Source: Saccharopolyspora sp. SCSIO 74807 (GTDB taxonomy: Bacteria; Actinomycetota; Actinomycetes; Mycobacteriales; Pseudonocardiaceae). From it: a stretch of 64,000 nt of DNA. Of this stretch, positions 1 through 64,000 are shown piece after piece. The stretch lies in assembly GCF_037023755.1 (NCBI RefSeq), contig NZ_CP146100.1, forward strand, positions 1,552,501 through 1,616,500, in the 5' to 3' direction. Position 1 is the stretch's first letter. Each line of letters opens with the position of its first letter. The notes beneath the pieces are model-generated. The model had not been told where the DNA came from. It did not search any database and saw only the letters and a list, made by a program, of their open reading frames with translations. The position numbers and the translations under genes are program-made.

Positions 1-2
1 CA

Positions 3-899
3 CTGCTGAACACGCCCACCGGCGGTGGCGGCTCCGGCATCGGCGGCCCGGGCAGGCAAGGCTCCTCGCCCGCCACGCCACCGGTGTTCCAGGCGAAGGC
101 CGGCAGCTGCCTGCACTGGACCGAACCCGACGCGGCCGACATCCGCCAGGTCAAGTGCGGCGAGCGGCACCTGTTCGAGGTCACCGGTCAAGCCAACCTG
201 AACGCGGAGTTCGGCCCGAACACGCCTTACCCGAGCGGCGAGCAGTGGCAGCAGCTCAAGCAGCAACGCTGCACGGAGGTCTCGAACCGGTACCTCGGCG
301 GCAGGCTGGACCCGAACGGCCGGTTCGCCGTCGGCGCGTTCACGCCCAGCCAGCAGGGCTGGGATTCCGGGGACCGGACCCTGCACTGCGGGCTCCAGCA
401 GCCCGGCCCGTCCGGCAAGCTGTACGCGATCAAGGGGCAGGTGGCCAAGCAGGACCAGTCGAACACCTACGAGGTGGGTCGCTGCCTGGGCGTCAACGGG
501 ACCGCGGTGTGGGATCCGGTGGATTGCGCGCAGCCGCATTCGGTGGAGATCACCGGACTGGTCGACCTCGGCCGGCAGTTCCCCGGCGGTTTCCCGGGCG
601 AGGACCAGCAGGACGGCTTCCTCGCGACCCGCTGCACCGAACTCACCGCGCCATACGCGGGCAGCCCGACCGCGGTGGCGGACAAGAAGCTGGTCAGCTA
701 CTGGGACACGCTGCCGCAGGAGAGCTGGGACGCCGGTTCCCGGCAGGTCAACTGCAAGGCCAGCGCGCAGCTGCCGGACGGCAGCGGGCTCGCCCCGGTC
801 ACCGGCAGCGTCAAGGGTGACGTGCAGGTCGGTACCGAACCCGCGCCGCAGGACAGCGCGCCGATCGAACCCGGCGTGCCCGCCACCGGGGAGCGCTGA
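3..899 (+). CDS. Septum-formation family protein, 5' end cut by window
   Basis: The reading frame is open from the window edge, so the N-terminus (and any membrane anchor) is missing. About 298 residues remain. They start with a Gly/Pro-rich linker and then hold two similar Cys-containing halves, each with an AGSCL or GRCLG type start followed by VxCxxxHxxEV-like segments (VKCGERHLFEV and VDCAQPHSVEI). This duplicated Cys-rich pattern is typical of the actinobacterial septum-formation domain found on membrane-anchored proteins. The tail is Pro-rich. The stop lies only 4 bases before the next gene, so the pair was probably co-transcribed. Equivalent neighbours in M. tuberculosis are Rv3835 and Rv3836. 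Molecular role unproven. Confidence 0.7.
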   Translation: MLNTPTGGGGSGIGGPGRQGSSPATPPVFQAKAGSCLHWTEPDAADIRQVKCGERHLFEVTGQANLNAEFGPNTPYPSGEQWQQLKQQRCTEVSNRYLGGRLDPNGRFAVGAFTPSQQGWDSGDRTLHCGLQQPGPSGKLYAIKGQVAKQDQSNTYEVGRCLGVNGTAVWDPVDCAQPHSVEITGLVDLGRQFPGGFPGEDQQDGFLATRCTELTAPYAGSPTAVADKKLVSYWDTLPQESWDAGSRQVNCKASAQLPDGSGLAPVTGSVKGDVQVGTEPAPQDSAPIEPGVPATGER

Positions 900-903
900 A
901 CCG

Positions 904-1196
904 GTGCCGGTGGAGATGACCCGGAAGCGGTTCGAGGAGCTCGTCGCCGATGCCCTCGACCTGGTGCCGGAGCAGTTCGCGACGGCGATGAACAACGTGG
1001 TCGTGCTGGTCGAGGACCGCGACCCGGAGGATCCCTCGCTGCTCGGGCTGTACTTCGGGATCGCGCTGACCGAACGGGACGACAGCGCCTACGCGGGCGT
1101 GCTGCCGGACCGGATCATGATCTACCGCGAGCCGCTGCTGGAGATGTGCGACAGCGAGCAGGACGTCGTCGACGAGGTCGCGATCACCGTCGTGCA
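904..1196 (+). pseudogene. Host zincin metallopeptidase, 5' part, split by prophage
   Basis: This is the 5' part of a short zincin-like metallopeptidase gene (Rv3836/DUF1025 type). It starts at GTG 904 or ATG 916 and reads EMTRKRFEELVADALDLVP, then VEDRDPEDPSLLGLYFG and LPDRIMIYREPL. The frame is intact up to AITVV, immediately before the expected HEIAHHF zinc motif. At 1196 it enters prophage DNA and runs on with unrelated residues to a stop at 1363-1365. The missing 3' end is at 51437-51503. Without HExxH the truncated product cannot bind zinc in the family's usual way. A complete phage-borne copy lies on the other strand at 1223-1570. Confidence 0.9.
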
Positions 1197-1220
1197 GCTT
1201 ATACCGATATACACCCGTCG
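1171..1220. other. attL (left prophage-host junction)
   Basis: Host coding sequence ends at the shared hexamer CGTGCA (1191-1196). Phage DNA follows at 1197 with GCTTA and the dyad arm TACCGATATACACC (1202-1215). The same hexamer is at 51437-51442. Joining the host flanks restores an uninterrupted metallopeptidase frame (TVV-HEIAHHFG), which fixes the junction to within 6 bp. Confidence 0.88.
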
Positions 1221-1222
1221 AG

Positions 1223-1570
1223 CTAGGCCCATCCGAGTTCATGAAGCCGCTGGTCATCGATGCCGAAGTGATGTCCGACCTCATGGACGACGGTCGTTGC
1301 AACCTCCTGCACGACCTCGTCAAGGGTTTCGCACACCCGCAGCGTCGGGCCTCGGTAGATGGTGATGCGGTCCGGTAGCACACCGCCGTAGGTGCTATCG
1401 CGCTCCGTTAGCGCGATGCCCTCGTACAGACCCAGCACGTCAGGGTCCGAAGGATCCGGCTCGTCCTCGACTAGCACCACGACGTTGTTGAGCAGCCGCA
1501 TCAACTCGCCGGGGATCGTATCGAGCGCATCGGCCACCAGCTCTTCAAACTCGGCCCGGGAAAGCTTCAT
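1223..1570 (-). CDS. Phage-borne complete zincin metallopeptidase (replacement copy)
   Basis: The product has 115 residues and starts MKLSRAEFEELVADALDTIP. It is alignable end to end with the split host gene: VVVLVEDEPDPSDPDVLGLYEGIALTE matches VVVLVEDRDPEDPSLLGLYFGIALTE, and it ends VVHEVGHHFGIDDQRLHELGWA. The zinc motif HEVGH is intact. Around the motif the DNA uses synonymous codons: the host attB core CGTGCA is CGTCCA here, so this copy should be a poor integrase target. The gene converges on the truncated host gene across attL. A longer in-frame start at 1636 exists, but the ATG at 1570 aligns with the host N-terminus. Role inferred: replaces the function destroyed by integration. Confidence 0.88.
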   Translation of the reverse strand: MKLSRAEFEELVADALDTIPGELMRLLNNVVVLVEDEPDPSDPDVLGLYEGIALTERDSTYGGVLPDRITIYRGPTLRVCETLDEVVQEVATTVVHEVGHHFGIDDQRLHELGWA

Positions 1571-1838
1571 GCAACCATCATGTATCGCATCCGTGCCACC
1601 ACGTACCCCGGGAATGAGCTGTCCGCCTGAGGCCATACCCTGCGGCGTTCATTAGATGCCGACCCGTTGAGCGGGCGTGTCAGCGCGGACAGCTACACTC
1701 GGCGGCGGGCAGAACGCAGGCCCGCTCCGAGTCATCTGGTTCCCATGCAGCTGGTGACGATGAGGACAAGTCGTCCACGACGGCAGCGCCGGTTACCCGA
1801 CCTCGTGTGGGACGGCATGGGCTCCTGCGGAGGCTGTC

Positions 1839-2327
1839 ATGGGTGACTCGCCCCCTAAGCGCAAAGTGAACCAGGCGCGTAAGCGCGCGGCCAGGGCATA
1901 TCAGGCACAACACGGGTGTTCCTACCGCCAAGCCCTTCAGGCGGTCGAAAATCGGCGTAAGAAGATTTCGCCCCCGCCAAATAAATTTGCAGAGAGCCTA
2001 TTCGCTACAGCGCGTACATGCGCCAATCCGGAATGCGCGGAGACGTGTATCGCTTGGGTTGCCGGAAAGCCCCGTGCAATCAACGCGGCAAAAATAGTTC
2101 ATATACGCCCAGCGTCAATGTCAATACCCGGCTTTGACCCATCAAAACATTTCGACACGCTCGACAACACTCTTATGCTGTGTCAGCATTGCCACGAAAT
2201 AGTCGACGCGCATCCGCAAGATTTCCCAGCGCCGCTACTCGAATCGTGGAAAAGGATACAGGAAGACGAGAGCCCAGAACTAAATGTTGTGGCGAGCAAG
2301 CATCGCAACGACGGGGGGTCGCGATGA
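1839..2327 (+). CDS. HNH nuclease-like protein
   Basis: The product has 162 residues. The N-terminus is basic and contains QARKRAARAYQAQHGCSYRQAL, a short helical motif common at the start of actinobacterial accessory proteins. The C-terminal half has a Cys-x3-Cys pair (CANPEC), then KIVHI, an Asn (DNTLMLC) and CQHCHEIVD: the His-Asn-His plus zinc-knuckle layout of HNH domains. It is AT-richer than its neighbours. It overlaps the next small gene by ATGA (2324-2327). It lies at the outer edge of the prophage, where cargo genes are common. A defence or nuclease-toxin role is possible; a restriction-type target is not shown. Confidence 0.6.
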   Translation: MGDSPPKRKVNQARKRAARAYQAQHGCSYRQALQAVENRRKKISPPPNKFAESLFATARTCANPECAETCIAWVAGKPRAINAAKIVHIRPASMSIPGFDPSKHFDTLDNTLMLCQHCHEIVDAHPQDFPAPLLESWKRIQEDESPELNVVASKHRNDGGSR

Positions 2328-2494
2328 TGCTGATCTCCACCATGGCTATACCCGACATGGCCGGCGTCGTGACACTGATCTATTTGGCGCTGATATCCCT
2401 AGCTGCAACAATGGCAATTTTCACTAAGTGCGCTAAGCGCCGAAAAGCAGCATTAGACGTACTGTTTGCGTTGATGTGGCGCCGACGCCCGTGA
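2324..2494 (+). CDS. Small single-pass membrane protein coupled to HNH gene
   Basis: This 56-residue ORF starts at ATG 2324, which overlaps the stop of the HNH gene in an ATGA, so translation is likely coupled. It has one hydrophobic helix (about residues 11-30, VVTLIYLALISLAATMAIF) followed by a basic tail (KCAKRRKAAL and MWRRRP). No family is recognised. Its fixed coupling to a nuclease-like gene suggests a membrane partner or inhibitor, but this is inference only. Confidence 0.5.
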   Translation: MMLISTMAIPDMAGVVTLIYLALISLAATMAIFTKCAKRRKAALDVLFALMWRRRP

Positions 2495-2943
2495 ACGCCG
2501 AGCCTTCAGCGCAGCCGACCCCCGCGGTGACCTTGATTCGGAGGTCACGACCTTTCACGTTGCTCGTCGAGCCACCGTCGTGCCTTTTCGGTCGCCGTCA
2601 GCTTGGCATTGCCGCCTCCTGCAGCGAGCGCAAGGGATTGTGGCGGTCTCTCGTCGACGGCGGCAGCGTCCGCGGCCGCCGCCGTGTGCGGTGGGAGCAC
2701 CGCCACAGCAATCCGCTGCGGAATCAGCTTCGGCGAGGCGCAGCTGTTCGTGCAAGGCGTGACCGTCGATACGGCATCAACGGAAGCGACGTTGGACGGT
2801 CGCGGAGGTGCCGGCTGATGCGGCAGCGCTAGTGAATCAGGTACGCGGCGACGCCCGTCAGGGACGATTATACCGAACGCGCGACGGTTATTGGCGTCGG
2901 CGTCAGGTCAGATCCCGGGATTGACCAGTTCACACCTGCCAAA
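2495..2943. other. No confident gene; probable decayed coding sequence
   Basis: The stretch is GC-rich and low in complexity. On the minus strand one frame ends with a protein-like tail (GNAKLTATEKARRWLDEQ, stop near 2547), but no start or upstream continuity was found, so it may be a remnant. Short plus-strand frames here have Ala/Gly/Arg-biased composition and no convincing ribosome site. Confidence 0.4.
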
Positions 2944-3540
2944 TCAGCGAAACATCGAGTCAGCGCGCGCGTTCGTCTTCGCACCCTGTTGGACCGAGTA
3001 CACGATGCCGTTGTAGACCAGGTCCCAGAGGTCGCGATCCCATTGCACGTCGCGGAGGTTGACCAAAGCTCGGCCACCGACTCGATCTTCGAGGCTTAGG
3101 TCCCACCCGCCGTAGGTGCCTTCGAGTTTGACCTCGGCGAGTTCGTAGACCCGAACGTAGGTCGTGCGGTCGCTGGCGAACCATTCCGCGCCCGCGGAGA
3201 TCCCGACCCGCTGCTGAAAGCGGACAACGAGGCTGAACACCGGGATGGGTGCCAGGATGATCAGCCACATCCACCAGGTACTCATCCACCCAAAGCCCCA
3301 GTCGCGGAGGATGGCGAAGAGCAGCAGTGCGATTGAGGCATAGACGCCCATGAGGAAGAAGTCTCGGGCCGAGCTTTGGTACCACTCCAGGACCGGCCCT
3401 TCACCTTCCGGGGCCGGGGGGTAGTTCGCCTTGGTGGGGTCGACCCTGCTCTTTTCGTGGTGGTCTTCCTTGAGCACAGGGGCGCGCGGGGGGCGGGGTT
3501 CCCCAGTGGTCGGGTCGGGTTTCGGGGCGACCTGCGGCAC
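2944..3540 (-). CDS. Two-pass membrane protein, last gene of secretion-substrate cassette
   Basis: The product has 198 residues. The N-terminal 55 residues are Pro- and charge-rich (probably cytoplasmic). Two adjacent hydrophobic helices follow (about residues 63-82, FFLMGVYASIALLLFAI, and 88-108, WWMWLIILAPIPVFSLVV). The soluble C-terminal domain of about 90 residues contains YVRVYELAEVKLEGTYGG. It follows the WxG protein by 47 bases in the same direction, so it is probably part of one operon with 5436-3588. Its place after a presumed secreted effector would fit an immunity or membrane accessory protein, but no family is recognised. Confidence 0.5.
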   Translation of the reverse strand: MPQVAPKPDPTTGEPRPPRAPVLKEDHHEKSRVDPTKANYPPAPEGEGPVLEWYQSSARDFFLMGVYASIALLLFAILRDWGFGWMSTWWMWLIILAPIPVFSLVVRFQQRVGISAGAEWFASDRTTYVRVYELAEVKLEGTYGGWDLSLEDRVGGRALVNLRDVQWDRDLWDLVYNGIVYSVQQGAKTNARADSMFR

Positions 3541-3587
3541 AGTGCAGTCCTGCTTTCCTGCTCATGGTCCGGGGTTTGGCGAGAACG

Positions 3588-4724
3588 CTACCCGGCCGCT
3601 TCCCACACCTCATCGACGACGAAGCCGACTCCGACTCCAATCAACCCGCCTGCGACAGCACCTACCGGGCCGCCGATAGAGGCCCCGATAAGGCCGCCTA
3701 CTGCGAAGCCAGCGGTATTGGACACGACCGCTTGCGTCGGATCCTTGCCACCGGAGACGTCGAGACCGACGCCCACGGCGGTGAAGCCCAGGCCAACCCA
3801 TGGAAGCTTGCTGAGGACCTTGCTGCCGCCCCGCACAAAGATATTGGCGGGAGGGGTCACGCTCTTGGGCACAATCTTCGCGTCGAGCATCCGCGTGACC
3901 CGCGGCGGCACGTACTTGTCGATGAACCGGGACGCGCGGGTAGCTTGCGCCATGTTCAACGCATACTTGTGGTCCATCGTGCGCTCGGCGGCGATCGATG
4001 CTGCCTTAAGCTGACCGGCTGCGCTAATGCTCGGGTTTGCGGCCATCTTCGAGGCTAGGGCCGGGCTCTTCACGTTCGAGGCGATCGTGCGCCATGCAGA
4101 GGTCCGCGCAGCGATCGCAGCAGCCGTACCACCGGAAATATCGCCGAGCGTGACCGTGAACTTCGCCGGGTCGAAGGTGCCGGAGAGGAATTGCACCACC
4201 ATCGACTGCGAGTTCGTTTCCTTGTCCTTGGCGGCCTTGACGATCTGGCTTGCTTCCTTGTACGCGCGGACCTGCTTGACGTAGTCAGCGTTCGCCTCGG
4301 TCAGGCCCGCGTGCTGTTCCTTCTGTTGCGGGGTGGCGTTCTTCGGCAAATGCCCCGGGGCGGCAGGCGCCGGACCCGGCTCCTTGATCTTGAAACCCTC
4401 GATGACCAAGCCGCCTTCGCGCGCCACATCACGTGCCTGCTGCATACGGGCTCGGACCGTGCGCAGGTCGGCTTGGTGGGTCTCCAGCGCGGTGACCATG
4501 CTCGTGATGAGCATCGTCTGGCCGTTGGCCATCTTGTCGCCTTCGGTCAGCAGAGCGCGCAGATTGTCACCGGCCAAGCCAAGCCATCCGGTCTCCGATT
4601 CGCCGCGTGCCGACGCGAACGCTCGGGCGAGGTCCTCCAGGCTGACGCAGCGTTCGCGCATCCACTGTGCGGTGACGGTCAAGGTTTCGGGGTCGCCCTT
4701 GACCTCGGTGTCCAGCTCTCCCAC
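3588..4724 (-). CDS. WxG-type secreted effector-like protein with glycine-zipper C-terminus
   Basis: The product has 378 residues. An N-terminal helical region carries a W47-L-G49 turn, the hallmark of ESX/type VII substrates. A charged coiled region follows, then a Pro/Ala linker (PGPAPAAPGHLP). A second helical region (about 175-300) precedes a C-terminal hydrophobic, Gly-rich stretch (about 340-370, GGLIGASIGGPVGAVAGG), which resembles a glycine zipper or pore-forming tail. It is preceded by a small protein with a YxxxD export signal (4748-5047). Such WxG plus small-partner pairs are known from type VII secretion. A membrane-acting effector is inferred; no enzyme domain is visible. Confidence 0.6.
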   Translation of the reverse strand: MGELDTEVKGDPETLTVTAQWMRERCVSLEDLARAFASARGESETGWLGLAGDNLRALLTEGDKMANGQTMLITSMVTALETHQADLRTVRARMQQARDVAREGGLVIEGFKIKEPGPAPAAPGHLPKNATPQQKEQHAGLTEANADYVKQVRAYKEASQIVKAAKDKETNSQSMVVQFLSGTFDPAKFTVTLGDISGGTAAAIAARTSAWRTIASNVKSPALASKMAANPSISAAGQLKAASIAAERTMDHKYALNMAQATRASRFIDKYVPPRVTRMLDAKIVPKSVTPPANIFVRGGSKVLSKLPWVGLGFTAVGVGLDVSGGKDPTQAVVSNTAGFAVGGLIGASIGGPVGAVAGGLIGVGVGFVVDEVWEAAG

Positions 4725-4747
4725 TGCTTCTCAATCCTCAGAGATCG

Positions 4748-5047
4748 TCAGTTCGGGTTCTCTGCATTGAGCTGCGTCTTTTCCAGCTGCAACGCGGACT
4801 CGTAGTCGGTCGTGGTGTATGTGTCTCGGCTCTCGGCCACAGCGTCGCCGACACCGCCCGCGCTGGCGGACATGTTGCCCACGCCGGTGCAGATCAACCG
4901 CAGGGCTGCCTCGATCACATCGGTGACCTCTCCGGCCTGCGGGATCGGCGGCTCGCTGGCCTCGGCTTCCACGTCCGCGGCGACGTTGCGCAGCTTGCTG
5001 GTCAGTGAGGACAACAGCTCTGGGTCGACGCCTACCTGATCGGCCAT
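4748..5047 (-). CDS. Small ESX-like (type VII secretion target) protein
   Basis: The product has 99 residues and is predicted all-helical with small residues. Near the C-terminus it holds YTTTD, matching the YxxxD/E signal of type VII secretion substrates. Its ATG overlaps the stop of the upstream gene by one base (TGATG), so the two are coupled. The WxG protein follows 23 bases downstream. A heterodimer with that protein is the likely arrangement by analogy with ESX pairs. No WxG motif is evident in this partner. Confidence 0.6.
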   Translation of the reverse strand: MADQVGVDPELLSSLTSKLRNVAADVEAEASEPPIPQAGEVTDVIEAALRLICTGVGNMSASAGGVGDAVAESRDTYTTTDYESALQLEKTQLNAENPN

Positions 5048-5436
5048 CAGTTCTCGTTGCCCTTCTGCCGCTCCAACTGGGTCTTCCGCTCCTCATAGGG
5101 CAGCGCCGAATCCCACACCACCACGTCAGCGCCACTGAGTGATCGCAACTCGTCAACCTGATGGCCGCGCACCGACACCCAAGGCTGCGCATTGCCGCAC
5201 CCGGCGACGAGTTCCTCCAACGAGGTAAACGCCAGCATGGCGATCTGCCCCTGCCCGGTCGCCCGCAGCTCCAAGGTCACCTCGGCGTTGCGGTCGGTGA
5301 CACGTTCGGACGGCAGGTACACCGTCTCCGGCAACTGCTCATCGGCGTCGAGCGGTGCGACGCTCTCCGGGCCGATCACCGACGGTGCGACATCCCCATG
5401 CTGCTGGAGAACGTCCCGGTCCCCGTAAGCCAACAC
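5047..5436 (-). CDS. SseB/SAV_915-like protein
   Basis: The product has 129 residues. The central part (EVTLELRATGQGQIAMLAFTSLEELVAGCG followed by QPWVSVRG) fits the SseB N-terminal/SAV_915-like domain often encoded beside type VII secretion substrates in Streptomyces-type genomes. It is the first gene of the minus-strand cassette 5436-2944, with stop and start overlapping the next gene. Biochemical role unknown; it may act as a chaperone or adaptor. Confidence 0.55.
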   Translation of the reverse strand: MLAYGDRDVLQQHGDVAPSVIGPESVAPLDADEQLPETVYLPSERVTDRNAEVTLELRATGQGQIAMLAFTSLEELVAGCGNAQPWVSVRGHQVDELRSLSGADVVVWDSALPYEERKTQLERQKGNEN

Positions 5437-5591
5437 CCCTCCTCAGACGATCTCTCCGAGGGCACGGTAACGAACAAGGCACCGACGGCGCGGGGGGATA
5501 ACTACTCAGCTCCCCGGATCACCTGGATAGACCAGTCCAAGACGCAGGGTCGCCAGGACACTCACCTGGACAGCTCGATGCTCATGCGAGC

Positions 5592-5630
5592 AAGGCCGAC
5601 GCCGTAATCGATCTCTACAGCGTCGGCCTT
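5592..5630 (-). terminator. Hairpin after the 45-residue peptide gene
   Basis: AAGGCCGACGC (5592-5602) pairs perfectly with GCGTCGGCCTT (5620-5630). It lies 20 bases past the stop of 5651-5788 and upstream of the secretion cassette promoter region, so a terminator is likely. There is no U-run, which is common in actinomycetes. Confidence 0.6.
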
Positions 5631-5650
5631 GGACGGACCAGCCCGCAGGA

Positions 5651-5788
5651 CTATTCAGTCTCGTGGGCGCCTGTGAACTCATGCTCGGTGTCGACCCCAA
5701 CACCGGAAGCGGTCGGGAAGATCTCAACCGGAACAGGAATCGGCACCCCCGCGACAGCCTCCTTCTCGGCATTTGGAGTTTTTGACAT
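5651..5788 (-). CDS. Small peptide, 45 residues
   Basis: It starts MSKTPNAEKEAVAGVPIPVP with a good ribosome site (AAAGGGG, 6 bases before ATG 5788). The body is rich in Val/Pro and the tail is acidic (EHEFTGAHETE). It is the last member of a chain of minus-strand mini-genes starting at 7231. It superficially resembles a peptide precursor, but no modification enzyme is nearby, so no such claim is made. Confidence 0.5.
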   Translation of the reverse strand: MSKTPNAEKEAVAGVPIPVPVEIFPTASGVGVDTEHEFTGAHETE

Positions 5789-5825
5789 ATTCAGCCCCTT
5801 TTCAGGATTCTTTCTAATCGCTGGG

Positions 5826-5942
5826 TCACAGTTGCGGCCCGACCCCCGGCCAATGCGGCGTCCCCTTCGAGTCGTAGACGGGTTTGGCCTGCTCGTCGTC
5901 CCCGTCTTCCGGTTCTTTTTGCGAGTCTGAGTCCTCGGGCAC
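5826..5942 (-). CDS. Small acidic peptide, 38 residues
   Basis: GTG 5942 is preceded by AGGAGAGG at proper spacing. The product is strongly acidic (PEDSDSQKEPEDGDDEQAK) and ends GTPHWPGVGPQL. No family is recognised. It belongs to the same-direction mini-gene chain and is not overlapped by any better coding frame. Confidence 0.45.
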   Translation of the reverse strand: MPEDSDSQKEPEDGDDEQAKPVYDSKGTPHWPGVGPQL

Positions 5943-6054
5943 GAAATTCCTCTCCTCTCAGGGATGTCGGCGGTGGCATCGCCGGTCCAACCAGCCGTCG
6001 CGAAGGCGGGCCGGGCCAAACTTGCGAGCTAGCCCTCCCCTTTTTGGTTGGACG

Positions 6055-6088
6055 CCCTGGCCACCACCTCGTGTGCCAGTGGCCAGGG
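6055..6088. other. Intergenic hairpin
   Basis: CCCTGGCCAC (6055-6064) pairs with GTGGCCAGGG (6079-6088). It sits between the 27-residue membrane peptide and the 38-residue acidic peptide. It could terminate or stabilise the mini-gene transcript. Confidence 0.5.
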
Positions 6089-6139
6089 CCGAAACGGGCC
6101 GAGTCCGGTGCTGACGACAACCCTCGACCCGAACTTTTT

Positions 6140-6223
6140 TCACAGGGTGCGGGCGTTGTACGACCCGACGGCGGCGCCGACAACCACGGCGAACAGGGCT
6201 GCCACCAACGTCATGACGATCAC
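6140..6223 (-). CDS. Tiny membrane peptide, 27 residues
   Basis: The GTG start overlaps the stop of the upstream gene as GTGA, with AAGGGAG 5-6 bases before it. The product is essentially one hydrophobic helix (MTLVAALFAVVVGAAVG) followed by SYNARTL. It is too short for default gene callers. The coupling and ribosome site support translation. Confidence 0.5.
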   Translation of the reverse strand: MIVMTLVAALFAVVVGAAVGSYNARTL

Positions 6224-6522
6224 ACTGCTCCCTTCAGTTCGTGCACATCCCGGTCCGCACCGCACCGCAGCAGGCGCACACCGTCGCGGACGGCTTCAAC
6301 GCTCGGACCGTTAACGGTCAGCACCCACAGCCCGCCGGCCCGGTAGACCTCGACGCGGTTCGGCCCAAGGCAGTGCAGATCTCGGGTCGGGTCCTCCCAC
6401 GAGCGAAATCCGCCCGCCTGCCGCATAGCTTGATAAGCGGCGTCGGGATCCACACCCGGAACCACGGCACGGAACTGACGGTTGTCCGCGGCTCCCGTGG
6501 TCCGCTCACTGTGCTCGGTCAT
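6220..6522 (-). CDS. Uncharacterised 100-residue protein
   Basis: ATG 6522 overlaps the stop of the preceding gene (ATGA), and its own stop overlaps the next start (GTGA). The sequence has an alternating helix/strand pattern (DPDAAYQAMRQAGGF, NRVEVYRAGGLWVLTVNG). No family is recognised. Its place in a strictly coupled chain suggests a small complex. Confidence 0.5.
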   Translation of the reverse strand: MTEHSERTTGAADNRQFRAVVPGVDPDAAYQAMRQAGGFRSWEDPTRDLHCLGPNRVEVYRAGGLWVLTVNGPSVEAVRDGVRLLRCGADRDVHELKGAV

Positions 6523-7109
6523 GCCGCCTCCACCCCGAATTCCAGCGCGTGGCGCGGCCTGTACGACTGCCCCGGAAGCCGAGTAGGCTCGGCTGCCGTC
6601 CCCGGCGGAGATGCTTGACGGGTGTGCCTGGCAGGTGAGGACTGCCAGGACCGTTCGTCAGCGCTGCCGGGGACACCAATGTGTAAGCCGGGGCCGTCAA
6701 GATCTTGGTCAACCACAGGCCAATCCACGACGTGAACACCATCGCGGATCACCGGTAGTTGGTCGGTTGCCTCGACATCCGCTACGCGCGGAATCAGTGC
6801 CGTCGCCCGATCCGTCGAGTGCGCCCCCGGCCGGGAGCTGCCCAACGCCCTCGATAGGGCTTCGTCGAGAGACACGGCCGACTCGGACAGAACTGGAAAA
6901 ATCTTCGCAATCACACAGCACGGCTCGCACAAGGCGTAGCCGTGAACGTGCGGGGGGCGGCCCGACCATGCCCCAATGACCCCGCGGACCCAGTGCTCAC
7001 ATAAACCGGGGAAAAAATCCGCTCCCATCTCGGATACGGACCGTTCGACGAGATGCAGCCTGGATTCCTTCTCGCTCGCCACCCACACGAAATCGACCGG
7101 TCTACTCAT
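6519..7109 (-). CDS. Uncharacterised 196-residue protein in coupled chain
   Basis: The start is taken at ATG 7109 because it overlaps the stop of the 41-residue membrane peptide (ATGA). The N-terminal half contains several Cys and His (FPGLCEHWVRGVI, then HVHGYALCEPCCV) that could bind metal. The second half is Pro/Ser/Arg-rich at the end (QSSPARHTRQASPPG) and may be disordered. It shares a coupled stop/start with 6220-6522. No family is recognised. Confidence 0.45.
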   Translation of the reverse strand: MSRPVDFVWVASEKESRLHLVERSVSEMGADFFPGLCEHWVRGVIGAWSGRPPHVHGYALCEPCCVIAKIFPVLSESAVSLDEALSRALGSSRPGAHSTDRATALIPRVADVEATDQLPVIRDGVHVVDWPVVDQDLDGPGLHIGVPGSADERSWQSSPARHTRQASPPGTAAEPTRLPGQSYRPRHALEFGVEAA

Positions 7110-7231
7110 CGGTCGCACGCTCGGGTGGCTCGGTCTTTTCCCTCGTTGATCCCCTGCTGCTCCCGCTCCGGCGAAGACGCCCACCACGCGAGCGCACTGA
7201 GCCCGGCAACAAGAAGCACCAATATCCACAT
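7106..7231 (-). CDS. Small membrane protein, 41 residues
   Basis: The product starts MWILVLLVAGLSALAWW, one N-terminal hydrophobic helix, then a charged tail (SSPEREQQGINEGKDR). Its stop overlaps the next ATG. It is the first gene of the mini-gene chain 7231-5651. The region upstream (7232-7367) should hold the promoter. Confidence 0.5.
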   Translation of the reverse strand: MWILVLLVAGLSALAWWASSPEREQQGINEGKDRATRACDR

Positions 7232-7279
7232 TATCTCGTGAAACACGAATACTCCTGACTCTTAATACGGCTAGTCCCC

Positions 7280-7304
7280 GCCTTTCGGATCTCCCCTGAA
7301 AGGC
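7280..7304 (-). terminator. Short hairpin after gene 7368-7757
   Basis: GCCTTTC (7280-7286) pairs with GAAAGGC (7298-7304), 64 bases downstream of the stop at 7368. It is a weak candidate terminator. Confidence 0.4.
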
Positions 7305-7367
7305 TTTGGCGAAACTGAACGATCTACTCGGAGCGCACCAATGCGCGATGCAGACGCTGCTGCGAGG

Positions 7368-7757
7368 TCACCGGGCGAACGGCGGCACCCACAGCTCGCC
7401 TGGAAGCGGAAGCGCGAGATTCGGCGCCCCCGTGGACCCATGCGGCGGCAGTTGCATTAGTTCGCCCACCACGTCCGTGACCGATCCATGCGCTTGCCAC
7501 AATGGCCGCGGTCTTCCACCCTCCAGGTCTTCGAGCCGGAACCGAGCCGCGACGGCGTCTGACGTCGAACTCGCGCTGTAGACGTCCATCGCGCCATGCG
7601 TCTTGTGGACCCCTTGCAACGTCGTCAGGTTCGCCAAACTCGGAAGGTAGAGGAACATGAAGCCGGCACGCTTGCTGTCCTCAATCGCCTCGATGTGCGC
7701 ACGAAGCCACTCGGGGAGCAGGTCCACGGTGGACAGGCTGTAGCTCATGATCGGCAC
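7368..7757 (-). CDS. Uncharacterised 129-residue protein downstream of XRE regulator
   Basis: No family is recognised. The N-terminal part reads LPEWLRAHIEAIEDSKRAGFMFLYLP; the C-terminus is Pro/Leu-rich (LPPHGSTGAPNLALPLPGELW). It follows the XRE-TPR regulator by 50 bases on the same strand, the position where small partner proteins of such regulators often lie. An inverted repeat at 7784-7798 lies just before its start. Confidence 0.5.
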   Translation of the reverse strand: MPIMSYSLSTVDLLPEWLRAHIEAIEDSKRAGFMFLYLPSLANLTTLQGVHKTHGAMDVYSASSTSDAVAARFRLEDLEGGRPRPLWQAHGSVTDVVGELMQLPPHGSTGAPNLALPLPGELWVPPFAR

Positions 7758-7783
7758 CTTCGTGCACGACCAGCAAGAGAGTA

Positions 7784-7798
7784 GGTACGTTTTGTACC
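7784..7798. promoter_or_regulatory. Candidate operator GGTAC-N5-GTACC
   Basis: A perfect 5-bp inverted repeat with 5-base spacing lies between the XRE regulator stop (7808) and the start of 7757. It could be bound by the adjacent regulator, but only its symmetry and position support this. Confidence 0.35.
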
Positions 7799-7807
7799 CT
7801 CACCCGA

Positions 7808-9025
7808 TCAGCGGGTGCCGATCTTCGTGGCAAGCTCGCGGACGGCTGCCTGCTCCCCCGTTGGCGGGTGGTCAAGAAGCTTCAGACTCAGGTCCCGTGC
7901 CCAGCCGTTGAATCGAACCGTTTCCGGAGCTGTTCGCTCCGCTCTGGCCAGGATCTCCAGTACTGACGCACTCTCGCCGTGCTCTGCGTAAGCACGCGCC
8001 ACCTCGATCAAGTGCCGTGAACGGCGCGGGATCGAGACGATGTGGTCAGGGTCGAGTCCTCTCGCGGCCTTCAGTGCCTCGCCGTTGCGGCGGAGATCAA
8101 CACCGAGACTCAATGCATTCGCTTGCATGATCGAGAGACTGAAACTGGACTGGACGTGGCGATAGCTCGGCCCGAGCTTTCGGGCGATCTCGTACGCGGA
8201 CTCCCAGTACCGCCAGGCGTCCCCATGCCTCCCTTTCCGGGCGTACGTAAGGGCGTTTTCCGCGCGTAGCGCTCCGACCATCCCGCGCCAGTCATCAGGC
8301 GCCGACTCCATATAGGGCTCAAGCTGTGCGGCGCCGTCATGTGCGACCGAGATCGCCTCGTCCCAACGCCCGGACTCGCGCAGCGCTTGCACCAGTGCCC
8401 ATGCGCCTGCCGCCATCGCGTACGGGTCGTCGGCGTCCTGCCCCTCGGTAACCGCTCTATCAGCGACGAGCCACACCAACTCAGGAGCCGGTTGGTAGGC
8501 AACGTAGAAATCCGCCAACTGATAGACGCCCGCCAAGATCCGGCGTGCGTCTCGACGTTCTTGTCCCCATCGTGCCCGCACAGCACGCTGCGCATCACGA
8601 ATGAGGTTCGGCAGAACGGCACCGACCTGTGTCCGGTGGTCCGGTGACGAGTGGCGAAGATGCCACGCCGCAGCAAGCCGCTCACGCAGGTGCGCCAGGT
8701 CTACCGGGCGCGTATCCGAGCTGAGCCGGTAGTCCATCAAGGCCGCCCGCACGTCGTTGAGCGCACCGTGCGCGGGGCCGATCGCGTACCGGGAGATCGA
8801 GACTGCTTCTCCGTCGCCTGTCAGCTCGGCGAGGTCGCTGATGTCGAGAGCACCGGCGATCTTGGTAAGCATGTGGAGCTTTGGCGTCTGGAGACGGCCG
8901 GATTCGACTGCCTTCACCCATTCGGGCGAGCGACCGACGAGCCCACCGAGCACCCGACGGCTTATGCCGGAGCGCTCCCGCGCCTGACGGATGCGGTTAC
9001 CGACGGGCAGATCGTTGTGTTCCAC
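7808..9025 (-). CDS. XRE-family regulator with TPR-like C-terminal region
   Basis: The product has 405 residues and starts at GTG 9025. Residues about 9-65 form a helix-turn-helix (NRIRQARERSGISRRVLGGLVGRSPEWVKAVESGR). The remainder is helical and repeat-like (AAGAWALVQALRESGRWDEAISVAHDG; NALTYARKGRHGDAWRYWESAYEIARKLG), typical of actinobacterial XRE-TPR regulators that sense peptides or ligands. It is the only classic DNA-binding repressor-like protein in the prophage, so a role in lysogeny or cargo control is possible. A strong hairpin (9235-9268) insulates it from the genes upstream. Confidence 0.75.
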   Translation of the reverse strand: MEHNDLPVGNRIRQARERSGISRRVLGGLVGRSPEWVKAVESGRLQTPKLHMLTKIAGALDISDLAELTGDGEAVSISRYAIGPAHGALNDVRAALMDYRLSSDTRPVDLAHLRERLAAAWHLRHSSPDHRTQVGAVLPNLIRDAQRAVRARWGQERRDARRILAGVYQLADFYVAYQPAPELVWLVADRAVTEGQDADDPYAMAAGAWALVQALRESGRWDEAISVAHDGAAQLEPYMESAPDDWRGMVGALRAENALTYARKGRHGDAWRYWESAYEIARKLGPSYRHVQSSFSLSIMQANALSLGVDLRRNGEALKAARGLDPDHIVSIPRRSRHLIEVARAYAEHGESASVLEILARAERTAPETVRFNGWARDLSLKLLDHPPTGEQAAVRELATKIGTR

Positions 9026-9234
9026 CTACAACCACCACGTTCCCTGAGTCGACCAGCCGCCTTCGCGGTACAGCTCTCTCTCGTCCGGCTCGTCGAGCGT
9101 AGCTGGGGCACGATCAAGTGACGAGTACCCAGGTGAGCCCTCACCGGTGGCCAACAGTTGAAGAAGGTCAACAGTGCAGCCCCAGGTACGACGGAAGATC
9201 CGCCATGAGATTCAACCACCTTAGCGCAGACGCA

Positions 9235-9268
9235 AGAAGGGCTCCCCGACGTATCGGGGAGCCCTTCT
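9235..9268. terminator. Perfect 15-bp hairpin terminator
   Basis: AGAAGGGCTCCCCGA (9235-9249) pairs without mismatch with TCGGGGAGCCCTTCT (9254-9268) around a CGTA loop. It lies downstream of the minus-strand gene 9420-9665 and upstream of the XRE regulator. Its symmetry allows action in both directions. Confidence 0.8.
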
Positions 9269-9351
9269 ATTGTCAGTGCGGTGACAATGCTCGGTGACGG
9301 ACGGTGCCGTCATCTTCTGACGAGAGAAGCTTAACACAAGACTATAAGTCA

Positions 9352-9363
9352 TTTGTGCACAAA
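9352..9363. promoter_or_regulatory. 12-bp palindrome TTTGTGCACAAA
   Basis: This perfect palindrome is in an AT-rich pocket between the terminator and gene 9420-9665, beside the near-palindrome GACTATAAGTC. It is a candidate operator; the binding protein is unknown. Confidence 0.35.
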
Positions 9364-9419
9364 AGTACCGCCTAACCCGGCGGCGGAGCAGGACGCTGCC
9401 ACAAGGCACGCCCGTACCG

Positions 9420-9665
9420 TCAGCGGTAGGAGAGCACAAGTGCCGCGGCGGCACTGTTCTTGCTGGACCAGCCCGGTCGGCTGCCCCTTCGTGGAAGTTC
9501 GATCGGGTTTCCATCTTTGCGTTCGGGGATGTAGACGCTAGTGCCTGAGCGCTCCTCGCGACGGACCACGCCGAGGTATTCCTTGTGCTTGCTCCACACT
9601 TCCCAGACAGGCTGGAGCGTGTAGGTGTCGGCCGGCTCGGGCCAGTCCGAGCGGGTACTGGGCAC
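9420..9665 (-). CDS. Small phage protein, 81 residues
   Basis: It starts at GTG 9665 with AGGAAGGAAG upstream. The sequence includes DTYTLQPVWEVWSKHKEYLGVVRREERSG, a compact strand-rich pattern. It follows the sigma-like gene on the same strand by 57 bases. No family is recognised. Confidence 0.5.
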   Translation of the reverse strand: MPSTRSDWPEPADTYTLQPVWEVWSKHKEYLGVVRREERSGTSVYIPERKDGNPIELPRRGSRPGWSSKNSAAAALVLSYR

Positions 9666-9722
9666 AGTCGTCTTCCTTCCTGGGAGCGGGAATATGAGTG
9701 CGGCACGTCTGTCTGCCTGCCC

Positions 9723-10553
9723 TCAAGCAGCAACGTCCTTGGCAACAGCGCGCAGCGTGGCCAGCGCTCGGCGGCGCGCTTTGCCGGCGACGCTGCGATC
9801 GACTCCGAGGTGCTGGCCGAGGTCGTGGTCGGTATGTGGGGCGAACCCGTAGAGCCCGTAAGCGCGGCACAGCAGTTCGTGTTCGTCCTCGCTGACCGTT
9901 TCGTGACTCAGCAGCTCATCGACGTACGCGGCGGCCTCGTCGAGCCACGGGTCGGCGTGATCGTTGAGCGCGTCGTCGATGGTGTAGTGCGCTGGCTGCA
10001 ACAGCGCCGCGATGGCATCGAATGTGTCCGCGCGCATACGCCGGTTCACATCGGGGTGGGCGAGCACGAACTCACGGGCGGTCTGGTGGTCATGGGCCGC
10101 TTGTTCGAGCGCTGCGTACACGGTGCGCACTTGATCGCGGCTGAACCCGGTTACGGCGCGGGAAAGGCGGGACGCCTCGGTGGACACCCGGTATGTGATC
10201 GAGCGCTTCACCCGTCGCGTGAAGTCGGCTGCCCCTGCGCGGGCCATCTCCAGCAGCGCCAACACGCCTTCCTGGTGGCCGTCCTCGGGACCGAACGCGG
10301 GGTAGCGCCCGAACCGGGTTCCGATGGATTCGATCAGCATCCCGTATTGCGCATAGAGCTTCAGTTCGCCGATGGCGTCGGCTCCGTGCTGGGCGATCCA
10401 CCGAACTAAGTCGCCGGGATCGTCCTCGTTTTGCGCGACATCTTGAAACTCTGCGTTCCGGATAAGGCACCGGCCGACCGACGAAAGCGGACTACTTCCG
10501 AAAGCAGCACTTCGGGTGGCTGCTATCCGGTCCACGTAGGTGCGCCCGTCCAC
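9723..10553 (-). CDS. Sigma-70-like phage regulator
   Basis: The start is set at GTG 10553 because GGGGGAG lies 5 bases before it; an ATG at 10592 lacks such a site. The product has 276 residues. The N-terminal half has a region 2-like core (ELKLYAQYGMLIESIGTRFGRYPAF, then DGHQEGVLALLEMARAG), where the HQEG and ALLE positions resemble sigma factors. The C-terminal end has a region 4-like helix-turn-helix (DHDLGQHLGVDRSVAGKARRRALATLR). It is probably a phage transcription factor that switches host RNA polymerase to late or early genes. It could also be a divergent DNA-binding protein. No region 3 is clear. Confidence 0.6.
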   Translation of the reverse strand: MDGRTYVDRIAATRSAAFGSSPLSSVGRCLIRNAEFQDVAQNEDDPGDLVRWIAQHGADAIGELKLYAQYGMLIESIGTRFGRYPAFGPEDGHQEGVLALLEMARAGAADFTRRVKRSITYRVSTEASRLSRAVTGFSRDQVRTVYAALEQAAHDHQTAREFVLAHPDVNRRMRADTFDAIAALLQPAHYTIDDALNDHADPWLDEAAAYVDELLSHETVSEDEHELLCRAYGLYGFAPHTDHDLGQHLGVDRSVAGKARRRALATLRAVAKDVAA

Positions 10554-10928
10554 AGATCTCCCCCTACAAACTCTCTGTGCATAAGCTTGCATTCATGCAC
10601 ATAAGCCCCCCCCCCGACATCACATGCACTCGTCGTTCCTGCGCACTGTCGTGCCGATACCTCCTTTCGGGCGAACACAGCCCAGACGCGATCGCTACAT
10701 AGCGTATGCGACTCGTGTGGTTGCGAACGAAATTTGAAGCACGCCAAAAGTAACGATTTGATCACTTACTGGCCAGTAGAGGTGGCGCAGTCCGCACAAA
10801 TGGACTATTGACGTGCCTCTACTCTTCCCCCTGTAGGTAGGGGTACCTAGACCAAACGGCGGACCGACACATAGAACCCCCATTTGCCGGTATTCCCATA
10901 CTGGAGATCGTGCGCTGGCCGCCTTGCA
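10554..10928. promoter_or_regulatory. Regulatory gap with nested palindromes before sigma-like gene
   Basis: No gene is seen in these 375 bases. They contain a perfect 12-bp palindrome TACTGGCCAGTA (10767-10778), an inverted pair AGTAGAGG (10775-10782) and CCTCTACT (10816-10823), and TAGGTA-GGGG-TACCTA (10834-10849). The stretch is AT-richer than its surroundings. It probably holds the promoter and operators for the minus-strand sigma-like gene and the end signals of the polymerase operon. Confidence 0.5.
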
Positions 10929-12818
10929 TTAGGCAGCATCGGCACCCTGCAACCTCCACGGTTGTGCGCCCGTTCGGACGTGATGGGCGGCGTCGGGCTC
11001 CCACGCTGTGCCGAACAGCTCGGCCTCGGTAGTCAACTCGACACCGAAGAAGTCGGGCACGGTCAGGAGGCGCTGTACTTCCTCGGCGAGTTCGAAGGCG
11101 CCATCCTCGGCGACCTCGAAGACCACTTCGTCATGTACCGGTAGCCGCAGATGCTCGGCCAGCCCTGCCTCGTCAAGGTCAATGAGTGCTTGGGCGAAGA
11201 TGTCACGGGCGACGCTCTGGATCATGTAGTTGGTTGCCGCGTAGAGCCTGCTTCGGTCCAGCGGCAAAACGCGACCAGTCGGTGAGATCAGCTCCGTAGC
11301 CCCGTACTGGCCCCGGGCGGTCAGCCGCGTTGAGTACCGCTTGATGCCGGGAAAGGTCCGGTCGTAGCTGGCGATGGCGCGGCGGATGTCGGCCAGTGGC
11401 GCCCCGGTCTGGCGCGCGATCGAGTCGGCCCCGCCTCCGTAGACCTTGCCGAAGCCGACTGTCTTGGCAACTTTGCGGTGGTGCTTGGTGAAGCGCGGCC
11501 CGTAGATCTGTTCGGCGGTGAAGTCGTGGAGGTCGAGCCCGCCGCGGATGGCGTCCACCATCGCGCGATCCCCGGACAACGCCGCCAGCACCCGCATCTC
11601 GATGGCCGAGAAGTCGACGCTGCCGAGGACGTTGCCGGGCTCGGCCACCATCGCTTTGCGGATCGTGCTGTCCCCGGCGGGAAGTTGCTGTACTGGTGGC
11701 TTGCTGATCGACATGCGCGCTGTCCTCGCCTGGAGAGCGTTGATCTTGGGGTGGAGCCGGGACCGTGCATCGAGGCCGGCTGCAATGGCGTCGGCGTAGG
11801 TCGTTTTCCACTTGGAAGCCCGTTTGGCTCGCACGACGGCATCGGCCAGCGGATTCGGCGTTCGGACGCCCAGCGGCTCCCACCGCGGGTTCAGGTCGGC
11901 GAGCGGCAGCAGGACGTCCTTGTCGACGCGCAGCGCTCCGGTCTCGGTCGTGGCGGTCAGGGTTTCGCCCATCGCCACCAGCGCGTCGGCGACTTGCTTG
12001 GTCGAGCCGATCGTCGATACCCCGTACCGAAGCGCCCGCGTGCGTTGGGATTCGGCCTCGGCCGACAGCCGCGACGACAGCCGGGACACGTACTCGTCAT
12101 CGATGCGAATGCCGCGGCGCTCCATCGCAGCGCAGACCCGAGCGAGCCGGTGTTCGAACTCGGCCAGACGTGCAAGGCCGCGTTGGTGCACCTGCGGGCC
12201 GAGTACGTCGAGCAGGCGGGAGGTGAAGATGACGTCGAGCCCGGCGTAGCGCACGTAGATCGGGTGGTGGGATGGGATCGCCGCCCACCCCGTGGTCTTG
12301 GTGTGCCCGAGTTCTCGGAACACGTTGTTCAGGCCGTCCTGGGTGTCGGGCGCCTCGGGATCGAGGTGATGCTCCGACAACGGTTTGAGCCCGTGCCCAA
12401 TGCCGCCGTCTTCCCGGCCTCGCGAGTCGAGCAGATGGGCCAGAATCCGCGTATCGATGGTTTTTTTCGCCAGGCTCTCCATCGGAACCTTCAGGTGGTG
12501 GTCGAGCACAAGCCAGTCGAACGGGGCGTTGTGCAGTGCGATCCGAGACAGCCCCAGCAGCGTGTTTCGCGCCGCGGCCCAGAACCTCGGGCGTCCTTCG
12601 ACCCGCAGCACCCACGCCTCCCGCGTGGTACCGAACTGCACCGTCCGCAAGCGGTTGCCGTCCACAAAGGTGTCGAGACCGGTGCCTTCGGTGTCCACTC
12701 CGATCACGCGGCCACGCTCGCGACGCGCCCATGCGGTAAACGCTTCCAGGTCCTCGGCGGTCTCCGGCAGGTAGGTGACCGTCTCGTCGCCGGCGACCCG
12801 GTAGGAATAGCTGCGCAT
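10929..12818 (-). CDS. Family A DNA polymerase with 3'-5' exonuclease domain
   Basis: The product has 629 residues and starts at ATG 12818 behind GGAGGTGACC. The N-terminal exonuclease domain has VIGVDTEGTGLDTF (DxE motif) and HNAPFDWLVLDHHL. The polymerase domain has GSVDFSAIEMRVLAALSGD (motif A), RKVAKTVGFGKVYGGG (O-helix, motif B) and LPVHDEVVFEV (motif C HDE). These are the full set of catalytic motifs for phage Pol I-type replicases. It follows the primase-helicase by 11 bases and is the core of the minus-strand replication operon. Confidence 0.92.
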   Translation of the reverse strand: MRSYSYRVAGDETVTYLPETAEDLEAFTAWARRERGRVIGVDTEGTGLDTFVDGNRLRTVQFGTTREAWVLRVEGRPRFWAAARNTLLGLSRIALHNAPFDWLVLDHHLKVPMESLAKKTIDTRILAHLLDSRGREDGGIGHGLKPLSEHHLDPEAPDTQDGLNNVFRELGHTKTTGWAAIPSHHPIYVRYAGLDVIFTSRLLDVLGPQVHQRGLARLAEFEHRLARVCAAMERRGIRIDDEYVSRLSSRLSAEAESQRTRALRYGVSTIGSTKQVADALVAMGETLTATTETGALRVDKDVLLPLADLNPRWEPLGVRTPNPLADAVVRAKRASKWKTTYADAIAAGLDARSRLHPKINALQARTARMSISKPPVQQLPAGDSTIRKAMVAEPGNVLGSVDFSAIEMRVLAALSGDRAMVDAIRGGLDLHDFTAEQIYGPRFTKHHRKVAKTVGFGKVYGGGADSIARQTGAPLADIRRAIASYDRTFPGIKRYSTRLTARGQYGATELISPTGRVLPLDRSRLYAATNYMIQSVARDIFAQALIDLDEAGLAEHLRLPVHDEVVFEVAEDGAFELAEEVQRLLTVPDFFGVELTTEAELFGTAWEPDAAHHVRTGAQPWRLQGADAA

Positions 12819-12829
12819 GGTCACCTCCC

Positions 12830-14971
12830 TTATCCCGTGATGGGTTCTTCGTGGTCCTCTCCGAGGTAGCGCTGCCACTCGGGTGCCAAGTCGCTCCAGC
12901 GGAAGCCGCGTCCGGTCTCCTTGCCGACGCGGACGACGACCGGCCGCACGCCGAACTCGGCCAGGAAGCGCCGTACGTGCTCGTCGTCGATGCCTTGCCC
13001 CCGTGACCAGCGGCCGAAGATCGCGTCGGCGTCGATGACCCGCTCGGCCAGCGCCGAGCGGAAGACCACGCGGTCATTGATGCCGCGTCCCCAGTTGCCC
13101 GCACGGAACACATCCCGCGTGGCGCGCAGAAATCGGACGCTGATGTTCTCGGCCTGGTCCTTACCGGCATCCCGCAGTGCTTCGCACGCGGCGTAGGCAC
13201 GGGCTGGCCAATGCCCGCCGGCCATTACCGCAGGCAATGACAGCACCGACCACAGCTCCAGATCCCGGTTCGACACCATCGGAGCCAGGTCGTCTTCGAC
13301 CTGGTCCAACACCTCACTGACCGCGTCATCGCTGGCGACCGACGCCGCCCAGGACGACAGCTTCTCGGCGAGGTCATCGGCCACCGGGCCGTCGCGGCGC
13401 GGCCGGAACGAGGCAGGGCGTTCGTGCGACATCGCTTGCTGCATCGAGACCACGAAGGTGCGCGAGAGCAGAGCGTCGGGCAATGCAGCACGAGCGAGGC
13501 CAGCCCACACGATCGGAGCGAACGTGGTGTAGGCGATGGCCTTGCGCTGGTCGTTCGTGTCGGCCCGGATGGTGTCTTGGCCCCGCTTGTAGCCGGAGTT
13601 CAACACCGCGGTGATGCTGCTGGTGTCCTGGCCTCGGGCGGCATAGAGGTTGTCGACCTCGTCCAGCCCGAGCGGCACCGGGACGTCGGGCTTGTCCGGA
13701 TCGGACTCCTCGTAGGTCATCGCGTTGATCGTGCGCAGTACCGAGGCGGCGGTGGGGTCCACGGCCAATCGTCCTTGCGCCAACCGGCACACCAGATCCA
13801 ACGCCAAGGTCTTTCCCGATCCCGGCACAGTGCTGAGGAAGCCGAGCCGCGGAGCGACATCGGCCGCATCGGACCGGCGCACGAAGAAGCAGGTCGCGAT
13901 CCACAACGTGATCACGTCAAACCAGCCGGCCGGCTCGATGAGCAGGAACCGCCGGAGGAAGGCGTGCACGGCGTCCAACAGCTCGACAGGATCATCGTCG
14001 AAAATCTCCTCCAGCCGCAGGGGCCGGGCTCGTCTGATCGCCTCGGCGAACTCCCCGGCGAAGCCTTCACCACTGTGTTGGAACCACTCGGCGAGGTCCC
14101 CGCATTCGTGCGGGAGGACGAGCTGCTTCGCCGTCATCCCGACGTCGGCCAGGTGTTCAGCAAGGTGCGCGTTGAACTGCTGCCCACTCTCGTCGGCATC
14201 TCCGGCAAGGATGAGATCCCGCCCCGCGGCCCCGGCCACGATCTCCTCTGCTGTGGCGCGTCGGCGTGCGTGCGACGCCCCGGCCACCGACACCACCGTG
14301 TAACCCGCCGCGGCCACGACGAGCCCGTCACTAGGGCCTTCGGTGACCACCACAGGCCCCGTGGGCTGCCTTCGGAACCACGCCAGATGCGTCCAGCGCT
14401 TGCCGTCCGGATTGGTCAGTCCGGCCCACCGATGCGGGTCCGAACCGGACAGGTCACGCCCCTGGGCTCCCTGCGCGATGCCATCGGGGGTGCAGAACGG
14501 GACCACCAGCCGGGGGTGCTCCTGGAACGCTTCCGAGGCGTGGACAAACGGCGTGGCGCCGTCGTCGTAGCCAAGCCCCAGCTCACGCGCCGCGCTGTCG
14601 GTGATGCCGAAACGCTCGCGCGCGTAGACCGCCGCTGGCGAGCCGGCGAACGCCCCCTGCGTACGGTCCAGAAAGGACGCGAGAGCGGCGACCTCTGCTG
14701 TGCCGAGGCCATCGGCCGGGACTGACCCCGCGGTGATCTCGCCGCGGACATCGAACAGATCCGACCAGGTCAGATGGGCCTTGTCGAGCATGGACCCGAC
14801 ATCGCACCCCTGGGAACGGCAATGCAGCACTGCCTTGCGTTCCGGACTCACGCTGATCAGCAGCGACGGGCGGCGGTCTCCATGCACCGGGCACCGCACC
14901 AACCGCCCATCACCGCGTTGCTCGACCGGTCCCCCTGCCGCGAGCCGCTGCACCAGCGTGTCGATGTGCAC
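12830..14971 (-). CDS. Primase-helicase (zinc finger, Toprim, DUF3631-like ATPase)
   Basis: The product has 713 residues and starts at GTG 14971, only 5 bases from the end of the upstream nuclease gene. Domains in order: a CHC2-like zinc finger (CPVHGDRRPSLLISV, then HCRSQGC); a Toprim domain (VVVTEGPSDGLVVAAAGY, then LILAGDADESGQ); and an ATPase with Walker A VPGSGKTLALDL and GLDEVDNLY, followed by a DUF3631-type region (SVLRTINAMTYEE; NSGYKRGQDTIRA). This makes it the phage primase with fused helicase-like motor, working with the family A polymerase just downstream. Confidence 0.88.
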   Translation of the reverse strand: MHIDTLVQRLAAGGPVEQRGDGRLVRCPVHGDRRPSLLISVSPERKAVLHCRSQGCDVGSMLDKAHLTWSDLFDVRGEITAGSVPADGLGTAEVAALASFLDRTQGAFAGSPAAVYARERFGITDSAARELGLGYDDGATPFVHASEAFQEHPRLVVPFCTPDGIAQGAQGRDLSGSDPHRWAGLTNPDGKRWTHLAWFRRQPTGPVVVTEGPSDGLVVAAAGYTVVSVAGASHARRRATAEEIVAGAAGRDLILAGDADESGQQFNAHLAEHLADVGMTAKQLVLPHECGDLAEWFQHSGEGFAGEFAEAIRRARPLRLEEIFDDDPVELLDAVHAFLRRFLLIEPAGWFDVITLWIATCFFVRRSDAADVAPRLGFLSTVPGSGKTLALDLVCRLAQGRLAVDPTAASVLRTINAMTYEESDPDKPDVPVPLGLDEVDNLYAARGQDTSSITAVLNSGYKRGQDTIRADTNDQRKAIAYTTFAPIVWAGLARAALPDALLSRTFVVSMQQAMSHERPASFRPRRDGPVADDLAEKLSSWAASVASDDAVSEVLDQVEDDLAPMVSNRDLELWSVLSLPAVMAGGHWPARAYAACEALRDAGKDQAENISVRFLRATRDVFRAGNWGRGINDRVVFRSALAERVIDADAIFGRWSRGQGIDDEHVRRFLAEFGVRPVVVRVGKETGRGFRWSDLAPEWQRYLGEDHEEPITG

Positions 14972-14975
14972 CGCT

Positions 14976-15386
14976 CTACCCCCGTGCTGTTGTCCTGTGC
15001 TCGGCGACGTGCACCCGATAGGTCGCCGGATCGGTTCGCCGCAATGCCTCTTCGGCGTCGCGTAACCGGGCGACGAGGCGGGCATGGTTGTCGATGGTCG
15101 AGATGGCCAGGCACTCCGGGGTTTTGACGTGGGGACGCTTGGCCAGCACCACGTGGAAGGGAACCTGCTTGTTGTCGGCCTCGCGCCGCGCCTGGCGGAC
15201 CCACTCCAAGACGTCCCACCGGCGGTGGGCCTTGGCTTCGGCGGCGTGCAGGTAGATCCCTTCCAGATCACCGATGTCCAGCACGCCGTGTTGGGCCAGG
15301 CGGCGCACCGGTGTGCCGAGGACCTGCGCGTAGTAGGACGCGCAACGGCTTTCCCAGTTGGTGCCGGTTGCTCGGGCTCGGCTCAT
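14976..15386 (-). CDS. PD-(D/E)XK Holliday-junction-resolvase-like nuclease
   Basis: The product has 136 residues. It starts at ATG 15386, overlapping the previous stop (ATGA), and reads MSRARATGTNWESRCASYYA. The core has GVLDIGDLEGIYLHAAEAKAHRRWDVLEWVRQA, matching the D-x(n)-ExK active site of phage resolvase-like nucleases. It lies in the replication operon ahead of the primase. Role in junction resolution inferred from the family. Confidence 0.7.
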   Translation of the reverse strand: MSRARATGTNWESRCASYYAQVLGTPVRRLAQHGVLDIGDLEGIYLHAAEAKAHRRWDVLEWVRQARREADNKQVPFHVVLAKRPHVKTPECLAISTIDNHARLVARLRDAEEALRRTDPATYRVHVAEHRTTARG

Positions 15387-15691
15387 TCGCGGCCTGCCAG
15401 CTCGGCCAGGCGGCGTTTGAGTATGGCCAGCGCCCGACACGTCGACTCGGCTGCTTGACGCCAGTGATCACGGTCGGCACGCATCGCCTCGAACCGATCG
15501 ACGGAAACCCCGGTACTGGTTTCGGCAAGCTTCGCGTCTTTGGCCGCGAGCGCGCACTGAACCTGCTCCAGCTCGTCGCAGAGCACGGTGATCGACTCAT
15601 GGGCGCGATCCAGCTCGACCTGCATCGGGTGCGAGGACGTTCCCACCGGCCGCGGGCAGGAACCGGTGACGAGGTACACGTAGACGGGCAC
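15383..15691 (-). CDS. Coiled-coil phage protein, 102 residues
   Basis: It starts at GTG 15691. After a short N-terminus, residues about 25-100 form a heptad-rich helix (ELDRAHESITVLCDELEQVQCALAAKDAKLAE; HWRQAAESTCRALAILKRRLAEL). It is coupled to the resolvase-like gene. No family is recognised. Confidence 0.55.
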   Translation of the reverse strand: MPVYVYLVTGSCPRPVGTSSHPMQVELDRAHESITVLCDELEQVQCALAAKDAKLAETSTGVSVDRFEAMRADRDHWRQAAESTCRALAILKRRLAELAGRE

Positions 15692-15705
15692 GATGACTTC
15701 CGATC

Positions 15706-15816
15706 TCAGATGTGGGTGCGACTCGGCGACGGAGGGAAATGCCGCCTGCGGCGGGGTCGTGCGGTGTAGGGGGCAGTCGGGGTCTCAGCCGCGGGCGGCG
15801 TGGGCTCGGCGCGCAT
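15706..15816 (-). CDS. Possible 36-residue peptide
   Basis: ATG 15816 is preceded by AAGGAG at 4 bases, a strong site. The product is Pro/Thr-rich, then basic (ARPRRRRHFPPSP). Composition is poor evidence for coding; the ribosome site and its fit between two genes are the support. Confidence 0.35.
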   Translation of the reverse strand: MRAEPTPPAAETPTAPYTARPRRRRHFPPSPSRTHI

Positions 15817-15837
15817 GGGGCTCCTTGGACGCGAAAA

Positions 15838-15875
15838 GCGCCCCGTCCTTCGCCACCAGCAGGTGGCCGGGGCGC
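15838..15875 (-). terminator. Terminator after the directionality factor gene
   Basis: GCGCCCCG (15838-15845) pairs with CGGGGCGC (15868-15875), and an inner GCCACC/GGTGGC stem stacks beneath. It lies 15 bases past the stop at 15890. Confidence 0.6.
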
Positions 15876-15889
15876 AGCAAGCGGCTCGA

Positions 15890-16594
15890 TTACGCTGCGG
15901 CGTCCGTGGGGGACGCTTCTGCCGTGATGTCGGTCAGCGCCGGGCGGTAGTAGTCGACGTCCTGGCCCTTCTTCGTCGTGAACTGCACGTGTTCAAGCCG
16001 CAACGTCATCCGCACCCGAGCACCGGACTCGGCGGCCTCGGCGACCGCGTTCTCCACCGCGTGCAACTCCTTGGTCAACGTCCATGAGCTGGTGCGGTAC
16101 AGGAAGAACCCCAGCCCTTCGTCCTCAGCCAGCCGTGCTTTCACGGTGATCTCCGGCTGCGGTCCGGTGCCTTTCTCAGCGTTGGCCTTGCGCACCGCAA
16201 ACTCCGGCGGGCACCCGCAGGGATTTCCTCGGTCCTCACCATCGACGAAGTACACCCCGTCGCAAGCATGGATGACGCCCTTGCGCCCCCACAGCACCAT
16301 GCGCGAGCGAAGCTCTTCCGGGGATTCCAGGATCAGATCGATACTCGCGGACTCCGACAGCACTTGCAGCTTGTTGGCTTTATCGGTATCCCACTCCTCG
16401 ACCTCGCCGCCGAACAGCTCCGCAATGCGCGCGGCCACATCAGGATCGTCGGACGTGAACCGCCAGAGACTCAACGACAGCGGCTTCGTCTTGGTCATCA
16501 TTCCACCGTGGATGTAACCCACGACGTCCTCGGCGAACCGAGTGCGCGGACTCGGCTTGGCCTCCGGATCAGTTTCCCAGATGCGCAGACTCAT
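15890..16594 (-). CDS. Gp3-like recombination directionality factor
   Basis: The product has 234 residues and starts at ATG 16594 behind GAGGGGG. It opens MSLRIWETDPEAKPSPRTRFAEDVVG and contains NPCGCPPEFAVRKANAEKG, PEITVKARLAEDEGLGFFLYRTSSWTL and LEHVQFTTKKGQDVDYYRP. This is the pattern of the family that includes the phiC31 Gp3 directionality factor, which converts a serine integrase from integration to excision. Its presence with a large serine integrase at 49689-51377 makes the pairing coherent. The two genes are about 33 kb apart in the prophage but about 17 kb apart across attP in the circular form. Confidence 0.75.
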   Translation of the reverse strand: MSLRIWETDPEAKPSPRTRFAEDVVGYIHGGMMTKTKPLSLSLWRFTSDDPDVAARIAELFGGEVEEWDTDKANKLQVLSESASIDLILESPEELRSRMVLWGRKGVIHACDGVYFVDGEDRGNPCGCPPEFAVRKANAEKGTGPQPEITVKARLAEDEGLGFFLYRTSSWTLTKELHAVENAVAEAAESGARVRMTLRLEHVQFTTKKGQDVDYYRPALTDITAEASPTDAAA

Positions 16595-16709
16595 AAAACC
16601 CCCTCGTGCGAAAGAAAAGACAACAGCAGCCACACAACGACCACAACAATGAACACTTCCACCGCAACACCGGAAGCGTCCGGCGAACGTTTCCTCCCCG
16701 CCACCGGGG

Positions 16710-17507
16710 TCAGCGCGTCGCCTTCCGGCGTTGTGACCCGGTCGACGCAGAGGATTCGTAATCAGGCTTGCCGATGACCGTCTTGGCCACCTCGTTGTTC
16801 CAATCAAAGATGCTGCGCAGATGCAGGAAATACGCCAAGACCTCTTCGTCCACGCGGACGGGAACGAGCCGCCAGCCTTCCGGACGCAGATGCAGCGCGG
16901 CACCAGCCTGAATGTCCGGCAACGAATGTGACTGACCATCCTGTTTGATGATGCGGTCAGCATGGGCGTAGGCACTGAGCTGCAACGCCACGTCTTCGTG
17001 CACCCCGCTACGGGTGGTCTTCACGTCGATGATCACCGTCTCGCCGTCGATGTCGCTAATCGCGTCGAACGACCCGGCATAGTCGTGCTCGTCGGACCAC
17101 ACGGCATCCTCGATGTGACGGTGTTCGGGCTGGTAGCGCTCGTGGAAGGCGTGAATGTGATCAAGGTAGGGACGCACGTCCGGGTGGACGTGACGGACGG
17201 TCTCGCCCCGAGCGACCCGCTCGAACAGGTCGTGCACTTCAGTCCCGACACCCGCGGCCGCCTTGGTGACGCGGCGGTGCGCACGCTTCATGTAGTCGAG
17301 CGCGCCGTCCCGATCCGTGAGCGCGAGATCCACGATGGACCCGAGATTTTCCAGCGCGTTCTCGGCGGTGAGCTTGGCCGCCCATGCGGTCAGGAACGGC
17401 TTGGGCAACATGCTGACCACGCTGGTCACCGAAGGAGCTTTCTTGTTGGTCTCCGGGTCCACGTAGAAGCGACTGCCGGAACGGTTGAGGGTCTGAACCC
17501 CTGTCAT
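16710..17507 (-). CDS. Cas4/RecB-like PD-(D/E)XK exonuclease
   Basis: The product has 265 residues. It shows GTEVHDLFERVA (conserved His helix), YAGSFDAISDIDGETVIIDVKTTR (D and D-x(n)-D-x-K active site) and EDVALQLSAYAHA (QLxxY motif). These place it with phage RecB/Cas4-like nucleases, which process DNA ends during replication or recombination. It lies in the early operon upstream of the directionality factor. The C-terminal tail is basic. Confidence 0.75.
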   Translation of the reverse strand: MTGVQTLNRSGSRFYVDPETNKKAPSVTSVVSMLPKPFLTAWAAKLTAENALENLGSIVDLALTDRDGALDYMKRAHRRVTKAAAGVGTEVHDLFERVARGETVRHVHPDVRPYLDHIHAFHERYQPEHRHIEDAVWSDEHDYAGSFDAISDIDGETVIIDVKTTRSGVHEDVALQLSAYAHADRIIKQDGQSHSLPDIQAGAALHLRPEGWRLVPVRVDEEVLAYFLHLRSIFDWNNEVAKTVIGKPDYESSASTGSQRRKATR

Positions 17508-17611
17508 CGATGCTCCTCAACTGGGCTGGTGTTGACACCGAGACAAGGGGTGCCGCACTGCGCAAGGTGGGCACGCCACCGCTCCAGTTCACTCGGATGG
17601 AGCAAACACAA

Positions 17612-17648
17612 GAGCGGCCCGCCTCTCACATGAAGAGACGGGCCGCTC
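17612..17648 (-). terminator. Terminator between gene 17660-18259 and the exonuclease
   Basis: GAGCGGCCCG (17612-17621) pairs with CGGGCCGCTC (17639-17648), with an inner CTCT/AGAG pair. It lies 11 bases beyond the stop at 17660. Confidence 0.7.
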
Positions 17649-17659
17649 CCATTCGGAAC

Positions 17660-18259
17660 CTAGAAGATTGATCCGATTTCGTCGCGCCTTTCGCGCACCA
17701 GGGTTTCCAGGCGGCTCAACTGCTCGATCACAGTCTCCCGCTCGGCCTCATCCGCGTCATCCAGCTTCGAAAGTTCGAGCTGTTCGACATCGCGGACAAG
17801 CTGGGAAATATTCTCCGACAAGCCTGATCGCCGAAATGCACGATCCCTTGATCGCCGATCATCGTACCGCCTCCGAGAGGCGATATGCGAAGGAGCAGAC
17901 CCGAATCCGTAGGATTCGCGGGTCTCCTCGCTGATATCGGGATCTTGAAACAATAGTTCACTGACCTTGTACTTGACTGCCGCCGGAACCGCTAGTGGAT
18001 CGCCAGGCGACCCGGCTTCCTTGCGAATCAGCCCAATAGCTTGAGTATATTCCCCAGATTTGCCACGCAGATCCATTTCCCCATCGCGCCGCCGACAGTT
18101 TTTCCGCAGCCACAACATGATGCTGGCCAGGTCGTCGGAATCTTTTTGCTTTTGCTCCGAGTTCGGCGCGTTATGGATATTGCGCAAATGCCGTGCCCCG
18201 GCGGCGACGCGACTGCGGAACTCACCGCTGAGGTCTTCAGCGGAATTCGGCATCCCCAC
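17660..18259 (-). CDS. Uncharacterised helical protein, 199 residues
   Basis: The start is taken at GTG 18259 (VGMPNSAEDL), which has AGGAG 7 bases before it. The product is charged and largely helical (LVRDVEQLELSKLDDADEAERETVIEQLSRLETLVRER). The centre is Arg-rich (ASRRRYDDRRSRDRAF). Base composition is AT-richer than flanking genes, suggesting separate origin. No family is recognised; a position after the lysis module suggests cargo. Confidence 0.5.
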   Translation of the reverse strand: MGMPNSAEDLSGEFRSRVAAGARHLRNIHNAPNSEQKQKDSDDLASIMLWLRKNCRRRDGEMDLRGKSGEYTQAIGLIRKEAGSPGDPLAVPAAVKYKVSELLFQDPDISEETRESYGFGSAPSHIASRRRYDDRRSRDRAFRRSGLSENISQLVRDVEQLELSKLDDADEAERETVIEQLSRLETLVRERRDEIGSIF

Positions 18260-18372
18260 AGTCGTTCTCCTCACCTACGGTCTCATCACGAGCTGGTGAC
18301 AAGCCTAGCGAGAATTAATCCGTGGGACAAACACGGGGCGACGCCAGTCCCCGCGCCGACCAGCCGAAACGC

Positions 18373-19404
18373 TCAAAGAAGCAGGCTTCGGGCGTCCGCC
18401 GGGGTGGCGCTTCCCGAACACGCCAGCGCGCGGTCCAGTTCCCGCCGCAGCCGTGTCAACGTCATGATCACGCCCAGTTCGCCATACGCAGCGAGGGCGT
18501 AGGCGACATGCCGGCCCACCAACACCCCGGAGGCGCCCAAGGCCAACGCACGCAGCACATCCGTGCCGGTCACGATGCCGGAATCGACCATCACGCCCGC
18601 ATCGACGGGCGACTCTGCGACCGCATCGACGACGGCGGGCAGAACATCGGCGGTGGCGGGTGCTGCATCGGATTGCCGACCACCGTGGTTGCTCACGATG
18701 ACGCCACATGCTCCGGCACGAAGGGCACGTTCGGCCTGGCTCGGCCGCAACACTCCCTTGATCCATACCGGCAGGCTGGTCTGCTCAACCAGTGCCGTGA
18801 TCTCCTCCATCGTTAAGGCGGGGTCGATGTCCGCGTCTCCCTCGACGAAGTGCCCTTTCGGAGCCCGCTGCTCGCAGTCGGCAGAGCTTTCGCGAGCCGA
18901 TCCGTGGCGGACCGGGGTGTCGATGGTGAGCACAAGGGCGCGGCAGCCGGCAGCTTCCGCCCGGCGGACCAGGTCGCGCTGGTGGTGCTTGTCGCGCAGT
19001 GCGTAGAGCTGGAACACCAGAGCTGCCCCGGTAACAGCGATGTCCTCAACAGGGCTACTGGCCATTGTGGACACGACCATGGGAATCCCGGCCACGGCGC
19101 AGGCCCGAGCAACTTCGAGATCTCCGTCCGGATAGACGGCACCGAGGCTGCCCATCGGGGCGACGGCCATCGGCGCGGAGGAGTCGATCCCGAACACCCG
19201 CGACCGCAGATCGCGCCGTGCCACATCCGCGGGAAGTTGGTGAGCGAGGCGCACCGCGTCCCAGCGATGGCGGTTGAGGCCCTTGGTGGTTTCCCGGCTT
19301 CCCGCAGCACCGGCCACAAACGCGAAGACCGGCGAACTCAACACCGCACGCGCCGCGTACTCCTCCATCTCCGGTGTCAGGGGGCGATTCGGTGTCACTG
19401 TCAC
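18373..19404 (-). CDS. FMN-dependent alpha-hydroxyacid dehydrogenase/oxidase (phage cargo)
   Basis: The product has 343 residues. It has the family barrel motifs in order: APMGSLGAVYPDGDLEVARACA, STMASSPVEDIA, FQLYALRD, AGCRALVLTIDTP, LPVWIKGVL (active Lys), and SNHGGRQSD (catalytic His and Arg), ending with DSGIVTGTDVLRALALGASGVLVGR (FMN phosphate). It would oxidise a 2-hydroxyacid such as lactate; substrate is not predictable. Its GTG overlaps the endolysin stop as GTGA, so it is translated with the lysis gene. Metabolic enzymes of this type are unusual in phages. Confidence 0.88.
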   Translation of the reverse strand: MTVTPNRPLTPEMEEYAARAVLSSPVFAFVAGAAGSRETTKGLNRHRWDAVRLAHQLPADVARRDLRSRVFGIDSSAPMAVAPMGSLGAVYPDGDLEVARACAVAGIPMVVSTMASSPVEDIAVTGAALVFQLYALRDKHHQRDLVRRAEAAGCRALVLTIDTPVRHGSARESSADCEQRAPKGHFVEGDADIDPALTMEEITALVEQTSLPVWIKGVLRPSQAERALRAGACGVIVSNHGGRQSDAAPATADVLPAVVDAVAESPVDAGVMVDSGIVTGTDVLRALALGASGVLVGRHVAYALAAYGELGVIMTLTRLRRELDRALACSGSATPADARSLLL

Positions 19405-20504
19405 TGCTGGGCCTCCTGCCGGTCGGGGACGAAGTAGGACATGCCAGCGCTGAGCACGAGCACGATGGAGGCGGCGACCGGTTCGGGCATCTGCACGCCG
19501 TAGAGGCTGGCGATCCAGACCGCCACGGTCCCCACCGCACCGGCCGCGCCACCGGCGGCCACGGTGCGGCCAGGCTTCCGCGACGGCTTCGGCGCCGGGG
19601 TGTCCGTCGGTGCCTGAGCAGCAGGAGGCGCTTCCGGCACCGGCTCGACCGGTGCGGGCTCGACCGGTGCTGGCTCGGGAGTCGGCTGGTTCTCCGGCAC
19701 TGGAGTCGGCAGCGGCACCGGTGGAACCGGTTGCGGCGGAGTCTCGCCGCCTGCGCCTACGACCTTGGCGGTGGTGTCCATGATCGCGTCGCGCAGGTTC
19801 GTCCGGTTCTTATCGCCAGGGATGCGCGAGGGCTCGGCGCCCGGCTTCAGGAAGACGTGGTGCAGTGCCGCAATCCGCTGATCGAGATCGTTGAACAGGC
19901 CCTGAACGGTCTTCGTCGTCCCGGCCCAGTCGGTGAATTCGTCGTTGAGGTTCATGTCGGTGTCTCCGCTCATGGCACGGGCAACATCGGCCCGGAACCG
20001 GTCCATGTCGACGTAGCCGGGGTCCCACTTGCCGGTCGTGCTGGTTTCCTTATGACCACGGGCCGCCTCAGCAGGACGCCCAAGGTGGCGCAGCAGTACC
20101 GCGTTGACCCGGACCGCGGCGTTGTACTGGGCTGAGTTCGGGGGATGAGTGCCGTCGTAGTCCCACTCCACGCCGAGGTAGAGGGTGTTGCCGTCGCCTG
20201 CCGGGTTCGGCCCGGACGCCTTCGCACGTCCGGCGTGGTTAGCCCGGCCTGCGGCGATGATGTGACTGGTGCCGTCCGCTCCGATCACGATGTGACACAG
20301 CGGGCCGTCCAGGTCGGAACGACCCTTGATGGTCAGCTGCACGCTCGGTGCCGGGTTGCGCTCGCTGGAGCTGCTGGCGGTGTGGTGGTTGAGCACGCCG
20401 ACCGGAGCCGGTGGCGTGCCGCGGACACCGCGCTGCGCCCAGCCAGGAGTAGCGGTCACCACCAGTCCGGCACTGCGGAGTACGCCGACGAGATCAAGAC
20501 TCAC
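19401..20504 (-). CDS. Endolysin: amidase fused to holin-like membrane tail
   Basis: The product has 367 residues and starts at GTG 20504. The N-terminal Amidase_2-type domain has LNHHTAS (zinc His), CHIVIGADGTSHIIAAGRANHAG and ARGHKETS plus KWDPGYVDM (second His and catalytic region). Residues about 245-300 are a Pro-rich linker (PTPEPAPVEPAPVEPVPE). The last 55 residues hold two hydrophobic helices (TVAAGGAAGAVGTVAVWIASL and EPVAASIVLVLSAGMSYFV), like small actinophage holins. No separate holin is seen nearby, so the lysis enzyme may carry its own membrane module. Confidence 0.82.
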   Translation of the reverse strand: MSLDLVGVLRSAGLVVTATPGWAQRGVRGTPPAPVGVLNHHTASSSSERNPAPSVQLTIKGRSDLDGPLCHIVIGADGTSHIIAAGRANHAGRAKASGPNPAGDGNTLYLGVEWDYDGTHPPNSAQYNAAVRVNAVLLRHLGRPAEAARGHKETSTTGKWDPGYVDMDRFRADVARAMSGDTDMNLNDEFTDWAGTTKTVQGLFNDLDQRIAALHHVFLKPGAEPSRIPGDKNRTNLRDAIMDTTAKVVGAGGETPPQPVPPVPLPTPVPENQPTPEPAPVEPAPVEPVPEAPPAAQAPTDTPAPKPSRKPGRTVAAGGAAGAVGTVAVWIASLYGVQMPEPVAASIVLVLSAGMSYFVPDRQEAQQ

Positions 20505-20659
20505 GACGAACCACCGCCGCTACTGGTGACGACGTCTCCGACGACGTCCGAAATCGGGCCGGAACCTCCGAGCCCGGACGAGCCGGTTCGGCGGGTCAAC
20601 TCTGCGATCTGGCGTTCCAGCCGGCGGATACGACGTGCGAGATCATCAGGTGGTGGCAT
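20501..20659 (-). CDS. Small phage protein before endolysin, 52 residues
   Basis: ATG 20659 begins PPPDDLARRIRRLERQIAEL, a short coiled coil; the tail is Gly/Ser-rich. Its stop overlaps the endolysin GTG. Small proteins of this shape often sit between minor tail and lysis genes. Confidence 0.55.
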   Translation of the reverse strand: MPPPDDLARRIRRLERQIAELTRRTGSSGLGGSGPISDVVGDVVTSSGGGSS

Positions 20660-20677
20660 GACTGTGTTCTCCTGGCA

Positions 20678-21805
20678 TCACGGGACGGGTTGGAGATCGA
20701 TCCGGAGTTCGGTCGGAGAGCTGTCGGCGAACGACACGACACGGCGTCGGTAGTGCGCCGCCGGCACCCACGGGTGCCCGTCCACCGCGATCAACGGCGC
20801 ATCGCCCAAAGACCAGGTGCCCAGCGCCGCCGAAACCTCGCTGCCACGGCGTCCGGTGGCGATGCGCAAGGTGGTCTCCCACCTGCTGGCCGGTCGACGC
20901 TGCGATTCCAGGGCTGCACGGGCGTACGAGTCCAATAGATCTTGGCGCTGTTCGGCGGCGTGGGTGGTGTCGACCAGATCGATGCCGGGCACACCGGCCG
21001 CGGGCAGGGCGGGATCTTCCGCGACACCGGTCAGCAGGGTGCGCCCCTCTCCGGCGCCTTTGACCCACACCCGGCTTGCCGGGGTCGTCGCCCCGTCCAC
21101 ATCGGTGTCGATGGGGCCGACCACCGAGCCGTAGTCCCACACCTCGGGCGTCTTCTGATCACCCAGCAAGGGGCCACCGATCTCCAAGCGCCACCGGATC
21201 TTGCGCCCACCGTCGACAAACTCGGGCGCGAAATCGACTTCCGGACCGTCATCGCGCTCCGCGAGATCGGTCATGCGATCCCAGACCGTCGCCAGGTCGT
21301 AGCCGTAGTACGTGATGCTTTCCGGGCCTGGCTCGGCGTCGGGGATGGTGATGGGGAGTTGGTAGCCGCGCTGGGCAAGGTTGGCGCGCACCAGCTCGGC
21401 GACCAGCCCCCGCACCGACAGGTCGCGCAGGATCAGGTCCTCGCTGGGATCGGTGATGGCGGTGTGTCCGTGCGGGTTTCGCAGGATGCGCTTGTCGAAC
21501 AGGCTCGACACGTTCGACCCGGACACGCTGAGCTTGCGTTCCTCGTCAGAGAACTGCCATGTCCACACTGGACCGGCCTGGCAGATGTGGTCGCCGTAGG
21601 CCACGATCCACGAGTAGCGACCGGTTTCGGTGAACTCGTGCAGGTCGGCGGCCGTGTTGGCACCGGTGCCGAGGAAGACATCGACGCTGTAGCTACCGGG
21701 GTCACTGATACGGCGCTCGAAGCGCGGGACGTCGGAAGCTCGAATATCGCCGACGATCTCCCCCGTTGTCGTCCGGGCGACGAGCACACGCCATTCGTCA
21801 GCCAC
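20678..21805 (-). CDS. Minor tail protein, Gp37-like
   Basis: The product has 375 residues. It opens EWRVLVARTTTGEIVGDI and has SYSVDVFLGT, SWIVAYGDHICQAGPVWTW and DLATVWDRMTDLAERDDGPEVDF, a strand-rich layout typical of the siphovirus ReqiPepy6 Gp37-like baseplate proteins of actinophages. It starts 8 bases after the end of the interrupted minor tail gene. Function: part of the tail tip. Confidence 0.72.
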   Translation of the reverse strand: MADEWRVLVARTTTGEIVGDIRASDVPRFERRISDPGSYSVDVFLGTGANTAADLHEFTETGRYSWIVAYGDHICQAGPVWTWQFSDEERKLSVSGSNVSSLFDKRILRNPHGHTAITDPSEDLILRDLSVRGLVAELVRANLAQRGYQLPITIPDAEPGPESITYYGYDLATVWDRMTDLAERDDGPEVDFAPEFVDGGRKIRWRLEIGGPLLGDQKTPEVWDYGSVVGPIDTDVDGATTPASRVWVKGAGEGRTLLTGVAEDPALPAAGVPGIDLVDTTHAAEQRQDLLDSYARAALESQRRPASRWETTLRIATGRRGSEVSAALGTWSLGDAPLIAVDGHPWVPAAHYRRRVVSFADSSPTELRIDLQPVP

Positions 21806-22230
21806 GGCTGCCCTTAGACCCGACGCGGGAGCGGCCAGACCTCGACGGACAACGTGTTGTCGCCGACGTCATCACCTCGATAGGCCACGCCGAACTCGGG
21901 GTTATCAGTACGGATGACCTGAACAGTGAGGAAGACCTGGATTTCGCCGACGAACGGCCCGAATCGCAGCGGCGGCACGCCATATACCTGTCGAGTGTCG
22001 GAGTCGGCGTTGCCGGTCTCGCCGCCGTCCCAGTTCACCGCCGGGCCGGTGTTCGGGTCGTGCACCTTGATGTGGACGTCGACGGCGGTGTTGGGGCTCT
22101 GCTGCGCGACGACGCGGCCGGTGGGAAAGATCGTGTAAGGCACACCGGGATCGGGGATCGTCACGCTGCATACCTCGCGCAGCGCTCCCCCTCCGCGCAG
22201 CCACAGCCAATCGCCGCTGCCGGGGCTAGC

Positions 22231-23341
22231 TGTTGCGGGTCGTGACGTTGGTGTCGGCTGGCGGGGTCTGAGGAGGGGGACGGGTCTTTCGGCGGCAGGA
22301 TGAGAAGTGCGACCAACTCGTCCGCCGGACAGAAAGACCCGTCCATGCATCACCGTAATGCCCCACTGTCTGTCGAGGGCCGCCGTCGGCTCGTGCAGCG
22401 GTGCCAGACCCGCCCGATCGCCCACGTCGCCGCCGAGATGGGCCTCTCCCGCCAATGCGCCAGCAAGTGGGTCAACCGCTGGCGCCGCCACGGCGAGGCA
22501 GGGCTGCTCGATCGCCCGAGCGTTCCGCACCACCAGCCCACCGCCACACCTGCCGAGGCCATCACCCGGATCGAGCAGCTGCGCCGGCAGCGGAAGTATT
22601 CAGCGCGCCGGATCGCCACCGAACTTTCCGCCGAGGGTGTGATGATCTCGGTGCGGACCGTTGGTCGGCAGCTGCTGCATCTCGGGCTGAACCGGCGCAG
22701 GTTCCTCGACCCCACCGGCGCCGGCAACCGCCAGCCGCGGCGGATCCTCGCTCGCTGGCCAGGGCACATGGTCCACCTGGACGTGAAAAAGACCGGCGAG
22801 ATCCCCGACGGTGGTGGCTGGCGCGTCCACGGCAAAGGCAGCGACCAGGACAAACGGGTTGCCTGCGGCAAGACCCGCGGCGAGCGGGCCCGCTACATCT
22901 ACCTGCACTCCGCGATCGACGGCTACTCCCGCCTGGCCTACACCGAAGCTCTCCCCGATGAGAAGGCTCGGACCGCGATCGGATTCGTCCACCGCGCCCG
23001 CGCGTTCTTCGCCCGTCACGGCATCGCCCACATTCATCGCCTGGTCACCGACAACGGCGCCTGCTACCGCGCGAAGGACTTCGCCGTCGTCCTGCGCGGA
23101 GCCCGCCACCAGCGGATCACGCCCTACACCCCACGCCACAACGGGAAAGTCGAACGCTACAACCGAATCCTGGCCGAAGAATTCCTCTACGCCCGCGTCT
23201 GGACCAGCGAACACCACCGCACCGCGGCTCTGGCGGTCTGGAACGTGCACTACAACTACCATCGGCCACACACTGCCGCCGGAGATCAGCCACCAGCATC
23301 CCGGCTCTCCACCGGCGTCACCAACGTCATGGCCTCATACA
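22231..23341 (+). mobile_element. IS481-family insertion sequence
   Basis: The element is 1111 bp long. Its ends are imperfect inverted repeats: TGT, GG, TGACGTTGGTG and CG positions match between the left end (22231 onward) and the complement of the right end (to 23341). It is flanked by GCTAGC direct repeats at 22225-22230 and 23342-23347, matching the NCTAGN target known for IS481. It carries one transposase gene. The clean target duplication and intact gene point to recent insertion. Confidence 0.92.
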
Positions 23342-23346
23342 GCTAG
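22345..23346 (+). CDS. IS481-family transposase
   Basis: The product has 333 residues. An N-terminal helix-turn-helix (HVAAEMGLSRQCASKWVNRWRRHGEAGL) precedes a DDE integrase core: HLDVKKTG (first D), RLVTDNGACY (second D) and HNGKVERYNRILAEEF (E). The catalytic triad is intact, so the protein may be active. The stop codon TAG (23344-23346) lies in the flanking target repeat, outside the element itself; the CTAG target supplies it. Confidence 0.93.
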   Translation: MHHRNAPLSVEGRRRLVQRCQTRPIAHVAAEMGLSRQCASKWVNRWRRHGEAGLLDRPSVPHHQPTATPAEAITRIEQLRRQRKYSARRIATELSAEGVMISVRTVGRQLLHLGLNRRRFLDPTGAGNRQPRRILARWPGHMVHLDVKKTGEIPDGGGWRVHGKGSDQDKRVACGKTRGERARYIYLHSAIDGYSRLAYTEALPDEKARTAIGFVHRARAFFARHGIAHIHRLVTDNGACYRAKDFAVVLRGARHQRITPYTPRHNGKVERYNRILAEEFLYARVWTSEHHRTAALAVWNVHYNYHRPHTAAGDQPPASRLSTGVTNVMASYS

Positions 23347-24143
23347 CTGTGTGCGTGGCCGCGTTGTGAACTCCGTGCCAGCCGTGGACCGTTCTGTCCT
23401 CACCTCCGCCATGCCAGACCTGGGCAGCGAAGACGGAACCGGTGACCCATCGTTGTTCGCCAGGGTGGGCACCAGGTTGCCGGAACACCGGTGATTCTGG
23501 GCGAGCGTCCTGCCCGTGCAGTATCCGAACACCGCCGCGGGTAGCCAATCCCGGCCCTCGTAGGTCGGTGATGTGCTCGGCGGTGATCTGGGTCGTGTCG
23601 GCCGGGACGCGGACCTTGGCGAGCGGAATCCACCCGATGCCGTCCGGCTCTGGTGCCGCCGGCATCGTCGGCGAAGGGTCACCGCTCCACACCTCGATGC
23701 AGAAATGCCGACGTCCCTGTGATGGCAGCAAGGACTCGCTGAGGTCGTCGTAGACGCGAGCAACCACGAGATCGATGCGGTTCATGTACCGGCTGGCCGG
23801 CTCCAGGTGCAGGCGCGCGGTGGTGTTGAGAGTGCAGATGTACGGCCCGTCCTCGGTCGTGATCACGCAACTGCCGCATTCGACGGTGAGACTCATCGAC
23901 TGCGCGGCCTGCACCCGAAGGCCGGTGTGGCACGAGCCGTCGAACCCCTCGGAATCACCCGAGACCATCACGCCGGGACGCACGTCGATGGGTTTGTGCG
24001 GTTCCGGGGCCAGCAGCGCGGAGAAAGCCATGCGCGCGTCGCGCAGACCGATCTGTCCTTCGACGGCCCACGGATCAACATCCGAGGTCACGTACATGCT
24101 GACGGTGGACATAAGGAAACTCCCTGAGAAGTAGAAGCGGGCG

Positions 24144-25052
24144 TCAGAACCAGGCGTGCCGCCAGGCCGCCTCGACACGGCCTTCGGCACCAGCGGGGCC
24201 GTCGTGACTGAGCCGGACGTGTAGCCGTCCGGGTTCTCGGTCAAAGCTCGCCGCGGGGACGACAAACTCCCCGAACTGCGCGGGAAAGATCCGCCCCCGG
24301 ACAGGAGTGCGGCCGTCAAGCAACGCGGTCGGCACCGCGGGGTCAATCACGAGCGACTGGCCGTCCCGCAGCGTGGCTTCGTATGCCAACACCGCCCTGC
24401 TGCCGCCAGCATCAACGGTCAGCCGAGGCCAATGCAGCGGCCCGTGCAGGGTGTAAAGCGGCGCAGTCGGCGCGGTGCCCTCGTTGGAGAACACCATCGC
24501 GCCCGAACTCGCACCCGAGCCGAAGTGCAGGCCGTGCTCGAAGTCGAGACCGCTGCCGAACTTCAACCCGCCCGCGCCCTGCGACGGCAGCCCGGTCGAG
24601 GTGCGGTACCACGCCGACGAGTAGCGGCGCGGGTCCGGCGCCACAACTTGAAGCGACCACTCGAACCCCAGCGCTGCGGTCTCGGTCGGCTTGGTCAAAA
24701 TCTGGTCATCGAGGTAGACATCGCAGCTCTGGGCACCGATCTCCGAGTGGCAGGTCAACGTCACCGGCGTTGTCGGGTCACTGAGCAGACCGGTCAGCGC
24801 CGCCGAGGCACGGCGCAACGCCGCCGCGGTGGGCGCGAATGCCTGGCCCTCCAACGTGATCGTGCGCTCGGTCTTCCAACCTGGCGTGCGGAACGCACCA
24901 TGAGTGCTCAACTGAGGGTTCAGCTCCGCGTTGGTCGCCGGCGAAGCCCAGAAACCTTCCTCGCTGGTCAAGATCCAGTGCACACCGTTGTGATCTGGAC
25001 GTTCAGGATCGAGCACCACAGGGCCGAGGCTCCAGATTGGGGAGCCGTCCAC
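24144..25052 (-). CDS. Distal tail/minor tail protein
   Basis: The product has 302 residues and starts at GTG 25052 behind AAAGGAC. It has the phage distal tail pattern: RTITLEGQAFAPTAAALRRASAALTGLLSDPTTPVTLTCHSE, then FEWSLQVVAPDPRRYS in the middle. It comes after the tape measure gene in the operon, the standard position. A cargo gene (25146-26060) on the opposite strand separates the two. Confidence 0.7.
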   Translation of the reverse strand: MDGSPIWSLGPVVLDPERPDHNGVHWILTSEEGFWASPATNAELNPQLSTHGAFRTPGWKTERTITLEGQAFAPTAAALRRASAALTGLLSDPTTPVTLTCHSEIGAQSCDVYLDDQILTKPTETAALGFEWSLQVVAPDPRRYSSAWYRTSTGLPSQGAGGLKFGSGLDFEHGLHFGSGASSGAMVFSNEGTAPTAPLYTLHGPLHWPRLTVDAGGSRAVLAYEATLRDGQSLVIDPAVPTALLDGRTPVRGRIFPAQFGEFVVPAASFDREPGRLHVRLSHDGPAGAEGRVEAAWRHAWF

Positions 25053-25145
25053 AGAGATGTCCTTTCATAGGGGCAAACTGGGTACGCTGCCTAGAATCCA
25101 GCGGTCGGAGACAAGCGGTTTTCCAGCAAGGGGTACGCTCGGCAA

Positions 25146-26060
25146 ATGACAGCAAGGCCGAACGAGCATGTCATCGGAGACCAGGCAGCCGCCGCTGTCC
25201 GTCTAATTTGGAATAGACAGGGAGCTGCCGTAGACGAAATTCATAAGGACTACGGCGAAGACCTTTTGGTCAAGACTCGCGTTCGCGGAAGGGTAGACCC
25301 GAGGCCAATCTGGGTCCAGGTCAAAGGAACTGAGCGGAACTGCCTTGATGAGGGGACTAATCTCCCATCTGTCAACCTGAGCGTCCGGCAACTAATCCGC
25401 TGGTCCCGCTTCGGAGACCCTGTCCTAGTTGTACTTTGGGATGTTGCCAACAATGTCGGGTGGTATGCGATACCGGCCGACCACGACTTTGATTTCACGA
25501 CACTTTTAGAAGCTGGCCAAAAGAAGGTGTCCATCCCATTTTCACGGGACGCGAAATTCGACACGGCGACAGCTGACATTCTCGCATGGGAAGCAAGGCT
25601 GCTTGCAGCCATGCGCCTCATGAAGGCCTCGTACCATGACATGATCGACGTAGCCGAGGACGATATCGAAGCCGCAGGAAGAATCCGTGAGGATATCCAC
25701 TTGCAGCTTATCGATGTAATGCACGATTTGAGTATCGTAACCCTCCGCGGGGATGGATACAGCTTCACCCCCGCCTTCCGCCCAGCGCTCCGGGCAGCAG
25801 CGGAACATTTCGATCAGGCAAAAGAAGGGCATGAAACACAGGGGGAATTACTGGATCACTCCCTAATCTCTGCACTTTTCGCGTTAATGCCCCCTGGAGC
25901 GGTTCAGGTGATCCCTTCGGTGCTATTTGGCGAGATTGCACAAATCACAAAAAGGGCGCACTTCAGTCATGATCATGAGGTTTGGGATGGACCCCTGACT
26001 TGGCGGAAGAATCAGTTCCGCGCTTTCACAGCCGAGAGCGAATCCGTAACTGCCGGTTGA
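25146..26060 (+). CDS. DUF4365-like nuclease-fold protein (cargo, possible defence)
   Basis: The product has 304 residues. The N-terminal domain has DEIHKDYGEDLLVKTRVRG, then RPIWVQVKGTERN, the D...QVK layout of DUF4365 PD-(D/E)XK-like proteins. The C-terminal half is helical and unassigned. It is on the plus strand inside the minus-strand tail operon, between tape measure and distal tail genes, and its 3' end overlaps the tape measure stop by 35 bases. It is AT-richer than neighbours. Such isolated insertions in late operons are often superinfection-defence genes; no activity is shown. Confidence 0.6.
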   Translation: MTARPNEHVIGDQAAAAVRLIWNRQGAAVDEIHKDYGEDLLVKTRVRGRVDPRPIWVQVKGTERNCLDEGTNLPSVNLSVRQLIRWSRFGDPVLVVLWDVANNVGWYAIPADHDFDFTTLLEAGQKKVSIPFSRDAKFDTATADILAWEARLLAAMRLMKASYHDMIDVAEDDIEAAGRIREDIHLQLIDVMHDLSIVTLRGDGYSFTPAFRPALRAAAEHFDQAKEGHETQGELLDHSLISALFALMPPGAVQVIPSVLFGEIAQITKRAHFSHDHEVWDGPLTWRKNQFRAFTAESESVTAG

Positions 26061-29000
26061 TCACCGCAGCGATGTGATCGGGATTCGCCTCAGTTCGGGC
26101 GTTGACAATGATATGCGGCGACCACATCGGCTGCCCGGGTGCCGTTACTTGACCCCGGTCTCGCGGCAGTGCCCGCCGTGGTGGTGCGGTGTTGTTGTAA
26201 GCAACACCGCCGCCGACGAGTCCGCCGGAGGCCATGCCGACCGACTGTTGCTGTTGGGGCAGGAGGCCGTATCCCATGCGCTGGGCGGTTTCGGCGAGGA
26301 TTGCCTGTGACCGTGGGGATTTGTTGACGGGGATGTATGCCTCGTCGCCGCGCATCCGATCGCCGACCACACGCCAGGTCTGCGGCGGGACGACTTGGGC
26401 GACCGGGCGCATCGGTGTGAGTCCCGCGATGCCGCCTGCGGCGAACCGATGCACGAGGTTCCCGGTGGCGTTGCCGAGCGGAAGCGGGATGCCGCTGCCG
26501 GGGTTGGTCGGCCCCACGGGTGGCCCGAGGACACGATCGATGTGGACGCGGATGTTCTTTTGGGCCGGGATGGTGTTGATCGCGGTCATGAGTTCGCGGG
26601 TGTAGCGCAGGGATTCCAGCACGCCGGGTGCTGTGATGGGGATGGCTTTGCCGTTGGGCAGGATCGCGATCGCGTGGCCGAACTGGTCGGTGGAGATGCG
26701 GGCGCCGATCGCGCCGAGTTGGGCGCGGTTGAGGCTGCCGAGGTAGCCCATGAGCGCGGCCGGTGCTTGTGCTCCGGCCTGCATGACCAGGTTTGCCAGG
26801 GTGCGGTTGTATTCGGTGTTGGCGATCGTGGCGGCAGTTTCGGCAGGAAGCCCTTGGTTGTGGGCCAGCGCCTTGTCACGGGCAGCTTGTGCCGCCCGCA
26901 GCATCGTCTGCTCCAGTTGTTGGTTCGCGGTGGTGGCTTGGAGGCTGCCGGCTCCGTGTTGGGCGGTGGCGGCTGCGGCCTGCTGCTGTGCCTGGGTGAC
27001 CGCGGTCAACGCCTGGCGCAGCGCCAAGTCCTTATCGAGCGCCGCAATCGCTTGTAGCTGCTGCTCGACCATCCGGTCGGTGTGGGACTTGGTGGCGTTG
27101 GCCGCGGCGGCTTGTTCCAGCTCCACGCGGTTCGAGGCGGCGGCAACGGCTTGCTGTGCCGCGGCTGCGGCCGACGAGGCGGGGCCTTGCTGCTGCACCG
27201 CCAAGGCGTAGTCGTTCTGTGCCCGGGTCAGGTCCGTCTGCGCCTGCTGTAGCGGGGTCATGGCTGCGTACAGCTCGCCCGCTTTCGCCTTGGCCTCGTC
27301 GAGGTTGGTCGTGAACTGCGATTTGATCAACTGGCCGGGTCCGCCGAAGGCGTCCAGCCAACCGAGCCCGGTGAACTGGTTGTCCTGCTGAATGGAGGCG
27401 ACCGCTTGTTGCGCGGCGGTGCCGCCTTTCAGCAGTGAGTTCGCGGCTTCGTCGGCGCTGGTTCCCACGGCATCCAAGGCGAGCGCGGCGCCGCCGAGGA
27501 CGACTCCGGCGACCGGAACCACGCTGACCAATCGGGAAAACACCCCGGCCACGCCGCCGACAGCGGTCGTGATGCGCTGGCCTGCGGCCACACTGCCGGT
27601 CATCGAGGTGGCCACGGTGCCCATCGCGGCGCCCGCCGCAGTGGCGCGGGCCTGCCACGTGGCCATGACACCGGTGAGTGCCTGGTATCCGGCACGCGCC
27701 GAGGTGATGGCCGCTGCAACACCGCCGATCCCGCGGCCGAGCGCGACGAAACCGGCCAGGGCGATAGCGGCAGCGGCGGTGACTTGGGTCAACGCCGGGT
27801 TGGCCGTAGCGAAGTTGCCGACCAGTTCGGCGAGGTTGCCGACCATGCCCGCCACTGCCATGCCCAGTGGGGCAAGGGTGTTGAGCAATCCGGCGATGCC
27901 GGTTGCTGCTTGGACGGCGATGGCGCCGAACTCGGCGAGCCGGTCTCCCATCTGGGAAAACCACACGCCCAGCTCGCCGCTGGCGCGCGAGGTTTGGACG
28001 ACCTGGTTGAGCAGGATCGCTTGCGATTCGACCCATTGGCCGAAGGTCTCCAGCATGGGCATGGCCGCGGCGGTCAGCGACCGCAGCGCATCGGCCAACG
28101 CGAGTCCGGCGCCGCCGAGCGAGCCCATGATGCGGCTGTTGGCCTCGGCTACGAGCGTGAAGTCGTTGCTCCACACACCCGAGGTCATCATCTGCGCTGA
28201 CCGGTTGGCGACGTCTCCGAGGACTTGCCCGGTCGAGACCAAGGCACGATCGAGCTGCGGCGCAAGCGCCATCATTTGGCCGAGTGCGTCCCGGATGGGA
28301 GGCAGCATCTCGGACTGCACGCGGTCGCCGATACCACTCATCGCGGGCATCAGTTCGCCGTGCAGGAAGACGGCGAACTCGCGCCCTGCCGGTGTGAGCG
28401 CCGCCAGCGCGTCGTGCATCTTGTCGAGCTGTTCCTTGCTGGCCCCGGCACCGGTGAGGTTGTCCAACCGCACCGTCTCCATCGCTTCGACGGCGTCCCC
28501 GATGCCGTTGAACCCGGCGATGGCCGCTCCGGCGACTTGCCCGATACCGACTAGGGATGCTGGCACGGCTGCGAGTGCCGCGGCGGCGGCCGGCGCTGCG
28601 GCGCCGAGCGTGGATAGTGCGGCCGAGAGCAGACCGGTGATGTTGATCGCGCGTTCGGCGCCCTCGACATCCGCCCGCATCGCGAGCTTGCGCCCGTCCA
28701 GTTTCTCGGCGCCTTCACGCAACTCGGCCAGTTTCGCCTCGGCCACCGCGGTATCCGCATCCACGGTCAAGGCTGTGTGTTCCCACTGCGCTTGGGCTTT
28801 GGCGATCTGCATCTGCGCACGGGAGATGTCGGCATCGACCTGCACCTGAACGCCGCGTTTTTGGGCGTCGAGCTTGGCCAACTGGGCTTGCGCCTTGGTG
28901 ATCTCGGCGGTGACGTCGATGTGCTTCTCGTCGCGCTGTTTGACCAGCGCGGCGATCTGCTGACGGATCGGGGCCATGTCCGCCTCGATCGCCATCACCC

Positions 29001-29562
29001 GCGCACGCCGCTGGGTGGTCAACTCCTCGATCCGGGCTCGGGCCTGATCGATGCTGGCGGTGACCTCGACCTCGGCTGTGGCTTTCTTCGCTGCCAAGGA
29101 TGCGATCTTGGCTTCGGCTTTGGCGATGTCGGCGTCAACGGGCACTTCAACGGCCGGCGCGGTGGCGGCGAGTGCGTCGATTTGCGCTTGGGCGCGGGCG
29201 ACGTCGCCTTCGGCGGTGACGCTGGTGGTGTTCTGCTTGGCCAGCATCGTCTGTGTGTCGGCCTCGATGTTCGAGGTCTGGGCGTAGACGCGGATATTCG
29301 CCGAGGTGTTTTCGGCCTCGCGCTGGAATTGCTCCACACTCTCCCGCGCAGATGCGGTGTCGGCCGAGACGTCCACAGTGGCGTTCGTGTCGAGCTGCTT
29401 GCCGAGCTGGGCGACCGCCGTTTGCGCCTCGGCAGCATCGGCGGAGACCGGCACCGCCACCTGATCGTCCAAGCCCTTCAGAGCCTGGCCGATCTTCTTG
29501 TGGAAGTCCTGCAAGCTCGGGACGACCTGCACGAAAGCGGTGCCCGCTTCGAACTTCGCCAC
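26026..29562 (-). CDS. Tape measure protein
   Basis: With 1178 residues it is the longest phage gene. It is Ala-rich and helical. The N-terminal third has long repeats of coiled-coil segments (QAQIDALAATAPAVEVPVDADIAKAEAKIASL and similar). Hydrophobic helices lie in the middle (LSAALSTLGAAAPAAAAALAAVPASL; VVLGGAALALDAVG). The C-terminal part is Gly/Pro-rich. It sets tail length. It follows the tail chaperone pair in the operon, with the NACHT cargo gene inserted between them. Confidence 0.9.
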   Translation of the reverse strand: MAKFEAGTAFVQVVPSLQDFHKKIGQALKGLDDQVAVPVSADAAEAQTAVAQLGKQLDTNATVDVSADTASARESVEQFQREAENTSANIRVYAQTSNIEADTQTMLAKQNTTSVTAEGDVARAQAQIDALAATAPAVEVPVDADIAKAEAKIASLAAKKATAEVEVTASIDQARARIEELTTQRRARVMAIEADMAPIRQQIAALVKQRDEKHIDVTAEITKAQAQLAKLDAQKRGVQVQVDADISRAQMQIAKAQAQWEHTALTVDADTAVAEAKLAELREGAEKLDGRKLAMRADVEGAERAINITGLLSAALSTLGAAAPAAAAALAAVPASLVGIGQVAGAAIAGFNGIGDAVEAMETVRLDNLTGAGASKEQLDKMHDALAALTPAGREFAVFLHGELMPAMSGIGDRVQSEMLPPIRDALGQMMALAPQLDRALVSTGQVLGDVANRSAQMMTSGVWSNDFTLVAEANSRIMGSLGGAGLALADALRSLTAAAMPMLETFGQWVESQAILLNQVVQTSRASGELGVWFSQMGDRLAEFGAIAVQAATGIAGLLNTLAPLGMAVAGMVGNLAELVGNFATANPALTQVTAAAAIALAGFVALGRGIGGVAAAITSARAGYQALTGVMATWQARATAAGAAMGTVATSMTGSVAAGQRITTAVGGVAGVFSRLVSVVPVAGVVLGGAALALDAVGTSADEAANSLLKGGTAAQQAVASIQQDNQFTGLGWLDAFGGPGQLIKSQFTTNLDEAKAKAGELYAAMTPLQQAQTDLTRAQNDYALAVQQQGPASSAAAAAQQAVAAASNRVELEQAAAANATKSHTDRMVEQQLQAIAALDKDLALRQALTAVTQAQQQAAAATAQHGAGSLQATTANQQLEQTMLRAAQAARDKALAHNQGLPAETAATIANTEYNRTLANLVMQAGAQAPAALMGYLGSLNRAQLGAIGARISTDQFGHAIAILPNGKAIPITAPGVLESLRYTRELMTAINTIPAQKNIRVHIDRVLGPPVGPTNPGSGIPLPLGNATGNLVHRFAAGGIAGLTPMRPVAQVVPPQTWRVVGDRMRGDEAYIPVNKSPRSQAILAETAQRMGYGLLPQQQQSVGMASGGLVGGGVAYNNTAPPRRALPRDRGQVTAPGQPMWSPHIIVNARTEANPDHIAAVINRQLRIRSRL

Positions 29563-29666
29563 GCGGCACCGCCTCCTTTCACGTGTTGGATCCGTCCTCA
29601 GCGACGGTTCGGGTAATCAAGCGTGATCGCGCACAGTACGTAGGCAGATGCGGCACACTGTGCGAG

Positions 29667-31742
29667 GTGGAAGAGGTGCACAGGAACCACAACGAGTTCA
29701 CCGGGCAGGCCGGGACCAGCTTCCAGATCGCCGTCAACAACGGGCCGATCTCCATGACCAGCCCACCGCCCCCGCCGAACCTTGACGGGAAGCAAGCGGA
29801 ACTTCTCCAGAAACTCGCCGACGAGACCAGCTCGGCAAGCGGCCAGGAACTGTCGAAGTGGGGCCTACGTGGGTCGGATGCATTGCCTGTGCGCTGGCAC
29901 ACCGCAGCAGAAGACCTCTTCGACTACTGGGAGAAGATCCAGACAAGCGGTGCGCCGGTGTCGCTGGAGGGTCAGTTCACCAAGATCCGACGGACCTACG
30001 AGGCAGTCGAGTCTCGACGGCTGGTCGTGCTGGGACGGGCCGGCGCGGGCAAGACCATGCTTGCGCACCGGTTAATCCTGGACCTGCTCAAGAACAACCC
30101 GACGGGTCCGGTGCCGGTGCTGTTCAGCCTCGGCGATTGGAACCCCTCAACCGAACTTAGACATTGGCTGGCCGAACACCTCATCCGCGACTATCCGTTC
30201 CTAGGCACCAAGGAAACCTCCGTCGGGAGCAAGCTGGCCGAGGTCTTCATCGAACGCGGTCTTATCGTGCCCGTCTTGGACGGATTCGATGAGATCCTCG
30301 GACAGCATCACCCCGCCGCCATCCGCCAGATCAGTACCCTCGACCTGCCACTGATCGTCACAAGTCGCTTAGACGACTACGCTCGCGCCGCGCACGAGAT
30401 CAAAGCGGTCGGTGGTGCCGCGGCGATAGCGCTGGAAGACCTCACTCTCGGAGAAGCCGAGGAATACCTACTCCACAGCACCGGCAAGACCCGTGCCCCC
30501 GCCTGGACTTCGGTGTTCGAGCAGATGCGCATCGCACCCGACGAGTCTCTGAGCCAGAATCTCACCGCCGTGCTGACCACCCCCCTGATGATCACGCTCG
30601 CCCGCACCGTCTACAACGACGATCGAGGACACGACCCTGGTGAGCTCCTCGACGCCGAACGCTTCCCCACCACGGCGGCACTGGAAGGGCATCTGTTGGC
30701 GGCTTACCTGCGCACGACGTACGTTCGCGGTGGCGTCGGCCCGAACCGAGCACGACACCCCGAGTGGCGTCCGGAGCAAGCCCGCCGCTGGCTCGGTTAC
30801 CTCGCCACCCATCTGCAAGAACGCAACACCCACGACCTCGCCTGGTGGCGACTCCCCGACACCCTTCACCACCTGACTCGCCGCGGCGTCACCACGGTTG
30901 CTGTCTGGCTCGCTTTCGGACTCCCCACTGGGCTTCTTGTCGGGGGGCTTTGGGGACTCACCCTCGGGCTCGCCGACGGGCTTAAGGCTGGGACTACGTT
31001 CGCAATCGGCATCAAAGAAGGTCTTTCATTTGGATTCTTCTTCGGTGCATTTTTCGGCCTCATCGCTGGATGGTTCAGCGAATCTGGATTCAAGTACAGG
31101 AATACCAAAAGCAGCGATCCGCCACGCTTCTGGATACCACCACAAGGCCCCCAAACACGCCTACAGTTGACACACCTCAAGAAGTCTAAGACTCAGGTTA
31201 CGGTCGGACTTGCCATTGGATTTATGTGCCTACTTGGAGGCGGTCTTCAGTACGGACTCAACGGAGTCGGAGTTGGGATCATACTCGCGGCCGCGGTGCT
31301 GTCAGCGTACTTCGCTGTAACAGACTTCGGCGACACAGCGATCCCACACGCCAATCACCCGTGGACGCTCCTCAATTCCGACCGGAAGGTCACAATTGTC
31401 CGGACATCCGCAACTATTCCCATCTTCATGTTCGCATTAACGTCTCTTTTGATGCTCGCCCCCATGGGTGGGATTGATCGCGGACATGTCGCCGCGATCG
31501 GACTAAGCGAGGGCCTCCTCATTGGAATTCTGGTCGGGGTCGTACGATTTCCACTGTCAGCATGGGGACAATGGATTTTGTTCTCGCGGTTGTGGTTGCC
31601 GATAACCCGTCGTTTGCCGTGGCGCCCGAAGCTGTTCCTCGAAGACGCCTACGAGCGCGGTGTACTGCGCAGGACAGGCGCGGTCTACCAATTCCGCCAT
31701 GCGCGGCTCCGTGATCACCTCGCCGAGCACTACCGAAGCTAG
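29667..31742 (+). CDS. NACHT NTPase with transmembrane C-terminus (defence-like cargo)
   Basis: The product is about 691 residues from GTG 29667. NACHT motifs: Walker A VLGRAGAGKT (about 121-130), Walker B VPVLDGFDEI (about 201-210), then PLIVTSRLDDYARA. Residues about 390-600 form several Gly-rich hydrophobic helices (LAFGLPTGLLVGGLWGLTLGLADG; GIILAAAVLSAYF). The N-terminus has NEFTGQAGTSFQIAVNNGPI, similar to bacterial amyloid-signalling motifs of NLR-like proteins. It is on the plus strand between tape measure and tail chaperone genes, so it is cargo. Bacterial NACHT proteins often abort phage infection; the trigger here is unknown. Confidence 0.8.
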   Translation: MEEVHRNHNEFTGQAGTSFQIAVNNGPISMTSPPPPPNLDGKQAELLQKLADETSSASGQELSKWGLRGSDALPVRWHTAAEDLFDYWEKIQTSGAPVSLEGQFTKIRRTYEAVESRRLVVLGRAGAGKTMLAHRLILDLLKNNPTGPVPVLFSLGDWNPSTELRHWLAEHLIRDYPFLGTKETSVGSKLAEVFIERGLIVPVLDGFDEILGQHHPAAIRQISTLDLPLIVTSRLDDYARAAHEIKAVGGAAAIALEDLTLGEAEEYLLHSTGKTRAPAWTSVFEQMRIAPDESLSQNLTAVLTTPLMITLARTVYNDDRGHDPGELLDAERFPTTAALEGHLLAAYLRTTYVRGGVGPNRARHPEWRPEQARRWLGYLATHLQERNTHDLAWWRLPDTLHHLTRRGVTTVAVWLAFGLPTGLLVGGLWGLTLGLADGLKAGTTFAIGIKEGLSFGFFFGAFFGLIAGWFSESGFKYRNTKSSDPPRFWIPPQGPQTRLQLTHLKKSKTQVTVGLAIGFMCLLGGGLQYGLNGVGVGIILAAAVLSAYFAVTDFGDTAIPHANHPWTLLNSDRKVTIVRTSATIPIFMFALTSLLMLAPMGGIDRGHVAAIGLSEGLLIGILVGVVRFPLSAWGQWILFSRLWLPITRRLPWRPKLFLEDAYERGVLRRTGAVYQFRHARLRDHLAEHYRS

Positions 31743-31811
31743 CCCGGACGACACATGGTTACTAAGTTGACCACCCAAACACGCCAGCCGCGGTAGCTTC
31801 GAGAACAGGTC

Positions 31812-32270
31812 CTAGGCACGGAGCATCGACGTGACGATGTCCCGGTGTCGCTGGTGGTCACTGCGCCGTGAGGCGCGGTCGAGCGCGGTTTCCGGCCGCG
31901 GCACGGATTTCGGTGCCCGCCACCGGTGGGACTTGCTGTGTACCTGGGCGAAGTCCGCGCGCTGATGGGCCAACAGGTCCGCGATCAGGGCGAGAAGTTC
32001 AGCCTCCTGCGACCAGGTCTCCAACGGCGGCCGCGCCGCCGGCTCCTGGTCGTCGGCGACCAGCTCAGCGGCGCGCTCGTCGTCGTTGTGCACGGCGGCG
32101 CAGTAGCGCGAGGTGCGCGGGAGCTGACGGAGTATCCGGAACAACCGCATCCACGGGTGCACCCCTCGAAAGAAGTCGAGGATGTCGACCCCGAGCAGGC
32201 TGAGGAGGTCGTACTCGATCTCCTCTCCGTAGCGGTCGATGATCTCGATCAGTTCCCGCCAGCTCCAGAA
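31812..32270 (-). CDS. Tail assembly chaperone, frameshift-expressed part
   Basis: This frame has no start or ribosome site of its own and overlaps the end of 32249-32584 in the -1 frame. From the overlap it reads QLPFWSWRELIEIIDRYGEEIEYDLLSLLGVDILDFFRG, typical of the second tail chaperone segment, then a charged Arg-rich tail. By analogy with most siphoviruses it is made as a C-terminal extension of the upstream chaperone through -1 frameshifting, likely at TCCCCTTC (minus strand, 32268-32275). Confidence 0.7.
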   Translation of the reverse strand, partial: FWSWRELIEIIDRYGEEIEYDLLSLLGVDILDFFRGVHPWMRLFRILRQLPRTSRYCAAVHNDDERAAELVADDQEPAARPPLETWSQEAELLALIADLLAHQRADFAQVHSKSHRWRAPKSVPRPETALDRASRRSDHQRHRDIVTSMLRA

Positions 32271-32584
32271 GGGGAGCTGCCCATGCCGAAGTGCTCGGCC
32301 ATGTCGGCGACCAGGCCGTTGAACACGGAGATGTGCTCGCCCTTGAGCCGGGCGTAGACCCGTCCGTAGTGCTGGCCGCACAGGGCCTTCAGTGCCTCGC
32401 GCGGCTTGTGACCGTTCTCGCTGAGGATGAACACCGCTTCGGTGGTGTCCGGTGGCGGGATGTCGATGATGTCGCCGCCACCGAGATCCAGCGGATACGG
32501 TTCGGCGCGACCGGCCTCGTCCCGGAACTGCTCGAACGTGCGCACGTTGCGCTCCACCGGTTTGCCCTTTCTGTTGTTGCTCAT
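32249..32584 (-). CDS. Tail assembly chaperone, first part
   Basis: The product has 111 residues and starts at ATG 32584, overlapping the stop of the major tail gene (ATGA). It includes NVRTFEQFRDEAGRAEPYPLDLGGGDIIDIPPPDT and ALKALCGQHYGRVYARL. Position between the major tail gene and tape measure gene, with a -1 overlapping frame, is diagnostic of the chaperone pair that coats the tape measure during tail assembly. Confidence 0.78.
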   Translation of the reverse strand: MSNNRKGKPVERNVRTFEQFRDEAGRAEPYPLDLGGGDIIDIPPPDTTEAVFILSENGHKPREALKALCGQHYGRVYARLKGEHISVFNGLVADMAEHFGMGSSPSGAGGN

Positions 32585-33309
32585 GCCGCCCTCGTCACGG
32601 TTGCGGCCACGACGCTGACGCCCTGCCCGCGCTTCGGCGCCGGGGCAGGCTCGGGTTCGAAGCCCATCTTGGTCAGAAGCTTGCGCCAGCCGGGGCCGCC
32701 GAAGAAGTGCCGGATGGAGAATCCGGCCTCGGAGTCGCGGGTGGCGGTCAGGGTCATCTCGTAGGCGACAGGGTCGTCTTCGCCATCGGTCCAGATCTGC
32801 TCGCCGACCTCGGAGACCATGGCGCGTGGCAGCAGGCGGCCGACGTAGATCGTGTCGTCGCCGGCACCATCGGCGAACACAGCGAAGACCCGCCAATATT
32901 GGGTAGCCGGGCGCACCGCGGTAGCGAAGGAGACTTCGCCGGTTTCGGGGTCGGGGCGCACGTGCGACAGGTCGGTGTTGTTGTACATGCCCAGGGTGCG
33001 CATGTTGGTTTCCTGGGCGATCACGGTCATCTCGGTGACGTCGGACTGGATATCGCGGCGGGTGGGTTCCCACGCACCCCAGGAGGTCACCTCGGAGACC
33101 TCGGTTTCGCGTGCCCAGTTCACGCCGTCTTCTTTGCTGATCCACCCGAGGTCGCCGTAGCCCTGCGGCAATGGCACCAGCTCGGCGTTGCCGCCGCTGG
33201 TCAATCGCTCGGGGAGGGGTGCGGCGATGGGGGCGACGAACACGGACCCGGCCAGGGCCTTACGGATCAGTTCGGCTTGCCGGTTCGCGATCTCTTCGTA
33301 TGCAGGCAA
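32581..33309 (-). CDS. Major tail protein
   Basis: The product has 242 residues. The start is taken at TTG 33309 (LPAYEEIANRQAELIRKALAGSVFVAPI), which has AAAGGACTG before it; longer in-frame starts overlap the upstream gene heavily. The middle has WISKEDGVNWARETEVSEVTSWG, ETNMRTLGMYNNTDL and the end HFFGGPGWRKLLTKMGFEP. This fits the tube protein fold and location just upstream of the chaperones. Confidence 0.8.
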   Translation of the reverse strand: MPAYEEIANRQAELIRKALAGSVFVAPIAAPLPERLTSGGNAELVPLPQGYGDLGWISKEDGVNWARETEVSEVTSWGAWEPTRRDIQSDVTEMTVIAQETNMRTLGMYNNTDLSHVRPDPETGEVSFATAVRPATQYWRVFAVFADGAGDDTIYVGRLLPRAMVSEVGEQIWTDGEDDPVAYEMTLTATRDSEAGFSIRHFFGGPGWRKLLTKMGFEPEPAPAPKRGQGVSVVAATVTRAA

Positions 33310-33313
33310 AAGT

Positions 33314-33709
33314 TCAGTCCTTTCCCGTGCGCAACGGGCGGCGCATCGAGACCCGGTAGGTCGCCACCACCCGCCGGATGTCGACGTTGTCATCGGGGAT
33401 CTGTTGCGGAGCGATCTCCACGGCCGTGCGATCGATGAGCGCTCCACTGTGGACGGTCGCTCCGGCGGCTAGGACGCGCTGGCGCACCGCTTCGGCAAGG
33501 CGCCATGCCTCGTGGCGGGAGAAGGCGATGCATTCGACCTCCAACCGGGCGGTGTCGGTGACCCCGTTGTCGGCGCCACCGGCTCGGCGCACCTGGATCA
33601 TCGGGCTGGTGAACTGGCGCGGGCTCACCACCACGACGTCGGCCAGCGGTGTCAGCAACGCCATCGCGACCTGCTCGGTGTCGGGAAACGGGCGCTGATC
33701 GGCGTACAC
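33314..33709 (-). CDS. Tail terminator/completion-like protein
   Basis: The product has 131 residues. It opens MYADQRPFPDTEQVAMALLTPLADVVVVSPRQF and contains RLEVECIAFSRHEAWRLAEAVRQRVLAAG, the pattern of tail-terminator (Gp17-like) proteins that cap the tail tube. It lies between the HK97 gp10-like gene and the major tail gene, as expected. Confidence 0.65.
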   Translation of the reverse strand: MYADQRPFPDTEQVAMALLTPLADVVVVSPRQFTSPMIQVRRAGGADNGVTDTARLEVECIAFSRHEAWRLAEAVRQRVLAAGATVHSGALIDRTAVEIAPQQIPDDNVDIRRVVATYRVSMRRPLRTGKD

Positions 33710-33712
33710 GGG

Positions 33713-34015
33713 TTACTCCTCGCCGGAGGCAGCGCGGCGCAACACATGCTGGTCAGAGTGCGCGTTGCCTGCGTTGCCGAACTCGACCGCGGCCGAATGC
33801 TCCGCGGTGGCCACGACTTCGCCGACCAGACGTCCATCGGTCCACCCGGCGCGGTAGCCGGTAGTGATCCCGTCCAGGTACTCACCGCTATCGCCGACCG
33901 GCGCGAGCCGCCGCGCTCGGCGCGCGATCTCGCGGGTCATGCTCTGCACCACCGGGTAGAGCTGCGACGAGCGCAGGAACCGGCCGGTGGAGCGGCTGTT
34001 GCGCCGGTAGCGCAC
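33713..34015 (-). CDS. HK97 gp10-like head-tail connector
   Basis: The product has 100 residues. It contains LYPVVQSMTREIARRARRLAPVGDSGEYLDGI and ends VATAEHSAAVEFGNAGNAHSDQHVLRRAA. The RRxAPVxTG-like turn and AxxVEFG near the C-terminus are typical of gp10-like connector proteins. Confidence 0.65.
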   Translation of the reverse strand: MRYRRNSRSTGRFLRSSQLYPVVQSMTREIARRARRLAPVGDSGEYLDGITTGYRAGWTDGRLVGEVVATAEHSAAVEFGNAGNAHSDQHVLRRAASGEE

Positions 34016-34019
34016 TGCC

Positions 34020-34346
34020 CTACCCCCTCATGTCTTCGATGTCGGCGACGAGGCCGGGCCGCCATCCGGTGAACGGTGACCGCGGCGTGGAAGGCGTGCC
34101 ACTGACGCGGAACCGCGCCCCGCCCGGGAGCGTCACCTCGTCACCGGCGTGCAGGGCGGCGCCGGCCGGAGCAAGCAGCCGTAATCGGGTGGTGGTTTCC
34201 TGCCGGAAGTCACCGGGTGTGCCCTCGGACGATTGCTGCGCGAGAGCGCAGCCGGTGAGCGTGAACTCGGCGGTGACCGTCTCGTCGCCGAAGCCATCCA
34301 CCGCGAAGCGCCGCACGGTGACCGTGATCGGGTTGGCGAACCGCAC
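34020..34346 (-). CDS. Head closure-like protein
   Basis: The start is taken at GTG 34346, just after the preceding stop; a longer frame to 34391 would overlap that gene. The 108 residues are strand-rich (NPITVTVRRFAVDGFGDETVTAEFTLTGC; AGDEVTLPGGARFRVSGTP), the usual small beta-barrel of head-closure proteins. Confidence 0.6.
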   Translation of the reverse strand: MRFANPITVTVRRFAVDGFGDETVTAEFTLTGCALAQQSSEGTPGDFRQETTTRLRLLAPAGAALHAGDEVTLPGGARFRVSGTPSTPRSPFTGWRPGLVADIEDMRG

Positions 34347-34350
34347 GGGC

Positions 34351-34728
34351 TCACCACCACGCCGCAGGCGGGAGAAAGGGGCGTAGTACACCCAGCCCGG
34401 TGCGCACGCCGAGCAGGCGCCATTCCTCGGGTGTGAGGTTCAGATTGCCGGATGCGGCGCGGTTGTCATAGCTGACGCTGTAGGCGTCTGCGGTTTGCGA
34501 GCGGATGCCGGCCGGGTTGCGTAGCACCCGCAGGACCGCGGTGGCTTCGACGAGCACGACCACCTCAGTAGCGAGCAGGCCGTATTCGATGCGGGCGTAC
34601 AGGTCAGGCAGCCTCGTCAGAATCAGTGTTTCCGCGTCGCTTAGCAGCGCCTCCACTTGCGGAACCTCGGCTGCGTCCATGTCCCTGCCGAGCCTCAGCG
34701 CCACGTCGTGCGGAGTCGCGACCGGCAT
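34351..34728 (-). CDS. Head-tail adaptor (Gp15/Gp19-like)
   Basis: The product has 125 residues starting MPVATPHDVALRLGRDMDAAEVPQVEALLSDAETLILTRLPD, a helical head-tail adaptor pattern. It ends LLGVRTGLGVLRPFLPPAAWW. The ATG has GAGGAGG upstream within the end of the overlapping gene 34604-34855. Confidence 0.7.
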   Translation of the reverse strand: MPVATPHDVALRLGRDMDAAEVPQVEALLSDAETLILTRLPDLYARIEYGLLATEVVVLVEATAVLRVLRNPAGIRSQTADAYSVSYDNRAASGNLNLTPEEWRLLGVRTGLGVLRPFLPPAAWW

Positions 34729-34855
34729 CGCCGTGCTCCTCCTCGTCCTCGTCGGGGCACTCGGCGTCGGCGTCCTTGTAGCCGACTGCGAGCAGTGCCG
34801 GGACCATCGGGCCGAAGACGTGGATCTCGCGGCCGTACGGGCTGATCAGGCGCAT
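34604..34855 (-). CDS. Small head-region protein, 83 residues
   Basis: It opens MRLISPYGREIHVFGPMVPALLAVGYKDAD, the pattern of short phage proteins (DUF7302-like) between capsid and head-tail adaptor genes. The C-terminal half is acidic, then Arg/Gly-rich, and overlaps the next gene by 125 bases in another frame, so the real end may be functionally unimportant. It overlaps the stop of 34855-35154 by one base. Confidence 0.5.
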   Translation of the reverse strand: MRLISPYGREIHVFGPMVPALLAVGYKDADAECPDEDEEEHGDAGRDSARRGAEARQGHGRSRGSASGGAAKRRGNTDSDEAA

Positions 34856-35154
34856 CAGCGGCTCCCGTCCTCACGCGGCGACCGCGGCGCGGGGATCTCC
34901 GGGTTCTGCCGCTTCGGCGGCTGCTCGGGCAGCTCGGGAGCCTGCCGCGGGTCATCAGGCAGCAACGGCCGCTGCCCCTCGTGGTTGTCCGGGTCCTCCG
35001 GTAACCACGGGCGCCGTTCCACACGGGCAAGCCGCTCGCCCAGTGCACGCAACTGGTTCTCGTGCTCGCACAAGATCGTGCGGATGGTGTTGTGGGCCTC
35101 GATGTGTCCCGAATCGCCCTCGTGCAGTTCGGGCAGCGCGTTGATGTCAGCCAA
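34855..35154 (-). CDS. Capsid-adjacent protein, 99 residues
   Basis: It opens MADINALPELHEGDSGHIEAHNTIRTIL, a short motif common after actinophage capsid genes (head fibre or decoration-like). The remainder is Pro/Glu-rich (LPEDPDNHEGQRPLLPDDPRQ). It lies 13 bases after the capsid gene. Confidence 0.5.
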   Translation of the reverse strand: MADINALPELHEGDSGHIEAHNTIRTILCEHENQLRALGERLARVERRPWLPEDPDNHEGQRPLLPDDPRQAPELPEQPPKRQNPEIPAPRSPREDGSR

Positions 35155-35167
35155 TGTTCGGCTCCTT

Positions 35168-36190
35168 TCAGGCAGCAGCGGGGGCCACGTGCGGCAGTGG
35201 CGCCATGTCGTAGGCGATGAAGGCGTTCGGGTCGTTGACCAGCCACCCGAAGGTCACTTCGACGAGATAGGCGACCTGGTTGGTCTGCCAGAGGTTGATC
35301 TGCTGGCCGTCGACCTCGATCGAGCCGACGTCGGTGCGTTTGAGCGTGATCTGATCGGCGTATCCGTAGACGATCTGTTTGAAGTCCCCGGCGAACATGC
35401 GCACGCCGGTGTCCCGGGACGTGCCGATACGTCCGGGCACGGCCTTGCCGTACTCCACGGTCAGCCCGGCGATCGAGTCGAACGGGTCGGCCAGGTTCAA
35501 CCGGGACTGGAACACCTGGTTGCCGTTGTGGTCGCGGGCGGAGATGAACTGCGGGCGCACACGCTCGTCGGCGGCGAACTGGGTCAGGTCCTTGTCGGAC
35601 TCGGCCAGCATCGTGTAGCCGGTCATGATGTCGGTGTAGATGTCGCCGGAGAGCCAAATCCGGTTCGGCGTGGCGTTGACGTAGCTGTTGAGTTCCGTGC
35701 CCAGCAGCGGCGCACCGGTGTCCGGGCGCCGGTTGTGGAACACCGCGAGGTCGACACCGCGGCCGATCGCACGCGACATCTTCGACTGGAGGTCGCGGTA
35801 GAACGGCAGCGGATCGGTCCGCTCCCACTCCGCCGAGGCCGTGACGATCGTCGCGAGCTTGATCGGCCCGAAACTCTTATGTCCCCAGCTCACCCCGGAG
35901 ACCGGCTTGGTGTAGCCCTCGCGGTCCTCGGGCCGGGTGCCGACGCCGACCTGTCCGACTTCGGGTTCCACGCCGTCGACACGGATGATGGTTTCGCCGT
36001 AGCCGACCGGAATCCGGCGGCCGACCCGCAACACCAGCGAGGATTCCTGGGCCTCGCGGAAGATGTCGCTGACGATCTCCCGGGGGACGTCGTGGGATTG
36101 CAGGTGCGCCATCCGGAGCTGGTGGCGCCCATCGGCGATGGCGTGGTTGGTCGTGGGCTCGTTCGGGGCGATCTCGTTTTCGAACGCCAC
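35168..36190 (-). CDS. Major capsid protein
   Basis: The product has 340 residues. It has REIVSDIFREAQESSLVLRVGRRIPVGYGETIIRVDG, TIVTASAEWERTDPLPFYRDLQSKMSRAIGRGVDLAVFHNR, and ends YLVEVTFGWLVNDPNAFIAYD: the N-arm, E-loop, spine helix and P-domain order of HK97-fold capsids. It follows the scaffold gene by 9 bases. Confidence 0.88.
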   Translation of the reverse strand: MAFENEIAPNEPTTNHAIADGRHQLRMAHLQSHDVPREIVSDIFREAQESSLVLRVGRRIPVGYGETIIRVDGVEPEVGQVGVGTRPEDREGYTKPVSGVSWGHKSFGPIKLATIVTASAEWERTDPLPFYRDLQSKMSRAIGRGVDLAVFHNRRPDTGAPLLGTELNSYVNATPNRIWLSGDIYTDIMTGYTMLAESDKDLTQFAADERVRPQFISARDHNGNQVFQSRLNLADPFDSIAGLTVEYGKAVPGRIGTSRDTGVRMFAGDFKQIVYGYADQITLKRTDVGSIEVDGQQINLWQTNQVAYLVEVTFGWLVNDPNAFIAYDMAPLPHVAPAAA

Positions 36191-36199
36191 AGCCCCTCC

Positions 36200-36688
36200 T
36201 TACGTTCGGTGTGACAGGAAGAAGTTCGTCAGCGGGTGATCGGTCACAGCCGAGCCACCCGAGGCGCCCTGCGAGGGATCACCACGTCGCGCCGACACCC
36301 CGAAGGTCGACTTCAGGCGAGCCGCATCGGCGGCGATCTCCTCCGCGGTCGAGCCCTGCAATCGGGCAGCGAAGTCCTCGACCATCTCGGCCGGAACACC
36401 CGCGTCGAGCGCGGCGCGAATGCGAGTCAGCTCCATCCGGGACTCGGACAGGGTCGCTTCGGCGTTGACCTTCGCGGCGTGCAGCGCGGTGGTTTCCTGC
36501 TCCAGCGCGGCGGCCTTCTCGGCCGCGACGCGGGCCTTGTGCCGATGCGTCGCCGCCTCCGACCGCAACGACCTGATGATCTTCTGAGCGAACGCCGGCA
36601 GATCCTCAACCGATTCCCGCTCCGGCTCGACCGACGTGGCCTCCGGGGTCACGTCGTGCTCGGCGGGGTCGGACAGGGGTTCAGACAT
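36200..36688 (-). CDS. Capsid scaffold protein
   Basis: The product has 162 residues: an acidic N-terminus (PLSDPAEHDVTPEATSVEPERESVEDLP), a long coiled coil (AATHRHKARVAAEKAAALEQETTALHAAKVNAEATLSE) and a C-terminal GASGGSAVTDHPLTNFFLSHRT. This is the classic scaffold layout directly upstream of the capsid gene. Confidence 0.8.
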   Translation of the reverse strand: MSEPLSDPAEHDVTPEATSVEPERESVEDLPAFAQKIIRSLRSEAATHRHKARVAAEKAAALEQETTALHAAKVNAEATLSESRMELTRIRAALDAGVPAEMVEDFAARLQGSTAEEIAADAARLKSTFGVSARRGDPSQGASGGSAVTDHPLTNFFLSHRT

Positions 36689-36785
36689 AGATGGCCTCCA
36701 GGACCAGATCTCAGCGCCGACCCTCCAGGAGCCGCGCCGACGTTTTTGTAATCAAATACTCGTGACCGCTGATACTCTCGATCTC

Positions 36786-37571
36786 ATGTTTGAGTTAGAT
36801 CCAGGTAATCTTCCTTCGTGGGTTTCAGCACTCGCCGCGTGCTTCGCCGCACTTATTGCATCCGTCGCGCTGACATTCACCAGACGAAGCGCGAGATCTT
36901 CAGAAATACAGCGCGACGTTGCACTAGACCAGATCGAGTATCGCAATGCGAAGGACCGAGAGGAGCAGGCTTCGAAGGTTGCGGTGTGGGTTTCCGCCTC
37001 ACGCGATCCCGAAGATGGGTTCCCGCTCGTCAAATTGCATTACGTGAATAAGAGCGGGCTTCCAGTGTGGAATCTAATGGTGATCCTCGAAGCGTGCACC
37101 ACCCGGCGAGTAAGGCTCCTCGTGGCGGAGCCGACCGACAAGGTTCAGGTGCTTCCGTTTGACGCAGCCACTGGATGGGCTCGGACAGTCATCGACGGTA
37201 AACTGGCAACGCTCAGTGACGATTTGCCAAGCACTTACAGGGATGGCACATTTTCGATTGAATCGGACGCGCTATGTCAAAGCTTGCAGGAAACTGGCGT
37301 TTCTGTGATCTTCCTCGACGCAAACAAGCAGACCTGGAGGCGCGATGCCAGTGGCTTCTTGCACGAGATCGAGATTGACTATGACAAGACATGGATGACC
37401 ACCACCCTTCGGCAGGACAAGGTCAGGAACCTGTCAAAGGCTGAGGAAGAGAACCACATCCACATCGATTTCGTCAGCTCGGGCGCCAAGAACCGCGATA
37501 GAACCGAGGCACGGCCAAACCCAAACAAGTTTCCGAACGGTTCGCTGACGCTATCACGCAGCAACCGATAA
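36786..37571 (+). CDS. Membrane-anchored cargo protein, paralogue A
   Basis: The product has 261 residues. It starts MFELDPGNLPSWVSALAACFAALIASVALTF (one N-terminal membrane helix), then a charged linker (RNAKDREEQASKVAVWV), then a beta-rich domain with VKLHYVNKSGLPVWNLMV and VSVIFLDANKQTWRRDASGFL. These segments align by eye with 41228-41812. It sits on the plus strand between scaffold and MuF-like genes and overlaps the latter's end by 18 bases, so it is cargo. It is AT-richer than its neighbours. Function unknown; membrane exclusion or defence is possible. Confidence 0.6.
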   Translation: MFELDPGNLPSWVSALAACFAALIASVALTFTRRSARSSEIQRDVALDQIEYRNAKDREEQASKVAVWVSASRDPEDGFPLVKLHYVNKSGLPVWNLMVILEACTTRRVRLLVAEPTDKVQVLPFDAATGWARTVIDGKLATLSDDLPSTYRDGTFSIESDALCQSLQETGVSVIFLDANKQTWRRDASGFLHEIEIDYDKTWMTTTLRQDKVRNLSKAEEENHIHIDFVSSGAKNRDRTEARPNPNKFPNGSLTLSRSNR

Positions 37572-38279
37572 GTCGCGACGATGCTTGTCTTCGACAGCGC
37601 GGCGGAAGGCGTTGATGGCGTTCTTGCCGGACCATCCCCGCGTCGCTTCGCGCCAGAGGCGGTCAGCGTCGAGGTACTGGTCCCGGCCTTCCCACTGGTC
37701 GCGGGAGAAGACCGGCACGGCCTTGCAGGTGCAGCCTGGGTGCCAGAGCTGTTGGTCTCCGGCTGTGCGGCGGGTCTTGTAGACCGGGCCGCGGGAGATG
37801 AGCATCAGGCAGAACCCGCAGGTCGGTGGCTCGGGGTCGTACCGTGCCCAGCCGATCAGCCGCGAGTTGTCGTCCACGGCTCGGATGACGGTGCGCCGAC
37901 CGCCGTTTTCGGCTTCTTTAGTCGCGATCTGGGAGGCTCGGTGGATGGCGTCGCGTGGGCTGTTGCGGCTGGTCAGTTGCGGTTTGAGGGGTTGCATCGC
38001 TGCCTCGAACCACTCGGTCCGGTAGGCCGGTAGGTCCACGTCGGGTGGGTCTTGGTCGAACTCGGCGTTCCATTGCGAGTCGAAGAACTCCCGTGCGGCC
38101 TTCGCGGACTCGCGGCGTGCGTCGTCGACCAGGTCATACATCTGTCCGATGAGGACGGTGTACTGCTGGTCGGTGAGGGTTTGGGCGCGGAAGGGGCTAA
38201 GCAGCTTGAGGATCGCTCGGGCTAGTCGGCGCACGATCCCCGCCTGCTTGTTGCTGTACTGGTTCATCGTCAGCGCCAT
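37554..38279 (-). CDS. MuF-like/VG15-type minor head protein
   Basis: The product has 241 residues. It has LTDQQYTVLIGQMYDLVDDARRES, SRLIGWARYDPEPPTCGFCLMLISRGPVYKTRR and LWHPGCTCKAVPVF, the Cys-x2-Cys plus HxxCxC arrangement typical of actinophage MuF/VG15-type head proteins. It overlaps the portal gene end by 83 bases, as often found. Confidence 0.78.
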   Translation of the reverse strand: MALTMNQYSNKQAGIVRRLARAILKLLSPFRAQTLTDQQYTVLIGQMYDLVDDARRESAKAAREFFDSQWNAEFDQDPPDVDLPAYRTEWFEAAMQPLKPQLTSRNSPRDAIHRASQIATKEAENGGRRTVIRAVDDNSRLIGWARYDPEPPTCGFCLMLISRGPVYKTRRTAGDQQLWHPGCTCKAVPVFSRDQWEGRDQYLDADRLWREATRGWSGKNAINAFRRAVEDKHRRDLSVAA

Positions 38280-39606
38280 CCGCGGCTGCGCCTCCTTCCA
38301 TCGCCATGAGCTTGAGCATCGGGTCGTCGGCGACCCGTTGCATCACCATCCGAATCCGCTCCGGGCTGAAGCCGAGTTCTTCGAGCGCGGTTTCGCGGTC
38401 GTAGAGGGGTTGGCCGCCGGAGAGCTTCTGCACCGCGTCGGCCTTCTCCGCGACCGTGGGCGTGGCCGGGTCGCGCCAGATCGTTTCCAGGCGCCGGTAG
38501 GCGTCGGGGTCGCCGCCGGTGATGCGCAGTCCGATCCGCATGGCCTGTTCCCACGCGCCCCCGGCCGCTCGGTTCTTGCGTTCGACCGACTTCACCAATC
38601 GGGCCTCTGACGAGCGGATCGCGTCGGCCGAGGCCGGGTTGTCGGTGGACAGTCCGAGGTAGTGGGACGGCAGCCCAGTCAGCGCAGAAACATGGTGGGC
38701 GTAGGCGTTCAAGGTGTCGGTGAAGTTCCGCAGGTCGGCCGCGGAGAACTGGCCGACCTTGACTTCGGTGCCGCTTTCCGGGATCGCCAGGATGTGCGCC
38801 AGGTACGCCTGCCATGTCGGGACCGGGCGGCCGTGCTCGTCCTGGAACAACGTCTCGTCTGCGCCGAGGATGTAGCGCTGCGGCGTGGCCATCAGCTCTT
38901 GCGCGCCTTGGAGGTTCATCAACGAACGGCAGGCCGCATCGGTCAGTCCCATGATGCGCCGCATCTCGGTACGCCCCTGCCGATCAGACACCCGAGCCCG
39001 GTTCGTCAGTGCGACTACGGGCACGACGTCCAGGTTGTGCGCGTGCCGGTCGGTCTCCACCCACCGGCCATCGGCTTGCTCGGCGTAGATCGTGACGTCC
39101 GGCAGGTAGAGCACGCAGCCCTGTACAGCGCGGGAGGGGTCGGGCTCGTAGAGCCGAAGCGCAGCAGTGACCCGGCGGGTACGCGGGTCGGTGAGCGCGA
39201 TCATGCTCTGCGGGGACTCCACCGTGATCAGCGGGACCTCGGGGTCTTCCTCGTTGTAGCCGACGCACAGATACGCGCGACCGTGGATCAACGCTTCCAG
39301 GTGGGCGAGGCTCGACTCCTCGTCGAGGTCGTTGTACTGCCACCAGTCCCAGAGCTGTTCATCGGCCCGCCACTGCCCGGCCAACCGGAAGCCCTCGATG
39401 TCCATCCGGTGCTCGACGGAGTCCACGAACATCGCCGGCCAGTTCACGATCACCGACAGGTTGCGCATCTCCGGGGGGATCGCCAGGCCCATGCTTTGCA
39501 GCCGCTGTTCGCCCTCGTAGTAGGCGGTCTCCACCTGGGTGTAGGGCTCGCGCGTAGCTAGCTCGACTTGGAGACGATCGATGATGTCCAGCTCAGCTTG
39601 GTTCAT
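38197..39606 (-). CDS. Portal protein
   Basis: The product has 469 residues, starting at ATG 39606 (MNQAELDIIDRLQVELATREPYTQVETAYYEGEQRL). It has GRAYLCVGYNEEDPEVPLITVESPQSMIALTDPRTRR, ALTGLPSHYLGLSTDNPASADAIRSSEARLVKSVERKN and an acidic tail: the SPP1/Gp6-like portal pattern. The start overlaps the terminase stop (ATGA). Confidence 0.9.
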   Translation of the reverse strand: MNQAELDIIDRLQVELATREPYTQVETAYYEGEQRLQSMGLAIPPEMRNLSVIVNWPAMFVDSVEHRMDIEGFRLAGQWRADEQLWDWWQYNDLDEESSLAHLEALIHGRAYLCVGYNEEDPEVPLITVESPQSMIALTDPRTRRVTAALRLYEPDPSRAVQGCVLYLPDVTIYAEQADGRWVETDRHAHNLDVVPVVALTNRARVSDRQGRTEMRRIMGLTDAACRSLMNLQGAQELMATPQRYILGADETLFQDEHGRPVPTWQAYLAHILAIPESGTEVKVGQFSAADLRNFTDTLNAYAHHVSALTGLPSHYLGLSTDNPASADAIRSSEARLVKSVERKNRAAGGAWEQAMRIGLRITGGDPDAYRRLETIWRDPATPTVAEKADAVQKLSGGQPLYDRETALEELGFSPERIRMVMQRVADDPMLKLMAMEGGAAADGADDEPVQQQAGGDRAPTSPSDPQAA

Positions 39607-41180
39607 CCGCGGTGGAACACCACCTTTCTTGCTCCGAGCGTTCGGGTTTTGACGATCTCCTGGCGGGCCATCCACGCCAGGACCGCGGTCACGGCCGCGT
39701 CCACCTTGCGCTTGGAGTCCCTGGTCTCCTTGCCGATACCGATGTGGTCGTACTTCGTCAGCCGCCGCTTGGCGTTGAGCACGTGTTGCCGCAGCAGCGG
39801 ATCGCCGTCATGGCGCACGTGCTGGTTCAGCACCGCTTCGAGGAAGTTCTCGCAGCCCAACCCGAAGTCGCGGATGCGGGCACGCATGTCGAACGCGAAC
39901 GTCGAGCGCGGCGAGGCTTTGAGCTTGGCACGGCGGCCGAAGTCGGCCACCCACGAGTCCACATAGGACTCCCAGTACGCGATGTCGGCGTACATCGCCA
40001 TCACGCGGTAGCGCTCGAACGCGGCACGCACGTGGTTGTCGACGTCCTCCCGCGGGACCTCCCAGTCCGGCTGGTGCGCTGGGTGCTCCCACGCGGCCAG
40101 CCGGAACAGCACCCCGTCATCGACGCGGCAGGCCATCAGGACGGTGGAGTCGTTACTACGGCTGCCGTCGAAGCCGAGGGTGACCCGCTCGCCGGGCTTC
40201 AGCTCGGCGTCAACCCGGCAGCGGTCCCACTCGTGCGAGGCCATCCAGCTGTCTTCGCTGGCGACGATCTGGTTCAGGTAGAACCGGCGGCTCACTGACA
40301 GTGGGTTGCGAATGTCGTGGATCTCATCCACAAGGCTGTCCACATCCAGCCACACCGCATCACCACGAGCGGCCAGAAGCCCCGCCCGCAGCGACTCCTC
40401 ATCGTGGATGTCAGTCTCGGGCGGGGCTTCGCGGGCGTCGTAGAGCATCCCGGTCTCGCGGGCCTGGCCCGCCTGGATCTTCTGGTACGCCTCCCATGCC
40501 TGCTCGGCGACCGACTCCTCACCGGGAACGTGGCCGTTAGTGATCTGAAGATGCCGGGACTTCGTCTTCACCGCGTTGCGGACGATCACCTTGTACATCT
40601 CGTGGCCATCGTTGTTCGCCAGCCAGTGGTGCGACTCATTAATAAGGCTGAACGAGGCCCGAGCGCCTTCGAGAGCCCGCGGGGAGCTGGTCACCGACTC
40701 GATCTGCCCACCGCCGGACTTGTGGATGATCTCGTGATGGATGTCGAGCCCATACTCCTCGATGCAGGCATTCGACAGCAGCGACGGGAACAGCCGCATC
40801 GTGTTGCGCGTCTGATCCTTCGACACCGCGGCCGTGATCACCCATGGCGCCGCCACCGGACGTCCCACCGGCTCACCGTTCGAGTTCCACCCGTCGAAAC
40901 GCACAGGAGCACACAACTCCAACGCGCAAAGCACCGCCCCGAGCGGGTCCTTGCCCCAGCCCTTCATTCGACGCAGTACGCCATTGCGATAGACGAAACG
41001 GCCCGCGTCGTCAACGGCGTACCACCACAGAAGGAACCGGGCTTGCTCCGCGGTGAAGCGCCACGACTGGCCGGCATTGTCGCCATCCGGCTGCTGCAAG
41101 TAGCCCGCCGTCCAGGCCAGCAAATCCCATCCCATGGTCATCTTAGGCAAACCAGGAGGACCAAGCAGTACCGATTCCAC
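39603..41180 (-). CDS. Terminase large subunit
   Basis: The product has 525 residues and starts at GTG 41180. The ATPase part has RFLLWWYAVDDAGRFVYRNGVLRRMKGWGKDPLGA (Walker A-like), SFSLINESHHW (acidic motif) and LQITNGHVPGEES. The nuclease part has VTLGFDGSRSNDSTVLMACR and later conserved Asp residues. It cuts and packages DNA. The gene starts 47 bases after the cargo membrane gene 41228-41812, which separates it from the small subunit. Confidence 0.9.
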   Translation of the reverse strand: MESVLLGPPGLPKMTMGWDLLAWTAGYLQQPDGDNAGQSWRFTAEQARFLLWWYAVDDAGRFVYRNGVLRRMKGWGKDPLGAVLCALELCAPVRFDGWNSNGEPVGRPVAAPWVITAAVSKDQTRNTMRLFPSLLSNACIEEYGLDIHHEIIHKSGGGQIESVTSSPRALEGARASFSLINESHHWLANNDGHEMYKVIVRNAVKTKSRHLQITNGHVPGEESVAEQAWEAYQKIQAGQARETGMLYDAREAPPETDIHDEESLRAGLLAARGDAVWLDVDSLVDEIHDIRNPLSVSRRFYLNQIVASEDSWMASHEWDRCRVDAELKPGERVTLGFDGSRSNDSTVLMACRVDDGVLFRLAAWEHPAHQPDWEVPREDVDNHVRAAFERYRVMAMYADIAYWESYVDSWVADFGRRAKLKASPRSTFAFDMRARIRDFGLGCENFLEAVLNQHVRHDGDPLLRQHVLNAKRRLTKYDHIGIGKETRDSKRKVDAAVTAVLAWMARQEIVKTRTLGARKVVFHRG

Positions 41181-41227
41181 CAGGACCCCCGCGACCTGAA
41201 ACTCGAATACGCTAACCTTCGAGTCCG

Positions 41228-41812
41228 TTAATTGACATTAACAACCCTAACCTGATAGGAATTTTCCGCCCTTTCATGCTGCCCCTCGTCGCGCTTTAGG
41301 TCATTGACCCAATTCCAAAGTTCGTGACCCTCCGACCTGCGGAGGTAGCCGTTCGAACCACGTGTCCATATATTGTTATTCGAGTCCAAGAATTCGACTT
41401 CAAGACCCGCATATTGCACATACCTGGCAGGATAGTCCGCATCGCTTCGCAGCCAGTCAGCAAGTGTATCGAACTCTACCGACCTAGGCCCCTCTCCCGG
41501 CTCTGCTATGTTAATCAATAGTTTGCGATCTGGGGCGAGCATCGGAGTAACAGTAAGGAAGTAGACCGGCACACCACTGTTGTTGACGTATCTAACAGCG
41601 GCTGTTTTTCTTTTCTCGTCCACAACAAGCCACGCAGCTACCTTACTCGCCTGCTCTTGCTCGTCTTTCTCGTCACGCCGCTTTTGCTCGTCTGCTGAGA
41701 ACTTGACCTGTTTCCATGCGGCACGGGCAGCCCAAAGGGCAGTACCAAAAGCGCATATAGAGAATATTGCCGAGATCCACGTGGGGACATTTCCCCAATC
41801 AATACCAGTCAC
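41228..41812 (-). CDS. Membrane-anchored cargo protein, paralogue B
   Basis: The product has 194 residues: MTGIDWGNVPTWISAIFSICAFGTALWAA (N-terminal membrane helix), a charged linker with EQEQASKVAAWLVV, then AVRYVNNSGVPVYFLTVTP and LEVEFLDSNNNIWTRGSNGYLRR. The linker and the YVNxSGxPV and FLDxNxxxWxRxxxGxL segments match the protein at 36786-37571, so the two are probably paralogues. It lies between the terminase subunits and is AT-rich, so it is cargo in spite of being on the operon strand. Confidence 0.6.
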   Translation of the reverse strand: MTGIDWGNVPTWISAIFSICAFGTALWAARAAWKQVKFSADEQKRRDEKDEQEQASKVAAWLVVDEKRKTAAVRYVNNSGVPVYFLTVTPMLAPDRKLLINIAEPGEGPRSVEFDTLADWLRSDADYPARYVQYAGLEVEFLDSNNNIWTRGSNGYLRRSEGHELWNWVNDLKRDEGQHERAENSYQVRVVNVN

Positions 41813-41829
41813 TCCAGCGATCTTAACGG

Positions 41830-42252
41830 CTACACACCGAGCTGGCGTCGGTATTCCTCGATCGCCGACACGCTCGCTTTCTCCGTCACTTGTCCGCGCT
41901 CGATCTCGATACGTGCCCGGCGTCGCGCACCTTCGGTGACCAGCAGGTCGGACATCGCGCTCATCAGTGCAGCGAACATCTGCGACGACGGCCGCGCCGA
42001 GCGGAGGTAGCGGTCCACCTCGTGCGCGACAAGGCGCGCGGTCTGCCAGTCGCTGGGCTCAAAATACTTCGACTGCGCCGACTCGGTCAGCGCCCGGTAC
42101 CAGTCGACGACCAACGGGTGCGGGTCTTCCAGACCGAGATCCGGGCAAGCGACCCCTTGACCCTCTTCTGTCACGGTGACGGTATCGATGTCGGCGTGGT
42201 TACGGCGGATGCGCTGATCGGCCCGCTTCGGAACGGGGCCGCGTGTTCCCAT
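41830..42252 (-). CDS. Terminase small subunit
   Basis: The product has 140 residues: MGTRGPVPKRADQRIRRN (typical start), PLVVDWYRALTESAQSKYFEPSDWQTARLVAHEVDRYL, and SVSAIEEYRRQLGV at the end. This is the actinophage P27-like small terminase pattern. It binds packaging sites with the large subunit. Confidence 0.85.
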   Translation of the reverse strand: MGTRGPVPKRADQRIRRNHADIDTVTVTEEGQGVACPDLGLEDPHPLVVDWYRALTESAQSKYFEPSDWQTARLVAHEVDRYLRSARPSSQMFAALMSAMSDLLVTEGARRRARIEIERGQVTEKASVSAIEEYRRQLGV

Positions 42253-42333
42253 TCCGCGGCCCTCCTTCCGTGTCGCTGCGGGAAATGAGCGATTGTGACC
42301 TGCTGGCCGCGGCTAGGCCGCTAGGCTGCGCCC

Positions 42334-42660
42334 ATGACCATGCGAGACCGGTCCGGGCGCGAAAAGTGGGCGGACCTGTGGGAGGACATGAGCTACCGCG
42401 TCGTCGCTGAGGATCGGGTGGATGACGTCGTTCTCCGAACCGTGTGGGAAGGCATCGACGACGTGCCCTCGGCGATGTTCTTCATCGGCGTCTGCCGAGA
42501 CGGTGGCACGTTCGACACCGTGTCCTCGGCCGATACCGAAGCCGAGGCACGGTTGCGCCATCAGCACGCAGCCGAGCTGCTTCGTGCACTGTCCTCCAAG
42601 GCCGAGATGCTGCGCCGCGTGCGCGAAGGCATGACGGAGTCGTCTACGCCTTCACCGTAG
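42334..42660 (+). CDS. Uncharacterised 108-residue plus-strand protein
   Basis: The product includes WADLWEDMSYRVVAEDRVDDVVLRTVWEGIDDVPSAMFFIGVC, a compact mixed fold, and a helical end (ARLRHQHAAELLRALSSKAEMLRRVREGM). It converges on the deacetylase gene with a 9-base overlap. No family is recognised; it is likely cargo. Confidence 0.5.
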   Translation: MTMRDRSGREKWADLWEDMSYRVVAEDRVDDVVLRTVWEGIDDVPSAMFFIGVCRDGGTFDTVSSADTEAEARLRHQHAAELLRALSSKAEMLRRVREGMTESSTPSP

Positions 42661-43782
42661 GCCCCGGCACGAAGGCACTTTGCCTACCAGCCCCGCGGCA
42701 GCGTCGATCGCAACACGCTGGTGCGACTGGAGGTCCTGCTGCCCCATTGCCGTGTGCGACGGCTCGTACGGGTCAACGATCCCGGTACGTATGCCGGCCA
42801 ATTCCTCGATGACCGCCAAACCGTGAAATGGCACGGTGTTCGGGTCATAGCCACCTTCATGGCTGAACACGAGGCGACCCGCGGACAGCTCCCATGCGGC
42901 GTCGAGCAGTAGCCGTGTCAGGACGCGGTAGGCCGAGGTCGACAACATCTGTCGGCCGAGTGGATCGCCGGCACCGGCGTCGTACCCAGCGGCGACCATG
43001 ATCAGGTCTGGGTCGAATCGCTCCAACGCCGGGAGTACGACACGGTCGAATGTGTCGCGGTAGGCACCGTTCCCCGAGCCTGGGGGTAAGGGCACGTTGA
43101 TCGATGTGCCTGTGCCAGCGCCCTCGCCGTTCTCGGCCACCCCGCCGGAGTTGGCGGGGTAGTTATTGTCCTGGTGCAAGCTGATCGTCAGCACGCGCGG
43201 GTCGTCGTAAAAGATCTGTTGTGTCCCGTTGCCATGATGAACGTCCCAGTCGACCACGGCGATGCGGCCGACCTCCTCGGAGTCAAGCAGCTCGGCCGCG
43301 GTGATGGCGATGTTGTTCAGCAGACAGAAGCCCATGCCGTGCGTCCGGGTCGCGTGGTGTCCCGGCGGTCTCACCAAGGCGTAGGCGTTGTCGACCGCGC
43401 CGAACAGAACCGCCGACGCCGCGGACAGCGTGCCGCCGGCGGCCAACAGCGCGATGTCGTAGGAGTCCCTGCCGAATGGGCTCGATCCCTGTTTGCCGAG
43501 GGCACCGCCCCCGCTTGCGCTCGCTTCCCGCAGTTTCTCCAGGTAGGAACCGTCGTGGACTCGGAGAACCTGCTCAGGCTCGACGCACACCGGCTCGATG
43601 CGCGTCAGTTCCTCCAACAAGCCAGAGGATTCGACAAGCTCGTGCAGTCGACGCTTGGTGTCCGGATGCTCGAAGTGCTGGCCCGGTTGAATGCCGCGGA
43701 GCGGCGAAGCGCCGAACAGCCCTGCCGCACTTCCGGTGTCATGCCAGCCATACAGCGAATGCCACACGTACCCGGTCGTCAT
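42652..43782 (-). CDS. Class II histone-deacetylase-like amidohydrolase (phage cargo)
   Basis: The product has 376 residues and starts at ATG 43782 behind GGAGA. Zinc and catalytic motifs are complete: VRPPGHHATRTHGMGFCLLNNIAITA (His pair), VVDWDVHHGNGTQQIF (Asp/His ligands), MVAAGYDAGAGDPLG (third Asp ligand) and SHEGGYDPNTV (Tyr). Bacterial members act on acetylated polyamines or other acyl-amides, or possibly proteins. It lies between the phage HNH gene and the small terminase, where packaging genes are normally adjacent. It may modify host metabolism during lysogeny; substrate unknown. Confidence 0.9.
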   Translation of the reverse strand: MTTGYVWHSLYGWHDTGSAAGLFGASPLRGIQPGQHFEHPDTKRRLHELVESSGLLEELTRIEPVCVEPEQVLRVHDGSYLEKLREASASGGGALGKQGSSPFGRDSYDIALLAAGGTLSAASAVLFGAVDNAYALVRPPGHHATRTHGMGFCLLNNIAITAAELLDSEEVGRIAVVDWDVHHGNGTQQIFYDDPRVLTISLHQDNNYPANSGGVAENGEGAGTGTSINVPLPPGSGNGAYRDTFDRVVLPALERFDPDLIMVAAGYDAGAGDPLGRQMLSTSAYRVLTRLLLDAAWELSAGRLVFSHEGGYDPNTVPFHGLAVIEELAGIRTGIVDPYEPSHTAMGQQDLQSHQRVAIDAAAGLVGKVPSCRGLR

Positions 43783-43872
43783 TGATCTCCATTCCTCACT
43801 AGCGAACCGGGTCCTCGTGACCTGAAAACCCGTACAACTGCTGGGCCGCTATGCCCACCGAGCCCGAATAGG

Positions 43873-43895
43873 CAGGGGTAGGGGTCCCTCCCCTG
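43873..43895 (-). terminator. Hairpin after HNH gene
   Basis: CAGGGG (43873-43878) pairs with CCCCTG (43890-43895), and AGGG/CCCT pair inside. It abuts the HNH stop at 43897 and would separate it from the deacetylase gene. Confidence 0.5.
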
Positions 43896-43896
43896 G

Positions 43897-44223
43897 TCAC
43901 TGCTCGCCGGTCAGCCCCGGGTGCCGCTCGGCCGGACGCAGCCGCAGCGCGGCACGCCGGGCGCGGCCCTGCACACCCTCACGAGCGGACTTGCGTGCAT
44001 GGCATGGCTTGCACGCTGCTTGCAGGTTGGACAGTTCATGCCGATCACCAGGACGTATGTGGTCCACATCGGTAGCCACACCCACGCAGTCCGGTCCCTT
44101 GATGTGGCAGGTGTAGGCGTCCCTGCGCATCACCTGCGATCGCAGGCGCGACCAGGTACGCGGCAACCGGGGCTTTCGAGTGCTGCTACCCCATGCATCC
44201 ATACGCGCGTTTTCCCTGGTCAA
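43897..44223 (-). CDS. Phage HNH endonuclease (packaging-associated)
   Basis: The product has 108 residues; TTG 44223 has AGGGGAG 4 bases upstream, better than ATG 44202. It has RLRSQVMRRDAYTCHIKGPDCVGVATDVDHIRPGDRHELSNLQAACKPCHARKSARE: C-x(n)-DHI-N-C-x2-CH, a complete HNH site. In many siphoviruses such a gene precedes terminase and assists DNA cleavage at packaging. Here the deacetylase and a small gene intervene. Confidence 0.85.
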   Translation of the reverse strand: MTRENARMDAWGSSTRKPRLPRTWSRLRSQVMRRDAYTCHIKGPDCVGVATDVDHIRPGDRHELSNLQAACKPCHARKSAREGVQGRARRAALRLRPAERHPGLTGEQ

Positions 44224-44274
44224 GAGACTCCCCTACCTGGCTATATATGATCCACGTCATACTTGCTTGACGGA

Positions 44275-44451
44275 TTACACGTTGACTGTAGTGTTGCCTC
44301 CGTCGTTATCACCCATCCGAAAATCCCAAGACCCTCCGAGGTCTGCAGGTTGTTTGAGAACTCCATATTCGCTCATCTCTGCCGCAAGAGCCTTGACCCG
44401 TAAAAAGCGGTCACCGAATGGCAGTGATTCGGCAAGGAACTTTCCGGACAC
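44275..44451 (-). CDS. Possible 58-residue protein
   Basis: An open frame from GTG 44451 reads VSGKFLAESLPFGDRFLRVKALAAEMSEYG and ends GNTTVNV. Composition is protein-like with no low-complexity bias. No good ribosome site is seen before the GTG, so the true start is uncertain. It is divergent from 44471. Confidence 0.4.
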   Translation of the reverse strand: MSGKFLAESLPFGDRFLRVKALAAEMSEYGVLKQPADLGGSWDFRMGDNDGGNTTVNV

Positions 44452-44470
44452 ATCAATCTAAGGGGATGAA

Positions 44471-44875
44471 ATGAGCGTCGAAGAGTACATCGAAGCAATG
44501 GCCGAAGGCTACTCCGATTGCCTTCTGTGGCAGGCGCACTACGTGGACGACCACGATTGGGACTGCAATCGCCAAGAGTGCGAATGCGAGACCACGCAGA
44601 TGGACGAAGACTTCAGCACTGAAGACTTCAGCGATGATCTGCGCGACACAATCAACGAGGATTGCAAGAACTTCTTCGACTCCAACTGGCCAGATCTCGG
44701 AGACATTGACCCGCATCAGGCAGGCCATGACTTCATGCTCACCCGTCAGGGACACGGAACCGGATTCTGGGATCGCGGTCTCGGCGCCAAGGGCGACCGA
44801 CTGACCAGATCCGCCAAGGTCTACGGCGAACACAACATCGAAGCCGAAGAAGGCTTCATTTACTCCGTCAACTGA
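44471..44875 (+). CDS. Phage protein of the HGxGFWDRG type, 134 residues
   Basis: It starts behind AAGGGGATGAA and reads MSVEEYIEAMAEGYSDCLLWQAHY. Later it has PHQAGHDFMLTRQGHGTGFWDRGLG, a motif widely found in small phage proteins of unknown role. The middle is acidic. It is the first gene of the plus-strand cluster. Confidence 0.7.
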   Translation: MSVEEYIEAMAEGYSDCLLWQAHYVDDHDWDCNRQECECETTQMDEDFSTEDFSDDLRDTINEDCKNFFDSNWPDLGDIDPHQAGHDFMLTRQGHGTGFWDRGLGAKGDRLTRSAKVYGEHNIEAEEGFIYSVN

Positions 44876-44887
44876 ACGTTTCAGGTG

Positions 44888-44909
44888 GAGCGCATATCGA
44901 TATGCGCTC
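44888..44909 (+). other. 22-bp perfect palindrome in leader of 44944
   Basis: GAGCGCATATC is followed by its exact complement. Outside it, AGGTG and CACGCCT can extend the stem loosely. It lies between the first and second plus-strand genes, in the position where the later gene borders carry the structured RNA element, but it lacks that element's conserved flanks. Confidence 0.55.
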
Positions 44910-44943
44910 ACGCCTAAAGGGTTCAGCTCTAGAGAGGAACTAC

Positions 44944-45243
44944 ATGATCACGGCAGTGTGGAGCAGCTACGGGCACCGGTTCATGGAAACCGAGTCCGTC
45001 CACGAAGAGCAATGCCTTACCTGCGGCGCTCGCTACCGACTCGTTAACGATGATCCGGAAAACCCGACGCACGGCGCATACCAAACCGCTAGTGGCGAAG
45101 AGCCCCAGGAGTGCACAGGACGGACAGACCTCGTGCACGGATACGAGCGGCATTGCGAAAACGACAACGGCCGTCCCTGCACTGAATACGGCGAACCGTG
45201 CGAGCACACAGAACACAAGTGTCCGTGCGTGCAATGCGCGTAA
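44944..45243 (+). CDS. Cys-rich small phage protein, 99 residues
   Basis: It starts at ATG 44944 behind GAGAGGAAC. It has EEQCLTCGARYRL and several later Cys/His (YERHCENDNGRPC; CEHTEHKCPCVQC), suggesting one or two zinc-binding knuckles. Its TAA stop is directly followed by the first RNA element. Confidence 0.6.
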   Translation: MITAVWSSYGHRFMETESVHEEQCLTCGARYRLVNDDPENPTHGAYQTASGEEPQECTGRTDLVHGYERHCENDNGRPCTEYGEPCEHTEHKCPCVQCA

Positions 45244-45244
45244 C

Positions 45245-45301
45245 CCGTTGAGATACGCCGTGAGGCATGGACTGTGGTCCGTGCCGTGCGGTGTCCCAAC
45301 G
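45245..45301 (+). ncRNA. Structured RNA element, copy 1
   Basis: It begins 2 bases after a stop codon with CCGTTGAGATACGCCGTG and ends GCGGTGTCCCAACG. The outer stem CGTTG/CAACG and inner GCCG/CGGT are shared with copies 2 and 3. The apical stem GGCATGGAC/GTCCGTGCC (9 bp) has a sequence unlike the other copies. It lies 20 bases before the next ATG. Confidence 0.75.
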
Positions 45302-45321
45302 AATACGGGAAGAAGAGGAAA

Positions 45322-45870
45322 ATGGGAAACTGTTGGAATGCATTTTGTATTGCGGCCGACTGCAACGGCGTACACCACGTCGACACGACCGGTTCCGCAT
45401 GGAAGCAGGAACGCGGCACAGAATACGACCCATCTACCGGCGACTATGTCCGGCCGGAGAACATGTCTCAGCCTTCCCCCGTAATAACGCTCTATGAGCG
45501 GATCACGGGTACACATCTTACCCAGCATGACACCTATGACATTCTTACCGACTCTATGCTGTTCGGTTCAGAGTGGTTCTTTTACAGCGAGCCATGCGGA
45601 AAATCAGGAAGTGGCGCATGGACGGCGACCGTCACGGATGCCAATGATTATCGCCGTACGGCCACCATCGGCCATGGCGAGATCGTTAAGGCGATGCAGA
45701 ATATCGCGGACGGGAAAACCAAGCTCGCCGATTTCTATGTCAAGCAAATTCGCGCCGTCATTGAAGCAGGCAGCGGCACCGAAGCTGAAGAAGGACTGTG
45801 CCAGCTCGACGCTATCGCCTTTGACGCAATAGTTCAGGTAGCTGTCTTGGGTGACGTCGTTTACGGCTGA
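45322..45870 (+). CDS. Uncharacterised phage protein, 182 residues
   Basis: It starts at ATG 45322 behind AGAAGAGG. It reads MGNCWNAFCIAADCNGVHHVDTTGS, then SPVITLYERITGTHLTQHDTYDILTDSMLFGSEWFFYSEPCG and a helical end. No family is recognised. It is flanked by RNA elements 1 and 2. Confidence 0.55.
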   Translation: MGNCWNAFCIAADCNGVHHVDTTGSAWKQERGTEYDPSTGDYVRPENMSQPSPVITLYERITGTHLTQHDTYDILTDSMLFGSEWFFYSEPCGKSGSGAWTATVTDANDYRRTATIGHGEIVKAMQNIADGKTKLADFYVKQIRAVIEAGSGTEAEEGLCQLDAIAFDAIVQVAVLGDVVYG

Positions 45871-45876
45871 TCGCAG

Positions 45877-45935
45877 CCGTTGAGATATGCCGTGGCACGC
45901 GGTCGACTCGTCCGCGTGCTGCGGTGTCCCAACGG
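45877..45935 (+). ncRNA. Structured RNA element, copy 2
   Basis: It has CCGTTGAGATATGCCGTG and TGCGGTGTCCCAACGG as in the other copies. The apical stem is GCACGCGG/CCGCGTGC (8 bp), a different sequence that is still fully paired. It starts 7 bases after the stop of 45322-45870 and lies 85 bases before the next ATG, with a further small hairpin in between. Confidence 0.78.
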
Positions 45936-46020
45936 TTCCATCCGATTTGGGCAGGGGCCTTTTCATGGCCCTAGAACACGGCGGGCGCATGCCGCCGGTT
46001 GCTATCGAGAGGAAACGATC

Positions 46021-46617
46021 ATGGATGACGGGCAGAGCAACATGTCCATTGAGCGAGTGCACGTCCTCAACGGCCACACCAGCAGGGAAACGGCCTATGT
46101 AGTCGACGACTACCCGTACGGCCGTCGTTTGCGGTGCAAGATTCGCTACTGGATCGAGTTTGGCACCAAGGGTGCGACGAAGGGACAGATGCGGTTCGTG
46201 TCGCAGACCACGAACCCCAAGATGTCCGGCGAGGTGTGGAACAAGCCGAAAGCGTCGACGTACTCGGACCTGAAGGTGATGTACCTCGACCACAACGAGC
46301 ACGTACAGCAGTGGGGAACCAGTTTGAACATGTCACCCGCTGAAGACGCCCGCGCCCGGCTCATGGGTATCTACGACCAGTTCACAGAGACCGACCGCAA
46401 GCGCTATGACGCCCTGCGCAAGTTCTCGCAGCGGTACTACCCCCCTTGGCACGAGTGGGAAGAGCGCATCCACGCGATGACGCTTCACATGCAGGAGACC
46501 GGCGAAGACCCCGACGTTTCGAACGGGACGTGGGAACACGGCGGCCGCCTGTACTACGTGGGCGAGGATCCTGCCGCGTACATCGCGACCGCTCGCCAGC
46601 GCTTTCAGCAGTCCTGA
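46021..46617 (+). CDS. Uncharacterised phage protein, 198 residues
   Basis: It starts at ATG 46021 behind GAGAGGAAACG. It reads MSIERVHVLNGHTSRETAYVVDDYPYGRRLRCKIRYWIEF and KGQMRFVSQTTNPK, a strand-rich N-terminal domain. The rest is helical (AEDARARLMGIYDQFTETDRKRYDALRKFSQRY). Similar proteins occur in actinophages without assigned role. It is flanked by RNA elements 2 and 3. Confidence 0.6.
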   Translation: MDDGQSNMSIERVHVLNGHTSRETAYVVDDYPYGRRLRCKIRYWIEFGTKGATKGQMRFVSQTTNPKMSGEVWNKPKASTYSDLKVMYLDHNEHVQQWGTSLNMSPAEDARARLMGIYDQFTETDRKRYDALRKFSQRYYPPWHEWEERIHAMTLHMQETGEDPDVSNGTWEHGGRLYYVGEDPAAYIATARQRFQQS

Positions 46618-46618
46618 C

Positions 46619-46676
46619 CCGTTGAGACATGCCGTGGCGCTCAGGGCTCGCCCTGAGCGTTGCGGTGTCCCAACGG
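46619..46676 (+). ncRNA. Structured RNA element, copy 3
   Basis: It has CCGTTGAGACATGCCGTG and TGCGGTGTCCCAACGG. The apical stem is CGCTCAGGGC/GCCCTGAGCG (10 bp), again unrelated in sequence to copies 1 and 2 but fully paired. It starts 2 bases after the stop of the preceding gene. Confidence 0.78.
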
Positions 46677-46715
46677 GATACCGCGCCGCGAACGCAGCGC
46701 AGCGAATCTGTACGC

Positions 46716-46755
46716 GCGAGCTGCCCTGCCCCGGGCATGGACCAGGGCAGCTCGC
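46716..46755 (+). other. 13-bp hairpin between RNA element 3 and gene 46778
   Basis: GCGAGCTGCCCTG (46716-46728) pairs perfectly with CAGGGCAGCTCGC (46743-46755). It could terminate, attenuate or protect the transcript. The next ATG is 22 bases on. Confidence 0.6.
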
Positions 46756-46777
46756 TGACCATCGGAGCTAGATTCCA

Positions 46778-47149
46778 ATGGCTGACGAACAGCTTATCAA
46801 TCAGCAAGCGGAGCAAACCGAGCTTTTCCCCGGCTTACAGCCAGAGAATCCCCAGGTTCCTACCTGGGCGCAGGAAGCTCGCGTGTCGCCCGCCGGTTAC
46901 ATCCTCACCGTCCCGAATCTCTCGCAGGCCCCGGCCGACTGGCCGCACGCGACGTGGCTGCGGACGGATTGCCTCGATTGCGGGCAGTTCTCGGAGTGGG
47001 TTTTCACGGCGGACGACGGCAACGGGTGGGACACCCGGCACGTGGAGCAGACCGGGCACCGCCGATTCTACTCTTTCGCGCTTTCGCGCATTCAATTCGA
47101 GATCATGCCGCCACATCCGACCAGACCCACTCTGCATAGCGACCGCTGA
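46778..47149 (+). CDS. Uncharacterised phage protein, 123 residues
   Basis: It reads MADEQLINQQAEQTELFPGLQ, then LRTDCLDCGQFSEWVFTADDGNGWDTRHVEQTGHRRF, where CxxC and later His residues may bind zinc. No family is recognised. Confidence 0.55.
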   Translation: MADEQLINQQAEQTELFPGLQPENPQVPTWAQEARVSPAGYILTVPNLSQAPADWPHATWLRTDCLDCGQFSEWVFTADDGNGWDTRHVEQTGHRRFYSFALSRIQFEIMPPHPTRPTLHSDR

Positions 47150-47219
47150 AGCAGTATCCGTGGTGCTCACGATTTGATTACGAGCATTGATCCATCGCAT
47201 CCGAATGAAGGGGAAAATC

Positions 47220-47726
47220 ATGTCCGAGAATGATGCGACTATTACCGCCGCGGCGGACGAGGTGCCGAGCTGCCGACGAGACGGAGTGCACCGTCCCGAT
47301 GACTTGCCGGAGCAGGGGAATCGCTGCAAGGAATGCGGCCAACGAATCACTTGGATCGGTCCCGGAATCTACGACTGGGAGAGCTGTGAAGAAGTCGACC
47401 TGGCGAAGCCGCGCGCGCGGTACCCGGCGCAGCGAGTCAACGTCATCTCGATCGAGGCTCTAAACGAAGCGGACTTCGGCGGACGCGACCTGTCATACGG
47501 GGCCTCGCCCGAGGCGCAAGTTCAGGACAACACACGACGTGCCGGTTTCACGGTCCCAGCTTTACGAGCTTTCAGCGACACCGTGCGCTTGCACGGTGAA
47601 GACGTTGACACTGTTATCTCTGACTTGCTCGGAGACCTTCTGCACCTGTGCGACGCGCTCGGCCACGATTTCGATGCGCTACTGGAGCGCGGGTGTTCTC
47701 ACTACGAAGCCGAAGTCGACGGCTGA
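47220..47726 (+). CDS. Uncharacterised phage protein, 168 residues
   Basis: It starts at ATG 47220 behind AAGGGG. The N-terminal part has CRRDGVHRP and NRCKECGQRITWIGPGIYDW, a zinc-ribbon-like pair. The C-terminal half is helical (DVDTVISDLLGDLLHLCDALGHDFDALLERG). No family is recognised. Confidence 0.55.
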   Translation: MSENDATITAAADEVPSCRRDGVHRPDDLPEQGNRCKECGQRITWIGPGIYDWESCEEVDLAKPRARYPAQRVNVISIEALNEADFGGRDLSYGASPEAQVQDNTRRAGFTVPALRAFSDTVRLHGEDVDTVISDLLGDLLHLCDALGHDFDALLERGCSHYEAEVDG

Positions 47727-47730
47727 CGCG

Positions 47731-47928
47731 ATGCTCAGAGCGTGCGTTGCCAGCGTTGTTCTCGTCCTGGTCGTCGGTGCCGCCCTGGCTGATCCGCCGA
47801 TCGGGAGTGAAACCACGATCGTTCCCGCACCGGACGAGTCCCGCCGGATCGAAGAAGACGACCCCGGGTGGGACTGCATGACAATGGGAAACAGGAAGTG
47901 CGGACCGCCCGCGGAGGTACGGCGTTAG
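47731..47928 (+). CDS. Small secreted protein, 65 residues
   Basis: It starts at ATG 47731, 4 bases after the previous stop. The first 20 residues (MLRACVASVVLVLVVGAALA) form a signal peptide ending ALA-D. The mature part is short, acidic and ends with two Cys (GWDCMTMGNRKCG). It is the last gene before the convergent terminator. Confidence 0.55.
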   Translation: MLRACVASVVLVLVVGAALADPPIGSETTIVPAPDESRRIEEDDPGWDCMTMGNRKCGPPAEVRR

Positions 47929-47954
47929 CGGAGACGCAAACCGAACCGAGCTGC

Positions 47955-47993
47955 ACGGCCCGGCAGCATCCACCACGGATGTTGCCGGGCCGT
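47955..47993. terminator. Bidirectional terminator between convergent genes
   Basis: ACGGCCCGGCAGCATCC pairs with GGATGTTGCCGGGCCGT (one G.T) around ACCAC. It lies between the plus-strand cluster and the minus-strand Ser/Asp-rich gene. Confidence 0.8.
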
Positions 47994-48013
47994 TTGCGTT
48001 GCTCGCCCGGCTG

Positions 48014-48382
48014 TCAGTCGTCGGAGCTGGAGCCGCTCCGCTTCGACGAGCCCGAGCCGCGGTCGCTGCCGCTCTTGCTGTCCGAGCCAGAGTCGGAGTC
48101 GCTGTCGCTCTTCTTCGACCCAGACCCGCCGCTGCTCTTCTTCTTCGACGAGCTGGAACCCGAGTCCGAGTCGGAGTCCTTCTTACGGGAGCTGGAGCCG
48201 CTGTCGCTGTCCTTCGAGCCCGAGTCGCTGTCGCTCCTCTTCTTAGAGTCGCTGTCCCGCTTCTTCGACCCGGAGTCCGACTCGCTGCTGCGCTTCCGCG
48301 ACGAACCCGAGTCCGAGTCGCTGTCGGAGCTGTCCGAGGACGAGGACTTACGGTCCTCGCTGTCGCTGGTGTCGGTGGCCAT
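48014..48382 (-). CDS. Ser/Asp/Lys-rich low-complexity protein, 122 residues
   Basis: ATG 48382 is preceded by GGGAGG. After MATDTSDSEDRKSSSSD the whole protein is built from S, D, G, K, R and E in irregular repeats such as DSDSGSSSRKKDSDS. It is certainly disordered. The DNA is correspondingly repetitive (TCGGAGTC-type units). Such proteins can bind nucleic acids or coat surfaces when modified; no function is known for this one. Confidence 0.6.
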   Translation of the reverse strand: MATDTSDSEDRKSSSSDSSDSDSDSGSSRKRSSESDSGSKKRDSDSKKRSDSDSGSKDSDSGSSSRKKDSDSDSGSSSSKKKSSGGSGSKKSDSDSDSGSDSKSGSDRGSGSSKRSGSSSDD

Positions 48383-48716
48383 AGCTGGTACCTCCCGTGA
48401 AGTCGCGCGTGAGTCCGTATTCAGTTGTCCAGGTCCTTCATCACTGGTTGGCCGGCGTGTGCCCCCATTGCCTCGTGGGCGGGCGCGGCCAGTTGAGGCC
48501 ACGCCCGCCCGCGTGTGCCTGGGCCGGGGAACCGCACTGATCAGGCGCGGGATCGCCCCGTCAGCCAGGCAGCAGCTCTCACCACCAGTCGAAGGTGAGA
48601 GCCCCACGCACGCGCGGCCCGCCGAGGAGCCCGCGCGGCGGCACGGGAGGGCCGCGTCCCTCGTGGCTGTCGGGGGCCACGTTCTCGACGTGGCAGACAC
48701 GAGAGGAGCGGGCGGG
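48383..48716. other. Non-coding gap with a long hairpin
   Basis: No convincing ORF is seen. At 48476-48509, GGGCGGGCGCGGCC pairs with GGCCACGCCCGCCC (one mismatch), a likely terminator for the minus-strand gene 48717-48920. The rest probably contains the promoter of the Ser/Asp-rich gene. Confidence 0.5.
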
Positions 48717-48920
48717 TCAGCCGACCTCGCGCGGGATCTCCTGAACGATCTCGTCCGCACGCTGCTGCGCGGCGGTGGCACCGCGGGCGACCTCCGCCGC
48801 GACGATTCGATACACGGCGTCCACCGGCACAGCGCGAACCTGCTTGCAGTCGCGCTCGTACCAGTCGGACGCCTCGTTGACACCCTTGATGAGCTGATCC
48901 ATCTTGACCTGTTCGGTCAC
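48717..48920 (-). CDS. Small helical phage protein, 67 residues
   Basis: The start is set at GTG 48920 because GGAGG lies 5 bases before it. It reads VTEQVKMDQLIKGVNEASDWYERDCKQV and EVARGATAAQQRADEIVQEIPREVG. No family is recognised. Confidence 0.55.
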   Translation of the reverse strand: MTEQVKMDQLIKGVNEASDWYERDCKQVRAVPVDAVYRIVAAEVARGATAAQQRADEIVQEIPREVG

Positions 48921-48966
48921 ACTGACCTCCAACTTCTCTTGGACTGCACGGAGTTCCGTGCACACG

Positions 48967-49041
48967 TGGTCGCGCCGGGACTCGAACCCGGATTACCCAA
49001 GGCCCAGATACAACGGACTCAGTGCCAGCCGGGCGGCTTGC
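48967..49041 (-). other. tRNA-like sequence, degenerate
   Basis: On the minus strand CCGGGTTCGAGTCCCGG is a perfect T-arm, followed by CGCGACCA like a tRNA 3' end. An anticodon-like arm GTCCG-TTGTATC-TGGGC lies upstream. The matching 5' acceptor (GGTCGCG) is absent and position 37 is a pyrimidine, so a working tRNA is unlikely. It may be a phage tRNA remnant. Confidence 0.35.
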
Positions 49042-49347
49042 CATTAGCCGAAACGACCGTCAACGCGCCTCGCGTCAACTCGGCGCCGGTGTTGGCGTCC
49101 TGCCAGCAGCGATACCGCAAGAGAGAGAGGCCGCGCCGTCAACCGACCACGCGGCAAGAACGGCGGCATGGAGCGCTTTACGGGACGACGCGGCGAGGCG
49201 TCGGGGGTATGCCGCAGAGGTCGCGGACACGGATCGTCCCCGACAGGCACAGAGAATGCACCCTCGCCCTAGTAGTGGGTGCTGGACTTCCGGAAGGGGC
49301 ACAGACCGAACAGTGATCTGTATCACCATGTGTTGATGAAGGCCGAG
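49042..49347. other. No confident gene
   Basis: Short frames on both strands lack ribosome sites and conserved patterns. The region lies between the tRNA-like fragment and the GTTACG repeat field and may hold the promoter of the 67-residue gene. Confidence 0.4.
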
Positions 49348-49639
49348 GGCCGTAACACGGCCTAGTCTTGTTGGGGCAAAATCGGCCTTGCGATCCGCGT
49401 AGTTACGGAAGTTACGTTGTTACGACTTGAGGGAGCAGAGCCAGCAAGTACGCTTCTCTTCTTATATTTTTAATATAAGAAGAGAAGACGAAAGCCCGAC
49501 CGGGCGGCGCGATCACAGTAGGTGCACGGGGGCGACTTCGAAATGACCTTGCCCCAAGGACCGTAACCCCCGTAACGCGCGTAACCGGGCAGCGCATGGA
49601 GATGCACGGCTGTAACAGGACAGAGCCAGTGTTACGGCC
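49348..49639. repeat. Symmetric GTTACG/CGTAAC repeat field
   Basis: CGTAAC occurs at 49351, 49562, 49571 and 49580; GTTACG at 49402, 49411, 49419 and 49631; TGTAAC at 49611. The inner triplets (9/8 and 9/9 base spacing) and the outer 11-bp arms GGCCGTAACAC/GTGTTACGGCC share the same centre at about 49493. No gene is seen within. It lies 50 bases beyond the integrase stop. A protein-binding array is likely. Confidence 0.75.
49453..49487. terminator. AT-rich 16-bp perfect hairpin
   Basis: CTTCTCTTCTTATATT pairs exactly with AATATAAGAAGAGAAG around TTT. It is strikingly AT-rich for this genome. It could terminate integrase transcription (about 200 bases past its stop) or act as an unwinding element within the repeat field. 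Confidence 0.5.
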
Positions 49640-49688
49640 GTATCCGCAACACTGGCTTCGGAACACACAGTTCGAATGCTCTGAGTAA

Positions 49689-51377
49689 TCACACGGTCGT
49701 GAGGGACATCGTGACACCAACAGGCGGCGGCTCGGGCTCGCCAACAAACCAGAACTTGAGTCGATCGAGCGATGGCCGGACTCCCGAGACACGCGCCTTG
49801 TGCGCCCAAACGCGCTCCACGACCATGCCCAGGAAGGTGCGCTGCTCAGCGAAGGGGTAGTCTGCCCAGGACTGAGCGAACTCTTCCAAGATGTTGATAA
49901 AGCCAACATCCAATGACTGGCCGTCCGGGATCAACGCAAGCTCGGCCTCGTACTGAGTCAGACGCTCGTTGCTCGTGTCGTATCGTCGCCTGAACCGCTT
50001 CTCGCCACGCTCCCCGGTGAACAGACCCTTCAGCTTCTCATCCTCCATACGTTCCAAGAAGGCTTCTTCTTCACCGATGGCGGCTTCGAGTTCGGCTCTG
50101 CGGGCCGCTCGATCAGGATGATGTACGTCGTCCCACCGCTCGGCAATCGCGAGCACCGCCGGGTCGTCGGGTGTACGGGAGGTAAGACGGGAAATCACCG
50201 CGCTGAATACGAGCGATTCCACGGCGGGGCCGTTGATGACCGTCCCCGGGCAACGACCGCCCCTCGCTCGACGGCCACAGCGATATCGAGGGATAATCTT
50301 CCCTTGACGCATCAGCGTGGTGTCATAGGTCATCCGACCGCCGCACTCTGCGCAGTGGAGCAGATCGACAAGGAGCCCCCGCGCAGGACGCGATGTCGTC
50401 GGTGCCGGCTTGCTGCTGCCCACTCCCCGGTTCCAGTAGACCGGAGTGCGTTGCCCGAACTTCGCGCGAAGTCTTGTGTAGTCAGCCAGCGAGATGATCT
50501 CGGAGCCCACCCGGACCTCCTCACCGGTGTCCGTATGGCGATAGATCTCGCCCTTGTGCGGCAAATAGCCGACCATTACGGGCGAGGTCACGAGCTGGCG
50601 CACGACGGTCCAGGACCAGGAGTTCGCGTACTTCATCGGCTTTTCGCGAAGCTTCTGGGCCTTCAGGGGCTCGCCCTTCGACTCCAGTTGCGCGATCCTC
50701 TCCTTACGGCTGGCCCATCGAGGGCAGTCATACCCCTGCTCGTTCAGCCACCGAGCGATTGCGCGTAGAGACCAGGGCGGGTCAGCACGCAGTAGTTTAT
50801 CGACCACCGTCGCGACGACCGCGGCCTCTTCGGGATGTTGCTCCAACTTCCTGGCGGGGGTCACCCGATAGCCGTACGGGCGGTGCCCCATCCACCGGCC
50901 CTCGTTCCGCTCCCACACCCGAAGGTCGCTCACGCGCGTCGCTGTGTTCTTCGATTCCTGGTGCGCTTGGTGAGCGACGATGGTGAGCTGTAGTTCCCAT
51001 CCTGGGTTGTTCGAGTCGATCCCGTCGGCGATGGAGATGAAGCGGCAGCCCATCTCGTAGACCGCCTTGATGATCTCGGAAGCCTGCGGAATCCCTTGCC
51101 GGGTCGCACGGTCGACCTTGTACACGATCAACACGTGCGCACGGCGATCTCGAAGCGAGTTCAGGGCGTTCTCGAACCCAGGCCGCTCGACGTGGGCGAG
51201 GTAACCAGACTTGTCCTCGTCCTTAAAGACGTCCATGACCTGGGCGTTGATCGACTCGGCCTTCTTCCTACCGGCATCCTCCTGCCGGGGAATCGAGGTC
51301 GACGTGTCGGTGAGATCCGAAATCCGCAGGTAAAGCACTGCCAGAAGCGACGATGCGCCCTGTCCGGTGCCTGACAT
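49689..51377 (-). CDS. Large serine integrase
   Basis: The product has 562 residues and starts at ATG 51377 behind GGGGAGGAG. The N-terminal resolvase domain has LAVLYLRISDLTDTSTSIPRQ (nucleophile Ser20), then VYKVDRATRQ. The recombinase domain has RWMGHRPYGYRVTP and SLRAIARWLNEQGYDCPRWASR. A zinc ribbon follows (LLHCAECGGRMTYDTTLMRQ, then RCGRRARGGRCPG), then a coiled coil (EAAIGEEEAFLERMEDEKLKGL). All parts for integration are present. attR lies 59 bases upstream of its start, as usual for such phages. Confidence 0.95.
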   Translation of the reverse strand: MSGTGQGASSLLAVLYLRISDLTDTSTSIPRQEDAGRKKAESINAQVMDVFKDEDKSGYLAHVERPGFENALNSLRDRRAHVLIVYKVDRATRQGIPQASEIIKAVYEMGCRFISIADGIDSNNPGWELQLTIVAHQAHQESKNTATRVSDLRVWERNEGRWMGHRPYGYRVTPARKLEQHPEEAAVVATVVDKLLRADPPWSLRAIARWLNEQGYDCPRWASRKERIAQLESKGEPLKAQKLREKPMKYANSWSWTVVRQLVTSPVMVGYLPHKGEIYRHTDTGEEVRVGSEIISLADYTRLRAKFGQRTPVYWNRGVGSSKPAPTTSRPARGLLVDLLHCAECGGRMTYDTTLMRQGKIIPRYRCGRRARGGRCPGTVINGPAVESLVFSAVISRLTSRTPDDPAVLAIAERWDDVHHPDRAARRAELEAAIGEEEAFLERMEDEKLKGLFTGERGEKRFRRRYDTSNERLTQYEAELALIPDGQSLDVGFINILEEFAQSWADYPFAEQRTFLGMVVERVWAHKARVSGVRPSLDRLKFWFVGEPEPPPVGVTMSLTTV

Positions 51378-51410
51378 TTCGCTCCTCCCCCCCGTGATCA
51401 GCTTAACGGA

Positions 51411-51465
51411 CCACAGGTGTGCATTGGTAGTTCCTGCGTGCACGAGATCGCGCACCACTTCGGCA
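51411..51465. other. attR (right prophage-host junction)
   Basis: The phage arm GGTGTGCATTGGTA (51416-51429) and GTTCCTG precede CGTGCA (51437-51442), after which host sequence resumes with CGAGATCGCGCACC. With the attL half this arm gives a dyad matching at 11 of 14 positions. Confidence 0.88.
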
Positions 51466-51503
51466 TCGACGACGAGACGCTGCACTCGCTGGGCTGGGCC
51501 TGA
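51437..51503 (+). pseudogene. Host zincin metallopeptidase, 3' part
   Basis: Read in the original frame this gives HEIAHHFGIDDETLHSLGWA and a stop at 51501-51503. It is the missing end of the gene at 904-1196 and carries the zinc motif. Without its own start it is not expressed as a peptidase. Confidence 0.9.
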
Positions 51504-51623
51504 TCGCGGGTCTGATCGGAACAGCGGGCGTGCTCGCGGAACCGCTGGCTCTGTCAAGAAGCGGCGTCAGCCGGCGCCGCCATCCGACCAGCTACCCGAA
51601 CCGATCCCTGAACAACTCTTCGA

Positions 51624-52271
51624 TCAGGCCGGGAGATCGTCCCACTGGGTGCAGCGCCAGCCGGTCGGCGAGGAGGAATCGGCTTCGAGCGCGATGAGCC
51701 CGGTGTTCGGCAGGTAAGCCGCGTTGGCGCGTTCGCCGTCGACCTCCGGTGCCAGGCGCCCGGCGACGAGGCGGATCATCGCGCCGTGGCTGACCAGCAC
51801 CACTGAGCCGGTCAGCACGTCCTCCAGCAGTGGCTGCGCCGAGCCGAAGAACCTGGCGAGCGCCTGCTCGCCGGTTTCCCCGCCGGGCATCGGCACGTCC
51901 GGGGAACCCAGGTGCCAGCCCGCGTAGACCTCGTCGAACCGCTGCCGGGACGCGGCGTCGGCGTTGCCTTCCAGCTCACCCACGTGGATCTCGTGGGTGC
52001 CGTCGGCGACCTCCACGTCCAGCCCGTGCCGGTCGGCCAGCGGGCGGGCGGTCTGCTGCGCGCGCAACGCGCGGCTCGCGTGGATGGACAGGACCTTCTC
52101 GTCGGCCAGCCGCCCGGCCAGCGCCTCCGCCTGCTGCGAGCCCTCGTCGGTGAGCCCGGGACCGGGCGGCAGCGTGTCCAGCGCGCCCCGCACGTTCGAC
52201 GGGGTCTGGCCGTGCCGCACCAGCAGCAGCCGCAGCCCGTCGGCGCGGGCGCGCAGCGCGAACTCGGTCAT
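51624..52271 (-). CDS. Histidine phosphatase (phosphoglycerate mutase-like)
   Basis: The product has 215 residues with LRLLLVRHGQTPSN (catalytic RHG), IHASRALRAQQTARPLA, VGELEGNADA and VVLVSHGAMIRLVAG (second His). It is a host enzyme of the broad-specificity phosphatase family (Rv3837c position). Its ATG overlaps the pheA stop (ATGA). Substrate not predictable. Confidence 0.88.
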   Translation of the reverse strand: MTEFALRARADGLRLLLVRHGQTPSNVRGALDTLPPGPGLTDEGSQQAEALAGRLADEKVLSIHASRALRAQQTARPLADRHGLDVEVADGTHEIHVGELEGNADAASRQRFDEVYAGWHLGSPDVPMPGGETGEQALARFFGSAQPLLEDVLTGSVVLVSHGAMIRLVAGRLAPEVDGERANAAYLPNTGLIALEADSSSPTGWRCTQWDDLPA

Positions 52272-53191
52272 GGGGAACCTCCTGCCCGGATGCGTTCCAG
52301 CCAGCGGGCCGATGCCTGGAACGCCTGCTCCGAGGCGGACGGCCGCACGCTGGCCGGGGAATGGTCGGCCTTCGGGTAGGAGCCGAGGAACCGCACCTCG
52401 CTGCATCGCCTGCGCAGGCCGGTGAGCGCGTCCCCGACCCGGGCGTCGGCGACGTGGCCGTCGAAGTCCAGGAAGAACCGGTACTCGCCGAGCCGGTCCT
52501 TGGTGGGCCGCGACTCGATGCGGGACAGGTTGATGCCGCGCAGCGACAGCTCCATCAGCAGCTCGGTCAGCGACCCGACCTCGTCGCCGATGACCGCGGC
52601 GATCGACGTGCGGTCCGCGCCGGTCGGTTCGGGCAGCGCGCCCGGCCTGCGCAGCAGCAGGAACCGGGTGAGCGCGTCGGGGACGTCGGCCACCCCGGTC
52701 GCGAGCCGTTCCAGCCCGCTGAACTGCTCGATCGCCAGCGGCGATGAGATCGCCGCATCGACTTCGCCCGCGGCGACCGACCGGGCGGCCGCCGCGGTGG
52801 AACCCGCGGCCCGGACCTCGGCCTGCGGCAACCTGTCCGCCAGCCACTCGCGGACCTGCGCGATGGCGTGCGGGTGGCTGGCGACCGTGCCGACCTGGTC
52901 GGCGGTGGCGCCCGCGCGCACCAGCACGTCGAACCGCACCGGGATCATCGCCTCGCCGACGGCGATCAGGGGTTCGCCGCTGACCAGCGCGTCCATCGTC
53001 GCGGGCACGGCGCCTTCCACCGAGTTCTCCACCGGCACCCCGGCGGCCAGCACGTCCCCGGAGCGCAGCGCGCTCAACGCCTGCGGCACCGTCTCGAACG
53101 GCACCGGTTCGGCGTCGAAGTCGGCGGTGAGGACCCGGGTCGCCTGCTCGGTGAAGGTTCCCGGCGGTCCCAGGTAGGCGATTTGCGGCAC
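52268..53191 (-). CDS. pheA: Prephenate dehydratase
   Basis: The product has 307 residues and starts at GTG 53191 (PQIAYLGPPGTFTEQA). It has VPVENSVEGAVPATMDAL, then NLSRIESRPTKDRLGEYRFFLDFDGH (ACT regulatory domain with the ESRP motif). It converts prephenate to phenylpyruvate in phenylalanine synthesis, feedback-regulated through ACT. It is coupled to the phosphatase downstream. Confidence 0.93.
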   Translation of the reverse strand: MPQIAYLGPPGTFTEQATRVLTADFDAEPVPFETVPQALSALRSGDVLAAGVPVENSVEGAVPATMDALVSGEPLIAVGEAMIPVRFDVLVRAGATADQVGTVASHPHAIAQVREWLADRLPQAEVRAAGSTAAAARSVAAGEVDAAISSPLAIEQFSGLERLATGVADVPDALTRFLLLRRPGALPEPTGADRTSIAAVIGDEVGSLTELLMELSLRGINLSRIESRPTKDRLGEYRFFLDFDGHVADARVGDALTGLRRRCSEVRFLGSYPKADHSPASVRPSASEQAFQASARWLERIRAGGSP

Positions 53192-53311
53192 GGCGACCAG
53201 CCTACGGGGCGCCCGATTCCTACCACCTCGCCCCGGTTCGGTGAGGGTTGATCTACGAATGTGTGACGCACCCAATTACATGCAGTGGCCCTTTCCTGCG
53301 ATGCTGTGGGC

Positions 53312-53911
53312 GTGACCGCGGATTCGGAGCGCTCAACGGACCGAGCGGAACCGGAGCTGCGGCTCGTCCTCAGCGCGCTGGACGAGCCGCTGGCCGCAGC
53401 TTGGCGCGGCATCGCCGGCGACCGCACCGGGCTCGACGTGCACCAGGGTTCGGTGCTGGACCTTCGGGTGGACGCCGTGGTGAGCCCGGCGAACTCCTAC
53501 GGCTGGATGCGCGGCGGCGTGGACGCGATGTACGCGCGCGTTTTTCCCGAGGTCGAGCAGAACGTGCGCAGCGCCGTGCTCGCTTACCACGGCGGGGAAC
53601 TGCCGGTCGGTGAGGCGCTGCTGGTGCCCACCGGCGCACCCGGCCCGGCGTGGCTGGTCAGCGCGCCGACCATGCGCGAGCCCGGCGAGCAGCTGCCCGC
53701 CGACACCGTGCACCCGTACCTCGCGGCGCGTGCGGTGCTGCAGCTGTGGTCGCGCGGGGTGCTGGAGAACGGGATGCCGGTCCGCGACGTCGTGCGCAGC
53801 ATCGCGCTGCCCGGGCTCGGGACCGGTGTCGGCGGGGTGACCCCCGAGCTGTGCGCGCACCAGGTCGGTGCGGCGTGGGACGAGATCTTCGCCCGCGCCG
53901 ACCACGTCTGA
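53312..53911 (+). CDS. Macro domain protein
   Basis: The product has 199 residues and starts at GTG 53312. It has LDLRVDAVVSPANSYGWMRGGVDAMYARVFP (ADP-ribose-binding loop), VGEALLVPTGAPGPAWLVSAPTMREPG and SIALPGLGTGVGGV. Macro domains bind or hydrolyse ADP-ribose derivatives. It is divergent from pheA. Confidence 0.75.
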   Translation: MTADSERSTDRAEPELRLVLSALDEPLAAAWRGIAGDRTGLDVHQGSVLDLRVDAVVSPANSYGWMRGGVDAMYARVFPEVEQNVRSAVLAYHGGELPVGEALLVPTGAPGPAWLVSAPTMREPGEQLPADTVHPYLAARAVLQLWSRGVLENGMPVRDVVRSIALPGLGTGVGGVTPELCAHQVGAAWDEIFARADHV

Positions 53912-54030
53912 GCCGGGCGCTGCACGACGACGTCGCGGTGGACCCCGCGATCACATCGCCGGGCGAACGGTGCTCCGCTGAACGTCCGGCGCCGCCCGCC
54001 GTGCGGCACGGCGGGCGGCCGCCCGATCGC

Positions 54031-54543
54031 TCACTCCCCGGTTTCCCGGGCCTGCTCAGCTTCCCGGGACTCTTCAGCCGAGCGGTCGCGGATCGCCACC
54101 TTGGTCGGGCTCGGCGCCTGCGGCACCGCCTCGCGCACCCGGACCTGCAGCACACCGCGGTCGTAGTCGGCCTCGACCCGCTCACCGGTCACGCCATCCG
54201 GCAGGTTGAACCGGCGCTGGAACGAGCCGCTGCGGATCTCCCGCACCAGCACGCCCGAGTCGTCCTGCCCGGACGTCTCGGTCTGCTCGGACGTCTCGGC
54301 CCGCCGGCCGCTGATCGTCAGCACCCCGCCGGAGACCTCCACGTCGACGTCCTGGTCCACGTCCACGCCCGGCAGCTCCAGCCGGATCAGCACGTCCGAG
54401 CCGTCGCGCACCACGTCGGCCGCGGGGACGAACGGCTGCGCAGCACGACCGCCGAAGGAACGGCGCACCAGCGCGTCGAAGTCGCGGTCGAACCGGCGGT
54501 TCAGGCCGGTGAACGGATCCCATCCTCGAACGGCAAGAGCCAT
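54031..54543 (-). CDS. Hsp20/alpha-crystallin small heat-shock protein
   Basis: The product has 170 residues. It starts MALAVRGWDPFTGLNRRFDRDFDALVRRSF; the alpha-crystallin domain has FVPAADVVRDGSDVLIRLELPGVD and GVLTISGRRAE, and ends with GVLQVRVREAVPQ. It acts as an ATP-independent holdase chaperone. A HAIR-like inverted repeat lies upstream (54602-54620). Confidence 0.9.
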   Translation of the reverse strand: MALAVRGWDPFTGLNRRFDRDFDALVRRSFGGRAAQPFVPAADVVRDGSDVLIRLELPGVDVDQDVDVEVSGGVLTISGRRAETSEQTETSGQDDSGVLVREIRSGSFQRRFNLPDGVTGERVEADYDRGVLQVRVREAVPQAPSPTKVAIRDRSAEESREAEQARETGE

Positions 54544-54601
54544 CGCTGCATCACTCCACTAGTGCACTTGGCGCCGGTTCCCATCTGCCGACGCCGCTTA
54601 C

Positions 54602-54620
54602 ATGAGTGCAAACGACTCAA
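54602..54620. promoter_or_regulatory. HAIR-like element upstream of hsp20
   Basis: ATGAGT-N7-ACTCAA (with flanking C on each side) matches the HspR operator consensus CTTGAGT-N7-ACTCAAG at 12 of 14 positions. It is 59 bases before the hsp20 start. HspR control is inferred from similarity only. Confidence 0.5.
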
Positions 54621-54728
54621 CTTTGCGGATTGTTCCCGAAGTAGGGATCAACTTCTGCGCCTTGATGCGAGCGTGTCGAGGCCGGGGTGAGTACCGTCGG
54701 GATCCGCGGCAACACCGAGGAGGTCCAC

Positions 54729-55241
54729 ATGCTCATCCGCCGCTTGGCCCGTCCCCTGCTCGCCGCCGTGTTCATCTACGGCGGGATCGGCGCCCTCCGC
54801 GACGCCGAAGGTCACGCGAAGGCCGCCCGTCCGCTGGTGGACAAGACGGTGGGCAACGTCCAGGACTCGCTGCCGGACCAGGTGCCGACCGACGCAGAGA
54901 CGCTGGTGCGGCTGGACGGCGCGGTCAAGATCGGCGCCGGGACGCTGCTGGCGCTGGGCAAGGCACCCCGGCTGGCGGCGCTGCTGCTGGCGGGCAGCGT
55001 CGTGCCGACCACGCTGGTCGGGCACGCCTTCTGGGAGATCGACGATCCGCAGGAGCGCAGTGCGCAGCAGACCCAGTTCCTGAAGAACCTCGGCCTGCTC
55101 GGCGGCCTGCTGATCGCGGCGGTGGACACCGAGGGCAAACCGTCGGTTACCTACCGCGCCAGGCACGGCGCGCACGTCGTGGCCGAGCAGACCCAGCAAG
55201 GCGTCAAGGTCGCCAAGAAGACCGCCCGCAAGCGGCGCTGA
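54729..55241 (+). CDS. DoxX-family membrane protein
   Basis: The product has 170 residues and starts at ATG 54729 behind GAGGAGG. It has RPLLAAVFIYGGIGALRD, AVKIGAGTLLALGKAPRLAALLLAGSVVPTTLVGHAFWEIDD and NLGLLGGLLIAAVD, the DoxX-like multi-pass pattern, then a basic tail (KVAKKTARKRR). A redox-related membrane role is known for some relatives. Confidence 0.82.
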   Translation: MLIRRLARPLLAAVFIYGGIGALRDAEGHAKAARPLVDKTVGNVQDSLPDQVPTDAETLVRLDGAVKIGAGTLLALGKAPRLAALLLAGSVVPTTLVGHAFWEIDDPQERSAQQTQFLKNLGLLGGLLIAAVDTEGKPSVTYRARHGAHVVAEQTQQGVKVAKKTARKRR

Positions 55242-55349
55242 CGCGAACCGCCCGAGGAGCGGACCGCCCACCCGGCGGTCCGCTTTTTCACGTCCTGATC
55301 AGGGCACCCTTACCGAAGGTGATCGGGCACGCGGTCGTAGCGTGAGGGC

Positions 55350-55985
55350 GTGCCGGTGCGCGTGCTGCTCGTGGACGATCACGAGGTGGTCCGTCGCGGC
55401 CTGCGCGACCTGCTCAGCACCGAAGCGGACGTGGACGTCGTCGCCGAAGCCGGCGGCGTCGACGAGGCGGTGGTGCGCACGCGGGCCGCGGAGCCGGACG
55501 TGGCGGTGGTGGACATGCGGCTGCCGGACGGGGACGGGCTGGACCTGTGCCGCCGGCTGCGGGACCTGCCGGTGCCGCCGCGCTGCCTGGTGCTCACCGC
55601 GTTCGACGACGAGCAGGCGCTGGTGGGCGCGATCAACGCCGGCGCGTCCGGCTACCTGCTCAAGCAGGTGCGCGGGCAGGACCTGGTCAACGCGGTGCGC
55701 GAAGTCGCCGCGGGCCGCTCGCTGCTGGACCCGGTGACGACCGCGCGGGTGCTGGAGCGGATGCGCCGCGGCGGCGACCGCCCGGCCGACGAGCTGGAGG
55801 CGCTGACCGAGCAGGAACGCCGGGTGCTGGACCTGATCGGCGAAGGGCTGACGAACCGGCAGATCGCCGAGCGGCTGTTCCTGGCGGAGAAGACGGTGAA
55901 GAACTACGTCACGGCGGTGCTGGCCAAGCTCGGCATGGAACGCCGCACCCAGGCCGCCGCCTGGGTCGCCCGCAGGCAGGGCTGA
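55350..55985 (+). CDS. DevR/NarL-type response regulator
   Basis: The product has 211 residues and starts at GTG 55350. The receiver has VLLVDDHEVVRRGLRDLL, Asp55 in VAVVDMRLPDGDG, and AGASGYLLKQV. The LuxR helix-turn-helix is EQERRVLDLIGEGLTNRQIAERLFLAEKTVKNYVTAVLAKLGMERRTQAAAW. It faces the sensor kinase gene convergently. Close similarity to DevR/DosR suggests control of hypoxia or redox genes, fitting the adjacent cyd cluster. Confidence 0.88.
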   Translation: MPVRVLLVDDHEVVRRGLRDLLSTEADVDVVAEAGGVDEAVVRTRAAEPDVAVVDMRLPDGDGLDLCRRLRDLPVPPRCLVLTAFDDEQALVGAINAGASGYLLKQVRGQDLVNAVREVAAGRSLLDPVTTARVLERMRRGGDRPADELEALTEQERRVLDLIGEGLTNRQIAERLFLAEKTVKNYVTAVLAKLGMERRTQAAAWVARRQG

Positions 55986-56142
55986 GCGGCACGGGCTGAG
56001 CCGCACGAGGCTCCGATGCTCTTTCAGGCCGGGCAGCCGCACGCGCACAGCCAGCTAGTTCTGTTCAGAAAGCGACGAAGCCGCTTGCGGTGCCCGAGGA
56101 CTCAGCCCGACCACCTACGCAAACCACGTGCTAAACAACTCT

Positions 56143-57282
56143 CTAGGTCAACGGAACTTCCCAGGTGACCGTGGTGCCGCTGTCCGGCGAGGAATTCACG
56201 GTGCACCGCCCGCCCGCGGCCGCGGCGCGTTCCTCCAGGTGCCGCAGCCCGCGTTTGCTGACGTCCCGTGGAATCCCGCACCCGTCGTCCACGACCTGCA
56301 GGCGCATCGACTCCGGAGCGCGCCGCACCCGCACCAGCACGGTGCGGGCGCCCGAGTGCCGCACCACGTTGGACAGCGCTTCGCGCAGCGCGGCCCGCGC
56401 GTGATCGGCGATCGCGACGGGCACGCCGGTGAGATCCCCGTCGATGTCCAGCTTCGGCGGCCTGCCGAGCAGTTCCCCCGCGGTGTGCACCTCGGAGCGG
56501 ATCGAGTCGGCCAGGTCCGGGGCCTCCTCGGCGGTCTCCGGGTCGGACGAGCGCAGCGCCCGCACCGTCGCGCGGACTTCGGCGATGGTCTGGTCGAGCT
56601 GGTCCATGGTCTCGGTGAGCCGTTCGGAGTCCTCGGCCGCCAGCCGCCCGGCGAGCTTGCGATCCAGCACTTCCAGCTGCACGCCCGCGCCGTAGAGCCG
56701 CTGCACGATCACGTCGTGCAGGTCCCGCGCGATGCGTTCCCGCTCCTGGTAGACGGCGATGCGCTGGCGCGCGGTGGAGCCTTCGGCCAGCACCAGGGCG
56801 AGACCGGCTTGCGCGGCGAACCCGGTCAGCACCTCCACCGCCACCCGGTTGAACGTCGGCGAACCGCGCTTGCGGTACACCGCGATCGCGCCGAGCTTGC
56901 GCTCCCGGGTGCCGAACGGGGCCACCGCGAACGGCCCGTAAGCCCGCAGCGCGGGCGGCACGTAAGGCGCGGTGATCGGGTCGTCGATCAGGTCGTCGAC
57001 GACCACCGGCACGCCGCTGCGCGCGGCCCGCGCCGCGGCCGACCGGGCGGAGAGCACCGCGCCCACCGGGTCGCTGGACGCGGTGGAGGCGCCGTGCGCG
57101 GCTTCGACGGTGAGGCGGCCGTCGTCGGCGTGCACCATGACCAGGCCGAGGTCGCTTTCGGCCAGCGCGGCGGCGCGGCGCACCACCATCGGCAGCACCG
57201 CGTCGGGCTCCTCGGAGGACAGCGCGGCCTTGGTGATCTCGGTGGACGCCGCGAGCATTCGCTGGGCGAGCGTGGAATCCAT
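56143..57282 (-). CDS. GAF-domain sensor histidine kinase (DevS-like)
   Basis: The product has 379 residues and starts at ATG 57282. It has one GAF domain (about 20-160), HisKA_3 with ERERIARDLHDVIVQRLYGAGVQLE (phospho-His), and HATPase with ALREALSNVVRHSGA, LQVVDDGCGIPRD and GLRHLEERAAAAGG. It has one GAF domain rather than the two of M. tuberculosis DevS. It is the likely partner of the regulator at 55350. Confidence 0.88.
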   Translation of the reverse strand: MDSTLAQRMLAASTEITKAALSSEEPDAVLPMVVRRAAALAESDLGLVMVHADDGRLTVEAAHGASTASSDPVGAVLSARSAAARAARSGVPVVVDDLIDDPITAPYVPPALRAYGPFAVAPFGTRERKLGAIAVYRKRGSPTFNRVAVEVLTGFAAQAGLALVLAEGSTARQRIAVYQERERIARDLHDVIVQRLYGAGVQLEVLDRKLAGRLAAEDSERLTETMDQLDQTIAEVRATVRALRSSDPETAEEAPDLADSIRSEVHTAGELLGRPPKLDIDGDLTGVPVAIADHARAALREALSNVVRHSGARTVLVRVRRAPESMRLQVVDDGCGIPRDVSKRGLRHLEERAAAAGGRCTVNSSPDSGTTVTWEVPLT

Positions 57283-57348
57283 GACGATCCCGAGGCTAGT
57301 CCTCGCCCGGCGGCGCCCACCGGCCGAACCCGCACCCGGAGCCTCCGA

Positions 57349-57458
57349 GTGAACGGACCGTTCGTCCCAATAGATCGGGCAGACAGGCCGTTCACTCGAA
57401 ATCGTGCTGGAGCGAACGGACTTTTCGACCGGCCTACCGGGACGAACCGGCCGTTCAC
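57349..57458. repeat. GAACGG/CCGTTC intergenic repeats
   Basis: Six copies occur in both orientations: GTGAACGG at 57349, CCGTTC at 57358, CCGTTCAC at 57388, GAACGG at 57414, and CCGTTCAC at 57451, with GGTTCAC just after. The pairs can form hairpins between the kinase start and the cydDC stop. Confidence 0.6.
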
Positions 57459-57473
57459 CCGGGCCGGGTCGGT

Positions 57474-60400
57474 TCACGGTCGGACTTCGAGCGCGTCGTC
57501 ACGGGCAACGGTGAGCAGGCCGTCGCGGATGCGCAGGACCATGTCGGCGTGCTCGGTCTCCGCGGGGCGGTGCGTCACGTGCAGCACGGTTCGTCCGGCG
57601 GCGTCGCCGTGCAGGCGCCGCAGCAGTGCGTCCGAGGTCGGGACGTCGAGGTGCGCGGTCGGTTCGTCCAGCAGCAGCGGCCCCTCGCCGAGCAAAGCGC
57701 GAGCCAGGGCGAGCCGCTGCGCCTCACCACCGGACAGCGCGGTGCCTCCGGAGCCGACGAACTCGCCCAGCCGCTCGCCCCAGTCCGGCAACCCGGCCAG
57801 CAGCAGCGCCTCGGCCAGCCGCCGGTCATCGGCCTCGGGTGCGGCCATCCGCAGGTTCTCCCGGACCGTGGTGGCCACCAGGCCAGGTTCCTGCGGGCAC
57901 CAGGCGAACCGCTGCGGCACGCGCGCTTCGCCGCGTTCCACCGGCAGCATCCCCAGCAGCAGAGCCAAAAATGTCGACTTGCCGCTTCCGGACGGCCCGA
58001 GGATCGCGACGTGCGCGCCCGCCGGGATCCGAACCGTGGCGCCGTGCAGCGCGGCCGCGGGTGCACCCGGCCAGCGGACATGGACGTCGCGGAGCTCGAT
58101 GTCGCCGGTCTCCGCGCGCTCGGCCGTCGTGTCCACTTCGGACTCATGACTCGATGCCGGTGCGCCCGCCTCGAGCAGCGGAGCGACTCGATCGTGCGCG
58201 GTGCGCAGATTCCGCCACTGCTGCACCGCGGCGGGCAGCTCCGCCACCGCCTCCGCCGCGGCGAGCGGCACCAGCGCCAGCAACGGCGCCAGCTCCGGCG
58301 CGAGCCGTCCGGCGGCCACCGCCTGAGCCGCGAACCACGCGCCACCGAGCACCGCGATGCCCACCGCGAGCACCTGCACCGCCGTGGCCGCACCAGCGCC
58401 GAAGGCCGCGCGGCGCGCGCGAGCGGCCAGCCGCGCATCGACATCCGCCAGCTCCGCACGCCGATCGGCGTGCGCACCGAACGCGATCAGCTCACCCGCG
58501 CCGTCCAGCAGCGCCAGCAGCCGAGCCGCGATGCGGCGACGGCCATCGGCCACCGCGGCGCTCGCGCGCCGCTCCGCGAACAGCGCGGCAGCGCAGCCGC
58601 CGAAGGCGGCGAGCAGCAGCGCGGCGGCGAGCAGTGCACCTGCTGCGGGCAGCACGACGGACTGCACGGCGACCGCCGCCGCGGCGACGAGCACCGCGAT
58701 CAGCGGTGGGAGGAGGACCCGCGGCACCAGGTCGCGCACCGAGTCGACGTCGTCGACGAGGCGCGCGGCGCCGTCGCCGCGGCGGAGCGCGGCGGAGCGC
58801 GCCGGGCCTAGGCGCACCAGCGCATCCCACAGGCGCAGCCGCAGCACGCCGGAGAGGCGGAACGCCGCGTCGTGCGTGCAGAGGCGCTCGACGTAGCGCA
58901 GCGCGGCGCGCGAGAGCGCGAACGTGCGCACTCCGACAACGGCCACGGACAGTGTGAGGATCGGTGGCTGCTGGGAGGCCCGAGCGATCAGCCACGCGGA
59001 GGCCGCGGTCAGCGCCAACCCCGCCATCAGCGACAACGCGCCGAACCCGACTCCGGCCAGGGTGCGCGGCGTGATCAGCTCGCGCAGCCGCCCGCGCGCC
59101 GGCTCCAAACCGGGCACTTCCGCAGGTTCCGCGGCGTGCGCGGCCTCGGGTTCGGCGGGTACCGCGTCCGGCCGGTGGCTGGCGAGCACCACCGTCACAC
59201 CGCGGTCGGCAACGCGCTTAATGGCTTTGTCGACTTTGTGCGCAGTGGCCTGATCGAGGTGCGCGGTGGGTTCGTCCAGCAGCAGCACGCGCGCATCGCC
59301 TTCGAGCCGCAGCAACGCGCGCGCCACCGCGACCCGCTGGCGCTCCCCTGTGGACAGTCCGTCGACGCGGCGATCGTGCAGGTGCGCCGCGGCGACTTCC
59401 CGCAGCACGACCGGGATCGCCGCAGCGGTGCCCGCGGGCTGATCGGTCACCGCGAGCCCGAGCTCGTCGGCGACGGTTCCGCCGGTGAACACCGGCCGCT
59501 GCGGCACCCACGCGAGGTTCCCGCGCCATTGCGCGGGATCGAACTCCGCGATGTCGATGCCCCCGTAGGTCACCGTGCCGCGCTCCGGCCGGATGAACCC
59601 GAGCAGCACTGAGAACGTCGTGGACTTACCGCTGCCACTGGGGCCGATGCCGTCGAACCCTTCCAGCCGCAGCACCCGCCCCGGCTCCGCGGTGCAGCTG
59701 AGCCCGTCCGGTGCCCGGCCACCGCGCCGCGCCACGGCGAGATCGCGCACCCGCAGCGGCCCGGAGGTCGGCACCTGCGCCGTCCCGGCACGTTCGTCCT
59801 CGGCCGCGGAGACGATCTCGTCGACCCGCCGCACCGCTTCGACGCCGTCCTCGCTGGCGTGGTGCGCCGCACCAGCGGCCCGCAGCGGCAGGTAGCACTC
59901 CGGCGCGAGCACCAGCACCAGCAGCCCGGTGGCCAGGTCGAGCTCACCGGAAACCAGCCGCAACCCGATGCCGACCGCGACCAGCGCCACCGACAGCGAC
60001 GAGGCCAGCTCCAGCACCAGCGCGGACAGGAACGCGATCCGCAACGTGGCGACCGTGCTGGTGCGATGCCGGTCGCTGACCCGGCGCACCACCTCGCGCT
60101 GCGCCCTGGCGCGCCCGAACGCGCTGAGTACCGGCAGTGCGCGCACCAGCTCGTGCAACTGCCCGGAAAGCCGCTGCATCGACTCCGTCGCCCGCGCGGT
60201 CCGCTGCTCGGTGAACCGCCCGACCAGCCAGGCGAACAGCGGGATCAGCGGCACGGTGATCGCGATCGCCAGCGCCGAAGGCGGATCGGCGTACAGGATC
60301 GACGCCCCCACCAGCAGCGGCACGACCGAGGCGGTGACCAGCGCGGGCAGGTACTTCGTGAAGTAGGCGTCGAGCGCGTCGAGCCCCTTGGTGGCCAGCG

Positions 60401-60755
60401 CGGTCAGCTCCGCCGGACCGCGCCGCTGGATCCACTCCGGCCCGCGGCGCAGCGCCACGTCGACCAGCCGCGCCCGCAGCTCCTCCTTGGCCCCGGCCGC
60501 GGCCCGCGCGGAAACCGTCTCGGTCGCCCAGCCCAGAACGGCACGCGCGACGATCGCGCCTGCCAGCACACCGAGCCGATCGCTGATCGCGGCACCACCG
60601 ACGCCATGTGCCACCACCTCGGCCAGCGCACTCGCGAGCGCCCAGGCTTGCACCACCAGCGCGGCGGCATTGCCCACGGCCAGCGAACCGCCCGCCACGA
60701 GGGCTCGGCGAGCGGAACCGGAAAGCCGGGGCAGCGCGCCCAGCGGCCCGCTCAC
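57474..60755 (-). CDS. cydDC: Fused CydDC thiol-reductant ABC exporter
   Basis: The product has 1093 residues; GTG 60755 overlaps the cydB stop. It contains two complete membrane-plus-ATPase halves. The CydD half has IGPSGSGKSTTFSVLLG, WVPQRPVFTGG and LSTGERQRVAVARALLRLEG. The CydC half has LGPSGSGKSTFLALLLG, CPQEPGLVATTV and LSGGEAQRLALARALLGEGPLLLDEP. CydDC exports glutathione or cysteine-type thiols needed for cytochrome bd assembly. The fusion into one chain is common in actinobacteria. Confidence 0.92.
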   Translation of the reverse strand: MSGPLGALPRLSGSARRALVAGGSLAVGNAAALVVQAWALASALAEVVAHGVGGAAISDRLGVLAGAIVARAVLGWATETVSARAAAGAKEELRARLVDVALRRGPEWIQRRGPAELTALATKGLDALDAYFTKYLPALVTASVVPLLVGASILYADPPSALAIAITVPLIPLFAWLVGRFTEQRTARATESMQRLSGQLHELVRALPVLSAFGRARAQREVVRRVSDRHRTSTVATLRIAFLSALVLELASSLSVALVAVGIGLRLVSGELDLATGLLVLVLAPECYLPLRAAGAAHHASEDGVEAVRRVDEIVSAAEDERAGTAQVPTSGPLRVRDLAVARRGGRAPDGLSCTAEPGRVLRLEGFDGIGPSGSGKSTTFSVLLGFIRPERGTVTYGGIDIAEFDPAQWRGNLAWVPQRPVFTGGTVADELGLAVTDQPAGTAAAIPVVLREVAAAHLHDRRVDGLSTGERQRVAVARALLRLEGDARVLLLDEPTAHLDQATAHKVDKAIKRVADRGVTVVLASHRPDAVPAEPEAAHAAEPAEVPGLEPARGRLRELITPRTLAGVGFGALSLMAGLALTAASAWLIARASQQPPILTLSVAVVGVRTFALSRAALRYVERLCTHDAAFRLSGVLRLRLWDALVRLGPARSAALRRGDGAARLVDDVDSVRDLVPRVLLPPLIAVLVAAAAVAVQSVVLPAAGALLAAALLLAAFGGCAAALFAERRASAAVADGRRRIAARLLALLDGAGELIAFGAHADRRAELADVDARLAARARRAAFGAGAATAVQVLAVGIAVLGGAWFAAQAVAAGRLAPELAPLLALVPLAAAEAVAELPAAVQQWRNLRTAHDRVAPLLEAGAPASSHESEVDTTAERAETGDIELRDVHVRWPGAPAAALHGATVRIPAGAHVAILGPSGSGKSTFLALLLGMLPVERGEARVPQRFAWCPQEPGLVATTVRENLRMAAPEADDRRLAEALLLAGLPDWGERLGEFVGSGGTALSGGEAQRLALARALLGEGPLLLDEPTAHLDVPTSDALLRRLHGDAAGRTVLHVTHRPAETEHADMVLRIRDGLLTVARDDALEVRP

Positions 60756-61762
60756 GGCGCGTGCACCGGCGGGATGTGGTGGGCGCCGATGCGCTTGCGG
60801 AACACCCAGTAAGTCCAGCCCTGGTAGACCAGCACCGCCGGGGTGCCGAACGCGGCGACCCAGGTCATCACGGTGAGCGTGTACGGGCTCGATGCGGTGT
60901 CCGCGACGGACAACGACCACGCCGGGTCCAAAGTGGACGGGAGAACGTCCGGCCACAGCGCACCGAACAACGTCACCACCACGCCCGCGAGCGCCAGGCC
61001 CTGCAGCGCGAACGCCTGGCCGTCCCGCCAGGAGTACATCCGCACCAGTCCGGCCAGCGCCGCCACCAGCGCGGCGACCAGCGGAACCCACGTCCACGCG
61101 GAACCCGCCGCGAACTGCGCGACCAGCACCAGCAGGACCACCGGCAGCAGCAGCGGCACACCGAAGCGCAGCGCGAAGGCCCGCGCCCGCTCCCGCACCT
61201 CACCGGCGGTCTTCAACGACAGGAACGCCGCCCCGTGCAGGAACGAGAACCCCCACACCGCCAGCGCACCGAGCACGTTCGAGGTGGTCAGGATGCCCAG
61301 CGGCCCACCGACCCGATCGCCGTTGGCATCCAGCGGCAGGCCGAACACGCTGGCCGACAAGATCAGCCCGACCATCATCGGCGAGAGCCACGAGGCCAGC
61401 ACGATCACGGTGTCCCAGCTGCGCCGCCACCGCGCCGTGTCCACCTTGCCGCGGTACTCGAACGCCACCCCGCGCCCGATCAGCGCCAGCAGCAGCAACA
61501 GCAACGGCAGGTACGCGGCGCTGAACAGCGAGGCGTACCAACCCGGGAACGCGGCGAACGTCGCCCCGCCCGCCACGATCAGCCAGACCTCGTTGCCGTC
61601 CCAGACCGGGCCGATCGTGTTGATCAGCACCCGGCGTTCCCGCTCCTCGCGGCCCAGGATCGGCAGCAGCATCCCGACGCCGAAGTCGAAGCCCTCCAGG
61701 AACAGGTAGCCCAACCACAGCACGGCGATCAGGGCGAACCAGAACGTGGGCAGGTCCATCAC
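60752..61762 (-). CDS. cydB: Cytochrome bd oxidase subunit II
   Basis: The product has 336 residues. It opens MDLPTFWFALIAVLWLGYLFLEGFDFGVGMLLP, then VWDGNEVWLIVAGGATFAAFPGWYA, with about eight or nine hydrophobic helices. It is the structural partner of CydA. It follows cydA by 13 bases and overlaps cydDC. GTG 61762 and ATG 61759 are both possible starts. Confidence 0.93.
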   Translation of the reverse strand: MMDLPTFWFALIAVLWLGYLFLEGFDFGVGMLLPILGREERERRVLINTIGPVWDGNEVWLIVAGGATFAAFPGWYASLFSAAYLPLLLLLLALIGRGVAFEYRGKVDTARWRRSWDTVIVLASWLSPMMVGLILSASVFGLPLDANGDRVGGPLGILTTSNVLGALAVWGFSFLHGAAFLSLKTAGEVRERARAFALRFGVPLLLPVVLLVLVAQFAAGSAWTWVPLVAALVAALAGLVRMYSWRDGQAFALQGLALAGVVVTLFGALWPDVLPSTLDPAWSLSVADTASSPYTLTVMTWVAAFGTPAVLVYQGWTYWVFRKRIGAHHIPPVHAP

Positions 61763-61775
61763 TCATCCACTCCGG

Positions 61776-63275
61776 TCAGTACGCGAACGACAGGGTGTCG
61801 TCGGACTTCTCGTCCTCGGACGGCTCGTGCGGCATCGCGGCGTCCACCCCGGCCCGGACGTAGCGCACGATCAGGAAGATCTCCACCACGGCCAGCACGC
61901 CGTAGATGCTGGTCAGCGCGATCAGCGAGGTCAGCATCTCGCCCGGCGACACCCCGGAGGAGACCGCCTGCGCGGTGTACATCCACACTCCGTCCACACC
62001 GGACGGATTGGGGTTCGGCGCCACCACGAACGGCTGGCGGCCGAGCTCGGTGAAGATCCAGCCGAACGCGTTGCCCAGGAACGGCGTCGCGATGCTGGCC
62101 ACGGCCAGCGGCGCCCACCAGCGTCCCTTCGGGAACCGGTTCTTGCGGGTCAGCCACAGCACCGCGACCGAACCGAGCGCGGCCATCGCCCCGAAGCCGA
62201 TCATGAACCGGAATCCCCAGTAAGTGGCCGGCAGGTTCGGCACGTAGTCGATCGGCGCCCCGGCGTACTGCCCCATCCGCGGATCGTCCGGCAGGTGCGT
62301 GCCGTACTTGGCCTGGTATTCCGGCACCAGCTGCTGGATGCCCTTGACCTCGCTGCTGAAGTCGCCGTTGGCCAGGTACGACAGGATGTAGGGCACGGTG
62401 AAGCTCTTGACGTCCTCGCAGTTCGGCTGCCCCACGTCGCCGTAGGCGAAGATCGAGAAGCTGGCGGGCTGCTCGGTGTGGCACAGCGCCTCGGCCGAAG
62501 CCATCTTCATCGGCTGCTGCTCGAACATCAGCTTGCCCTGCACGTCGCCGGACAGCGCGAGCCCGGCGAACGCGATCACGCCGACCCATGCGCCCAGCCG
62601 CATCGAGACGTGCCAGAGCTTGCGGTCCTCGTCGTCCGGGTCCGAGTTCCGGTGGTGCTTGGCGATCTTGTAGGCGGCGATGCCGATCAGGAACGAACCG
62701 GCCACCGCGAAGCAGCCGAAGACGGTGTGCGGGAACGCGGCCAGCACGGTGTTGTTGCCCAGCACCGCCCAGATCGAGTTCAGCCGCGGGCGCCCGTCGG
62801 CGAACTCGATGCCGACCGGGTGCTGCATCCACGAGTTCGCCGCCAGGATGAAGTACGCCGACGCGGCCGTGGCCAGCGAGAACGCCCAGGCGCACGCGAG
62901 GTGCACGCGCTTCGGCAGCCGGTCCCAACCGAAGATCCACAGCCCCAGGAAGGTGGATTCGACGAAGAACGCGACCAGGCCCTCCATGGCCAGCGGGGCG
63001 CCGAACACGTCGCCGACGAACCGCGAGTACTCGCTCCAGGCCATGCCGAACTGGAACTCCTGCACGATCCCGGTGACCACGCCCATCGCGAAGTTGATCA
63101 TCATCAACTTGCCCCAGAACCGGGTCATCCGCAGGTAGCGCTGCTTCCCGGTGCGCACCCAAGCCGTCTGCATTCCGGCGACCAGCAGCGAAAGCCCGAT
63201 GGTCAGCGGAACCATCAGGAAGTGGTAGACGGTCGTGATCCCGAATTGCCAGCGGGCGATGTCGAGGAGGTCCAC
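61776..63275 (-). CDS. cydA: Cytochrome bd oxidase subunit I
   Basis: The product has 499 residues. It has ARWQFGITTVYHFLMVPLTIGLS (haem ligand His18), FWGKLMMINFAMGVVTGIVQEFQFGMAWSEYSRFVGDVFG, and GNAFGWIFTELGRQPFVV (quinol side). It oxidises quinol and reduces oxygen to water with high affinity. It is the first gene of the cydABDC operon. Two DevR-box-like repeats lie upstream at 63333-63371. Confidence 0.95.
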   Translation of the reverse strand: MDLLDIARWQFGITTVYHFLMVPLTIGLSLLVAGMQTAWVRTGKQRYLRMTRFWGKLMMINFAMGVVTGIVQEFQFGMAWSEYSRFVGDVFGAPLAMEGLVAFFVESTFLGLWIFGWDRLPKRVHLACAWAFSLATAASAYFILAANSWMQHPVGIEFADGRPRLNSIWAVLGNNTVLAAFPHTVFGCFAVAGSFLIGIAAYKIAKHHRNSDPDDEDRKLWHVSMRLGAWVGVIAFAGLALSGDVQGKLMFEQQPMKMASAEALCHTEQPASFSIFAYGDVGQPNCEDVKSFTVPYILSYLANGDFSSEVKGIQQLVPEYQAKYGTHLPDDPRMGQYAGAPIDYVPNLPATYWGFRFMIGFGAMAALGSVAVLWLTRKNRFPKGRWWAPLAVASIATPFLGNAFGWIFTELGRQPFVVAPNPNPSGVDGVWMYTAQAVSSGVSPGEMLTSLIALTSIYGVLAVVEIFLIVRYVRAGVDAAMPHEPSEDEKSDDTLSFAY

Positions 63276-63332
63276 GCGGCCAGTCTGCCGCCGCCGGAAT
63301 CGGCCCGATCAGGGACGGGCGTCCTGCACGAA

Positions 63333-63371
63333 GGGACTTTTGGTCCCGGCACCACCCGGGACTTTGGTCCT
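63333..63371. promoter_or_regulatory. Two DevR-box-like inverted repeats upstream of cydA
   Basis: GGGACTTTTGGTCCC (63333-63347) and GGGACTTTGGTCCT (63358-63371) resemble the DosR/DevR consensus core GGGACTWWAGTCCC. The second has the exact spacing. They are 58-96 bases before the cydA start. The DevR-like regulator is encoded 8 kb away. Confidence 0.6.
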
Positions 63372-63488
63372 GGCAGGTGGCTCGGGCCACTCTTTTCTAC
63401 CAATAACCCGCGCCGCGCGGAACCCTTCTCCGCCGAGCCTGCCGGAACGAAAAGGCGAAATACGGAATGAAACGAATTCGGCGGCCGA

Positions 63489-64000
63489 TCAGCGCAGCGC
63501 GTCGGCCACCGCTTGCGCGGTGTCGAAGACCAGCGGCCCGATCTCGTCGGCGGGCAGCGGTTCGAGCGACAGGACGCCGACGCTCGCCCGCAATCCCGGC
63601 ACCCCGCGAACCGGTGCGGCCACGCCGGACGTCCCGGCGTGCGGTTCCCCGCCCGCGGCGACCCACCGCGGCCCGCCCGCGGGCAGATCCACCGCTCGCC
63701 CGGCCGCGCCGCGCTGCACCGGGTGCCGCGTCCCCACCCGGTAGGACACGTGGCAACTCGTCCACGACGGTTCGACCACCGCGACCGCCTGCGCGTCCCC
63801 GCCGTCGGCAACGGTCAGGTGCGCGGTCGCGCCGACCCGCTCGGCCAGTCCGCGCAGCGCGGGCAGCGAAGCGAACCGCAGCTGCGGCAGCACCCGCCCG
63901 GCCAGCCACAGCACGCCGAGCCCGAGCCGCACCCGGGTCCCTTCCCGGCGCACCAGGCCGCGGCTCTGCAACGGCCCGAGCAGCCGGTACACCGCGGCCC
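63489..64000 (-). CDS. IclR-family regulator, 5' end beyond window
   Basis: About 170 residues are present. The frame stays open to the window edge. It starts within the helix-turn-helix end (YRLLGPLQSRGLVRREG), followed by RVRLGLGVLWLAGRV and the ligand domain (LPALRGLAERVGATAHLTVADGG; HPVQRGAAGRAVDL), the IclR pattern. It probably regulates a neighbouring pathway outside the window. Confidence 0.75.
   Translation of the reverse strand, partial: AAVYRLLGPLQSRGLVRREGTRVRLGLGVLWLAGRVLPQLRFASLPALRGLAERVGATAHLTVADGGDAQAVAVVEPSWTSCHVSYRVGTRHPVQRGAAGRAVDLPAGGPRWVAAGGEPHAGTSGVAAPVRGVPGLRASVGVLSLEPLPADEIGPLVFDTAQAVADALR

Follow-up and report, generated by a model that had tools for sequence, protein, structure and literature searches.

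Intergenic stem-loops of cluster M mycobacteriophages were reportedly first described for Bongo, PegLeg and Rey. In T4-type phages, promoter-stem-loop (PeSL) cassettes, which carry an early promoter, place repeated stem-loops between small accessory genes, and modules are exchanged there. Between the early genes of phage T7 lie RNase III sites, which are imperfect duplexes with an internal defect. Integron attC sites stand one per gene behind the stop codon, as imperfect palindromes with a variable centre and the box order RYYYAAC ... GTTRRRY, and REP/BIME elements are palindromes in operon spacers, whose RNA can protect the upstream message and which are dispersed chromosome-wide with a RAYT transposase. 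For cluster M, one report describes conserved repeats between many right-arm genes and stem-loops that precede CR3 and CR4; genes inserted there bring a CR3 copy with them (PMC7953290). The repeats of cluster O phages, according to another, are 17-bp DNA palindromes, and recombination there also caused deletions (PMC4351075).

We analysed a 64,000-nucleotide stretch of the Saccharopolyspora sp. SCSIO 74807 genome (the window). It contains a prophage, in which terminase, portal, major head protein, tape measure, primase and DNA polymerase are matched and a serine integrase lies at 49689-51557. Between an HNH gene and the integrase, against the direction of the structural genes, runs an operon of six genes, all on the + strand, which we called by reading frame and GC bias, with no gene caller. 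They are g1 (44471-44875; 134 amino acids), which matches phrog_1915 of unknown function; g2 (44944-45243; 99 amino acids), with no family match; g3 (45322-45870; 182 amino acids), with a weak match to phrog_2355; g4 (46021-46617; 198 amino acids), with no family above the cut-off; g5 (46778-47149; 123 amino acids), with a sub-threshold match to DUF7848; and g6 (47220-47726; 168 amino acids), which matches phrog_3963. None of the six can be assigned to a known function by family matches. Relatives of g3, g5 and g6 occur in a prophage of Saccharopolyspora aridisoli, and a relative of g4 in a prophage of genome G224. Between the terminase side of the prophage and the HNH gene lies a histone-deacetylase-like gene (42652-43782, - strand; PF00850, 3.6e-87), and by eye G224 has a stretch similar to this region. 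An open frame with a Ser/Asp/Lys low-complexity part is found at 48014-48883 (- strand), and two loci with relatives of the operon, L009 (about 4201-4610) and L201 (about 3360-3670), contain stretches that resemble it by eye.

Three borders of this operon hold a hairpin of 58 to 59 nt, here termed type A, at 45245-45302, 45877-45935 and 46619-46676 (all + strand), each separating consecutive small prophage genes. The first-pass annotation had placed three copies at successive gene borders, starting 2 to 7 bases past the stop. Its coordinates proved exact, and the first base of the element is the second, seventh and second after the stop, which leaves gaps of 1 nt from a TAA (copy 1), 6 nt from a TGA (copy 2) and 1 nt from a TGA (copy 3). 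The copies share a 5′ end, CCGTTGAGAYAYGCCGTG, and a 3′ end, TGCGGTGTCCCAACGR, around a divergent interior, and a repeat search of the window recovered both conserved halves. The 5′ half, CCGTTGAGAYAYGCCGT, is matched without a mismatch at three places in the window and nowhere else in it; in a control that allowed up to three mismatches, shuffled sequences gave a mean of 0.86 matches and reached three in 6 of 100 shuffles. Across the genome (6,688,468 bases, one contig), the full gapped pattern was found three times on the forward strand and never on the reverse strand, and the reversed pattern, used as a control, had no match in the same 6.69 Mb. With a covariance model, the window copies scored 73.8 to 80.6 bits in their own genome, and the best other place, defined as neither a copy nor the reverse strand of one, scored 22.4 bits. 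A dispersed host repeat was rejected, since the genome holds three copies, all in one operon. Folded alone, each copy was far more stable than its shuffles (z of -5.4, -6.4 and -7.1); when the whole spacer was included with copy 1, the minimum-energy structure lost the outer stem and paired instead with bases in the start region of the following gene.

A covariance-model search, as the first-pass annotation had proposed, was run with a model built from nine copies (R1) alongside pattern scans. It brought up ten more type A copies in three other prophages, so that 13 distinct copies are known from four prophages, with R1 scores of 46.8 to 81.7 bits. Four are in the prophage of S. aridisoli (L009 = L081 = L202), which belongs to the same family as the window's genome, the Pseudonocardiaceae; four are in the prophage of G224 (L201), a genome of the same genus as S. 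aridisoli; and two are in an IMG/VR contig (L024), together with three hairpins that have a different lower stem (type B). At E ≤ 0.001, R1 matched 3 of 297 genomes of the family, its own genome counted, 2 of 22 genomes of the genus of G224, and 1 of 394 genomes of the class, namely its own; the filters of the wider searches were stricter, at the cost of weak matches. Genome G046, of the same species, had no copy in the R1 search at E ≤ 0.001. No window match reached the gathering threshold of any Rfam 15 family, and the first-pass annotation had not recognised a known riboswitch; the sub-threshold matches, to microRNA families and similar, were far under their cut-offs (for copy 3, mir-5881 reached 24 bits and would need 87) and were rejected. 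A tRNA-like element was likewise rejected, as the sole report of ARAGORN was a poorly defined tRNA, lacking a clear anticodon, on the opposite strand (48966-49058). A search of the open-licence literature found no paper on the element, and as far as Rfam and that literature go, type A is a new sequence family. We also noted palindromes that recur in Knoellia genomes (L034, L037, L040, L041, L054, L058, L074, L076, L077, L078, L088), with GTTGGGACAC as arms around a variable centre; they score up to 36 bits with R1, roughly equally on both strands, and are probably an unrelated repeat family.

One hairpin fits all 13 copies, the outer stem being partly mismatched in some. It consists of a 6-pair outer stem, a 1x1 position, three pairs, a 2-nt bulge on the 5′ side, a middle helix and a 10-pair apical stem. 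The middle helix, GCCGUG/UGCGGU with three G-U pairs, is nearly invariant: five of its six pairs do not change among the 13 copies, and the sixth is the same in 12. The sequence of the apical stem varies among copies, and in each window copy the stem is different yet self-complementary, as had been described. The 1x1 position is A/C in nine copies, G-C in two, C-G in one and a gap in one, and the bulge can take either of two registers, with AY or GC unpaired. Covariation, claimed earlier from the three window copies, is thin on these sequences alone and strong on the 13 copies from four prophages. Pairing extends to 95.7% of 324 cells (84.0% in shuffles), double-sided changes to 13 of 25 pairs and 42 cells (6.1 and 13.3 in shuffles), and the covariation score is 0.396 (0.163 in shuffles); none of 500 shuffles matched any of these measures, and while kinship of the sequences can beat shuffles without structure, that weakness does not touch the slid controls or the strand bias. 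When the alignment was slid by one to three columns, pairing fell to 31 to 47%. G-U occupies 59 cells and A-C four (14 and none in the apical stem); since a DNA hairpin would treat both alike, this excess points to a constraint on the sense-strand RNA. The element is a selected, sense-strand RNA fold that is phage-borne, and the suggestion of a structured RNA under selection between consecutive phage genes has thereby held up. Among the roles offered with that suggestion, namely re-initiation, stability, processing or the binding of a phage protein, the data point to no one in particular.

The gap from the upstream stop is one base in six of the 13 copies, absent in two and six bases in two; the remaining three have the stop within their own sequence (CCGT TGA G). 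The next start follows 11 to 24 nt downstream in seven copies and is preceded by a further leader of roughly 70 to 116 nt in six; in the spacing table, 5 of 15 listed starts are off, four of them by one base, and the G224_2 start is not settled. The leader of g5 (46690-46777, + strand) contains a 13-bp inverted repeat (46716-46728/46743-46755), and L009, L024 and L201 have a similar one after a type A copy; this leader is possibly another structured RNA. Behind g1, a type C hairpin (44873-44925, + strand) has the TGA stop within its outer stem and is kept in G224. This hairpin and one at 4298-4354 of L024 are unrelated in sequence and have one layout (5 bp, 1x1, 3 bp, 1x1, long stem), with the TGA in the outer stem. 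Of the 52 genes called in the window, eight have a post-stop fold with z ≤ -2.6, and four of these are in the six-gene hairpin operon. A rule for post-stop hairpin layout was passed by 4 of 6 operon genes and by 3 of the 46 others, among them the host-side gene 54031-54543, whose lower stem is similarly broken. Another strong hairpin (z of -7.0) lies at about 17601-17653 (- strand), behind the gene 17660-18274. At the border before g6 (47150-47219), folding of the spacer and the post-stop scan gave no such hairpin; it has a weak terminator-like site at 47159-47171, and S. aridisoli carries a type A copy at this border. The hairpin is dispensable there.

The order of genes and hairpins was compared among three of the prophages. 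It is g1-C-g2-A-g3-A-g4-A-g5-g6 in the window, gX-gY-A-g3-A-gZ-A-g5-A-g6 in S. aridisoli, where gX and gY are separated by another hairpin, and g1-C-gW-A-gZ-A-g4-A-...-A in G224, where blastp found no relative of g5. Three genes thus occur in three pairings: g3 with g4 in the window, g3 with gZ in S. aridisoli, and gZ with g4 in G224. Protein identity between the window and G224 is 73% for g1 and 67.5% for g4, between the window and S. aridisoli 53% for g3, 64% for g5 and 55% for g6, and between S. aridisoli and G224 75% for gZ. At the DNA level, similar blocks end at hairpins, as in S. aridisoli 2344-2863 with G224 6464-6987 (reverse of L201) and, in the window, in a block at 45781-45935, a block start at 46612 and a block end at 44927. 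The last is the end of the type C hairpin, at whose far end the similarity between the window and G224 stops. Seven blocks measured 150 nt or more. Of their 27 internal edges, 12 lay within 20 nt of a hairpin where 2.6 were expected (p = 5e-5), and among query-side edges only, 6 of 13 did where 1.3 were expected (p = 5e-4); these edges are not independent (two blocks share one of them), and the similarity of the hairpins to each other pulls alignment ends to them, a bias of which the three gene pairings are free. The hairpins, which are 76 to 93% identical between copies over about 58 bp, delimit gene units that are exchangeable among related prophages and coincide with the seams of similarity.

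In our preferred reading, to which we give about an even chance, the element is an intercistronic hairpin of a polycistronic phage mRNA and acts as a portable end mark of genes, either as a barrier at the 3′ end or as a site of processing, and at the same time as a seam along which genes are exchanged. The hairpin would form on or right behind the stop codon after the terminating ribosome departs and, once folded, would shield the 3′ end of the upstream coding region from 3′-5′ decay. Alternatively, it might be cut as an imperfect duplex of the RNase III type; the host genome has an RNase III gene. The next gene would keep its own ribosome-binding region downstream of the hairpin. Since unrelated small genes are repeatedly separated by the same ∼58 bp, this sequence could serve as short homology for the swap, gain and loss of gene-plus-hairpin units, and homologous recombination over about 58 bp would be the simplest route of exchange. 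Several observations count against this explanation: the near-invariant middle helix exceeds the needs of a decay barrier, the border before g6 does without the hairpin, copy 1 in its full spacer favours a fold that lacks the outer stem, similar hairpins stand behind some other genes, such as the host-side 54031-54543, and the edge counts carry the biases noted above. Accessory regions of phages are mosaics of small genes whose borders are usually unmarked; in this case a conserved, covarying RNA marks the border. If the hairpin both ends messages and supplies homology, this would explain how small genes can be inserted without upsetting their neighbours, and the hairpin would be a handle for finding such cassettes. 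The double role, of which we infer the message-border half, is the most interesting aspect of the element.

The conservation of the middle helix could also be read as that of an operator, in which a phage or host RNA-binding protein recognises the bulge together with GCCGUG/UGCGGU and coordinates how all cassettes are translated or degraded, with the apical stem merely closing the structure. The sameness of the middle pairs, wobbles included, beside a variable apical stem speaks for such an operator; since the type B and C hairpins have other lower stems at the same positions, we consider it rather unlikely. A barrier to Rho loading or ribosome run-on, which would mask the untranslated spacer behind the stop and avert polarity in an operon of small genes, would fit the short spacers and the tight coupling to stop codons, some even inside the element. 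It would leave the near-invariant middle helix unexplained, however, and six of the 13 copies are followed by the further leader noted above, so we regard it as improbable.

We give similarly little credence to the view that the hairpin is a transcription terminator or attenuator and sets how strongly the gene behind it is expressed. The strong GC-rich hairpins behind stop codons are compatible with one, and in actinobacteria terminators lacking a U tract are discussed. However, the four terminator-like sites found are all away from the type A copies, and no T run occurs at the copies, on which grounds a U-tract terminator was rejected; a sigma-70 consensus scan, which does not reach other promoter types, gave no promoter-like site in 44200-47900; and with the next start as close as it is in seven copies, a full terminator would silence the next gene. 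The lack of a T run and the little room for a promoter in these seven together make terminator action less likely. The presence of one element per gene behind the stop, its imperfect palindrome with a variable centre and the cassette-like gene combinations recall a folded-DNA recombination site like attC, a hairpin in single-stranded DNA at which a recombinase moves gene-plus-site cassettes. The 59:4 ratio of G-U to A-C indicates RNA, though, the GTT/AAC boxes are reversed relative to attC, the window has no tyrosine recombinase match, and none of the seven genome matches to TIGR02249 (integron integrase) is over the cut-off or within the window. Strand bias, box order and the lack of an integrase over the cut-off led us to discard an integron-like site, and we hold a recombination site of this kind to be highly improbable.

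Compared with the known systems, type A resembles attC as a single post-stop element per gene, an imperfect palindrome with a variable centre, and differs from it in the GTTG start and CAAC end of most copies, besides the RNA-strand constraint and the missing integrase. With REP/BIME it has in common the palindromes in operon spacers; unlike them, its three copies are undispersed, in one prophage operon, and the two Y1_Tnp matches of the genome, at 2.45 and 4.67 Mb, lie away from type A copies. The T7 RNase III sites are likewise imperfect duplexes between consecutive phage genes, with cleavage of type A putative, but they differ from the near-invariant, wobble-rich core and variable apex seen here. 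PeSL cassettes and type A both have module edges at stem-loops (here the 12 of 27); PeSL carry an early promoter; in the window operon the sigma-70 scan, which covers that promoter type, gave no such site, and seven of the 13 copies leave just the short distance to the next start.

Type A is also similar in layout to the stem-loops of cluster M. The Estes record has several post-stop hairpins in which 1x1 mismatches interrupt the lower stem and the apex varies, and its spacer after gene 160 has no such hairpin. The G181 stretch (L258, reverse strand), found through g1, also has several post-stop hairpins between small genes, with lower stems split by 1x1 mismatches. In cluster M (Estes, Aziz) as in type A, hairpins stand behind the stops of consecutive small accessory genes and are followed by a purine-rich ribosome region, and both have a split lower stem and a variable apex, a layout that is unspecific in that the host-side gene 54031-54543 has one as well. 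The sequences are unrelated: the best R1 match in the Estes stretch scored 14.9 bits with filters off, far from the range of the type A copies. Unlike in cluster M, no common CR3/CR4-like repeat follows the 13 copies, six of which have other leaders. One tentative generalisation, which we regard as possible though doubtful, is that a single RNA device is common to actinobacterial phages whose sequences are unrelated, namely a stop-anchored hairpin with a lower stem broken at set places and a free apex; it would make each small accessory gene a self-contained, exchangeable transcript unit that needs no dedicated recombinase, with mRNA processing and gene shuffling running through the same sequence. 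In layout and position, type A is a sequence-unrelated counterpart of the phage intergenic stem-loops known from cluster M.
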